Virus record (IMG/VR): IMGVR_UViG_3300031162_000917
Coordinates: 1 to 35,179 of that record
Length of the DNA stretch: 35,179 nucleotides
Strand: one strand, 5' to 3'
From: a virus
Position numbers and translations under genes: made by a program. Position 1 is the first letter of the stretch; every line of letters begins with the position of its first letter. Positions 1-35,179 of this stretch are shown here, in pieces. The notes under the pieces were generated by a model. The model made no database searches. It was given only the letters and a program-made list of their open reading frames with translations, and was not told where the DNA came from.

Positions 1-432
1 CTCCTCTCCAATACCAAGCTTCTTCTGATATGCAGACCTAAGCTCTGGGTTGTCAACAAGCCCAAAAGCCTCTTTGTCCTTTTCGCTCATGGCGTTGGCG
101 TGAGTCTGAAACTGATTGTAAAGACCCTTGAGCTCGCCTATTTTGGCTGCAGCCTGTGTGGGATCAAGCTCCCCACTTGCAATCATCTTTCTTGCTTCGT
201 CAACCTCTTGTTGAAATATCTCTTGACCAAACTGACCGATAGCAGCTACATCATAACCAGATATAGAGTTGAGGTCCTCTCTGCGCATGGATTCAGCATG
301 CTCAAACCTTCTAGTAAGCTCTCTGTCTCTTGAATCCGCTCTAACTGCTATCTGCTGAGCCCCAGTAAGATCAGCCTTTTCTACCCTGTCAAAGCGACCT
401 GGCAGAGGTACACCTCCAAATAGATTAGACAT
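1..432 (-). CDS. Putative internal virion protein, N-terminal part (runs off the left edge)
   Basis: The ATG is at 430-432, and the frame stays open to base 1 (144 codons, no stop), so the 3' end lies outside the window. The start overlaps the last 8 bases of the upstream gene, so the two are probably translationally coupled. The protein begins MSNLFGGVPLPGRFDRVEKA and continues as a charged, helix-forming sequence rich in Ala, Glu, Gln and Arg without membrane segments. No catalytic motif is visible. Its place after the nozzle and coiled-coil genes is where podoviruses keep ejected inner-virion proteins; that role is inferred from position only. AGA and ATA codons are frequent, matching the two tRNAs encoded in this window. 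Confidence 0.7.
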   Translation of the reverse strand, partial: MSNLFGGVPLPGRFDRVEKADLTGAQQIAVRADSRDRELTRRFEHAESMRREDLNSISGYDVAAIGQFGQEIFQQEVDEARKMIASGELDPTQAAAKIGELKGLYNQFQTHANAMSEKDKEAFGLVDNPELRSAYQKKLGIGEE

Positions 433-1669
433 TTTCTTTGTTGAATTTTTTAAGTAGCGCCTTCATCTTCTTCATGAGGCCTTTCGAGTCCCCCTTGTTG
501 ACAAGGGTTTCGATAGTGCTCTGCTGGCTAGGGTTAAAGACAAGAACGTTTTCTCCATCTCTAACCATGGCTTCGTCGCCAGTGAGCTCGGCTTCCTTTT
601 CGCCAGTCTCCTCGTCAATCAAGGCCTTCTTGTTTGTCTTATGGCTAAACTCCCCTTCTGTCATGTGTACCTCTCCGCCTTTGTTGGCGAACTTGTATTT
701 ACCCCCTTTTTTAAAAGGAAAAAAAGCCTGAAGTGCTGCTTCTAATTGACGTCTTTCGAACTCGGCAATTTCTTCGGGAGTGTATGTCTTGTTGGGGAGA
801 CTTCTGTCTGATTGAGTCCCAGTAAACTCTCCTAACGCAATTCTATCTATAAGATTGGCGCCAGAAGAAGGGTCTACAGACTGGGTTTGGCCAACCGAAC
901 CAAGATTGAATTGAGCGGGGTTTGTTGGGTGTTGAGTTGCAAACCTAACTTCTGGCGTGCCTGTTCCGCTGCCAGTACCTGTTCCGTCTCCTGTGCCCGT
1001 ACCACCACCACCTCCCTCGGCAGCGCCCATGGCGATACCCTGAGCAGCAGTAGAGGCTAACCCAGTCAAGGCGTCCATCCTTGCTTGTTTTGCTTGCTGT
1101 GCAGCTAGATTGGCTGCATCCATACCAGCAGCCCCTCTAGCCATCTGCATGGCCGCCAGCTGCTGCTGCATAGCCTTGTTGCTTTCGTCAATCTTCTGTT
1201 GTGCTGAAGCCACAGAAGCGTCGGCAGCAACTTTCTGCTGCAAGCCAGCGAGCTCTGCCTGCTGTATGCCAGACTCTATCTGCTGGACTTGCCTTGGTAT
1301 GAGAGCCCCTGCTCTAGGGTCTCCGTATCTAGTGGCAGCCAAAGCAGACTGTATGCTAGCCTGACCTCTTGCTGCCGCCTGATCAGCCGCCTCCTCTGCA
1401 AGAATCCTTTGTTGCTCACCAACATCTCTTACTTCTTGGCTCAGCGTTTGGTCATATTTACCTGACTCAAACTCCCCAACCATCTTGTCAAACAAATCCT
1501 TTTGTTCTCGCGCTTGCTTAGCAGCCTCTTGTTCCTGCTGCTTAGCGCTTATCATCTTCCCTACTTGCGATACACCCTGACCGACCATCAACCCTATCGT
1601 TATTGGGTCAAGAGCAAGAGTCAAATTCTCTGGTGCAGTAAAGAAGTGTTCTATAATAAAGTCGATCAT
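425..1669 (-). CDS. Coiled-coil virion protein, internal/ejection-protein-like
   Basis: 414 aa. An N-terminal hydrophobic stretch (about residues 16-40) is followed by a long Ala/Gln/Glu-rich helical region (about 40-215), a Gly/Thr linker near 220-240 and a C-terminal domain (about 320-414). That domain carries a doubled KGG motif (KKGGKYKFANKGGEVHMTEG) and an ending of the type ELTGDEAMV...VFNPSQQ...LLKKF, which I associate with phage virion proteins. The helical-plus-linker layout resembles podovirus internal or ejection proteins. It has its own promoter-like TATATTTG box with only 5 nt before the ATG, which supports this start. The exact role is unknown. Confidence 0.75.
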   Translation of the reverse strand: MIDFIIEHFFTAPENLTLALDPITIGLMVGQGVSQVGKMISAKQQEQEAAKQAREQKDLFDKMVGEFESGKYDQTLSQEVRDVGEQQRILAEEAADQAAARGQASIQSALAATRYGDPRAGALIPRQVQQIESGIQQAELAGLQQKVAADASVASAQQKIDESNKAMQQQLAAMQMARGAAGMDAANLAAQQAKQARMDALTGLASTAAQGIAMGAAEGGGGGTGTGDGTGTGSGTGTPEVRFATQHPTNPAQFNLGSVGQTQSVDPSSGANLIDRIALGEFTGTQSDRSLPNKTYTPEEIAEFERRQLEAALQAFFPFKKGGKYKFANKGGEVHMTEGEFSHKTNKKALIDEETGEKEAELTGDEAMVRDGENVLVFNPSQQSTIETLVNKGDSKGLMKKMKALLKKFNKENV

Positions 1670-1674
1670 AATTG

Positions 1675-1682
1675 CAAATATA
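1675..1682 (-). promoter_or_regulatory. Bacteroidota-type -7 box (TATATTTG)
   Basis: The minus strand reads TATATTTGCAATTATG, an exact match to the Bacteroidota -7 element TAnnTTTG. Only 5 nt separate the box from the ATG at 1669, so the transcript would be leaderless or nearly so. I see no TTG at the expected -33 position. Confidence 0.6.
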
Positions 1683-1689
1683 CTTATTA

Positions 1690-2646
1690 TTACTTAGAAT
1701 GGTCCAGATCTGTTGGCTCGTAATTTAAATTCAAAGCAAACAATTCGTATGGTTCATATCCAAGGGAGATGTTTACCTGAGCGTACTGACCTCTAGGTGG
1801 TGTCCCGTTTATTTCCTGAGGAGTTATCTCAAAGAGCTGAAGCAAATCAACTCCAGTCCCGTATGACGTAGTTAATTTTTGAGTAACATTGTTGGCTGTG
1901 TTAACGTCCGCAAGCGTCATACGTACCTCAGATCCGTTTGATATGCTATCCGCAAAGCTGGTTTCAGCACTCAGGTCTACTTCTCCGTTGGTGTGCACAA
2001 ATTCATCTGCTGGTGTTCCATGATCACCATATTTCTTAGCAGATGTAAGTGTAAACGAGGTTCCTTCTAAGTCCGCCCACGTTTCGGTTTCTAGGTCATA
2101 AATGACGTAAAATGACGAAGTATTGGTCCTTAGCGGTCCGTTAGAGGTTATGTAGAAATAAACGTCTTTAGAGCTTACTTCTCTAACCGCCTTAGAAGAT
2201 ATAGTTCCGACAAAAGAGATGTTAGAACCATCGACATACTTAGAAGAGTTACCTATGTGTCCATAAAGAACACCTCCTTTGTTCGTAAGCCTTCCTATAG
2301 ATCCTGACTTTTCATCAGAGCCATCTGAATTAACAACAAAAGAGTTTACTCCAGAGATATTGCTAGTGCCCTCTACAGAAAGGCTTTTGTATATCTTGTT
2401 TTGAGATACGTTCTTGTTAAAAGAAACAGATATGCCACTACCGATCGGTGCAGCACCGTCGTCTGTAGAGTAAAACTTAGTTCTTTGCACTGAATCGCTG
2501 TTGTGCTTCCATGCTGCCGTGTTGCTGGAATCGGCTTGGCTTGAGTAAAAAATCTTCCCAACCCTTCCAAACCAGCTTGAGATGTAAGAGTACTTTGTTT
2601 TCCAAAAGCCACCTGAGTGACTGTAAGCTATTGTTGCGCTACTCAT
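1690..2646 (-). CDS. Tail nozzle (P22 gp10-like) C-terminal module as a separate protein
   Basis: 318 aa, beginning 5 nt after the stop of the 2316-aa nozzle gene. Around residues 10-115 the order of motifs (a KYSYISSWF stretch, an AAWKH pair, RTKFYS, then SVSFNKNVSQNKIYKSLSVE) matches the segment that normally follows the YDP..DE motif inside single-chain nozzle/stabilisation proteins of crAss-like and related podoviruses. In those families the equivalent reads roughly 'F...LYRH...NTFYG...S.V...N..PS..K.FKTL..EG'. The C-terminal half is beta-rich and ends in an NLNYEPTDLDHSK tail. I therefore call it the detached end of the nozzle. The alternative is an unrelated beta-rich tail protein. Confidence 0.6.
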   Translation of the reverse strand: MSSATIAYSHSGGFWKTKYSYISSWFGRVGKIFYSSQADSSNTAAWKHNSDSVQRTKFYSTDDGAAPIGSGISVSFNKNVSQNKIYKSLSVEGTSNISGVNSFVVNSDGSDEKSGSIGRLTNKGGVLYGHIGNSSKYVDGSNISFVGTISSKAVREVSSKDVYFYITSNGPLRTNTSSFYVIYDLETETWADLEGTSFTLTSAKKYGDHGTPADEFVHTNGEVDLSAETSFADSISNGSEVRMTLADVNTANNVTQKLTTSYGTGVDLLQLFEITPQEINGTPPRGQYAQVNISLGYEPYELFALNLNYEPTDLDHSK

Positions 2647-2651
2647 AGTTG

Positions 2652-5600
2652 TTAATTTTCAGCGAAGTTTCCAAAGCTACCACCTTGCCACCCAGCTCCG
2701 TTTATTCCAGGCCAATTAGTGTTTGTGTTTTGTCCGAATGTTGTCAAGAAATCAATCAAATCAGCAGATCCAACTTCACCATCTTCATTAGAGTCAGCGT
2801 ACAAAAGCTGGTTTCCTGGCTTAAACCCATTGATTATTTGTCGCACTTGACCTTCTGTAAGTTGACCAGACTCAAAGAACTGAAGAAGCTGAGCAAAGTT
2901 TTCCAGGCCTCCGCCTCCGCCTTCGATAATCACTACTGGCTCTATCGTTTGCTGAGAGAAAGTCGTATAGTCATATAAAAAGTTGGTAACTGGAGATATC
3001 TCTTCGGTGTTGTTTGAGGCTATCGTATTCCAAGCTTTGTACCACTGAGACAGAGAATAAAGCGACTGAGGAACGCCGACGTTGTCGGAAAGAGCGTCAT
3101 CAATAATCCTTTCAAAAGCAATGTCAAGTCCCTGAAGAAGAACTGCTTCAACACCACTCACTTCACTTGGATTAAATCCGCCGCTTATGTTCACCTGATC
3201 CCCTCCATCAGCCGTAACCACTATGTTGTTGATGTCTGGATTATCTGGGTCAGGAGCACCTGAAAATTCACCTTCTGAGTTTATGAAGTTAAAAATCCTG
3301 CCGTACATATTCGAAAGAAGCCCTCCATCAGGTATCCTGTTGTTTAGAACCGTTACAATACCAGCTATGACGTTAGCAGTAGTGGAGCCATCTTCGTCGG
3401 TCCTAAAATCGTCGTTGTAACCACCAAGAGCAAAGCCGATATAGTCATCAATAACCTGGTCCATTACCGCTGTTCTGTTGGTTATTTCTAAGCTGAGCTC
3501 ATCTATCGTGTTTTGAAACTCATCACCTCCTAGCCCAGCTCCAAGCAAGTTAACAAGCTCCCCATAACCAGCTCCAGGAAAACCGTAGAATCCACCTGGG
3601 TTGGTGCCAGTAAACGTTTGAGTAACACTTTCTACATTTCCATCTTCATTTTGTAGGAGGGCTGTATAATCTGCCGTGCCTCCATTATCCTGAGTGCCAA
3701 AGATGGTTGCGTATAGCTGGCCAGCAGCCTCAAATAGCTGTTGTTGGTAAGTTACAAACCCACCTATAAGAGATTCTAGATTTCTTATTTCACCCTCATA
3801 GCCTTCTGCCACTTGGTTGTTTCCTTCGAGGAAAACTTGACCGTTAAAAGAAACGGTTTCAGTTGGCGTTAAGTCAGGACCATAAGCTATTTCAAGAAGT
3901 GTGTTCCAGTCTTGAAGCAGGGAGTTGTACTGACCCTGAAGGCCTTGTTCATCGTCTTCGGTTCCAGAAACACCATCAGGACCATAGAGCAAAATCTGAA
4001 GCTGCTGAACTAATTCATTGCCAGACGAATAATTCAATAATATTGAGTCAAATATAGACGACACAACGCCAGACACATCAACAGCACCACCATCTCCTGA
4101 GCCCACATACGCCTGTATTGCTTGAACGGCATTAGAGTAAGTCTGCAAAACGTCATCAATTTGATCTCCAAGAGTGTCAAAACCACCTATTCCAGGCGCT
4201 AAGAATGTGACATTAAAAGGATCTGGAGGTGTAAATCCTTCTGGGATGTTTACGCTTCCTGCTCCATATACTACGTCAAGAAGATATTGTGCATCAACAG
4301 GTATTGCGGTAGAGGCTTCAAACAAGTTATAAACATTAGCAACTTGCTCTCTAGCGTCGCTGGCTATCTGTAAAAGCGTATTGCCGATGCCTAAATCAAG
4401 ACCTGCTTCTTGAAAAGCAGAAGCTATTTGATCATTGGTAACGCCAACAGCATCAGCCTGATACAATATATTGTTAAGCACCTCCATGCTGTCTTGAAGG
4501 GTTCCAGCAGCCCCAAAAGTTATTATAAGAGCGCTTTCATAAGCAGCATCAAGTTGTTGATACCTAGACAACAGCTCTTCTATAGACAAAAAGAGGCTCT
4601 CAAAAAGACTCGACTGGAGCTCTTGAAGTTCAGCGTTATAGCTAGTTGGGTTGATGAACGGACCTATTTGATAAAATTGATCCCCAATAGGAACTTCAAC
4701 AGTAAAAGTAGTAGACACCTCACTGTAGTCTTGATTTAAGAATTCTTCTACAGTAGAAATACTTTCTAATATGCTTATTACCTGGTCATTGTTTTCACCA
4801 AGAGCACTAGTGACTTGGTTGATGCTAAGTAAAAGAGCCTCTATAAATTCATCGCTATTACCAAAACCACCTTCAAATGAATCTACGACACCGACAAAGC
4901 CTTCTACGATGTCATCTGCAACAACAGTACCATCGGGTTGAACAGGCGGGTTTATAACCCCTGAAAGACTCCATGTCGGCACCTCCTTGGCTACAGAAAG
5001 AATAAACTCGTCTGTATCTGGGTCGTAACCACCAACAACCCTGTTGTCTTTGTCTGGATTTAAGACAAGAGTCCTATCAAAGAACGAACCCATACCCTTC
5101 CCAGATATCGCTTCTATGCCTTGAGACGCATCAAACCTATACACCTTTCTTTGATCAGAAGAAGCGAAGTAGATAAAGTTGTCTACGTTGACAACAGATT
5201 CTGGGTGACTTGTACCGTGTGTGCCTGAATAATACCTTTCCGTGCCAAGAACCTTTGTGGATGTTACAACAGTCTCGTTTCCAAGGGCGTCCGACAAGAC
5301 AGTTCTAGACACGGGTATAGAGGAGCACTTGAGTTGCTGAATGCAAAACAGGCTATCGTTTAAGTTGAGTAGATGGTATATAGGCCCATCAGAGTTCTGC
5401 AGATCCTTATACGGGAACTTAGAGTTGTTAAACGAAGTGTAACGTACTAAGTTTGAATTGGGGTTTGTCTTATCTGAGAACTTAATAGATGAGGGGCTGT
5501 ACACCTCTTCCTTTTCTCTCGATACAATCCTTGGCTTACCAAATGGTTTTACATCGGCCCCAGGGAAGTTATCAGTAAAGGCCTTTGTTTCAAGATAGTA

Positions 5601-8600
5601 AGACTCAAAGTTAGGCTCGCTTCTTTCCTCGAAGGTTCCATTGCCGTTACCTATGAGGCCAGCAAATTCACCATCAACAAACGGCTGAAGGTTTACTGCA
5701 GATTTTCTAAAGAACACATCTCCTTCAGTAAGGATAACGTTTCTGGTCTGAAACTTTCTTACACCTCCTTCTTTTATTATGTTGTAAGTTTTGCCTATCT
5801 CATAATAAATTCTGTCCTCTGCACTCTGATTCTTAGAGGGAGAGTATATCTCAAAGACACATCTTTTGTTCCAGAAGTTTGTTCCTTGGTCGTATATGTC
5901 CGAGGTGTTTGTTCCTGCGCCTATACCCCTACTTTGAGAGACGTCGTCGTAAGAGAATCCTGAGGCTTTAAAGTTGTTTTTCAAGATGACAAACTGACCC
6001 ATCTTGGCTGGGTGAACGTCTTCGTTCTCGCCTACAAGTGGGTTATCTTCTTTACCCAGTGTTACAGTTCCTACGACATCAAACCTGTGATCTTCATCGT
6101 TGACAAAAACTCTCGTGGATGTTTCGTCACCCTCGAAGTAAGATATAATCCTTAGTTTGTCACCAGCAGAGAACGTATACAGATCTTTGTCTCCGTCCTC
6201 TTTGACAGCGCCAAAGGCCTTACTGTAAGATACATCTGAGTTCTCTTGAAGGTGGTTTAGAGACACGTATATGAGTCCGTTCTCGCCGCCTGAATCGGCA
6301 GCTACAAAAGCACCACCAGCAGAGTACTGCACAAAGTCGTCTATAGTGGAGTTACCGCCGTACACCATCCTGTAGAAGTGAGCCCAAGACGGAATATTGC
6401 TCTGATTTTGATTGAAAGTTGCCACAACAAAGGCAGATCCAGTATTGGGGCTTTCTGCAAACCCGTTTACATAGACGCTACCTAGAGGGTTCACATTTCC
6501 AGCCCTGCCTCTTTCGTCAAAGAAAACGACTCCAAAGTCGTGAGAACAATATCTTTTGAACGATCTAGACTGAGCATCAAGAGATATAGAGTTGCTGTAT
6601 ACTGCTGAAGCAAAGTTCAAAACTTCTGCCTCAGGATAAGATTCGTCAAGTATAAGGTCTAAAGCTGTCGCACTTAGTGCTGAATCAATGTTTCCATCCT
6701 CGTTTGAATCATCAGCATAGGCACTTTTGTTGCCATAACTAAACAAGCCGTGAAGAAACCCAGGATATCCACCACCACCTTTCCACCCTCGGCTAAGAGG
6801 AAACATGTTGTTTTGCTTCCCTAGATACTCCGATCCATATATAAATCCGTACCAAAAGTTTTGGTTTTCTGGATTTGATATAGTACTCCTTCTTACGTGA
6901 GCCTCTCCGTCGACAATCGAGTAAACGTTGTACCCATCGTTTTCAGAAAAGTTCTTTGCCAGATCTACTATTTTAAGTATCCTGTTCTCTGCGTTGCTGA
7001 TTACTGGATACCCTATAGAATATCTTCGTTTTGTTAGCGTGCCTAATGGATCGTTAATAGAATTTAATATTGATGTATTGTTAAAATCCTCCTCTATATC
7101 TAGATTTGACGAATCTTCGTCAAAAAAGTTATTTTGAATATTTAAGCTTAAAGGCTGCCCTATTGGAGAATAAACTGTTTGAAACCCACTAACGCCGTTA
7201 GGGAGTGGGTGTTTAGCCGAAAACCACAAATTTTCATTTACGACATATTGAAGAAAATTTGGAGGTGCGCTATTATCAAAGGCTTGTTTTTCAATTTCGC
7301 CTCCAATAAATACATTACCATCAGTAGCATTAGTGAGGTAATCTTTTGAGGCCCACCACCAATTCAAAAGACCGTCACTGTAAACCCTAGGTATCATGGT
7401 GACGTACTCTGGAGCATTAGAAGGGTTTGTGGGAGAACTAAGCCCTTCAACCTGAAGGGCAAAGACTGGTCCAACATCATTTGCACCCCCCTCTAGGGCT
7501 GAATTGGCTTCATCGGAATAATATAGACCGCACCTCAACTCGGCCCTGTTAATAGCCATAAACCCTACTGGGGGCACCTCATCTCTGGGCAAAAGGTTGT
7601 CACCAGTAGATATTTCATCAACATCACTCCTGTCGTAAACCTTCATGATGGTCTCGGCTATATCTCTGTTCGATGTTCCAAGCTTCCCATAGCCGTCTTG
7701 ATTGTCGAGACCCTGATCTATTGTAGAGATCGACTGCTTATTAGAATCAGAGCTAACAAGAGTGATGTTTGCGTTAATTGGATACGATCCATCGCCTTCA
7801 AGGTTGCCAAATGTAAAGTAGTTTATCAGGCAGTTTGATATGTTTGTTTTTATTGCAGACTCACCTTCAATAGATTCGTTAAAATCAAGAGCTATAGAAA
7901 AAGTGACTGACGTTGAGGGGATTATAAAAGGACAAGATGGCGAATGCCCAGTGGTTATACTGTCTATGGTGCCAGAGGAAATAGATCCATTAACTCCATC
8001 AGAACCCAAAACGTTCCAAGAAACATCTCCAAGCAATACACCCTCGTTAAATTGCAATGTTGCTGGGGTCTCACCATTTGATGAGCTGCCGCCATCTACT
8101 TTTTTAATAGTCCTCGTTGTAGAGTTTATGCTTAAGGTATCGAGGTCGTTTTGCCCAGCATCGTAACCTACGTTTTTAAACGCATGAAAAGAGTTCCTTG
8201 AGTCATAAAGCTCAAAGTTTTTATCTGGCCTTATTGTAAGTCTAAGCCTTAGCTGTGTGCCAGCGTCAATAACAGAAGGAAGCTCTGACAGATCAAACTG
8301 ATAAGCCGTTCTTCTGTTATATACCAAGTTGTTGCCCGCGCTGTCAGATGCGCCCCCAGAAGGCTTAAGGTCTGGATCATACTGTATTCCAGTTCCTGGG
8401 TCGTATGCCACAGGCAAAATAAGTTTTTTTATACCTATCTCAAGGTTAGTAAACTCTTCACCTCTTGGGTTGTAGTAAGCAGACAACGAGCATTGTACCT
8501 CATCAAGCTCATTAAAACCCTCTGTGTAGTTTGCGTACATCAGCCTGTCATTTACTACAGCCTGAGTTTTAGCCTTCTTTGGTACAGCGTCATTAAGCTT

Positions 8601-9602
8601 ATCTACATCCTCTTGAGGCACTCCGTTTAAAACCGTGTCGTTAGAGAACGTGAATCTTATTTCTCCACCAAAAAAGGCATCAGCATTACTTGCATTGTAT
8701 TCTTTTTCTTCGACCTCGAAAAATGAGCCTCTGCCACCGATCCTTACGAGAAGTCTGACTTTAGATATGTTCTCGGTAAACGACTTAACACCATTGACTG
8801 AAGATGGGACAGCCACTACAATGACGTTGTCAGTGTTTAGGGCTGGCTCCGAGAGAGAGCCTTGGTTCAGGTATGATGGAGGTACCGCTACGTTAGAGTA
8901 GGGTGACAAAGCCGTCTCTTCACCCGTGTCATATATACACTGATACGCAAACTGAAAACCTTGAGATCCAGCAAAGTTAGTAGCAACTGTAGGGTCTGAA
9001 TCAAAAGAAAAAGAAGGCCTGTGCATTGGCGTCTTTGGGCACGCTGTGATAAAGTCGTGCTGGCGGAGCGTATCGTTTGTGTCTAAATCAAGACTGTTAG
9101 AGACTATCTCAGAAGCTTTGTTTACATGAAGCTTTCTAGGCTCATTCTCCCCGTCAGTGAAGTACAGTATCGGACCGCCTTTAGCATACACAATGTCTGC
9201 CTTCACAAAAGAGTTCGAGTTAAACTTGAACATCTTTGAAGTGTACACAGGCACAAGGCTGTCACCACTGAGGCTGTATACCCCGTGTTCAGCAGCATCC
9301 TCCGAGCTCAAAAAACAGTATATAATACCGTTAACCTCATCAGAAACACTTCCTATAATCCTTCTGTTTTGGTCTGCTGTAAGTGCAGTTTGAGTAACTG
9401 GTTGGTTTCCTTTTGCTGGCTTTATAACTCCTTCATCACCTGTCTGTGATCCAGAGATCGTTCCAGAAGACATAGAAGAGTCGCCAGAAGTGTCAGTAAA
9501 CTCGTTAATCGACACATTGTATGCGTCGTACATCTCAATAGCACCCTGTATCCTTGCGTCTTTAGATGTATTGAGTTTTCTTGGTGTAATCTTTTCTATC
9601 AT
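2652..9602 (-). CDS. Giant tail nozzle/stabilisation protein (crAss-like muzzle, P22 gp10-like) with a long C-terminal extension
   Basis: 2316 aa, the largest gene here. Residues 1 to about 1535 look like a nozzle/tail-stabilisation protein. They begin with the typical MIEKITPRKLNTS...RI.GAIEMYDAYN opening, then NRRIIGSVSDEVNGIIYCF, ILYFTDGENEPRKL, HDFGVVFFDERGRAGNV (about 1020-1040) and VVGGYDPDTDEFILSV (about 1520-1535). Related proteins are usually near 1,000-1,500 aa. Here about 780 further residues of mixed helical and Gly/Asp-rich sequence follow. They end in a dockerin-like calcium loop, DSNEDGEVGSADLIDFLTTFG (from about residue 2270). A second DSNEDGN loop lies near 965. The expected next nozzle module is in the following gene instead. 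Its role would be to close the short tail and form the DNA exit channel. Confidence 0.8.
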   Translation of the reverse strand: MIEKITPRKLNTSKDARIQGAIEMYDAYNVSINEFTDTSGDSSMSSGTISGSQTGDEGVIKPAKGNQPVTQTALTADQNRRIIGSVSDEVNGIIYCFLSSEDAAEHGVYSLSGDSLVPVYTSKMFKFNSNSFVKADIVYAKGGPILYFTDGENEPRKLHVNKASEIVSNSLDLDTNDTLRQHDFITACPKTPMHRPSFSFDSDPTVATNFAGSQGFQFAYQCIYDTGEETALSPYSNVAVPPSYLNQGSLSEPALNTDNVIVVAVPSSVNGVKSFTENISKVRLLVRIGGRGSFFEVEEKEYNASNADAFFGGEIRFTFSNDTVLNGVPQEDVDKLNDAVPKKAKTQAVVNDRLMYANYTEGFNELDEVQCSLSAYYNPRGEEFTNLEIGIKKLILPVAYDPGTGIQYDPDLKPSGGASDSAGNNLVYNRRTAYQFDLSELPSVIDAGTQLRLRLTIRPDKNFELYDSRNSFHAFKNVGYDAGQNDLDTLSINSTTRTIKKVDGGSSSNGETPATLQFNEGVLLGDVSWNVLGSDGVNGSISSGTIDSITTGHSPSCPFIIPSTSVTFSIALDFNESIEGESAIKTNISNCLINYFTFGNLEGDGSYPINANITLVSSDSNKQSISTIDQGLDNQDGYGKLGTSNRDIAETIMKVYDRSDVDEISTGDNLLPRDEVPPVGFMAINRAELRCGLYYSDEANSALEGGANDVGPVFALQVEGLSSPTNPSNAPEYVTMIPRVYSDGLLNWWWASKDYLTNATDGNVFIGGEIEKQAFDNSAPPNFLQYVVNENLWFSAKHPLPNGVSGFQTVYSPIGQPLSLNIQNNFFDEDSSNLDIEEDFNNTSILNSINDPLGTLTKRRYSIGYPVISNAENRILKIVDLAKNFSENDGYNVYSIVDGEAHVRRSTISNPENQNFWYGFIYGSEYLGKQNNMFPLSRGWKGGGGYPGFLHGLFSYGNKSAYADDSNEDGNIDSALSATALDLILDESYPEAEVLNFASAVYSNSISLDAQSRSFKRYCSHDFGVVFFDERGRAGNVNPLGSVYVNGFAESPNTGSAFVVATFNQNQSNIPSWAHFYRMVYGGNSTIDDFVQYSAGGAFVAADSGGENGLIYVSLNHLQENSDVSYSKAFGAVKEDGDKDLYTFSAGDKLRIISYFEGDETSTRVFVNDEDHRFDVVGTVTLGKEDNPLVGENEDVHPAKMGQFVILKNNFKASGFSYDDVSQSRGIGAGTNTSDIYDQGTNFWNKRCVFEIYSPSKNQSAEDRIYYEIGKTYNIIKEGGVRKFQTRNVILTEGDVFFRKSAVNLQPFVDGEFAGLIGNGNGTFEERSEPNFESYYLETKAFTDNFPGADVKPFGKPRIVSREKEEVYSPSSIKFSDKTNPNSNLVRYTSFNNSKFPYKDLQNSDGPIYHLLNLNDSLFCIQQLKCSSIPVSRTVLSDALGNETVVTSTKVLGTERYYSGTHGTSHPESVVNVDNFIYFASSDQRKVYRFDASQGIEAISGKGMGSFFDRTLVLNPDKDNRVVGGYDPDTDEFILSVAKEVPTWSLSGVINPPVQPDGTVVADDIVEGFVGVVDSFEGGFGNSDEFIEALLLSINQVTSALGENNDQVISILESISTVEEFLNQDYSEVSTTFTVEVPIGDQFYQIGPFINPTSYNAELQELQSSLFESLFLSIEELLSRYQQLDAAYESALIITFGAAGTLQDSMEVLNNILYQADAVGVTNDQIASAFQEAGLDLGIGNTLLQIASDAREQVANVYNLFEASTAIPVDAQYLLDVVYGAGSVNIPEGFTPPDPFNVTFLAPGIGGFDTLGDQIDDVLQTYSNAVQAIQAYVGSGDGGAVDVSGVVSSIFDSILLNYSSGNELVQQLQILLYGPDGVSGTEDDEQGLQGQYNSLLQDWNTLLEIAYGPDLTPTETVSFNGQVFLEGNNQVAEGYEGEIRNLESLIGGFVTYQQQLFEAAGQLYATIFGTQDNGGTADYTALLQNEDGNVESVTQTFTGTNPGGFYGFPGAGYGELVNLLGAGLGGDEFQNTIDELSLEITNRTAVMDQVIDDYIGFALGGYNDDFRTDEDGSTTANVIAGIVTVLNNRIPDGGLLSNMYGRIFNFINSEGEFSGAPDPDNPDINNIVVTADGGDQVNISGGFNPSEVSGVEAVLLQGLDIAFERIIDDALSDNVGVPQSLYSLSQWYKAWNTIASNNTEEISPVTNFLYDYTTFSQQTIEPVVIIEGGGGGLENFAQLLQFFESGQLTEGQVRQIINGFKPGNQLLYADSNEDGEVGSADLIDFLTTFGQNTNTNWPGINGAGWQGGSFGNFAEN

Positions 9603-10483
9603 CAGTACTTAGGTGACAGCTTAAAGTTGTTACGAATGACCTTCAAAGCTTCCTCTTTAGAGAAGTTGCTGAGTCTGGCCTTGGCCTTTCTTCTTTCGTT
9701 GTAGTACTCAGATCGAGCACGAGCCTTTTCGTTTGCTGGCACCGTAGACTTTCTTTCGCAAAGCTTGTAGTACATATACGAACGAAGAGCTTCTTCTGCG
9801 TATACGTGTATAACTGGGTTTGTTGATCTGGCTTCGTCAGCCACATATTCCAAAACAACCTCTGTAACAGAATCTGATGTGTCTATCTCTATCCTGTTTT
9901 GATCAAGGTTTATTCTGTACTCACCAGCAAGCTTTCCACCACCCAAACCATAAAGCCTTCCTATCCCGCCTTGAAACATGTAGTTTTCAAAGATGAAGTA
10001 ATCGTAGTCTGCGTCTCCGTCTGAGCTGCCAGCAGTAGAGGACTTGCTATCCACCCTATTGGTCGTAAGGTTTGAAGATATATTCAAAGGACCAGCATTG
10101 CTATCGGTTTGGGTCGAGTCGCTTATAGCCCTTGAGTAATTAAGGTTTTTGTTTTGTCCAAAAACCCTAAGAACTCCGTCAGATCCAACAACACCCATCT
10201 TAACAAGGTCGACGTAATCTTCAGGGAGAGTCACTGTATTTGTAGCGCTAACAGTTCTCTTGAGAGATCTAATTCTGCTGCTGACGTCAAAGCCAAACTC
10301 CCTGATGCCTCTGAGAGCTATGTTTCGTATTGCTACATCTGAGACATTGCTGATGTAGTCATCGCTATCCATGGTGACTATAAAGTCGTCAACAACTTGT
10401 CTTAGAGAGACAAAGTTCATAGACTCACTGTTTGTGCCTCCTGAATCCCTAGAGCCACTGTATACTACATCTTCAAATGCCAT
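9602..10483 (-). CDS. Ring/connector protein (tail-tubular, P22 gp4 / T7 gp11-like)
   Basis: 293 aa. The N-terminal half has the helical 'LRQVVDDFIVTMDSDDYI...IRNIALRGIREFGFD' segment and the LPEDYVDLVKMGVV turn seen in head-tail connector ring proteins. A C-terminal part reads EYRINLDQNRIEID, VVLEYVADEA and then a conserved helical end (YAEEALRSYMYYKL...ARSEYYNERRKAKARL). This pattern is typical of ring proteins in crAss-like podoviruses. The ATG overlaps the TAA of the upstream ring gene (TAATG), and its own TGA overlaps the nozzle ATG, so ring-ring-nozzle form one coupled unit that would build the neck below the portal. Confidence 0.7.
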   Translation of the reverse strand: MAFEDVVYSGSRDSGGTNSESMNFVSLRQVVDDFIVTMDSDDYISNVSDVAIRNIALRGIREFGFDVSSRIRSLKRTVSATNTVTLPEDYVDLVKMGVVGSDGVLRVFGQNKNLNYSRAISDSTQTDSNAGPLNISSNLTTNRVDSKSSTAGSSDGDADYDYFIFENYMFQGGIGRLYGLGGGKLAGEYRINLDQNRIEIDTSDSVTEVVLEYVADEARSTNPVIHVYAEEALRSYMYYKLCERKSTVPANEKARARSEYYNERRKAKARLSNFSKEEALKVIRNNFKLSPKY

Positions 10484-11265
10484 TATTTATTCGTTGTTTC
10501 GGCTATGCCGTATTGACTAAGAACGTCGTCTCTCAACCTCACCCCAATCATCCTTGCTATCTCTGCAACTACCTCTGAGAAGTATTGAGACGGCAAATCA
10601 AAGTTTCTACTTGAGGACTCGTCAGGAAGCAAAAATCCATCGCTAATGCTTATACTGGCATACGATGGTGGTTGATCCCCATAACCCCCAGTGTTAGATA
10701 TACTGCCTGGTCTTCTGTAGTACACCAGGTTTACATCAGCGCTAATTGTCTGAGGGAAGATCATGATCTTGTTGAAAGAAAAAAGAGCCACTGGGAAGTC
10801 TTCCGTAGGTGCTGAAAGGTTGCTGTTAAGAACCCTTCTGGCTTTTTCTTCGTCTGTTATTATCTCCACAGATGTGTTAGTTCCGTCAACATACATGCTG
10901 ATAATCTTGTGGACAAAAGATGGTCTCTGAAACTCAGCTACCTCTTCAACGGGAACCTCAATAGAACCTCCATCACCATCAGGAACATACGTGCTTGGCT
11001 CTTCTCCCGCTACATTCAGCTTTACCCTGCCTATGTAGTTGCTGAGGTCTTCTTCCAACATCTTGTATGCAGACTTGTCTCTCCCAGCGTCAGATCCAGA
11101 TTGACGGATCTTGGCAGCCAATTTAATCTCATCAAACATCTCGTTAAAGACGTTGAGCTGAGCGACCTCTGCAAACCTGTTAAAGACAGAGGGGGAGATA
11201 AATCCCTTCTGATCTTTGTTGCAGAGATCTCTTACTGCCTCGTACACCTTTATTACGCTTATCAT
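10483..11265 (-). CDS. Second ring/connector protein
   Basis: 260 aa from the ATG at 11263-11265. An upstream in-frame TTG at 11280 would place the start inside the promoter-like sequence, so I prefer the ATG. The sequence opens MISVIKVYEAVRDLCNKDQ and NRFAEVAQLNVFNEMFDEI, has a central beta part (FSFNKIMIFPQTISADVNLVYYRRPG) and ends FDLPSQYFSEVVAEIARMIGVRLRD, a pattern I associate with neck ring proteins of Bacteroidota podoviruses. It is directly followed by the other ring protein (TAATG overlap). It probably contacts the portal or the first ring; which ring position it fills cannot be told from sequence. Confidence 0.65.
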   Translation of the reverse strand: MISVIKVYEAVRDLCNKDQKGFISPSVFNRFAEVAQLNVFNEMFDEIKLAAKIRQSGSDAGRDKSAYKMLEEDLSNYIGRVKLNVAGEEPSTYVPDGDGGSIEVPVEEVAEFQRPSFVHKIISMYVDGTNTSVEIITDEEKARRVLNSNLSAPTEDFPVALFSFNKIMIFPQTISADVNLVYYRRPGSISNTGGYGDQPPSYASISISDGFLLPDESSSRNFDLPSQYFSEVVAEIARMIGVRLRDDVLSQYGIAETTNK

Positions 11266-11269
11266 GCTG

Positions 11270-11277
11270 TAAATATA
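11270..11277 (-). promoter_or_regulatory. -7-like box TATATTTA before the ring-nozzle unit
   Basis: The minus strand reads TATATTTACAGCATG. This is the TAnnTTTG element with one mismatch (A for G), at the same 4-nt distance from the ATG as other boxes here. It lies directly downstream of a strong terminator, where a new promoter would be needed. Confidence 0.45.
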
Positions 11278-11282
11278 CAAAC

Positions 11283-11309
11283 AAAAAAAAGAGGCCCCGA
11301 AGGGCCTCT
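11283..11309 (-). terminator. Rho-independent terminator with UUCG loop
   Basis: On the minus strand a perfect GAGGCCC-TTCG-GGGCCTC stem-loop is followed by eight T residues. The C(UUCG)G tetraloop is exceptionally stable in RNA. It sits just after the stop of the 279-aa gene (11312-12151). Confidence 0.9.
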
Positions 11310-11311
11310 CT

Positions 11312-12151
11312 TTATGCTAGTCGCTCTAGGCGCTCTTCTAGAGACGTCAATACTGACGCTCCTTTTTCAGTAAGACAGAACCTAACCATAACGTCTGATG
11401 GATCTTGACCAACAGGAACCGAAACAATAAGGCTGTTACTGTCAAACCAGTATACTCCATCACTCTTTACTTTGATGATCTGATAACTCTCAGCTTGTTT
11501 TACAACACTACGAGCCATAACTTGAGGAGAGTCAAATGACTCCAAAAACTCTTGTGGCTTCTTCTTAGCGATATTAAGAAGGTTGTAGCGAATCTCATTC
11601 ACTGGGGTATTTATGTTCACGTTAAAGAACATGGCCACTGGAAGAAGCTCATCAAGGCTTGAGTCTCGAACCTTAGACACAGCATCGTTAAGCAAGAACT
11701 CTTGGTTGAGCTGTATTTCAGCGTCTTTCTTTTTGTCGATTTCCTTGAACACAGATCCACCGTTAGAGACATTCATGGGATGAAGCTCTATGAACTTTCG
11801 CAAGTTGGGCTTGTCCTTGGGCACGAAAAGCTTTCCATTCCTAAAGACGACAGACTGCTTAACTGCATTAGAGCTTTGTTCATCGACAAAGATTGACGGC
11901 TCATTCGGGCAGTATCGAATCTCTCTCACTGTGTCGTTTTCTTGATCATACACAGTGATGCCTTTTTGAGGGAGCATATATACAATACCTCCTCCTTTTG
12001 ATATCTCATACTCTTTGTGTTGATTTACTACCTCCGTGCGCTTAATAGCTGGCTTCTTTTTAACAGAAGCCTGTGGCGGTTCAACAACTTGAGACTGAGT
12101 CTCAACGGCCTTTTTGGGGCGGCCAGCCCGTCGTGTAGCTTGTTCAGCCAT
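11312..12151 (-). CDS. Conserved phage protein with N-terminal AT-hook-like motif
   Basis: 279 aa. Residues 6-14 read RRAGRPKKA, with the GRP core flanked by basic residues as in AT-hooks, so the N-terminus may bind A/T-rich DNA. The rest looks like a family recurring in marine phage genomes: a beta-rich part (GGIVYMLPQKGITVYDQEND, EIRYCPNEPSIFVDEQ, LFVPKDKPNLRKFIELHP) and a helical part (LLPVAMFFNVN, EIRYNLLNIAKKKPQEFLESF). Its function is not known to me. It lies between a lectin-like protein and the ring genes and has its own terminator, so a virion or assembly role is likely. Confidence 0.65.
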   Translation of the reverse strand: MAEQATRRAGRPKKAVETQSQVVEPPQASVKKKPAIKRTEVVNQHKEYEISKGGGIVYMLPQKGITVYDQENDTVREIRYCPNEPSIFVDEQSSNAVKQSVVFRNGKLFVPKDKPNLRKFIELHPMNVSNGGSVFKEIDKKKDAEIQLNQEFLLNDAVSKVRDSSLDELLPVAMFFNVNINTPVNEIRYNLLNIAKKKPQEFLESFDSPQVMARSVVKQAESYQIIKVKSDGVYWFDSNSLIVSVPVGQDPSDVMVRFCLTEKGASVLTSLEERLERLA

Positions 12152-12162
12152 GGTTTAATGAA

Positions 12163-13401
12163 TTAAAGTTTATAGAATTTAAAAAGGTCGATGGCCAGCG
12201 AAGATGCTGAGCCAGCTCCAATGTCTTTGTTGATTACGCCAAATCTGGCGAGTTGCCCCTTAAAGCACCCAGAAACCACTTCGTTAGTGGTACCAAGCCT
12301 TTCTATCAAAAGGTTTCCATCTGTGGCTCCAGGGGTAGTAACTTTGTCGACAACAGCGGGAATATAGGCTACGATGTCTCCCGTTCTGTCGTGAAGGAAT
12401 ACATTGAAATCCCTATCCCTCCTTATGACAAAAGAATAGCACGGAACAAAGTCTGGCTCCTTGTTTATCCCGTCATCAAAAAAGGAGTCGGCCCTTGCGG
12501 AGGCAATGTCCCCCGTCCTTCCGTCGTGACGAACTACAAAGTCTCTGTTTGAAGAGCCGCACTTTTCTACAACTCCGTTGTAAGGGAACGACCCAATAAA
12601 TCCGACTGTTTCTCCGTCAGCATCGCCGTAAATAGGGCCAGTACCACCAATTCCCAGGTTATCTCTCCCCAAAACAACGTATATGGTGTAGTCAGAAGCA
12701 ACGCTGTATGCTGGAACTTCAAAGTATTCATCCACATTAATCTGTACTGCGTTCTGAGAGAAGTTCGTCTGGTTGTCGGAGTTAACCATGGAAGGAGTGA
12801 GGCCTGATGCAGGGGCTATGTTGTAAGCCGCGCCTGCAGAGCCAGAGTTATACCAAGTATCTATAGTAGCCCCATTTGCATACCCGTCAATAGACTCGTG
12901 GTTGTAATCTATTTCTGGAGTATTCCCGTAGAAGTTTATGCCAGCTATCTTGTTGGCGTACTGATCTTGGGCGTCACCTTCGCTTATCTCGCCGCTAATC
13001 GTGTCGACAGCCAGCGTGGGTACGATTGGTTTTATGTCTTCTCTGTTTTGTCCAAACTTACCAAAGGTAGAGTTCTTTCCAACAGAATCAAACCGCATGA
13101 TATTTTTGCCACCTGGGTTGGAGATAAAGTTAAGTATCTCCTCCATAAGGGCTGACTCCTGTCCCTCTATACACCCTACCTCTACAGTTGTTTTAGGCAG
13201 AGACTGCCCCTGTTTGAGGAACGTATCTTCAAATGCAGATGAATGATTGAAAGTAATTACGACACCACCCTTCTTTGTTGTCATGTACGAAACATGATCT
13301 GCAGGTATAGATATCGTAGAGATACCTACACCCGTATTCGATGTGGTTGATCCGCTGGAGATAGAGTCCTCCTCTCTCCTAAACAAGAAGAATTTTTTCA
13401 T
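12163..13401 (-). CDS. Virion protein with C-terminal lectin/LamG-like (concanavalin-type) domain
   Basis: 412 aa. A short N-terminal domain (MKKFFLFRREED, then SYMTTKKGGVVITFNHSS) is followed, from about residue 180, by a beta-sandwich-like region: 'YTIYVVLGRDN', 'NRDFVVRHDGRTGD', 'CYSFVIRRDRDFNVFLH' and a closing 'GCFKGQLARFGVINKDIG...LFKFYKL'. This ending (G.la.fgv.nk ... l..fY.l) is the usual last strand pair and helix of concanavalin/LamG-type domains that bind sugars. It may decorate the capsid or tail and stick to host or surface glycans. A TATATTTG box lies 16 nt before the ATG. Confidence 0.55.
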   Translation of the reverse strand: MKKFFLFRREEDSISSGSTTSNTGVGISTISIPADHVSYMTTKKGGVVITFNHSSAFEDTFLKQGQSLPKTTVEVGCIEGQESALMEEILNFISNPGGKNIMRFDSVGKNSTFGKFGQNREDIKPIVPTLAVDTISGEISEGDAQDQYANKIAGINFYGNTPEIDYNHESIDGYANGATIDTWYNSGSAGAAYNIAPASGLTPSMVNSDNQTNFSQNAVQINVDEYFEVPAYSVASDYTIYVVLGRDNLGIGGTGPIYGDADGETVGFIGSFPYNGVVEKCGSSNRDFVVRHDGRTGDIASARADSFFDDGINKEPDFVPCYSFVIRRDRDFNVFLHDRTGDIVAYIPAVVDKVTTPGATDGNLLIERLGTTNEVVSGCFKGQLARFGVINKDIGAGSASSLAIDLFKFYKL

Positions 13402-13417
13402 TGCATTAAAAGTACTG

Positions 13418-13425
13418 CAAATATA
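13418..13425 (-). promoter_or_regulatory. Bacteroidota-type -7 box (TATATTTG)
   Basis: The minus strand reads TATATTTGCAGTACTTTTAA and the ATG at 13401 follows 16 nt after the box. It lies immediately downstream of the terminator at 13426-13458, as expected for a promoter of the next transcription unit. Confidence 0.65.
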
Positions 13426-13458
13426 GTAAAAAAGAAAAAGGCCCCCGAAGGAGCCTTT
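13426..13458 (-). terminator. Rho-independent terminator with UUCG loop
   Basis: The minus strand forms AAAGGCTCC-TTCG-GGGGCCTTT with a single mismatch, then a run of T broken by one C. It closes the 166-aa gene 20 nt downstream of that gene's stop. Confidence 0.85.
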
Positions 13459-13478
13459 CTCGAAGCGTGTAATTGCTA

Positions 13479-13979
13479 TTACGCAACAGTAGCGATAGGT
13501 GAAGAAACAGTCTCTGCCTTCCAGGTAGAGTTAGTTCCGTCATCCTTCAAGCAAGTCAACGTAACTCTTGCTCCAGCCACCGTGCTGTTTGGCAACGTGA
13601 GAGTGTCTCCAGCTACGTCGTAAGTGTCAGTACCAGTGCCTGCAGCACCAGTAAGAACGATGTGTGCGTGGAAATCAGAGACGCCTGAGCCTGGCAAGAC
13701 AAAAGTAGTTGTTTTGTCAGCAGCAACCGCCGTAGTAAGCAAAAACTCATACGTAAGTCCAGCGTTGCTCGCATTCAATGCTGGCAAGTTTACAACGTTG
13801 TCTTCCGTTCCGTTAACCTCAAAAAGGGTCCCAGATTGAGCTGGCGTCAAGGTGATCTCGGATCCTGATGCAGAAGTAAGGGACGTGGTATCAGTAGGTC
13901 TTCTAAAGCCACCACACACACCAGCGCCTGAGCCAGTGAGTGTGTTGAGCTTAACTGAATCTAATGTTAGTTTGTTCAT
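13479..13979 (-). CDS. Small beta-rich virion (decoration/fibre-like) protein
   Basis: 166 aa, rich in Thr, Gly, Ser and Val, without Lys-rich parts or membrane segments. Two thirds is predicted beta sequence (e.g. SGTLFEVNGTEDNVVNLPAL, YEFLLTTAVAADKTTTFVLP). This composition is typical of phage decoration or small fibre proteins. It follows the capsid gene cluster and is bracketed by UUCG terminators on both sides, so it is its own transcription unit or the end of one, compatible with high-copy synthesis. No closer family is recognised. Confidence 0.6.
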   Translation of the reverse strand: MNKLTLDSVKLNTLTGSGAGVCGGFRRPTDTTSLTSASGSEITLTPAQSGTLFEVNGTEDNVVNLPALNASNAGLTYEFLLTTAVAADKTTTFVLPGSGVSDFHAHIVLTGAAGTGTDTYDVAGDTLTLPNSTVAGARVTLTCLKDDGTNSTWKAETVSSPIATVA

Positions 13980-13992
13980 AATTGTTGTTTTT

Positions 13993-14030
13993 AAAAAAAT
14001 AAATGAGAAGGACTCCGAAGAGCCCTTCTC
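13993..14030 (-). terminator. Rho-independent terminator with UUCG loop
   Basis: On the minus strand an 11-position stem (GAGAAGG, one mismatch, then CTC) closes a C(TTCG)G loop and is followed by ATTTATTTTTTT. It lies just after the stop of the 107-aa gene. Confidence 0.85.
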
Positions 14031-14038
14031 TAATCAGA

Positions 14039-14362
14039 TTAAGCAGGGTCGGTGTCGCTATTACCAACAATGCCAACTACAGCATCAATTTCTGCGTGAA
14101 TAAACTCACCTGTATCCTCATCGGCAATAGTAACAATAGTATTTGGCCCGTAGTAAATGGCTTCAACAATCGTCTCTATAACTTCTTTCTCCTTGTTATT
14201 TGTAACACTCAACTCAAGGTAGTCTGAATTACCTTGTGCGTTTGCGTCGTCCTGAAAGAAAAGCTGAACCTCTCCGTCAACGGTATTTGAAATACCGAGA
14301 AGAGTGCTTGCTGGTCTAAATTGAAGGGTGTCGTTCCCGTCTCTAAATCTCAAAAATTTCAT
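14039..14362 (-). CDS. Small virion-like protein, paralogue of its upstream neighbour
   Basis: 107 aa. It shares layout with the 104-aa protein upstream: an opening (K/E)(F/R)FLxFxD, a LL.IS motif near residue 20-27, a LxLxVxN strand, then an I.EAI.Y / IANAINY helix and a C-terminal strand pair. I read the two as a tandem duplication that has diverged strongly. The conserved helix-strand layout of about 100 residues suits small capsid-associated proteins. No function is recognised. A strong UUCG terminator follows. Confidence 0.6.
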   Translation of the reverse strand: MKFLRFRDGNDTLQFRPASTLLGISNTVDGEVQLFFQDDANAQGNSDYLELSVTNNKEKEVIETIVEAIYYGPNTIVTIADEDTGEFIHAEIDAVVGIVGNSDTDPA

Positions 14363-14376
14363 GTCTTTAATATTTA

Positions 14377-14691
14377 TTAGTCAGCAAGTGAATCAAGAGT
14401 AATTGCGGACGCGGTAATAGAGCTGTGAACTCCGACGCCAAGAACAGCATCGTAAACAACGATCATTGCCTTGCTGGAGTAGTTTATTGCATTAGCGATA
14501 GACTCCATAACCCCCAGCTCTGTTTCATTGGCTACAGTAAGAGCAACTGAGTCAACAGCGGCATCATTAGATCTGGCCTTAAATTTGAGGGTTACGTTAT
14601 CATCACTAGCCATAGAGATGCTCAAAAGGTTGGATGCGGAATTGCAGTAAACGTCATCCGCAGCGTCTTTGAAAAAAAGAAATCTTTCCAT
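14377..14691 (-). CDS. Small virion-like protein, paralogue of the downstream 107-aa protein
   Basis: 104 aa from the ATG at 14689-14691. A TTG seven codons upstream would fall next to the capsid terminator, so the ATG is preferred. It begins MERFLFFKDAADDVYC and contains SNLLSISMASDDNVTLKFKA and VMESIANAINYSSKAMIVVY, which align by eye with FLRFRDGNDTLQF, TLLGISNT and VIETIVEAIYYGPNTIVTI of the next gene. It is the first gene after the major capsid protein; capsid decoration or stabilisation is a reasonable guess only. Confidence 0.6.
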   Translation of the reverse strand: MERFLFFKDAADDVYCNSASNLLSISMASDDNVTLKFKARSNDAAVDSVALTVANETELGVMESIANAINYSSKAMIVVYDAVLGVGVHSSITASAITLDSLAD

Positions 14692-14710
14692 GTGCTTAGT
14701 TTTTAAGCGC

Positions 14711-14738
14711 AAAGAGAGCGGGGTTGCCCCCGACTCTC
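14711..14738 (-). terminator. Hairpin after the major capsid gene, terminator-like
   Basis: The minus strand reads GAGAGTCGGGGGCAACCCCG followed by CTCTC: a 5-bp stem, a one-base bulge and a 5-bp GC stem with a four-base loop. Only three T residues follow, so termination would be partial. This is a possible way to raise capsid message over downstream genes. Confidence 0.55.
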
Positions 14739-14753
14739 ATTACACATTAGTTA

Positions 14754-16187
14754 TTATCCCTTGATCATAACGTGCTGGTTAGCAGCGCGAACACACAAAG
14801 CAACTTCAGATCTGTAGTGGAAGACCGCCTGGTCCGTACCCAAATCACCGTTGTTCGTGTGGCCCAAAACGCCACCACCAGTCACCCAGTGCTCCATCTC
14901 ACGGCTGTAACCGTTAGCTTCTTTGTAGTACAAAGAGAGAGCAGGAGCCTTCATGCCTGAGCGTGCGTCAGCAACAGTAGCCAAAGGAACCATAGCGCCT
15001 TGGACGTAGTTAGAAGCACCCATCAACGTAGGATCGTTCAACAACTTCCAGTCGTGCTTGTGGAACGTGTAGCCACCGCGAGTAAAGCTCTTAAATCCGA
15101 GCTGAACAGCCATGTCTGCGTTGTTCTGGAAAGCACCGAATTGACCTGGCAAGCCAGCAGTAACCTGCGTAGCGATACCGTTAGCCAACATGTCGTCGAT
15201 AGCGAGGTCTTGCTTTCTGTTCAAGTACATAGCGTACTCAGAAGGAGCTCCTTGCTTATCGAGCTCAACAATGATGTCGTCAAACTCAGCGAATGAATCG
15301 AGTGGGTTCGCGTTAGCGTTCTGAACCTGGATACCTCTGTCTTCAATAGCTGAGAAGTAACCTTCAGAGCCAGCGAGTTCATCCGTGAGGTCAGTGGCAG
15401 AGCCGCCAGCAGAAGTTCTCTTCTCTCCGAAGAGCAACATCATCTCTCTCTGGTCTTCGAAGCGCTTACGAGCCTCTTGCTCTGCGTACATAAACCACTG
15501 GTAGCCCTTGCCCGTGTCAACCCATCCGATGTTGGTTGCTTGAGAACCGTTCACTTCGTGACGACCCTTAACAATCATAAATGGATTCTGGTACTTCACG
15601 ATATCAGACTCGCGGAAAGCAGTAGGCTGATCCGTGCCCTGAGCGTACATGTTGCCCAAGACGATCCAGGTGCCAGAAGTGGCGTCGTAGTCAGAGGAGC
15701 CGTGAACAGTGCCATCGAGCTTAACCAAAACAGCAGCAACAGCCGAGCCAGTGCCGAAGCCACCAGCCTGAACGATGTAGCGGGTGCCAGTAGAGCTGTC
15801 CATGACAACGTCGTTTACTTGAACGCCTGCATTGAATGCGTCGTTATTAGTGGTGCCAGCAGTAATCGTGATTGAGTTAGTGGTGGTGCTAGTGTCAATC
15901 TCAGAAGTCGTGTAATTGAACTTTGCGTGACGACGACCCGTTTCCCACCAGTCAATCTGGTCTGAAGTACCGCCTGAGGTGATAGCGCCCGTGAGCTTCA
16001 AGAAGCCCGTGATACCTTGGTCTCCGTAGGTCTCAACGAGTTGAGGGATAACGAAGTCCTTGTTGGCCTTGAGCAAGGTGCCAACGGTAGTGTAGTTTTC
16101 AGGTGTGATCCGAAAATCGGATGGAGCCTGGTCGATCTGAGGCAAGTTACCCGAGCCTGCAGTTCTGTCTGTGCCAAGATTAGCCAT
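14754..16187 (-). CDS. Major capsid protein
   Basis: 477 aa, directly downstream of the scaffold gene, in the normal head-gene position. It begins MANLGTDRTAGSGNLPQIDQ and contains segments typical of HK97-fold capsid proteins: a long helix-forming EQEARKRFEDQREMMLLFGE (the spine-helix region), 'DDIIVELDKQGAPSEYAMYL', 'FGFKSFTRGGYTFHKHDWKL' style late strands and a C-terminal 'AVFHYRSEVALCVRAANQHV'. The codon choice is noticeably C/G-ending at third positions compared with neighbours, as expected for a very highly expressed gene. Assignment rests on position, length and these motifs, not on a database match. A hairpin terminator follows. Confidence 0.8.
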   Translation of the reverse strand: MANLGTDRTAGSGNLPQIDQAPSDFRITPENYTTVGTLLKANKDFVIPQLVETYGDQGITGFLKLTGAITSGGTSDQIDWWETGRRHAKFNYTTSEIDTSTTTNSITITAGTTNNDAFNAGVQVNDVVMDSSTGTRYIVQAGGFGTGSAVAAVLVKLDGTVHGSSDYDATSGTWIVLGNMYAQGTDQPTAFRESDIVKYQNPFMIVKGRHEVNGSQATNIGWVDTGKGYQWFMYAEQEARKRFEDQREMMLLFGEKRTSAGGSATDLTDELAGSEGYFSAIEDRGIQVQNANANPLDSFAEFDDIIVELDKQGAPSEYAMYLNRKQDLAIDDMLANGIATQVTAGLPGQFGAFQNNADMAVQLGFKSFTRGGYTFHKHDWKLLNDPTLMGASNYVQGAMVPLATVADARSGMKAPALSLYYKEANGYSREMEHWVTGGGVLGHTNNGDLGTDQAVFHYRSEVALCVRAANQHVMIKG

Positions 16188-16200
16188 TTTGTTCTAGTTT

Positions 16201-17310
16201 TTAGATTTTAAAAGTTACTCTCCCACCCTGAGAGCCCATGATTTGTTTTAGCTGCTCAGCAAGTGGGTTTGTTTGATTTATACTTCCAGATTCAGTAGGA
16301 GACTGAGATTGTACGTTAGCCGCTCTGTCTACAAGAGTCTTCTGCCCATCACCCAACCCTTGCTTGTAAGCCGAAGCAACAATAGCGTCGATGTTGTCGA
16401 TGACCGCTCTGTGTGAAGAAAGCTTGTCGTAGTCCCAATTCCCATCCTCATGGATGTAGGTGTCGAAGTACTCGTCAAGACGAGCATTCTTTTGTTTAAG
16501 TTGCGACTTGTATGAATCTTCAAGTCCAAAAGTAAAGGTCTTATCACCACCGAGGTCAAATTCCAGACCAGTCATGAGGTCGACTTCTTTAGACATGTTT
16601 GAGATCCATGCTTCGTCAATAAATGATTCAACTTCATTCGCAGACGCTTCTGGCGCTTGGTACTGAGATCGAAGCTCCTCGATTCTCTGTCTAGCATTCT
16701 GAGCATCAACTTTAAGTTGAACTTGTGCAAGGCGTACTTCGTCCTCAGTGTTGAGGTCTGGGTCAACCTTATATTTGCTGCTAACCAACACATTGAGTTC
16801 TTCAGGAGAAAGGGATGGGTACTGGCTAGCCATGCTAACTCTAATAGCCGTCATATCATCCATCTCGGATGGGTTGAGCGACTGATACGCAAACCAATCT
16901 TCTGGACCCTTACCCGTTTCTTCTACGAAGCGAGCAATGGCCTCAATGCGCTCGTCAAGAGCTTTTTGTTGTGGAGTGCTAAAGTCTTCAAACGAATTAA
17001 AGTCCCTACCGAGCCTCTCGCTCATGTATTGAAGGACAGCTTGTTCGTAATCAGCGTCTGAGTACTCCTGTGTTTCTTGAACTGGTGCAGCCTCTGGATC
17101 GACATAGTCGCTCTCTTGTGGCTGCGACACTTCCTGCGGCTCTGGCTGAGTCGTAGGTTCCTCCTGAACCTCTTGCTGAGGCTCTGGAGCTGGCTCTGAT
17201 GTAGGCTCAGGCTGTGGATCAGGCTGTGACTCCTGAGTCTGTGAGGCCATAATTTCTTCTGGGCTGCTGAAAACTTTCATTCCAGCAATTTCGTTGGGTT
17301 GATTATCCAT
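16201..17310 (-). CDS. Capsid scaffolding protein
   Basis: 369 aa, acidic. Residues about 18-80 are a Pro/Gln/Glu-rich disordered tail (e.g. TSEPAPEPQQEVQEEPTTQP). The middle is mainly helical, and the C-terminus is a short helix plus basic end (LAEQLKQIMGSQGGRVTFKI) of the kind that binds the inner face of capsid subunits. It lies immediately before the major capsid gene, which is the classical place for a scaffold. It would guide procapsid assembly and leave or be degraded before packaging. No protease domain is visible. Confidence 0.75.
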   Translation of the reverse strand: MDNQPNEIAGMKVFSSPEEIMASQTQESQPDPQPEPTSEPAPEPQQEVQEEPTTQPEPQEVSQPQESDYVDPEAAPVQETQEYSDADYEQAVLQYMSERLGRDFNSFEDFSTPQQKALDERIEAIARFVEETGKGPEDWFAYQSLNPSEMDDMTAIRVSMASQYPSLSPEELNVLVSSKYKVDPDLNTEDEVRLAQVQLKVDAQNARQRIEELRSQYQAPEASANEVESFIDEAWISNMSKEVDLMTGLEFDLGGDKTFTFGLEDSYKSQLKQKNARLDEYFDTYIHEDGNWDYDKLSSHRAVIDNIDAIVASAYKQGLGDGQKTLVDRAANVQSQSPTESGSINQTNPLAEQLKQIMGSQGGRVTFKI

Positions 17311-17335
17311 TTTAATTAAATTATTTTTTAAACTA

Positions 17336-17578
17336 TCAGTACATCACAACGAGGCCGTTGCCACTGACGGAAGTAAACTTACCGTAAAGGGTATATCCAG
17401 GAGCTATTGCTATTGTGGTGCTGCTGGTGAGTGGCTTGTAGGCGTCAGTTTGATATGTGTCTATAGATCCAACAACGTCAGCATCAATACTGCTTGCTGT
17501 TGGGTTATAGATGCCCGAAACCTCGTAGTTTGTAAAGGCCGCGTCATTGCTAAGTATGGCAATATTTTTCGTAGACAT
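17336..17578 (-). CDS. Small beta-rich protein
   Basis: 80 aa, with no charged clusters: MSTKNIAILSNDAAFTNYEV, then Thr/Ser/Ile-rich strands, ending VSGNGLVVMY. Most of the chain looks like beta strands. It is placed 25 nt before the scaffold gene and 10 nt after the 135-aa gene, in a run of similar small beta proteins. It is not recognised as a known family; a small head-associated or decoration protein is plausible. Confidence 0.55.
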   Translation of the reverse strand: MSTKNIAILSNDAAFTNYEVSGIYNPTASSIDADVVGSIDTYQTDAYKPLTSSTTIAIAPGYTLYGKFTSVSGNGLVVMY

Positions 17579-17588
17579 GTCTTATTTA

Positions 17589-17996
17589 TTAGGTTCCTCC
17601 GTATGGGGCGGATGAGTTATCATTTCCAAATACACCGTACTCGATCAAAGTATCAACCTTGGTAGCATACACTTCGTGCTTCTTGTCTGGGTTGATAGGT
17701 ATGAACGCAAACTCACCGCCACCGATCTTGGCTACGAGACCAGTGTCAGTGTCGTTGTGAATGTAGATGTAGTTCTCAAGCTCCGAATCAAGGTTCTTGA
17801 TGTACAGGTAAGCCCTGTCAGAACATTGATTGGCTATGTATATAGCCAAGTCGTCCGTGTCCGCAACAGTACCCTTTACCTTAGCTCTTATAAGAGAGCC
17901 TGAATCGACAGTAAGGACTGTGTCAACAGAGATGCTTAGGGGGCTGCTAAGAACACCAGCGCTCGTGAGGCTAAGTGATGCTCTTACGCTAGCCAT
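17589..17996 (-). CDS. Small beta-sandwich-type virion protein (paralogue group)
   Basis: 135 aa. It shares with the upstream 136-aa protein and with the 161-aa protein at 31599-32084 a repeated design. An N-terminal Ser/Thr/Leu strand is followed by (A/V)Y(L/V)(Y/R)(I/V)(K/T)N near the middle. Then come a Gly-rich turn leading to F(A/L)F(I/L)P or SFIVH, and a late D.L(I)EY.VF strand. Here these are AYLYIKNLDSELENYIYIH, GGGEFAFIPINPDKKHEVYA and LIEYGVFG. The ATG overlaps the TAA of the upstream paralogue (TAATG). It is likely a small virion surface or head-tail protein. Confidence 0.6.
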   Translation of the reverse strand: MASVRASLSLTSAGVLSSPLSISVDTVLTVDSGSLIRAKVKGTVADTDDLAIYIANQCSDRAYLYIKNLDSELENYIYIHNDTDTGLVAKIGGGEFAFIPINPDKKHEVYATKVDTLIEYGVFGNDNSSAPYGGT

Positions 17997-18406
17997 TATG
18001 CTTCGAAGATTACGAGATACTCAACAGTCATATTGACGTCAGACGTGTCGATGTCGATGTCTGCAGCCGTAGAAGTAGTGTCAGCGCTCCAAGGAAGGAA
18101 CAACCAGTCACCACCATACAGTCTGCCAACTTCTGTAGCACCAATCTTTACAGTGACGTATTCTGAGTTACTAGTAGAGGTGTTCTTGATGTAGACCTTG
18201 TGAGCCTTGTCGTCCGTGTAGTCAGCAGCAGCGATCAAAGCAGTATCGGTTTGTGCAGATGCGTAAAACTTGCGACCGACGCCAGTCGTTTGGTCAAGAC
18301 CAGTTCCACTGCCAGCCTTAGTCAAGGTAGCCGTAGTGCTGAGAGACAAAGCATCTCCAGTCAAGTCAGAGCTAGAGATGGTGAGAGTTGCGGTAGTAGT
18401 AGCCAT
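17996..18406 (-). CDS. Small beta-sandwich-type virion protein (paralogue group)
   Basis: 136 aa, Thr/Ser-rich (MATTTATLTISSSDLTGDAL). It contains HKVYIKNTSTSNSEYVTVKI, RLYGGDWLFLPWSADT and a final MTVEYLVIFEA, matching the design of its downstream neighbour. The pair looks like a tandem duplication. A TATATTTG box lies 16 nt upstream of the ATG, so this gene probably starts a transcript that could run on through the scaffold and capsid genes. I saw no other promoter box between here and the capsid gene. Confidence 0.6.
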   Translation of the reverse strand: MATTTATLTISSSDLTGDALSLSTTATLTKAGSGTGLDQTTGVGRKFYASAQTDTALIAAADYTDDKAHKVYIKNTSTSNSEYVTVKIGATEVGRLYGGDWLFLPWSADTTSTAADIDIDTSDVNMTVEYLVIFEA

Positions 18407-18422
18407 TGTTTGTTATTTGAGG

Positions 18423-18430
18423 CAAATATA
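18423..18430 (-). promoter_or_regulatory. Bacteroidota-type -7 box (TATATTTG), probable head-operon promoter
   Basis: The minus strand reads TATATTTGCCTCAAATAACA and the ATG at 18406 lies 16 nt after the box. It sits in the 28-nt gap after the 66-aa gene. It is the nearest box upstream of the scaffold and major capsid genes. Confidence 0.65.
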
Positions 18431-18434
18431 GTTA

Positions 18435-18635
18435 TTATTTCTTTTTCTTCTTGCCAGAGGCAATCTTAGCAGCTTCGCGCTTTCCAAAGGCAGACTTAAC
18501 TCTTGCCATAGCCCAAGCATGCTGTGATGTTTTAGGTCTATTGCCAGAGCTCATGTAAGCAGCAAGCCCACGACGATATACTTCTTTTTGAGCAGCAGAC
18601 AGTCCAGCCATACCACCTTTTTTCATTGTCTTCAT
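18435..18635 (-). CDS. Small basic KGG-motif protein
   Basis: 66 aa. The sequence MKTMKKGGMAGLSAAQKEVY begins with the KGG motif, then has RRGLAAYMSSG, QHAWAMARVKSAF and a poly-lysine end (SGKKKKK). This resembles a small basic family I know from marine phage and virus genomes, without an established role. The strong positive charge suggests DNA binding or capsid interior placement. Its ATG overlaps the TGA of the 141-aa gene (ATGA), so it is co-translated with that gene. Confidence 0.6.
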   Translation of the reverse strand: MKTMKKGGMAGLSAAQKEVYRRGLAAYMSSGNRPKTSQHAWAMARVKSAFGKREAAKIASGKKKKK

Positions 18636-19057
18636 ATCTTATCTCTTTGCGCCATAAGACTCTTGAGTCGAGCTGCTACAGCGGGTGGGAATCCTTTCTT
18701 TTTTCTTTGAGCCTTTGTGCCGCGATGCTTCTTATAGATGTTCGCAATCTCAGTCATAAGCTCTTTGCGTCTACCTACGTTCTTGCTTCCTGAAGTGTAT
18801 TTATTATTAAACTTCATTCTCCCCCCCTTATTCATTCTGGAAATAACAGAAGCTTGATCTTCGGCTGACTCACCCTGAAGTCTCCTTCTAGTAAGATCCT
18901 CCAGGGCCATCCTAGCTTCATTAGGCGAAAGCATGTTGCGCAGCCTATCGTCTATATAAGACAAATGAGCGGCCTTGGCGGTATCAGTCTGTCCAATGCG
19001 ATCCGAATATTTGAGCTGATCCAGAAGGTGTGCAACTCTTGATTTACTTTCTGGCAT
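18632..19057 (-). CDS. Basic helical protein with internal KGG motif
   Basis: 141 aa. A helical N-terminal half (SRVAHLLDQLKYSDRIGQTD, MLSPNEARMALEDLTRRRLQ) is joined by SRMNKGGRMKFNNKYTSGSK to a lysine/arginine-rich C-terminal half (RRKELMTEIANIYKKHRGTK, then QRKKKGF). The central KGG stretch is the same short element seen in neighbouring genes. No family is recognised. It lies in a set of four basic proteins whose starts and stops touch, between the receptor-binding block and the head genes. Confidence 0.6.
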   Translation of the reverse strand: MPESKSRVAHLLDQLKYSDRIGQTDTAKAAHLSYIDDRLRNMLSPNEARMALEDLTRRRLQGESAEDQASVISRMNKGGRMKFNNKYTSGSKNVGRRKELMTEIANIYKKHRGTKAQRKKKGFPPAVAARLKSLMAQRDKI

Positions 19058-19058
19058 T

Positions 19059-19244
19059 TTAAGAGTGGTTCACGAGTTTAAACTTTGCTTGTTTTACTGC
19101 ATTTGGATGCGGTTTATAATCTCCCTTCATCAGGAAGTATCTACCGCCTTCTTGCATCCAGTGATATCCAGATGGAGGTGGGACCTCAACTGACTTCTGA
19201 GACACTTTAAGTTTTCCGCCTTTGTTGTACTTAACAGTGTTCAT
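19059..19244 (-). CDS. Small basic KGG-motif protein
   Basis: 61 aa from the ATG at 19242-19244, chosen over an upstream GTG because it forms a TAATG overlap with the previous gene. It begins MNTVKYNKGGKLKVSQKSVE, then has a PPPSGYHWMQEGGRYFLMKG segment and a Lys/His-rich end. The PPPSGYHWM element parallels KDPPKGYRYNEAG in the 195-aa protein at 32884-33471, where it also follows a basic start, hinting at a shared module. Function unknown. Confidence 0.6.
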   Translation of the reverse strand: MNTVKYNKGGKLKVSQKSVEVPPPSGYHWMQEGGRYFLMKGDYKPHPNAVKQAKFKLVNHS

Positions 19245-19525
19245 TACCACTTAACCTTGTTGGCCCAGTAAGCTGCGCTAGTTGGCCCCTTGGCAATATT
19301 TTTTCTGTGACGCGCCTTGAAGCTCTTTCTCTTTGCCTTCATGCGTGCAGACTCTCCAGCCTTGGGCTTTCCAGCCGTGCTAGCTCCTCGCTCTCCGAAT
19401 CGGATGATCTTAATTTTTCCGTTGTCGCGAACTGCTACGATGTGAGACTTTTTACCAGATGGAGACCTTTTGGGTTTATTCAGTCCAGATAATCCAAATC
19501 GCTTTAGTTTCTTTTTTACGTCCAT
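19244..19525 (-). CDS. Small basic conserved phage protein (YWANKVKW ending)
   Basis: 93 aa, strongly basic. It contains KKSHIVAVRDNGKIKIIRFG, ERGASTAGKPKAGESARMKA, KRKSFKARHRKNIAKGPTSA and the terminal AAYWANKVKW. I recognise this pattern (strand pair, RFG, RRKSFKARH, YWA.KVKW) as a small family widespread in phages and some large viruses; its role is not established. The ATG lies 4 nt after a TATATTTG box, so its message is probably leaderless. It heads the basic-protein cluster. Confidence 0.7.
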   Translation of the reverse strand: MDVKKKLKRFGLSGLNKPKRSPSGKKSHIVAVRDNGKIKIIRFGERGASTAGKPKAGESARMKAKRKSFKARHRKNIAKGPTSAAYWANKVKW

Positions 19526-19529
19526 GATG

Positions 19530-19537
19530 CAAATATA
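19530..19537 (-). promoter_or_regulatory. Bacteroidota-type -7 box (TATATTTG)
   Basis: The minus strand reads TATATTTGCATCATG: the box is followed by only 4 nt before the ATG at 19525. It fills the 13-nt gap between two genes. Confidence 0.65.
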
Positions 19538-19538
19538 A

Positions 19539-19793
19539 TTACTCTGGCTTTACCCCATATTCGCCAGCCTGAAGGTGGTAAGTTGTTTCTCCAGATCCAG
19601 TCAGGTACGTAAAGCACATGGTCTCACCCTCTGGTATCTCTAGCGTTTCGTAGGTGGCGACGTATGTCCCATCCTCTTGCAGGCACTCTTCGAGCTCTCG
19701 CTCGTTAAAGCCCCACGCCATGTTAGGACAGTTGGAGTCTGTCCATGTCTGAAGCAAGTCGTCTTCTGATTGTATAGTTACTGAGTACTTCAT
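19539..19793 (-). CDS. Small acidic protein of unknown function
   Basis: 84 aa, acidic, with three cysteines (SNCPNMAW, ELEECLQEDG, ETMCFTYLTG). Probably all-beta after residue 40. It is coupled to the RCC1-like gene by a TAATG overlap, so it may be a chaperone or accessory piece of the receptor-binding block. No family is recognised. Confidence 0.55.
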   Translation of the reverse strand: MKYSVTIQSEDDLLQTWTDSNCPNMAWGFNERELEECLQEDGTYVATYETLEIPEGETMCFTYLTGSGETTYHLQAGEYGVKPE

Positions 19794-21055
19794 TAGCTTA
19801 CACTTAGAATTAACGTGGTCGAGGTGCTACCACCTGTATTAACGGACAGCGAATTCACTGTTGCGCCAGATGGGAAGTTGTATAAAGTCGTTGCATCAAT
19901 GCCCTCCACGTTTGTGGTGGGCGAATTCCAAGCACCAGAAGAAGGTTGGCCCCAAAGCTTAATCACTCCGTTCTTTTCAAAGCATCTGGCAGATGATTGG
20001 CTGGTTCCGTATCCGTGCTGGATAGAGTCGTCAAAATCATCCCAATCAGTGTCTGTTTCGTACTGTGTAATGTTGTAGTTTCCACTAGAAGTCCCATAAA
20101 AACCAAAAGTGTTTCCAGCAGTGTATAGGCCACTGTTCTTTCTAAAGACAGAATCGTAGTCTCCTGTGATAAGCTGCTGCCAGTTTGTATCAGTCCCTAT
20201 CTGAACGACGTATGTCTGGCTACTACCATTAGAGATAGAAGCCTCTAGAGCTGAAGGAAACTGACTGTTTGCTCTACCAAACATAAACAGCTCTCCGCTG
20301 GTGTTGATTACCATGCAGCCGTATTGGTTGCCACCAAACTTAAACGAGCCTGCGCTGTAGTTTAGGTTCTCGCTCCAGTCAGTAGCAGCGCCAGACTTAA
20401 CCCTAGTAAACGATGTCGTATACCCAGACGTTGTGCCCTGCCCAGTAGCTCCGTAGGTGTTTCTTCCAGTTGCATAGAGGTATGTGTCCGTAGCCCCACC
20501 CTTAAGAGCATAAGAGTTGAAATCAGCCTCTGTAATATCCTTCCAGTCTGTATCGCTCCCTATCTGAACCCAGCTGCTCTGGTTTGTCTGATTGCCAAGA
20601 CCGAGCACGCCGTAAAAGTTGTACCCTACGCCCCAGAGTGTTCCGTCCGTTTTGATAGCGAGAGCCCAGCTACCTGTGCTACTTCCAGTTCCCCCAAGAA
20701 CAAATCTAGCTACGCTTGTTAGGACGACTTGAAACTCATTGTAGGTGGTATTACCCCATTTGGTACTAGTGTAGTTGTCACTAGTTTTGTGGTAAAGGTT
20801 TCCGCTAGAATCCAATGCAAGGATGTGACCGTTGTTCTGAGTTATCTTGGTGAACTGAGTTGTTGACAGCTCATAGGCGTATCCTGAGAGGTCGCTGAAG
20901 AACGTAGCCCAATCGAAGGGAAAGGAGGGGAGAGACAGCCCACCAAAAGCTATAGTTCCAGTTGACGGATAGGTTAGTACGTGAGCCTCAGACCCAGTTC
21001 CAATACCTGAGATACCATCAATGTTAGCTGCATCAACACCAATAATCTTACTCAT
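19793..21055 (-). CDS. RCC1-like beta-propeller protein, probable tail receptor-binding or adhesin component
   Basis: 420 aa. Several repeats of about 50-60 residues follow the RCC1 blade pattern: 'ALAIKTDGTLWGVGYNFYG...LGLGN', 'SYALKGG...LYATGRNTYGATGQG', 'GCMVINTSGELFMFGRANS', 'IKLWGQPSSGAW'. DTDW(K/Q/D) turns mark blade boundaries. No signal peptide. The ATG overlaps the stop of the 842-aa fibre gene (ATGA), so the two proteins are made together. Propellers of this type in phages are usually surface-exposed ligand binders; a tail-tip or fibre-associated adhesin is my inference. Confidence 0.65.
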   Translation of the reverse strand: MSKIIGVDAANIDGISGIGTGSEAHVLTYPSTGTIAFGGLSLPSFPFDWATFFSDLSGYAYELSTTQFTKITQNNGHILALDSSGNLYHKTSDNYTSTKWGNTTYNEFQVVLTSVARFVLGGTGSSTGSWALAIKTDGTLWGVGYNFYGVLGLGNQTNQSSWVQIGSDTDWKDITEADFNSYALKGGATDTYLYATGRNTYGATGQGTTSGYTTSFTRVKSGAATDWSENLNYSAGSFKFGGNQYGCMVINTSGELFMFGRANSQFPSALEASISNGSSQTYVVQIGTDTNWQQLITGDYDSVFRKNSGLYTAGNTFGFYGTSSGNYNITQYETDTDWDDFDDSIQHGYGTSQSSARCFEKNGVIKLWGQPSSGAWNSPTTNVEGIDATTLYNFPSGATVNSLSVNTGGSTSTTLILSVS

Positions 21056-23580
21056 AGTTCAATCCAAGTGTTGTCAGGGTTAAAGTAGATTTGTCCGTTG
21101 GTCGCATTAAGCACGTATCCAACAACACGAACTATGTCTCCAGTACCTGAAGGGGCAGTTGTTGTGACTTCACCGCCAGTGGTGGATAGATATAGAACGT
21201 CCCCCTTAGATGCTCCGCTGAAGCCAGTGTTGCTACCAAGCTTTACACAACCTTCGAGCACCACCTCGGCAGCGCTTGCTGCATCTGTACCAACAACCAA
21301 AAGCCCAGAACCAGTACTAGCGGCGTCAGCATCAGCAAGCGTCCACGAAGAAGCTCCAAGAACATAAAGGGCTCCAGCAGTAATTGAGCCTGAAGTAAAG
21401 AACCCTCTACCTATTCTGGCTCCCTCTGTAAAGTGCCCATTTGACGGTGAGGCTGGGAATCTAGCATTAACATATATCTGATCGGCCTTTACTTCACCAG
21501 ACACAGTGAGCGTCGTACCATCAAAAGTCAGGTTTGCTTCACCGTCTAGCTCTGTGGTCGTAGCACCAATAGTAGTGAGTCTGTTTTCAGCCTGATTGTT
21601 GAGGGCTGTAATTGTTCCGCCACCACCGCCTGAAGCAGCCTCAAGACCAATAGTTCCTGCGGTGTGATCATAAGTAAGAACGTAGTCATCTTGACCGCTA
21701 CCTACAGTTTGGTCGGCATCGAACTTAAAGTTTCCAAGAAGAACGTTGCCAGTGCCATTAGGCTCGATGTCGATGTCACCGTTAGAGGTGCTGACAATTT
21801 TGTTGCCGTTTACGTCAAGGTTTCCGCCGAGCTGCGGAGTCGTATCGTCAACAAGATCTCCAGAAGGAATCGTTGGCGTGTTAGATATGTCTGTTGTGTA
21901 ATCTACCTGCCCAAGTGTAATTTGCTGACCAGAAAGCGTAAGGTAGTTGTAAGATCCAGCTAAAGTGACATCAGTGCTGTTGTCAGTGCCAGAAGGATCA
22001 ACACCAAGATTTGTTTGTATCGTAGTCTTATCTCCAGCAGAAATAGCTGTGGCCCCAACAAGCGAGGAGGTTACGTTTGCAGAGTCAGTTACATCTGCAC
22101 TAGCTTCAATGCCAGAAAGCTTAGATATGTCAGAGGCCGTAGTAAACTTGTGCGTGGTGGTGGTGTCATCAATATCGTCAGCATCCAACACAACTGCTCC
22201 AGTCTGAGTGTTTACCGAGTCAACAGCATTTACCTCAGCACCTGCTGATATTCCGTCTAATTTTGTTTTGTCAGCCCCACTCATCACACCAGCAACCGTA
22301 GTAGTAGCAGCGTTGATTGTGGCGTCTGTACCATCACTTGAGTTTACGGTCACAGAGGAAGCTGCAGTAGTAGTACTTAAGTCAGTAGTAACGTTGGAGA
22401 CCTTTGCATTATTCGTAGCAATGTCGCTCTCCATAGTGTCAAGGTCTACAGCTTGAGTTACAGATATGTGGCCCAGCTTAGTCTCTTCAGCTGACGTAAG
22501 GAATTTGTTTGTGGCGCCCTCCGCAATGTCATCTGATGTCCCAGTGAGATCAGACAACGCAGAAGGAATCGTTGGTGTATTCGAGATGTCCGTAGTGTAG
22601 TCTACTTGACCTAACGTGATCTGCTGACCCAAAAGGGTTAGGTAGTTGTACGCGCCTGCGAGCGTGACATCTGTGGAGTTGTCTGTTCCTACTGGATCAA
22701 AGTCCACGCCTGACACTGGGATAGAAGGTGTGCCGCTTAGGTCAGAGTATGCTCCGCTAGTAGCCACATCAGCCAGAGTAGTGGGAGTGGCTACGCCACT
22801 TGCATTACCAATCCACGCCTGACCATCAGGGATGTTAGGAACATCGTTAGCCCTGCCAGCACCCATAATGATGCCAGATACTTTGTTTCCAGATGTGTTG
22901 ACCTTGATAAGAATACCAAGGTTCTGAATAGCATTTGTTCCAGTCGGCTTGGTTGTTGTCCACCCACCAGAAGCGCCTAGGTAAACTGTCTGACCCTCTG
23001 TGTAAATAGAGGCATCAGGAACATCTACGTTGTTGATAAACCCTAGCGCAATACCCTTTCCCTCGGCTTCGTCTGCAAGATCTTCGTCAAGCACAAAGTG
23101 AGCTGGATAGTTTGTAGAGGCGTCTGCCGCAATGACTTCAGCAAGGTTGCCTACGCTGCCAGTGACATGAACAGGCGTACCCTTAACAAGTGTGCCACCA
23201 CTTACATTCTTAACATCCTCTGCGATGGTCTGAGGGTAAGCAAATGAAACAGTGCCCGCACCATCCGTCATAAGAACTTGCCTACCAACTCCATCAGCTG
23301 CTGGCAACGTGTAAGCACTCCACTTAGTGTCGTAGTCTGTAGCGCTGTTCTTCTGTACAAACTGATTTTCAGTACCTCCTGCAGGGCCAATACCAGCAGG
23401 ACCCTGAGGACCAGTCTCGCCTGTATCACCTTTAGGTCCTTGAGCCTTAACCTCTACACTAGACTGATCAGGTGCAGATACCGATACAGATGTGCTAGTA
23501 GTTGTAAAAGAGGTTGAAGTGCCTCCAGATACAGATACAGATATAGTGTTACCAGCAGAGTCTGTTACAGTAATTGCCAT
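21052..23580 (-). CDS. Tail fibre with collagen-like segment
   Basis: 842 aa. It has a Thr/Ser-rich N-terminus (residues 1-45), then a collagen-like Gly-X-Y stretch (GPKGDTGETGPQGPAG, about 47-62), then an FVQKNSATDYDTKWSAYTLP attachment-like segment. A long beta-rich shaft follows with repeats of the K..L.GI..GA type (TKLDGISAGAEVN, SKLSGIEASADVT). Two nearly identical blocks of about 46 residues lie near 295-340 and 527-573. The C-terminal 150 residues form a beta-rich tip. This is the layout of trimeric phage fibres that contact the host surface. Start and stop overlap both neighbours. Confidence 0.8.
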   Translation of the reverse strand: MAITVTDSAGNTISVSVSGGTSTSFTTTSTSVSVSAPDQSSVEVKAQGPKGDTGETGPQGPAGIGPAGGTENQFVQKNSATDYDTKWSAYTLPAADGVGRQVLMTDGAGTVSFAYPQTIAEDVKNVSGGTLVKGTPVHVTGSVGNLAEVIAADASTNYPAHFVLDEDLADEAEGKGIALGFINNVDVPDASIYTEGQTVYLGASGGWTTTKPTGTNAIQNLGILIKVNTSGNKVSGIIMGAGRANDVPNIPDGQAWIGNASGVATPTTLADVATSGAYSDLSGTPSIPVSGVDFDPVGTDNSTDVTLAGAYNYLTLLGQQITLGQVDYTTDISNTPTIPSALSDLTGTSDDIAEGATNKFLTSAEETKLGHISVTQAVDLDTMESDIATNNAKVSNVTTDLSTTTAASSVTVNSSDGTDATINAATTTVAGVMSGADKTKLDGISAGAEVNAVDSVNTQTGAVVLDADDIDDTTTTHKFTTASDISKLSGIEASADVTDSANVTSSLVGATAISAGDKTTIQTNLGVDPSGTDNSTDVTLAGSYNYLTLSGQQITLGQVDYTTDISNTPTIPSGDLVDDTTPQLGGNLDVNGNKIVSTSNGDIDIEPNGTGNVLLGNFKFDADQTVGSGQDDYVLTYDHTAGTIGLEAASGGGGGTITALNNQAENRLTTIGATTTELDGEANLTFDGTTLTVSGEVKADQIYVNARFPASPSNGHFTEGARIGRGFFTSGSITAGALYVLGASSWTLADADAASTGSGLLVVGTDAASAAEVVLEGCVKLGSNTGFSGASKGDVLYLSTTGGEVTTTAPSGTGDIVRVVGYVLNATNGQIYFNPDNTWIEL
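21861..22000 (-). repeat. Fibre-shaft internal repeat, copy 2
   Basis: It encodes GTDNSTDVTLAGSYNYLTLS then GQQITLGQVDYTTDISNTPT. The protein copy is almost identical to that at 22560-22699, while the DNA differs at many third positions, so the duplication is old or kept by selection on protein. Confidence 0.75.
22560..22699 (-). repeat. Fibre-shaft internal repeat, copy 1
   Basis: It encodes the first copy of the DNSTDVTLAG.YNYLTL.GQ unit (with AYNYLTLLGQ instead of SYNYLTLSGQ). The two copies start about 700 bp apart. The TDVTLAG...YLTL.GQ.ITLGQ type of unit is common in fibres of marine phages. Confidence 0.75.
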
Positions 23581-24005
23581 TACAGGGTTGTTTTAGAGAT
23601 ATCGTCATTGACAATAAACAAACCCTCTAATATAGTGGTGTTTATGTTATCTACAATTTGCTGCAAGTCATAGTAGTACTTACCTGCGTCAACCTTTTCC
23701 ATAACTTCATTAGATGCTGTTATGGTTACGTTTCCGCTGTCGTCGGTAGTAAAAGTAAAGTTTGTGGAGAAACCATCTTTTTCTGCGAGCTTCCCCTTTG
23801 TAGACGTACCCATTATCAAAGGTCTTTGCTGAGTCCTTGGGTTTTTAGCTCCGCGAACTTGCATGAGAAATTCGTAACCACTTGTGGCAAGCGTCAAAGC
23901 TGTGCCAGACGAATCCTTTAGTGTTAGGGTGAGGGCAAAGGTGTCACCCTTTCTACATGTGATGTTTAGCTTTTCAGCTATATCTAAATTTACCTTGTTA
24001 GCCAT
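23580..24005 (-). CDS. Baseplate/fibre adaptor-like beta protein (BppU N-terminal-like)
   Basis: 141 aa. The sequence begins with a strand motif (ITCRKGDTFALTLTLKDSSG), then YEFLMQVRGAKN, a long polar loop and a closing AGKYYYDLQQIVDNINTTIL...IVNDDIS. The order 'rkGdtf...lt...dg...dlsg.....q.r......G.Y.YDlq......TlleG.f.i..dit' is that of the small N-terminal domain found on phage baseplate upper proteins and fibre-linked proteins. It lies between portal and fibre with TAATG overlaps on both sides, so it may anchor the fibre to the virion. Confidence 0.55.
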   Translation of the reverse strand: MANKVNLDIAEKLNITCRKGDTFALTLTLKDSSGTALTLATSGYEFLMQVRGAKNPRTQQRPLIMGTSTKGKLAEKDGFSTNFTFTTDDSGNVTITASNEVMEKVDAGKYYYDLQQIVDNINTTILEGLFIVNDDISKTTL

Positions 24006-26431
24006 TATTGAAGGAGTTCGCTAATATTTGTTTCCTGCTTAGTTTCTGGAAGCTCGCCACGCTGGTCTTTTCTTTGACTCAAAAGTTTAGACTGAGCTAC
24101 AGCTTGTTTGTCTACACGCTCGTCTTTTCTGTCTTCCTTAAGGACCTCAAGCTTTTCTTTAAACTCTTGATCTTCGGTTTTAAATCCAAGCGTTGCCTGA
24201 GCCCTAATAAGTTCAATTTCTTTTCTGAACTGATGCTTAACCTGTTCAAGCTGCGCTTCCAGCTGGTTTTTAAGCTGCAGCTCTTGAGCCGTAATCTGAG
24301 CTTGCATCTGCATCTCTTGCATTCTTGATTGACTCGCTGCTTGAGCGGCAGCTGCTTGCTGTTGAGCTTGCATCTGAGAATTTTGCTGAGCTATCTCTTG
24401 CTGCTTCTTCATGCGCTTTTGACGACGCACAACCAGGAGCCTTTCTGCTTGATTGATATCTTTTAGGTCTCTAACGGCCATAGCGTCTTCGAGGTCTATT
24501 TCTTTCTGAGCCAAAGCAACCTGTATGTTTTGCTCCAAGAACTGACGCTCTTCATCCTCCATCTCTTTCTGAACCTGAACACCGAAGTTATACATAGGCA
24601 AGTCGCTAAATGAGCTTAGGACGTTCATGTTCTCTTCACCTATAGCATTTTTATATGCAGTCATAAGGACAGAGTCTGGTGGAATGATCTGAATGCACTT
24701 TACGATATCTTGACAAACCTTCTTGAAGAGCATCATAGAAGAGTTTGTTATATCGTATATAGCGTTGTTACCAGCCGCGATAGCCTGCTGTCTAACCCCA
24801 ACCAAGGCATCGCCTTTAGGTGAAGAAGCGTCCATGGCCTCGTTGATACCAGTGGTGTCTCTTATAAGCCTCAAGTAGTGGTTGTACAGTCCGATAAGCT
24901 CGTTGATGTTTCGGATGCTGTTACCTATCTCACGAACTGGTGGGTTCTGGAATCCTCCCTCTGGGTTTTTACTTCTGTAGTAGAACACACCTGTTTGCTC
25001 GTAGATATCGTGAAGCTCCAGTGGCTGAAGCTCTCCACCCTTGCCGAGCTGAACGTTTTCCAAACCTTCAATATCAATGATCAACCCGTCTGGCTTGGCT
25101 TTAGCTATAGCTTGCTGAAGCTTCAAGTGAGTTATCTGAAGCATATCAGCAAAACCTACACAGCTGTCAACCATAGACTTAGGCATGTTGTCTTTAAGGT
25201 TCGTTGCAACTGGAGAGAAAGACATCTTGCATCTTGACAGATCGTGGATGTTCTTAGGGACATTTGCGATCTTTCCGTACTTGATTACATGGTTGGTGCC
25301 AAGGATGTAAGTCCCACCATACACCATCTCCGTTTCAAGCTTGTAGGGCTTTCTTTCATATACAGAGCCAGCTCTTTCTTTGTACTCAAACCCTTCGTAG
25401 TAGAAACCAGTGTTCCCGTATCTATTTGACTTCTCTTCAAAGTACATGCAATCGACTGAAACAAACTCAAAGTCCATGATCTGCACCATGTACTCGCTGT
25501 AGTCTTTATCTGCATTGTATGCTCTGTAGTCAGAAGGAGATGCACCGTATTTGCTTGACTTCTTAGACGCGACTTTAAGTATCTCTTTCAGGTCATCTTC
25601 GGTAAGCTCACCTCCAGCTATTCTCTTAAGCTCACTTACAGTGACTTCCTTAATGTGACCAGCATATACTATGTCCTCAAAGAATGGATCTTCAGTGTAG
25701 CTGTGGACAAAGTTTTTTGGATCTACGTAATCAACCTTAATGCCGTAGTTGGGGTCGTTGGTTCTTTTGACAACAGCCATACCAAGTGCGGCCAAGTCAT
25801 TGACGCATCTTCTGTATGTCCCGTCGTTAAAGTTGTTCCAAGAAAGAGTGAGGTTGGTAGCAACCTGAGCAGCTATCTCAGCGTCCGTCTTAATGTTTGT
25901 ATCCAAAAAGATCTCTGCCTCTTCTAGAGTCTCTGGCAGATTTGCTGGATCCTCGTCAAGAACAAGACCGCCTGTCTGTTGCTTAAGTTCTTCAAGCTGC
26001 TTTTTTACAGCCACTTGCGTTCTGATTCTGTTCTTCTCTTTGTTCTTTTCTGAAGAAGAAAGAGGGTCTACAGCCTCAAGGTTTGGGTAGGGGTTTCTTG
26101 ACAGTATTTTGTTTACAACAACCCTAACAAATTTAGGGAGAACTGGGACTGGAGTAAAATCCAAGTTAAGTAGACTGCCCTCTCCGTTATTAGGGGCCAG
26201 AGATGTAAGCAGTTGTTTGTATATGCTGGTGTCTTGAGTACCGTTGGCATAGTTCCTGTTTCTGCTAAAGATCTCATTTCTACTTCCGTAGAGAGAGCTC
26301 TTGTCCGCCATCTTGCCCCACTGACTTTCTATAGCTTTAGCATACCGCAACCCATAGCTCTTGTCACGCTTTTCTTGTTCGCTAGCAAGTGGGTTGGGGA
26401 AGCCAGAAGACGATTTGTCCCTATTATACAT
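24005..26431 (-). CDS. Portal protein
   Basis: 808 aa, directly after the large terminase. The N-terminal part contains SLYGSRNEIFSRNRNYANGT and LDFTPVPVLPKFVRVVVNKI; the centre has NLTLSWNNFNDGTYRRCVND, KVDYVDPKNFVHSYTEDPFF and the helical wing/stem region up to about residue 600. The C-terminal about 160 residues are a Gln/Ala/Met-rich coiled coil (QEIAQQNSQMQAQQQAAAAQ and on), which could form the inner barrel. Length and motifs fit portals of crAss-like podoviruses. Twelve copies would form the packaging vertex. A TATATTTG box precedes the gene by 17 nt. Confidence 0.85.
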   Translation of the reverse strand: MYNRDKSSSGFPNPLASEQEKRDKSYGLRYAKAIESQWGKMADKSSLYGSRNEIFSRNRNYANGTQDTSIYKQLLTSLAPNNGEGSLLNLDFTPVPVLPKFVRVVVNKILSRNPYPNLEAVDPLSSSEKNKEKNRIRTQVAVKKQLEELKQQTGGLVLDEDPANLPETLEEAEIFLDTNIKTDAEIAAQVATNLTLSWNNFNDGTYRRCVNDLAALGMAVVKRTNDPNYGIKVDYVDPKNFVHSYTEDPFFEDIVYAGHIKEVTVSELKRIAGGELTEDDLKEILKVASKKSSKYGASPSDYRAYNADKDYSEYMVQIMDFEFVSVDCMYFEEKSNRYGNTGFYYEGFEYKERAGSVYERKPYKLETEMVYGGTYILGTNHVIKYGKIANVPKNIHDLSRCKMSFSPVATNLKDNMPKSMVDSCVGFADMLQITHLKLQQAIAKAKPDGLIIDIEGLENVQLGKGGELQPLELHDIYEQTGVFYYRSKNPEGGFQNPPVREIGNSIRNINELIGLYNHYLRLIRDTTGINEAMDASSPKGDALVGVRQQAIAAGNNAIYDITNSSMMLFKKVCQDIVKCIQIIPPDSVLMTAYKNAIGEENMNVLSSFSDLPMYNFGVQVQKEMEDEERQFLEQNIQVALAQKEIDLEDAMAVRDLKDINQAERLLVVRRQKRMKKQQEIAQQNSQMQAQQQAAAAQAASQSRMQEMQMQAQITAQELQLKNQLEAQLEQVKHQFRKEIELIRAQATLGFKTEDQEFKEKLEVLKEDRKDERVDKQAVAQSKLLSQRKDQRGELPETKQETNISELLQ

Positions 26432-26448
26432 TTATACATTATTTAGGG

Positions 26449-26456
26449 CAAATATA
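26449..26456 (-). promoter_or_regulatory. Bacteroidota-type -7 box (TATATTTG) before the portal gene
   Basis: The minus strand reads TATATTTGCCCTAAATAATG in the 30-nt gap between terminase and portal genes, 17 nt before the annotated ATG at 26431. The nearer ATG at 26439-26437 is in another frame. Confidence 0.6.
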
Positions 26457-26461
26457 ACAAA

Positions 26462-28570
26462 TCATCCGCGCACCTCATATCGCCTAAAAAATTTGCGCTC
26501 ATCGAAGCTAGATGTCTTCTTTTTTGGCTTCACTTTTTGAGCTGCCAAAAGACACAATCCAGAACTTATAGTAAGGTCAAATTTTGTTCTGTCGTTGATC
26601 TTAAATCCAATCCAGTCCTCAAGGGTTCTGTTGAAATACATCTTCCCGTATTCCCCAGTCTCTCTATTTATACCTACGTGGTCGTGTATGTATGCTTCAA
26701 TGGCGTGAGCATGAGCCTGAATGACATCCTGAGAGTTAGATGGTATTCCTTTGGTCTTTGTCTTAATGGAGCTGTTGGGGGCAATCAAGTGCTTGGGTCT
26801 TTCCATTAAGTACCCATCGTAACCTCTTGATTCAAAGTACCTTGCGATACCGTACTTATTGTTTTCAATTAACAGTGGGTACCCGTAAAATACAGCTGCC
26901 ATAAGGCAGTCTTCATAGAAGATTTTAGCTAGAGGAGGACGGGACGCATACTCCAGAACAAACATGTTTGATGGGTGCTCCATGTGAAACTTGTTATACA
27001 GGTGTAGCGCACCCTTAGACCCCCGTCCGTCGACGGTGGCATCAAGGTCATAAGAGTCAACCCCGCCTACCCCCAGCTCTGCATTAGGTGCAATACGTTT
27101 ACTTCTTTCAAACTTCTTCTGATTTCTCATGCCTTCTGGAGGCATCCATGAAACCCTAAACCTTCCTTTTGAGTCTGGCTTAAATACAACCTCAGAATCC
27201 TGAACCCCATCTTTCCAGACAAAGTTCCCCTTTACAACTGGATTTGGGAAGAGGTCGTCATTGTATTGGACTTGCTCGTATATCTGGCCAACGTTAAAAA
27301 GGCTTCCGTCAATACTGTCTCTAAAAGCTTCGTCTTCTGTAAACGGAAACTGACGAATAACCTCGTTGAGTTCTGAAGCATCGTTCTTTAGGTTTTCTCT
27401 TTCGTTCTTAAGATACGTCTTAGCTCCAAACACGATATCTTCCCCATCAAGGCCCTCTACAAGCTCATCTGGATCATATGCGACTGGATTGCCATGCTTG
27501 TCAAAAAATCCTTCTAGGGAGTCGTAGGCTGGTATAAACAGCCTATACAGGCCACTTCTAGTTCTACCATTCTTGTTCCTCTCGTTCGGGTCCGAATCCC
27601 TCCAAAGGTCCTTGTATTCCTTTCCACCTTTGTCCATTGGATTTACGGTGCTTCCGACTAGCGCCTTTCCGACTATTTTTCGCCCTACGATCAAACACGT
27701 CCGTTGAATCCTCCAGGCGTCCCTTATGTCTGTAGGTTTTTCCCATTTTCCAGCCTCATCTAAATACAGTATGTGGAGCTTTTCTCCATCATACGCATTG
27801 TTAGTTGTGTTTTTCCAATTAATTACCGTATTAAGAGCTTCGCCCGTCTGCGAAGTCTTATTCTTCTTCGTGATTCTCTTACTCGGCTCGCGAAAAGCCA
27901 GCTCCATGCGTGGGTTAGTGGTACCATCTTGAATTGGTTTAAAGAAGAAGGGGTAGTGGCGGAACATTTGCACCACCTTCTTCATGAATATATTTTCCTG
28001 AGCGTCCTTACCAGTCTTTGACTGGATTCCAAGGAGTTTGTCTTTGACCTGCGTCGCTTCATCAAGAAGGACGGCGGAGCAGATATTCGTATACCCACTC
28101 CGCCTGCACTTAGTATACAGCTGGCCTATACAGCGCGGGTCCGCCTCACACGCAGCCAAATGTAAGAAAATTTCTCTTTGGAAGTTTAGGAAGCTCGGAT
28201 AACCTATATCCATCCGAGTCCACTGAAGCATCATATAGTGCCTACCCGTAATATATGTAGGGACACCGTTATTATAAAACCAAAAGCCCTCACGCCGACG
28301 GCGAAACTCTTCTTCGATATACGGAGAAAACTTTTGTCGAAACTCCCTTGGCATCTCCCCCCACTCATCCATAGACTTAATGCGAGACAGCTCCTGGGGC
28401 ATAGGAATTCTCTCCCACAGCTGCAGATGCTTTGGGGCTCCATGTCCAGCAATTTCCTCCTCGGGAGGTGTAGCGGGAAGAACAATGAGAAGCCCACCAA
28501 GTTCAATACTTTCACCTTCCGTACCCTTGGGGCAAATTCGGATAGGATCCTCATCAGAATACCTGGCCAT
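26462..28570 (-). CDS. terL: Large terminase subunit (packaging ATPase/nuclease)
   Basis: 702 aa. The N-terminal region contains PTYITGRHYMMLQWTRMDIG (about 104-123). The ATPase follows: a Walker-A-like arginine-rich loop, CRRSGYTNICS (155-165), Walker B HILYLDEAGKWEKP (266-279) and the coupling motif GSTVNPMDKGG (306-316). The C-terminal nuclease has its first acidic cluster at GVGGVDSYDLD (about 498-508) and a second at LLIENNKYG (about 563). The motif set 'GIQSKTGKDAQ...KPIQDGTTNP...KRITKKN...TVINWKNTTNNAYDGEKL' closely matches what I know of crAss-like phage terminases. It pumps DNA through the portal encoded next. Confidence 0.92.
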   Translation of the reverse strand: MARYSDEDPIRICPKGTEGESIELGGLLIVLPATPPEEEIAGHGAPKHLQLWERIPMPQELSRIKSMDEWGEMPREFRQKFSPYIEEEFRRRREGFWFYNNGVPTYITGRHYMMLQWTRMDIGYPSFLNFQREIFLHLAACEADPRCIGQLYTKCRRSGYTNICSAVLLDEATQVKDKLLGIQSKTGKDAQENIFMKKVVQMFRHYPFFFKPIQDGTTNPRMELAFREPSKRITKKNKTSQTGEALNTVINWKNTTNNAYDGEKLHILYLDEAGKWEKPTDIRDAWRIQRTCLIVGRKIVGKALVGSTVNPMDKGGKEYKDLWRDSDPNERNKNGRTRSGLYRLFIPAYDSLEGFFDKHGNPVAYDPDELVEGLDGEDIVFGAKTYLKNERENLKNDASELNEVIRQFPFTEDEAFRDSIDGSLFNVGQIYEQVQYNDDLFPNPVVKGNFVWKDGVQDSEVVFKPDSKGRFRVSWMPPEGMRNQKKFERSKRIAPNAELGVGGVDSYDLDATVDGRGSKGALHLYNKFHMEHPSNMFVLEYASRPPLAKIFYEDCLMAAVFYGYPLLIENNKYGIARYFESRGYDGYLMERPKHLIAPNSSIKTKTKGIPSNSQDVIQAHAHAIEAYIHDHVGINRETGEYGKMYFNRTLEDWIGFKINDRTKFDLTISSGLCLLAAQKVKPKKKTSSFDERKFFRRYEVRG

Positions 28571-28736
28571 AACGGTTGCTTCTAAAGCTAGGTGCCCCAG
28601 ACTTTGGGTTGGCTAGCTCCATGTATTCGCCGCACTTGTCACAAGTAATCTCATGACGAGCCTTGTCGTTGACGAACTTGATTTTCACCCCAGAGGCTTC
28701 TTTCTCCTCTCCGCATTCACATTTATATTTAGCCAT
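28554..28736 (-). CDS. Small zinc-ribbon protein
   Basis: 60 aa. Cys6-x-Cys8 and Cys32-x2-Cys35 (KCECGEEK and TCDKCGEY) form a likely four-cysteine zinc site; the C-terminal 20 residues are basic and polar. The gene overlaps the first 17 bases of the terminase gene, so they are expressed together. A role in DNA recognition for packaging is possible but not shown. Small zinc ribbons next to terminase genes are common in phages. Confidence 0.7.
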   Translation of the reverse strand: MAKYKCECGEEKEASGVKIKFVNDKARHEITCDKCGEYMELANPKSGAPSFRSNRYGQVF

Positions 28737-28751
28737 GTCAATTTAATTTAG

Positions 28752-28825
28752 TACGCCCGACAGGATTCGAACCTGTGACCGTTTGCTTAGAAGGCAAATG
28801 CTCTATCCAGCTGAGCTACGGGCGC
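28752..28825 (-). tRNA. tRNA-Arg (anticodon UCU)
   Basis: Full cloverleaf on the minus strand: acceptor GCGCCCG with CGGGCGU (G1-U72 wobble), U8, A9, D arm GCTC...GAGC, anticodon arm TTTGC-CTTCTAA-GCAAA giving UCU, five-base variable loop, T arm ACAGG-TTCGAAT-CCTGT, discriminator A and no encoded CCA. It reads AGA, a codon used frequently by the phage genes here. Confidence 0.95.
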
Positions 28826-28831
28826 ATACAG

Positions 28832-29059
28832 TTACCTGCTGCGTCTTATCCTGGGCCTGTTGTTAGCCCTGTTTCTGGATGCTGGCATAGGGGTGGTTCT
28901 GTTCGAACGCCCAACGTGAGCCTCATCAAGCCCATCCCCATTGCCGTAAGTGCCCTTCCTTCTGTTTATCTTGTTCAAGGCCGCACGGTATCTCTTGGCT
29001 TTACCGCCTTTACCGTACTTGCGATACTCTTCTTTGTAGTTACGCTTTTTAAGCCTCAT
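28832..29059 (-). CDS. Small basic HNH-like protein with KGG motif
   Basis: 75 aa from the ATG at 29057-29059, placed 4 nt after a TACATTTG box. Longer in-frame starts further upstream would cross the tandem repeats and the neighbouring small gene. Sequence: MRLKKRNYKEEYRKYGKGGK, a basic helix, then GNGDGLDEAHVGRSN and ASRNRANNRPRIRRSR. D-E-x-H followed by N...R...NR resembles a reduced HNH nuclease core of the type often encoded beside terminases, but the final catalytic residues are not clear. It may instead be a basic capsid protein; the KGG element is shared with others here. Confidence 0.55.
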   Translation of the reverse strand: MRLKKRNYKEEYRKYGKGGKAKRYRAALNKINRRKGTYGNGDGLDEAHVGRSNRTTPMPASRNRANNRPRIRRSR

Positions 29060-29063
29060 AACG

Positions 29064-29071
29064 CAAATGTA
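29064..29071 (-). promoter_or_regulatory. Bacteroidota-type -7 box (TACATTTG)
   Basis: The minus strand reads TACATTTGCGTTATG, with 4 nt between box and the ATG at 29059. The tandem repeats at 29071-29123 lie directly upstream, where a regulator or the -33 contact would be. Confidence 0.6.
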
Positions 29072-29123
29072 CAAAAGTGGACACATATATACCCCACGCA
29101 CAAAAGTGGACACATATATACCC
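29071..29123. repeat. Two tandem 24-bp repeats (29-bp period) upstream of a promoter box
   Basis: 29071-29094 and 29100-29123 are identical over 24 bp, separated by 5 bp. Each unit contains GTGGACAC and CATATATACCC on the plus strand. The pair exactly fills the gap between the stop of the 45-aa gene (29124) and the promoter box of the HNH-like gene. This looks like a double operator or upstream activating element. Confidence 0.8.
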
Positions 29124-29261
29124 TTACCTTCCTTGTGCCCTGTATGCCTTCTTGTAGTTTTTTGAATTTTTGTTTTTGGACTGCTTGGTTTTAGCGTGCA
29201 CCCCCTTACGCCGAACGGTCGTTTTTGTGTAGGCTTCACCTACTCCTTGTTTCTTTGCCAT
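29124..29261 (-). CDS. Small basic conserved phage protein (45 aa)
   Basis: The ATG at 29259-29261 opens a 45-codon frame ending in TAA at 29124-29126. It starts MAKKQGVGEAYTKTTVRRKG and continues VHAKTKQSKNKNSKNYKKAY to end RAQGR. The order 'AKK.GVGE.YTKT..R.KG.H.K...S.NK.SKNYKK.YR.QGR' is a pattern I recognise from very small basic proteins that recur in marine phage genomes. One third of the residues are Lys or Arg. Role unknown; DNA-associated virion protein is plausible. It lies between the two tRNA genes. Confidence 0.75.
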   Translation of the reverse strand: MAKKQGVGEAYTKTTVRRKGVHAKTKQSKNKNSKNYKKAYRAQGR

Positions 29262-29278
29262 GGTTTAAATTTTATTTG

Positions 29279-29352
29279 TTGGGGCGGTGGGACTTGAACC
29301 CACGACTTCCTGTGTATAAGACAGACGCTCTAACCAACTGAACTACGCCCCA
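29279..29352 (-). tRNA. tRNA-Ile (anticodon UAU)
   Basis: Full cloverleaf on the minus strand: acceptor TGGGGCG with CGCCCCA (U1-A72), U8, A9, D arm GTTC...GAGC, anticodon arm TCTGT-CTTATAC-ACAGG giving UAU, T arm GTGGG-TTCAAGT-CCCAC, discriminator A and no CCA encoded. It reads AUA directly, without the lysidine-modified CAU tRNA that most bacteria use. Confidence 0.93.
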
Positions 29353-29406
29353 GTTTGATTACCCCTTGTTTGCGTAGGGGGCCGCCTGGCGAAAGGAGGA
29401 TGCCGC

Positions 29407-29466
29407 TTAATCTTCGAACTCGTCGTTCCAGGATTCCTCCCAGAACCTAAAGTCTGTTTTATTCAT
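29407..29466 (-). CDS. Possible 19-aa microprotein
   Basis: The ATG at 29464-29466 opens MNKTDFRFWEESWNDEFED then TAA. It is the only open frame in the 136-bp gap between tRNA-Ile and the 96-aa gene, is acidic and Trp-rich, and starts MNK like other genes here. With no homologue known to me it may equally be chance. Confidence 0.3.
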   Translation of the reverse strand: MNKTDFRFWEESWNDEFED

Positions 29467-29488
29467 TTGATACACTACTTCTTTCCAA

Positions 29489-29779
29489 TCATTTAGAGAA
29501 CTTTTCAGCGAAACCTCCGCTGTAATCTTTGGCTTCTTCAATCCCTCCATTTGTAGATAGGTCTTTTATCATTTGTTCTAATCGCTGTCTTTCAACGATT
29601 AGTTCTTTACAGTCTGTGGCTGTTTGCTTGATGGACTGAAGCTCGGCCTTACGTGCGCTTCCGTTGATCTCAGGATCAACAGGTTTCTTCACTTCGTCGA
29701 TCATGTTGTCGATTGCCGCCTCCATGCTCGCCATAAGGCGCTGAGCTGCATCAATCGTTGTAAACTTCTTCTTCGACAT
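29489..29779 (-). CDS. Small helical protein, unknown
   Basis: 96 aa, almost entirely helix-forming: MSKKKFTTIDAAQRLMASME, then AIDNMIDEVKKP, RKAELQSIKQTATDCKELIV and ERQRLEQMIKDL. It overlaps the last 29 bases of the GroES-like gene in another frame. Size, helical content and position a few genes before the large terminase would fit a small-terminase-like DNA-recognition protein, but I see no helix-turn-helix and do not claim it. Confidence 0.55.
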   Translation of the reverse strand: MSKKKFTTIDAAQRLMASMEAAIDNMIDEVKKPVDPEINGSARKAELQSIKQTATDCKELIVERQRLEQMIKDLSTNGGIEEAKDYSGGFAEKFSK

Positions 29780-30359
29780 ACAACAAGTCTTCTAGTCTGG
29801 TTCGATAATATTCTTTACTATCTATATTGATTCTATAGTCTCTGTTCTCTTTGAACCCAACTATGTCGCCTACTTTCAATCCGCTTTCTTCTATCCACGG
29901 GGCATTAAAAGCTACTCTTCCTTTTGTTGGGAGCTTATCTTTAAGTTCTACGACATCAATAACATCTGACTTCAGGTGAAGTTCTTCCTGCTCGACTTCC
30001 TCTAGTAGTGTCCAGCCCGCCAGAGGCTGTATCTCCCCGCTCTTCTTGCACTTGTACGCTATAGCTTGATTGTTGATCGTACTTCTTGGGTCGTACATCA
30101 CAATAAAGTGGTTGTCATCACCAGTAAGAGCTTGCCCCTTATTCATGACCACAAGATGGTGAAAATAAAGCGTATCTCCAACTTTTACGCCAGTATTATG
30201 CTTTAGCGGTGGAGAAACTACAGGGCCTTGAGTAACCCTGTGCTTAAACTCGCTGCCTTCGAACCGTGTGTCGATATACAGCTCTAAACCACTGTCCGTG
30301 GTAATCGTGTCGTTGATTTGCTTTTCTAGCTCAACGACGAACACATGTAAAGTCTTCAT
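29751..30359 (-). CDS. GroES-like co-chaperonin-type protein with two beta-barrel halves
   Basis: 202 aa. The first half has the GroES roll pattern: an LHVFVVELEKQINDTI strand, a mobile loop, 'GPVVSPPLKHNTGVKVGDTLYFHHLVV' and a following strand pair. A second half repeats it: GRVAFNAPWIEESGLKVGDI then VGFKENRDYRINIDSKEYYR and EDLLYVEE, matching 'kvGDiVlf....y.i..dg.ey.i....dilav'. GroES is about 95 aa, so this looks like two such folds fused. Phage GroES-like proteins help host GroEL fold capsid proteins; whether this one still binds GroEL is open. Confidence 0.6.
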   Translation of the reverse strand: MKTLHVFVVELEKQINDTITTDSGLELYIDTRFEGSEFKHRVTQGPVVSPPLKHNTGVKVGDTLYFHHLVVMNKGQALTGDDNHFIVMYDPRSTINNQAIAYKCKKSGEIQPLAGWTLLEEVEQEELHLKSDVIDVVELKDKLPTKGRVAFNAPWIEESGLKVGDIVGFKENRDYRINIDSKEYYRTRLEDLLYVEEEVYND

Positions 30360-30363
30360 TTAA

Positions 30364-30621
30364 TTAATATAAAGTTGACCTTGACCCTGGTCTTGGGTTT
30401 TGTCTAGATGTCCGTATAAAGGACCTTTGTCTACTCTGTTCTACTTGAGCAACCTTTTTAGAAGCTGCTGCAGTAGATGGTGTAAGATTTACACTGTTTG
30501 AGGTGTGGGAGGCTCCAGACATAGCCCCTTTGCCTTCGTGAATATGGTAGCTACCTGTATACGGCTTTCCGTTAGGTCTGACAAACTCGTTGCCTCCAGT
30601 ATATAGGTTGTTTTTATTCAT
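30364..30621 (-). CDS. Small conserved phage protein with YHIH motif
   Basis: 85 aa. The sequence MNKNNLYTGGNEFVRPNGKP is followed by YTGSYHIHEGKGAMSGASH. I know the pattern 'LYT.GGEFV.P.G..Y.G.YHIH...G.M.GA.H' from many marine phage genomes, often near structural genes; no function is established. The two histidines followed by a Gly-rich loop and a third histidine could bind a metal. The second half is Ser/Arg-rich and likely disordered. It overlaps the upstream gene by one base (TAATG). Confidence 0.65.
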   Translation of the reverse strand: MNKNNLYTGGNEFVRPNGKPYTGSYHIHEGKGAMSGASHTSNSVNLTPSTAAASKKVAQVEQSRQRSFIRTSRQNPRPGSRSTLY

Positions 30622-30857
30622 TAGAAGTTGCAGTCAAATTCTATCATACAGGGCATGTCGTCAACAGACTTCCATAGCACCTGACCATCATCTGATTGCA
30701 AATATACAAGATATCTCTTCTTGCTGTATCTATGAAGATGCTCTTCGTCGAGCACTATGGCGCTAACCTTCCCTGTGCCAGCTTTCATCCCTACGTAGTA
30801 CGCCATAGCGTCTTTCGGGTCTCTGCCGACAATAATCTTTCTAATAAGTCCTTGCAT
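30621..30857 (-). CDS. Small beta-rich protein, unknown
   Basis: 78 aa from the ATG at 30855-30857, chosen because it directly follows the upstream stop (TAA at 30859) and is preceded by the A/T-rich TTAATTAAA sequence seen before other starts. An ATG nine codons upstream would overlap the neighbour. It contains IRKIIVGRDPKDAMAYYVGM, IVLDEEHLHRYSKKRYLVYL and a C-terminal MPCMIEFDCNF. Position-linked to the YHIH protein and the GroES-like gene. Not recognised further. Confidence 0.6.
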   Translation of the reverse strand: MQGLIRKIIVGRDPKDAMAYYVGMKAGTGKVSAIVLDEEHLHRYSKKRYLVYLQSDDGQVLWKSVDDMPCMIEFDCNF

Positions 30858-30858
30858 T

Positions 30859-31167
30859 TTAATTAAGTGATATACCCAGTCCATCTAGTAGTCCGTCGAT
30901 ATCAAAGTCGTCGTCATCTGACGGTGAGTAAGAGTTCGTCATAAAGTTTTTCACAACATCTAGCTCTTCTTGAGTTTCGAGGTTGTAGTGAAAGAAAGCT
31001 CTCATGTTGCTGGTTTCTTCATCGACTGGTTCAAGCACACCTACTACAATAGCAGATATAACCTGATCTTCCATCCCGTACTTTTTGATTACATCAGAAA
31101 AAGAATGTGCAAGTTCTTGCATTTCGAACCAAAACCCCTCTTGTTCCATACCTTTGTACTTATCCAT
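30859..31167 (-). CDS. Small acidic protein, unknown
   Basis: 102 aa. A helical start (FWFEMQELAHSFSDVIKKYG) is followed by strand VISAIVVGVLEPV, FHYNLETQEELDVVKNFM and a very acidic tail (SDDDDFDIDGLLDGL). No motif is recognised. The start codon is only 12 nt from the start of the oppositely oriented regulator gene, so both promoters must lie in or overlap coding sequence. Confidence 0.6.
   Translation of the reverse strand: MDKYKGMEQEGFWFEMQELAHSFSDVIKKYGMEDQVISAIVVGVLEPVDEETSNMRAFFHYNLETQEELDVVKNFMTNSYSPSDDDDFDIDGLLDGLGISLN
31149..31156 (+). promoter_or_regulatory. Candidate -7 box (TACCTTTG) for the plus-strand regulator
   Basis: TACCTTTG matches TAnnTTTG and ends 23 nt before the ATG at 31180. 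It lies within the coding sequence of the divergent 102-aa gene. No -33 TTG at normal spacing. Confidence 0.35.
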
Positions 31168-31179
31168 ATCTTTAGTTTA

Positions 31180-31602
31180 ATGCCAAAAAGCGTTGTTTCA
31201 AAAAAGAAACTCTTTAGAGAGTTTTCTCGTCTCAATCAAAGGTACGTAAAAAAGAACTACCTAAAGAACTACAGGTGCACGATGATGAATTTCTGCAGAA
31301 AGAAAGACATCTTTGAGCGCGAGATGATGTTTATGCTGTGGGCTTACGACCTTGAGTTCTTTACTTTAAAACACGCGGTTAAAGAATATGAATACTCAGA
31401 GAAGAAACTAGGGGAAAGGATTATATACCCACTACTTAACGAAGGGTATATATACAAGCACTTCGACAAGATGACCCCGTCACAGACGATGGCTGATCAC
31501 TTGTTTAGAGAAGAAACTAAATACAACTACAGGGTGCGCTATGCGCTTACACAGAGAGCAAGGCTTCTCGTACAATCTTTCTACAAAGAGCTAGAGCTTT
31601 AA
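31180..31602 (+). CDS. Winged-helix-like DNA-binding regulator
   Basis: 140 aa from the ATG at 31180-31182; a longer in-frame reading to 30970 would cover the divergent gene and carries no recognisable sequence. After a basic start (MPKSVVSKKKLFREFSRLNQ) comes a helix (EREMMFMLWAYDLEFFTLKH), then AVKEYEYSEKKLGERIIYPL, LNEGYIYKHFD (wing) and RYALTQRARLLVQSFYKEL. The order 'mlw.y...ft......y..s.k.l...i.pLl..GyI........y.LT.rar.lv..fy' is that of winged-helix (MarR/PadR-type) regulators. It is the only plus-strand gene inside the late block, so it may control the late operon. Confidence 0.6.
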   Translation: MPKSVVSKKKLFREFSRLNQRYVKKNYLKNYRCTMMNFCRKKDIFEREMMFMLWAYDLEFFTLKHAVKEYEYSEKKLGERIIYPLLNEGYIYKHFDKMTPSQTMADHLFREETKYNYRVRYALTQRARLLVQSFYKELEL

Positions 31603-32084
31603 GCGCTGGCTACAAAGAGCTCTACGTCAACGTCAGCGTTGTTGTCGTTGATAGCTATGATGCTTTCGAGGTCCTTGAGCACAGTGACAGCCGTGGCAGC
31701 GTCATCGTCTACAGCTGCCACCCCGACACCTTTGTGTACTATAAAGCTTTGTCCTGCCTCTAGCAGTATGCTAGCTGAAGAGTCTGCATCGGCATCGCCG
31801 TTAGCAGCTATCTGCAGGGACAAGATGATTTGATTCGTATCGTCAAGGTTTGTAACCCTTACGTACTTCACGTCGTCATCATCCATGGCGCTATCTGCTG
31901 TAGTAACAGCAGTTCTAAAGTTAGCTATAGTAGTTTGAGTAGCTGCCCCACCTCCATCAGCAGGTGTGCTTACTATCCTGCCCATGGTTTGATTGACACC
32001 CGTTATCTCAAGGGTGTTTTCGCTACCCCTTTCCTTTCCGTTGAGGGTGACGTTCTCTGTTATTGTTACTGTAAGTGTGGCCAT
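31599..32084 (-). CDS. Small beta-sandwich-type virion protein (third member of the paralogue group)
   Basis: 161 aa, Ala/Asp/Thr-rich. It contains MATLTVTITENVTLNGKERG, VKYVRVTNLDDTNQIILSLQ, LLEAGQSFIVHKGVGV and a closing DVELFVASA, the same layout as the 135- and 136-aa proteins near 18 kb. The TAA at 31599-31601 shares bases with the TAA (31600-31602) of the convergent regulator gene. The ATG overlaps the stop of the endolysin gene. A virion role is inferred from the relatives. Confidence 0.6.
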   Translation of the reverse strand: MATLTVTITENVTLNGKERGSENTLEITGVNQTMGRIVSTPADGGGAATQTTIANFRTAVTTADSAMDDDDVKYVRVTNLDDTNQIILSLQIAANGDADADSSASILLEAGQSFIVHKGVGVAAVDDDAATAVTVLKDLESIIAINDNNADVDVELFVASA

Positions 32085-32554
32085 TATTCAAATATTACTT
32101 TGTAGTAAGTTTTTCCTTGATCGTCGCGGCAAGCTTTGAGGCACCGACCACGATTAATCCCATCGTAAAAGAAGCTAACGTGAACCCAGTCAGGATTATC
32201 GTCATCACCAAACTCCCAGATAAGTTGATCAAACGTAAGGTTATTGAGTATATACTGGAAGATCTGAGCGTTTGTGCAGCCTCCGTAAACGTCTGCGTCC
32301 AAATCGAGCGCTCTTCCTTCCACATGCTGACTACGGCTACTCCCGCCGATAGCAGTGTTGAGCTCAGCTGAACGATAGCCGCTCGACACGTATATAGGGC
32401 ACTTGAAAGCGTCCCTAAGAGGTTGAAATACGTTGAGCGCAATTTGTCGGAGATTCTCTTTAGTCCAGTCATCGGGGGTGTTATCTATACCTAAGCGCTT
32501 AGCCGTTGTGCTTTTTATCACTTCTGCGAGCGACAGATTTTTTGACAGCTTCAT
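32084..32554 (-). CDS. Endolysin, M15-type peptidoglycan peptidase
   Basis: 156 aa. The zinc ligands of the M15A (D-Ala-D-Ala carboxypeptidase-like) family are all visible: His77 and Asp84 in SSRSQHVEGRALDLD, His125 in DWVHVSF and catalytic Glu114 in LIWEFG. The substrate-loop SSGYRSAELN (57-66) is also typical. No signal peptide, so it would need a holin or similar. It likely cuts peptide bridges of host peptidoglycan at lysis. Neighbours include a lysozyme-like gene, forming a lysis group. Confidence 0.88.
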   Translation of the reverse strand: MKLSKNLSLAEVIKSTTAKRLGIDNTPDDWTKENLRQIALNVFQPLRDAFKCPIYVSSGYRSAELNTAIGGSSRSQHVEGRALDLDADVYGGCTNAQIFQYILNNLTFDQLIWEFGDDDNPDWVHVSFFYDGINRGRCLKACRDDQGKTYYKVIFE

Positions 32555-32630
32555 TGTTTAGGCGTCTTTTTTCATTCTCTACTCCAGAGTCCTTTCGCTT
32601 CTGCTTGGGATTGAAGTAGTATTTTCTCAC
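32499..32630 (-). CDS. Possible small basic protein (43 aa, GTG start)
   Basis: The GTG at 32628-32630 overlaps the TGA of the upstream gene (GTGA), and the frame runs to TAA at 32499-32501, entering the first 56 bases of the endolysin gene in another frame. The sequence begins MRKYYFNPKQKRKDSGVENE and ends SVARRSDKKHNG, highly basic like neighbouring small genes. It fills an otherwise empty 72-bp gap. The coupling-type overlap supports it; the GTG start and the overlap with the endolysin weaken it. Confidence 0.4.
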   Translation of the reverse strand: MRKYYFNPKQKRKDSGVENEKRRLNNEAVKKSVARRSDKKHNG

Positions 32631-32869
32631 TTAACCCCAGACAGCTTTCTGTATCTCTCTACAAGGGCCTTCGCTTCAGGTGTACCCTTGGCTTTCTTGA
32701 TCTTGTCTTCAAGACCTTTCAGCATAGCAGATTTCTTGGGGTCGTAGTTTCCGCCACCTTTGTACTTCATGCCTTTGCCAGCTTTCTTGACACCACGGCC
32801 CTTAAGTACGTCTGCCATAGTAACCTTACCGTCACCGTTCAGATCTGGGAATTTCTTTTTTGTTTTCAT
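32627..32869 (-). CDS. Small basic protein with EF-hand/dockerin-like loop and KGG motif
   Basis: 80 aa from the ATG at 32867-32869, which lies 5 nt after a TATATTTG box; a TTG six codons upstream would overlap that box. It begins MKTKKKFPDLNGDGKVTMAD. DLNGDGKVTMADVL is a full calcium-binding loop (D-x-N-x-D-G-x-V...D) as in dockerins. Then come KGMKYKGGGNYDPKK and a basic helix ending LVERYRKLSGVK. The calcium loop is like that at the nozzle C-terminus. Role unknown; it sits in the lysis/virion group. Confidence 0.65.
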   Translation of the reverse strand: MKTKKKFPDLNGDGKVTMADVLKGRGVKKAGKGMKYKGGGNYDPKKSAMLKGLEDKIKKAKGTPEAKALVERYRKLSGVK

Positions 32870-32874
32870 GACAG

Positions 32875-32882
32875 CAAATATA
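32875..32882 (-). promoter_or_regulatory. Bacteroidota-type -7 box (TATATTTG)
   Basis: The minus strand reads TATATTTGCTGTCATG: 5 nt between box and the ATG at 32869, giving a leaderless or near-leaderless message. Likely promoter of the lysis group. Confidence 0.6.
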
Positions 32883-32883
32883 A

Positions 32884-33471
32884 TCAATCTTGATAAGCTG
32901 CTCCTCTAGCTATTTTTAAGTACTCCTCTGGAGTCTTATTTGTACCAGGAACCTTGAAATCAGTGCCATCCCTAAGGCTTGCAAAGTACTCCCTTGTACG
33001 TTGCCTCCCCAAGAAGTTGCTCAAGAAGGCAACGTCATCAAGGCTAAAGTTCCAGTCATCACCAAGCTGCGGTGCATACTCCTCAGTAAGCTCCATAGCA
33101 TTCCTTCTGAGTGAAGGGCCTCCAATGCCTTCCTCCATCCTCATATCAAACACTTTCTCTTGCAGCTCTGGAGATTGAGCAAACTGCTCTCTAGAAACAC
33201 CCTTCATAAACGGCAAGTCTTTGATCTCGCTGTATCTCTGACCGTACATACCAGTAGCTGTGCTGGTTGGATTCATCATAAGAACTCCACCAAGAGATTC
33301 AGCCATAGAAATGCCCTTCTTTATTGCGTCTGCGTTTAGAGAGTCTGATGGCATCTCGTGGAACTCACTGAAATCCACAGGAACCAAGTTCCCAGCCTCA
33401 TTGTAACGATAACCCTTGGGGGGATCCTTCTGTACTTTCATGCCCTGCTGGGCTCTGTATGCTGTTTTCAT
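32884..33471 (-). CDS. Lysozyme/transglycosylase-like virion protein (tentative)
   Basis: 195 aa from the ATG at 33469-33471 (a TTG four codons earlier is less likely). A short basic start (MKTAYRAQQGMKVQKDPPKG) precedes a domain with GISMAESLGGVLMMNPTSTA, TGMYGQRYSEI and 'VSREQFAQSPELQEKVFDMRM'. An AES helix, then an STATG(M/L)YGQ loop and a following 'tr.qfl.dp.lQe.v' helix is the layout of phage lysozyme or soluble-transglycosylase-like folds, where the first Glu is catalytic. The remaining C-terminal part is helical. It is first of the late block, beside the M15 endolysin. I am not certain of the fold. Confidence 0.5.
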   Translation of the reverse strand: MKTAYRAQQGMKVQKDPPKGYRYNEAGNLVPVDFSEFHEMPSDSLNADAIKKGISMAESLGGVLMMNPTSTATGMYGQRYSEIKDLPFMKGVSREQFAQSPELQEKVFDMRMEEGIGGPSLRRNAMELTEEYAPQLGDDWNFSLDDVAFLSNFLGRQRTREYFASLRDGTDFKVPGTNKTPEEYLKIARGAAYQD

Positions 33472-33483
33472 GTCTAGATACAA

Positions 33484-33806
33484 CTATTCTCGCGCCATAA
33501 AGAAAAAGGACTCTTCTGTGTACACACAAAAACCAACTTTGCATGCTTATTCTTACTTCTGAATCGCTTCGATGCCGTAAAGGTATAAAGGATTTTTTTA
33601 AAAGTCAACCCTAAAGCAGAACTTTACACAAAAGACTCTAAGTGGCTCTAAATAAAAGGGTTAATTACCAGCTAATCATGTGTTGTTGATAAGGTGTTAG
33701 ATCAGTTTTGAGTGGTTTTTCTTGATACTGAAGTCAATGATCCAAAAAATGCACGAGAAATGTAGACCGTGGGGATTATATAGACTTCTGCACGACTGCG
33801 CATGCG
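33484..33806. other. Non-coding, A/T-rich spacer between the divergent gene blocks
   Basis: No convincing gene on either strand. It contains a T7 run at 33592-33598, GTGTACAC near 33529-33536 and the palindrome CGCATGCG at its right end, but no exact TAnnTTTG box facing either gene block. The promoters of the leftward lysozyme-like gene and of the rightward hairpin-rich unit should be here or in the following leader. Confidence 0.5.
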
Positions 33807-33855
33807 AACCGAAACGGTTTGGCCAACCCCACCCCCCTAATATCTTCGATATTAG
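33807..33855. repeat. Leader hairpins 1 and 2
   Basis: 33807-33819 is AACCG-AAA-CGGTT. 33837-33855 is an 8-bp perfect stem CTAATATC-TTC-GATATTAG. They open the hairpin array that runs on through the plus-strand genes. Confidence 0.85.
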
Positions 33856-33875
33856 CGCAAATACTTTTAGCTTTT

Positions 33876-33903
33876 TACCTACTGACTTTCAGTCAGTTAG
33901 GTA
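33876..33903. repeat. Leader hairpin 3
   Basis: A 12-bp stem with one bulged T: TACCT plus ACTGACT, loop TTC, AGTCAGT plus AGGTA. No T-run follows, so it is not an ordinary terminator on the plus strand. Confidence 0.85.
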
Positions 33904-33997
33904 GGGTTAGCTCTACCACTGCATGAGACCTGCGAAGCTTGCGTCGTCTTCGTTGCGGTGGGACAATCCCTCCCCAATCCATCTTTCGACTCTGACC

Positions 33998-34016
33998 TTT
34001 CCCCTTTCAGGGGAAA
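33998..34016. repeat. Leader hairpin 4
   Basis: TTTCCCCT-TTC-AGGGGAAA, an 8-bp perfect stem with the same TTC triloop as hairpins 2, 3 and 6. Confidence 0.85.
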
Positions 34017-34049
34017 CATTCAGTGCCGATTTGGTCGGTCTTCGCGATG

Positions 34050-34091
34050 GCTAACATACGGAGATAACGAGTTATCTCTCAGTGTGTTAGC
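34050..34091. repeat. Leader hairpin 5, nested
   Basis: The outer stem GCTAACATAC pairs with GTGTGTTAGC (one T-G pair) and encloses an inner stem GAGATAAC/GTTATCTC. It is one of the longest folded elements in the leader. Confidence 0.85.
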
Positions 34092-34103
34092 GGCCTTCAA
34101 CTC

Positions 34104-34131
34104 CACTACTACTATCTTCGATAGTGTAGTG
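34104..34131. repeat. Leader hairpin 6
   Basis: CACTAC, a bulged T, ACTATC, loop TTC, GATAGT, GTAGTG: 6 + 6 bp around one bulge. Confidence 0.85.
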
Positions 34132-34147
34132 AATACACCGAACCCTA

Positions 34148-34201
34148 GAGATATGTATTAGAATGAATGAATTCTATGAATTCATTCTAATACATTATCT
34201 C
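34148..34201 (+). promoter_or_regulatory. 21-bp stem-loop ending directly at a start codon
   Basis: 34148-34168 pairs with 34180-34201 over 21 bp with a single bulged base and an 11-nt loop (GAATTCTATGA). The 3' arm ends ...ATTATCTC and the ATG of the 182-aa gene follows with no spacing. Folded mRNA would present or hide the start codon, so translational control or RNase III-type processing is likely. Confidence 0.8.
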
Positions 34202-34750
34202 ATGTCAAACTTCAATTTCTCCGATTGCCGAAAGGCAACCAACCAAGCCATCTTCCGTCCCACTGCGGCCCGCAAAGCAGAAGCTGTAAAGCTTCTGACT
34301 GAAGCCTTGGACTTCATCAATAACCTCGAAGAGGTTAAAGAGAAGCCGAAGGCTTCGAAGACGAAGAAGCGTCGTCGTAAGACGACGAAGAGAACACCTT
34401 CACAGAAGGTGGCAGACCGCCAAGAGATGGCCAACAAGACCAACGAAGTTGGTCCAATCAAGCCTTCGAAGAAGGCTAAGAAAGCCTCCGTCAAGGAGGC
34501 TGCAAAGTCAGCCAAAGCTGTCTCGGTGGCCACTGGAGCTGCCGCTAAAGCGGCAAAGAAAGCAGAACTTCGTTCTGCTACTGCTGAAAGGGCTGAGGTT
34601 GCCGCTCAACCTTCGGTTGATGAGTCAAGAGTAGCTTCCTTGGAAGCTAAGATTGAGGCTCTCACCGCAGTGCTCGCCCTGCACATGGAGTCTTCGACTC
34701 TCCCCGTTGCTAACGAAGTTAGCATTAACGAACTCCCTTTCGAACTCTAA
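34202..34750 (+). CDS. Histone-H1-like Lys/Ala-rich protein in the hairpin-rich unit
   Basis: 182 aa from the ATG at 34202-34204, directly after the long stem-loop; an ATG at 34163 lies inside that stem and is rejected. It begins MSNFNFSDCRKATNQAIFRP and has a helical segment to about residue 45. A very basic low-complexity region (KPKASKTKKRRRKTTKRTPS, KPSKKAKKASVKEAAKSAKA, to about 130) resembles histone H1 tails. A C-terminal helix (VASLEAKIEALTAVLALHME) could be a coiled coil. DNA or RNA binding is likely. About 16 hairpins lie inside this gene, in different codon phases, so codon choice serves the nucleic acid structure. No family is recognised. Confidence 0.65.
   Translation: MSNFNFSDCRKATNQAIFRPTAARKAEAVKLLTEALDFINNLEEVKEKPKASKTKKRRRKTTKRTPSQKVADRQEMANKTNEVGPIKPSKKAKKASVKEAAKSAKAVSVATGAAAKAAKKAELRSATAERAEVAAQPSVDESRVASLEAKIEALTAVLALHMESSTLPVANEVSINELPFEL
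34225..34724. repeat. Hairpin array inside the 182-aa gene
   Basis: Perfect short inverted repeats at 34225-34238 (loop GAAA), 34278-34297 (8 bp, GTAA), 34321-34337 (GAA), 34342-34356 (GAA), 34370-34387 (GTAA), 34395-34411 (ACA), 34438-34454 (GAA), 34461-34477 (GAA), 34483-34501 (GTCAA), 34540-34555 (TAAA), 34561-34579 (8 bp, TTC), 34606-34620 (TTC), 34632-34649 (CTTG), 34687-34701 (TTC) and 34708-34724 (GAA). Stems are 5-8 bp. Weaker ones lie at 34300-34316 and 34509-34520. Confidence 0.9.
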
Positions 34751-34766
34751 TTCATTGAAAATGAAT
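34750..34766 (+). promoter_or_regulatory. Start-codon hairpin cassette, junction 1
   Basis: ATTCATT-GAA-AATGAAT, a 7-bp stem. It begins on the last base of the TAA of the 182-aa gene and contains the ATG (34761) of the next gene. The 10-nt spacer TTCATTGAAA matches TTCATCGAAG at the next junction. Confidence 0.85.
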
Positions 34767-34919
34767 ATCTTTCAGAATCACATCAATGCCAACTACCATA
34801 GAATGGTAGCTGAAGTCAAAGATTTGGCTCGTTTCGAAGGAAACGACAAAGCGGTTGCGACGCTCGACGCAATCATCGACTGCCTCAATGCTCAAAGAGC
34901 ATTGCTTGTTAAACCTTAA
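34761..34919 (+). CDS. Small protein of the hairpin-rich unit (52 aa)
   Basis: 52 aa: it begins MNIFQNHINANYHRMVAEVK and ends DCLNAQRALLVKP, mostly helical, near-neutral. It starts 10 nt after the previous stop, inside a hairpin, and ends 10 nt before the next start. Internal hairpins: 34793-34809 (7 bp, loop AGA), 34829-34846 (7 bp, GAAG), 34886-34904 (8 bp, AAA), and a weaker one at 34855-34872. Not recognised; the shared junctions argue that it is a real gene. Confidence 0.6.
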   Translation: MNIFQNHINANYHRMVAEVKDLARFEGNDKAVATLDAIIDCLNAQRALLVKP

Positions 34920-34920
34920 T

Positions 34921-34933
34921 TCATCGAAGATGA
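34921..34933 (+). promoter_or_regulatory. Start-codon hairpin cassette, junction 2
   Basis: TCATC-GAA-GATGA, a 5-bp stem enclosing the same C(GAA)G loop. It lies between TAA (34917-34919) and the ATG (34930) of the 25-aa frame. Same spacer length and near-identical sequence as junction 1. Confidence 0.8.
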
Positions 34934-35007
34934 CTGCAATCCTTTCCTTCACATTGGCGGGCGCTGTCTTGTACTTTGAGTACAAGCTGTTGCTCCGCCT
35001 CCTCTGA
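34930..35007 (+). CDS. Possible 25-aa membrane microprotein
   Basis: ATG at 34930, TGA at 35005-35007. It begins MTAILSFTLAGAVLYFEYKL and ends LLRLL: one hydrophobic helix of about 16 residues then Lys/Arg, as in tiny membrane peptides. The start is placed exactly as in the previous gene (stop, 10-nt hairpin spacer, ATG), which is the main support. It contains the 8-bp hairpin 34968-34986 (CTTGTACT-TTG-AGTACAAG). Confidence 0.5.
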   Translation: MTAILSFTLAGAVLYFEYKLLLRLL

Positions 35008-35017
35008 ACCTCTTAGA

Positions 35018-35072
35018 GTATCTTGATATATACACTCTCTTCATTTATGAAGAGTGTATATATCTTAGATAC
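35018..35072. repeat. Long intergenic hairpin
   Basis: GTATCT (35018-35023) pairs with AGATAC (35067-35072). After a small internal loop GATATATACACTC (35025-35037) pairs with GAGTGTATATATC (35052-35064), then, after a 2-nt bulge, TTCAT with ATGAA. About 24 bp in total. No T-run follows. Like 34148-34201 it fills the gap upstream of a gene. Confidence 0.85.
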
Positions 35073-35110
35073 CTCTTGAATCAACATTTTCAAACTTCAA
35101 TTCAACCATC

Positions 35111-35179
35111 ATGCAGACATTTGCAGATATCCGCCGTCAGCTTATTGCTGACATCCTCGACTCTCACCTCTCCTTCGAC
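35111..35179 (+). CDS. Start of the next plus-strand gene (partial)
   Basis: The ATG at 35111 opens MQTFADIRRQLIADILDSHL and the frame remains open to the window end (23 codons). It carries a hairpin at 35136-35152 (GTCAGC-TTATT-GCTGAC), so the array continues. Nothing more can be said about its function. Confidence 0.5.
   Translation, partial: MQTFADIRRQLIADILDSHLSFD

Follow-up and report, generated by a model that had tools for sequence, protein, structure and literature searches.

The DNA analyzed here, hereafter the window, is a viral fragment of 35,179 nt (positions 1 to 35,179 of the IMG/VR record IMGVR_UViG_3300031162_000917). Its late genes lie on the minus strand, and a short plus-strand early stretch runs to the right end. 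Judged by terminase similarity, the window virus is a tailed phage and a kin of marine flavophages: the terminase showed 49% identity to the uncultured podovirus MW202828, 41% to Flavobacterium elemo phages and 35-36% to Cellulophaga phages, and it distantly resembles that of crAss-like phages. Two tRNA genes are located near the terminase gene on the minus strand (28751-28825 and 29278-29352; Arg (tct), Ile (tat)). The late block of this phage group ends with a giant protein of 2457-3694 aa (e.g. L046:16617-L047:4506), in which LPD38 was the only domain found when one representative was scanned against Pfam.

The features of the early stretch are listed in Table 1; gene borders and the promoter assignment are computational. 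An array of short perfect hairpins extends through the leader, three small genes and the start of a fourth, in agreement with the anatomy described in the original prediction.

Table 1 Features of the early region of the window.
Feature	Position	Strand	Description
Promoter-like motif	33767..33782	+	Conserved, anchors the array; core GGGGATTATA at 33771-33780; promoter function inferred
Early-operon leader	33790..34201	+	Taken as non-coding; hairpins at 33837, 33881, 33998, 34061 and 34111, long one at 34153
Hairpin array	33807..35152	.	About 30 perfect stems of 5-10 bp (mostly 6-8), loops of 2-5 nt; through leader, genes and gene borders
Longest hairpin	34153..34195	+	16-bp perfect arms, 11 nt apart, just 5' of gene 1
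Gene 1	34202..34750	+	182 aa; about 15 internal hairpins
Gene 1/gene 2 junction hairpin	34750..34766	+	ATTCATT-GAA-AATGAAT; 3' arm holds the gene 2 start codon
Gene 2	34761..34919	+	52 aa, with hairpins; function not identified
Gene 3	34930..35007	+	25-aa ORF; start codon within the 3' arm of TCATC-GAA-GATGA
14-bp perfect hairpin	35025..35064	+	5' of gene 4; 12-nt loop with internal pairing
Gene 4, start	35111..35179	+	Truncated by the window end; hairpin GTCAGC-TTATT-GCTGAC

Several of these hairpins were also found in related viruses. The longest one is retained with an altered sequence and a bulged G, the inner part of the 14-bp hairpin (CTCTTCA-TTTA-TGAAGAG) recurs, and the pentaloop of the gene 4 hairpin varies. 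At two borders of the window (34750-34766 and 34921-34933), a start-codon hairpin directly follows the preceding stop codon. The recurrent hairpin TTCATYNNNRATGA, whose 3' arm holds early-gene start codons, gave 70 motif hits in 57 loci.

Abundance of perfect hairpins

With a stem of at least 6 bp and a loop of 3-8 nt, 29 perfect stem-loops were detected at 33780-35179, compared with 2.05 on average, and never more than 6, in 200 dinucleotide shuffles. About 30 perfect inverted repeats within 1.35 kb had been predicted originally; the number was reproduced, and the observation proved even stronger than claimed. The remaining 33.8 kb of the window contained 65 perfect stem-loops versus 33-42 in shuffles. 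Codon-preserving shuffles had been set beforehand as a test that could refute the prediction. The array passed it: gene 1 yielded 22 stem-loop hits against 1.40 ± 1.31 in synonymous-codon shuffles (maximum 6, n = 200), and gene 2 yielded 5 against 0.48. Measured against codon-preserving shuffles, the hairpin counts of the TerL, portal and MCP-like genes were at chance, as expected from the statement that the late genes contain nothing comparable. A spacing rule of 21-28 or 42-55 nt had also been suggested, which was not robust. Helical phasing of the hairpin centers was rejected: a period near 11 nt appeared in gene 1 only and was absent from the leader and the downstream part, and we discounted it because the gene 1 hairpins are homologous and not independent.

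Conservation and position of the array

Relatives of gene 1 were identified in 65 viral contigs, while searches of isolate phages and bacterial genomes yielded none. The gene 1 protein consists of a helical N-terminal part, a basic KKRRRKTTKR linker and a helical C-terminal part, and belongs to no known family as far as Pfam, PDB, phage isolates and bacterial genomes were searched. Nearly all of the 65 contigs (about 60) carry a dense hairpin patch at the same place, with varying strength. These relatives are all metagenomic. Related sequences do not give independent counts, although, where stated, every distinct sequence entered the count only once. The array-bearing viruses are a large, uncultured, marine family that infects bacteria, with no host identified. 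An assembly artefact was ruled out for the array, because dozens of independent contigs share these stems, with compensations; in one relative (L072), the very long inverted repeat that spans the array is probably a chimeric or snap-back assembly. Five contigs that are full-length or nearly so contain the array once per genome; for two of them (G004 and G006), terminal repeats are inferred because the ends match.

The position of the array is defined by a conserved motif. Its left edge lies just past GGTGGGGATTATATATA and variants, a promoter-like motif that was found in nearly all array loci and occurs there as a single copy in the examined genomes. From this motif we infer an early promoter. 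In most loci the hairpins start 22-72 nt downstream of it, with the density upstream remaining at baseline. The mean hairpin density across relatives was 0.3 per 250 bp upstream, jumped about 500 bp before gene 1, peaked at 5.6 in gene 1 and returned to baseline about 1.75 kb later. The profile therefore has a sharp left edge and a slow downstream decay over about 2 kb; the array overruns the end of the window, and relatives carry it to about 1.75 kb past the start of gene 1. Three relatives (L017, L018 and L020) keep the motif and fragments of the leader, lack both gene 1 and the array, and have only 2-3 hairpins in 1.2 kb. In the leader (about 33822-33885), C-rich and CT-rich linkers between hairpins (ACCCCACCCCC and CTTTTAGCTTTTTACC) are conserved, also in array-free relatives.

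Gene 1 is basic, opens the operon and accompanies the array, so that its product might read the shape of the hairpins, which would then be binding sites for this or another phage protein. We consider such sites very unlikely. The arrays of four relatives (L103, L109, L122 and L124) are dense (18-20 hairpins), although their gene 1 is short and without the KRRRK part, and the hairpins have no loop or stem sequence in common. In genomes of the L103 type, gene 1 is duplicated (tandem paralogues at L103 4001-4800), and the copies share hairpins at the same codons, one of them with a compensated pair.

Structural type of the hairpins

The type of hairpin was investigated in 57-58 pooled loci, counting every distinct sequence once. 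Perfect 7-bp stems were strongly enriched (390 distinct versus 16.5 expected), while 7-bp stems with one interior G.T (37 versus 42 expected) or one interior A.C (56 versus 58.5 expected) showed no excess. Since both mismatched classes were at chance, the arms are either exact or absent, and wobble is not accepted. The same scan at 6 bp of E. coli rRNA, with one operon as the control, gave 9 perfect, 24 G.T and 14 A.C stems. Loops of 2, 3, 4 or 5 nt were enriched in the pooled loci, and those of at least 6 nt were not in excess. The closing pair of triloops was C-G or T-A (5' to 3') in 286 of 315 array cases; the ratio of Y-R to R-Y closing pairs was 286:29 in arrays (leader 107:6, gene 1 100:5, downstream 79:18) and 109:112 in the background. 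GNA/TNC loops accounted for 44-61% of triloops in the array regions and 10% elsewhere. For the leader against the background, Fisher tests gave 1e-18 for the closing pair and 4e-12 for GNA/TNC. The unit of the array is a short perfect inverted repeat with a Y-R closing pair; read on one strand or the other, its loop is often a GNA triloop.

Loops of the c(GNA)g and Y-R types are exceptionally stable in DNA mini-hairpins, and our argument from the loops leans partly on this general knowledge. The promoter hairpin of phage N4 has a c(GNA)g loop with a sheared G:A pair (PMC4496689). In the pooled loci, each loop type was roughly as frequent as its reverse complement. The predicted fold gain over shuffles was similar on both strands and greater with DNA than with RNA parameters (z of -12.8/-12.1 and -10.4/-9.1, respectively). 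As a discriminator between DNA and RNA, ViennaRNA loop energies correlated weakly for the DNA set (r -0.14 to -0.17) and about 0 for the RNA set; these sets omit the GNA bonus and so did not reproduce the special stability of such loops in DNA. When Rfam was searched with the window, only two tRNAs reached the gathering score, and the array matched no described RNA family. Together, the exact arms, the short loops, the triloop types and the likeness of the two strands point to hairpins that obey the rules of DNA mini-hairpins on either strand, and not to ordinary sense mRNA structure. The original prediction had left the choice among several candidates; because of the lack of wobble tolerance, the DNA mini-hairpin loops and the strand symmetry, a DNA-level structure is favored, and a heavily structured mRNA and promoters are less favored.

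A structured early mRNA, the hairpins of which would shield the transcript from RNases, regulate the start of translation or obstruct Rho, nevertheless remains a live alternative, although we rate it as improbable. The array is co-extensive with the presumed transcript, and its transcript-like start and downstream fade would also fit such an mRNA; GTAA/CTTG loops are also known as RNA tetraloops, and the compensatory changes across relatives described below are those of a functional structured RNA. Start codons placed in hairpin arms right after stop codons (TTCATYNNNRATGA) could mean translational control, for example by coupling, and for those units an RNA role may remain alive. For the array as a whole, this account meets the difficulty that G.U is not tolerated, though the same scan finds it often in rRNA hairpins, that folding energy does not favor the mRNA strand, that loops are matched by their reverse complements at similar rates, and that loops of 6-8 nt are not in excess.

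Evolution of stems and loops

The original prediction would have been refuted by homologues in which the stems are not kept by compensatory changes. Among 106 pairs of related arrays, the arms had undergone one to three pair changes and remained fully complementary in 97 distinct cases, whereas only 15 stems had a single interior break, of which 6 were G.T or A.C. A codon alignment shows the same stems with other base pairs and, at some positions, with inverted loops, such as GCTAAC-GAA-GTTAGC versus GCTAAC-TTC-GTTAGC. Stems are kept while their sequence, their loops and even the genes that contain them change. Combined with the codon-preserving shuffles, these compensations support the claim of selection on DNA or RNA structure and not on protein.

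Exact inversions were found in 10 of 42 triloops that had changed at two or more positions with intact arms (3.4 expected, p 0.0016). The compensated pair changes and the loop inversions are both marks of template switching (PMC8604942, PMC8794818). The array could then be a functionless by-product of mutation, in which heavy early transcription, through R-loops or fork conflicts, creates a hot spot of intrastrand template switching that makes and perfects repeats and inverts loops. In line with such a process, stems are perfect and lack intermediates, two or three pairs of a stem may have changed, and the array starts sharply after the motif and decays downstream. There are precedents in yeast, where template switching homogenizes arms and inverts spacers in genes (PMC8604942) and quasi-palindrome mutations require high transcription and RNA:DNA hybrids (PMC3820800).

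The rates of change did not meet the neutral expectation for template-switch products. In the leader, the rate was 0.060 in stems versus 0.205 in loops, and at four-fold sites it was 0.088 in stems versus 0.183 in linkers; stems evolve 2-3 times slower than loops, which turn over fast. The 3-fold difference in the leader is unexpected under neutral concerted change. Because of this constraint on stems, the late genes without hairpin excess and the array-free relatives that keep the same motif, an account by mutation alone is weakened; we regard it as doubtful, but it is not excluded and remains a live alternative. It is likely, though not proven, that selection acts in addition to a local mutational process. 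The picture that emerges is one in which pairing is under selection and exact repair is supplied by template switching.

Proposed role and comparison with known systems

Here, we propose that the array is a selected, cis-acting set of DNA mini-hairpins that is tied to the early promoter, forms in underwound or single-stranded DNA and is partly corrected by the hairpin acting as a template. We assign this reading a probability of roughly 45%; the exact role is inferred and no experiments were performed. The units would fold as DNA hairpins or cruciforms once the segment is underwound or single-stranded, possibly triggered by the negative supercoiling that early transcription leaves behind it, by an R-loop or by replication start. 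Jointly, the hairpins are inferred to form a structural zone that stays open and absorbs torsion at the early promoter. The complementarity of the arms may be maintained partly by template switching, in which one folded arm templates the other, and partly by selection against broken stems.

The most likely role, also inferred, would be to help launch the early phase, either in the control of early transcription or in replication start. In N4, physiological supercoiling is enough to extrude DNA hairpins with 7-bp stems, 3-nt loops and a sheared G:A (PMC4496689). Individual N4 hairpins of the size seen in the array are extruded in vivo, and a promoter with such a hairpin inserted is silent except under gyrase inhibition (PMC4496689), which makes an effect on early transcription plausible. 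An aid to replication start is the other main possibility that we infer; no signs of an origin in the form of a DnaA-box-like cluster or a GC-skew switch were detected at the array.

In form, the array comes closest to the N4 early promoter. Both are in the early region of a dsDNA phage, and both have short stems (5-7 bp in N4, 6-8 bp in the array) and 3-nt loops, which dominate in the array with 44-61% GNA/TNC and have the sheared G:A in the N4 hairpins that form at physiological supercoiling (PMC4496689). It is therefore conceivable that some or all of the hairpins are promoters recognized by a virion-injected RNA polymerase, as the N4 hairpin AAGAAGC-TCC-GCTTCTT shares the 7-bp stem, the 3-nt loop and GNA on one strand (PMC4496689), and a giant late protein is comparably placed. 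The first 3 kb of N4 itself (L126 1-3000), which the virion polymerase transcribes, is mildly hairpin-rich, with 14 perfect short hairpins versus 3.8 ± 1.9 in shuffles, and lies above most of the N4 genome. We nonetheless give this explanation very little weight. N4 has three promoters with conserved bases, whereas the array has dozens of units in both orientations that run through coding regions, with unrelated stems, varying loops and none of the conserved stem and loop bases that the N4 polymerase contacts; in addition, there is a distinct promoter-like motif upstream. Neither N4 vRNAP nor the tested part of crAss001 gp47 resembled the giant protein, which has LPD38 only; a virion RNA polymerase in it thus found no support, although a very distant one is not excluded. 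Membership in the N4 class thus fails on the conserved bases and on a detectable virion polymerase.

Other systems resemble the array in part. Mitochondria of Nematomorpha also have perfect inverted repeats inside functional protein genes (PMC6649704), but theirs are up to 284 bp and scattered over the mitochondrial genes, while those of the array are about 17 bp, anchored to a motif and found in about 60 relatives. Template-switch (quasi-palindrome) mutation likewise produces arm homogenization, spacer inversion and multi-base compensatory change (PMC8604942, PMC8794818); it is known as scattered single events, in contrast to a fixed dense field with conserved positions. Structured viral RNAs and mRNA leaders share excess folding through coding sequence, and differ from the array in that the latter has no G.U tolerance, is strand symmetric and has minimal loops. 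In the stretches examined of isolates with related TerL and of the reference phages T7, N4 and crAss001, there were at most 8 hairpins per kb, compared with 22 in the array. Direct sequence search found no array sequence in isolate phages, and the literature covered, subscription journals excluded, describes no comparable element. No known phage element accounts for an array of hairpins that follow DNA rules. More tentatively than the reading above, we suggest that the array is a new kind of phage element, in which tens of sequence-unrelated DNA mini-hairpins, selected in both coding and non-coding DNA, extrude together downstream of the early promoter, forming an unwinding zone driven by torsion that serves the early phase of infection.

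If the proposal is true, these would be the first known protein genes written around a dense field of DNA hairpins and maintained as such across a virus family. The approximately 60 divergent arrays and the array-free relatives with the same motif are natural material on how cruciforms form and act in living cells, and the array tests how far template switching, as opposed to independent mutations, explains compensatory evolution. Even as a mutational by-product, it would still be a natural record of template switching linked to transcription, and an unusually strong one.

A further observation concerns the early region of G004, one of the genomes with terminal repeats, in which L043:6533-6994 weakly matches phage endonuclease I. 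This class of nuclease cuts cruciforms, and the weak match occurs in a phage whose early DNA is rich in potential cruciforms.
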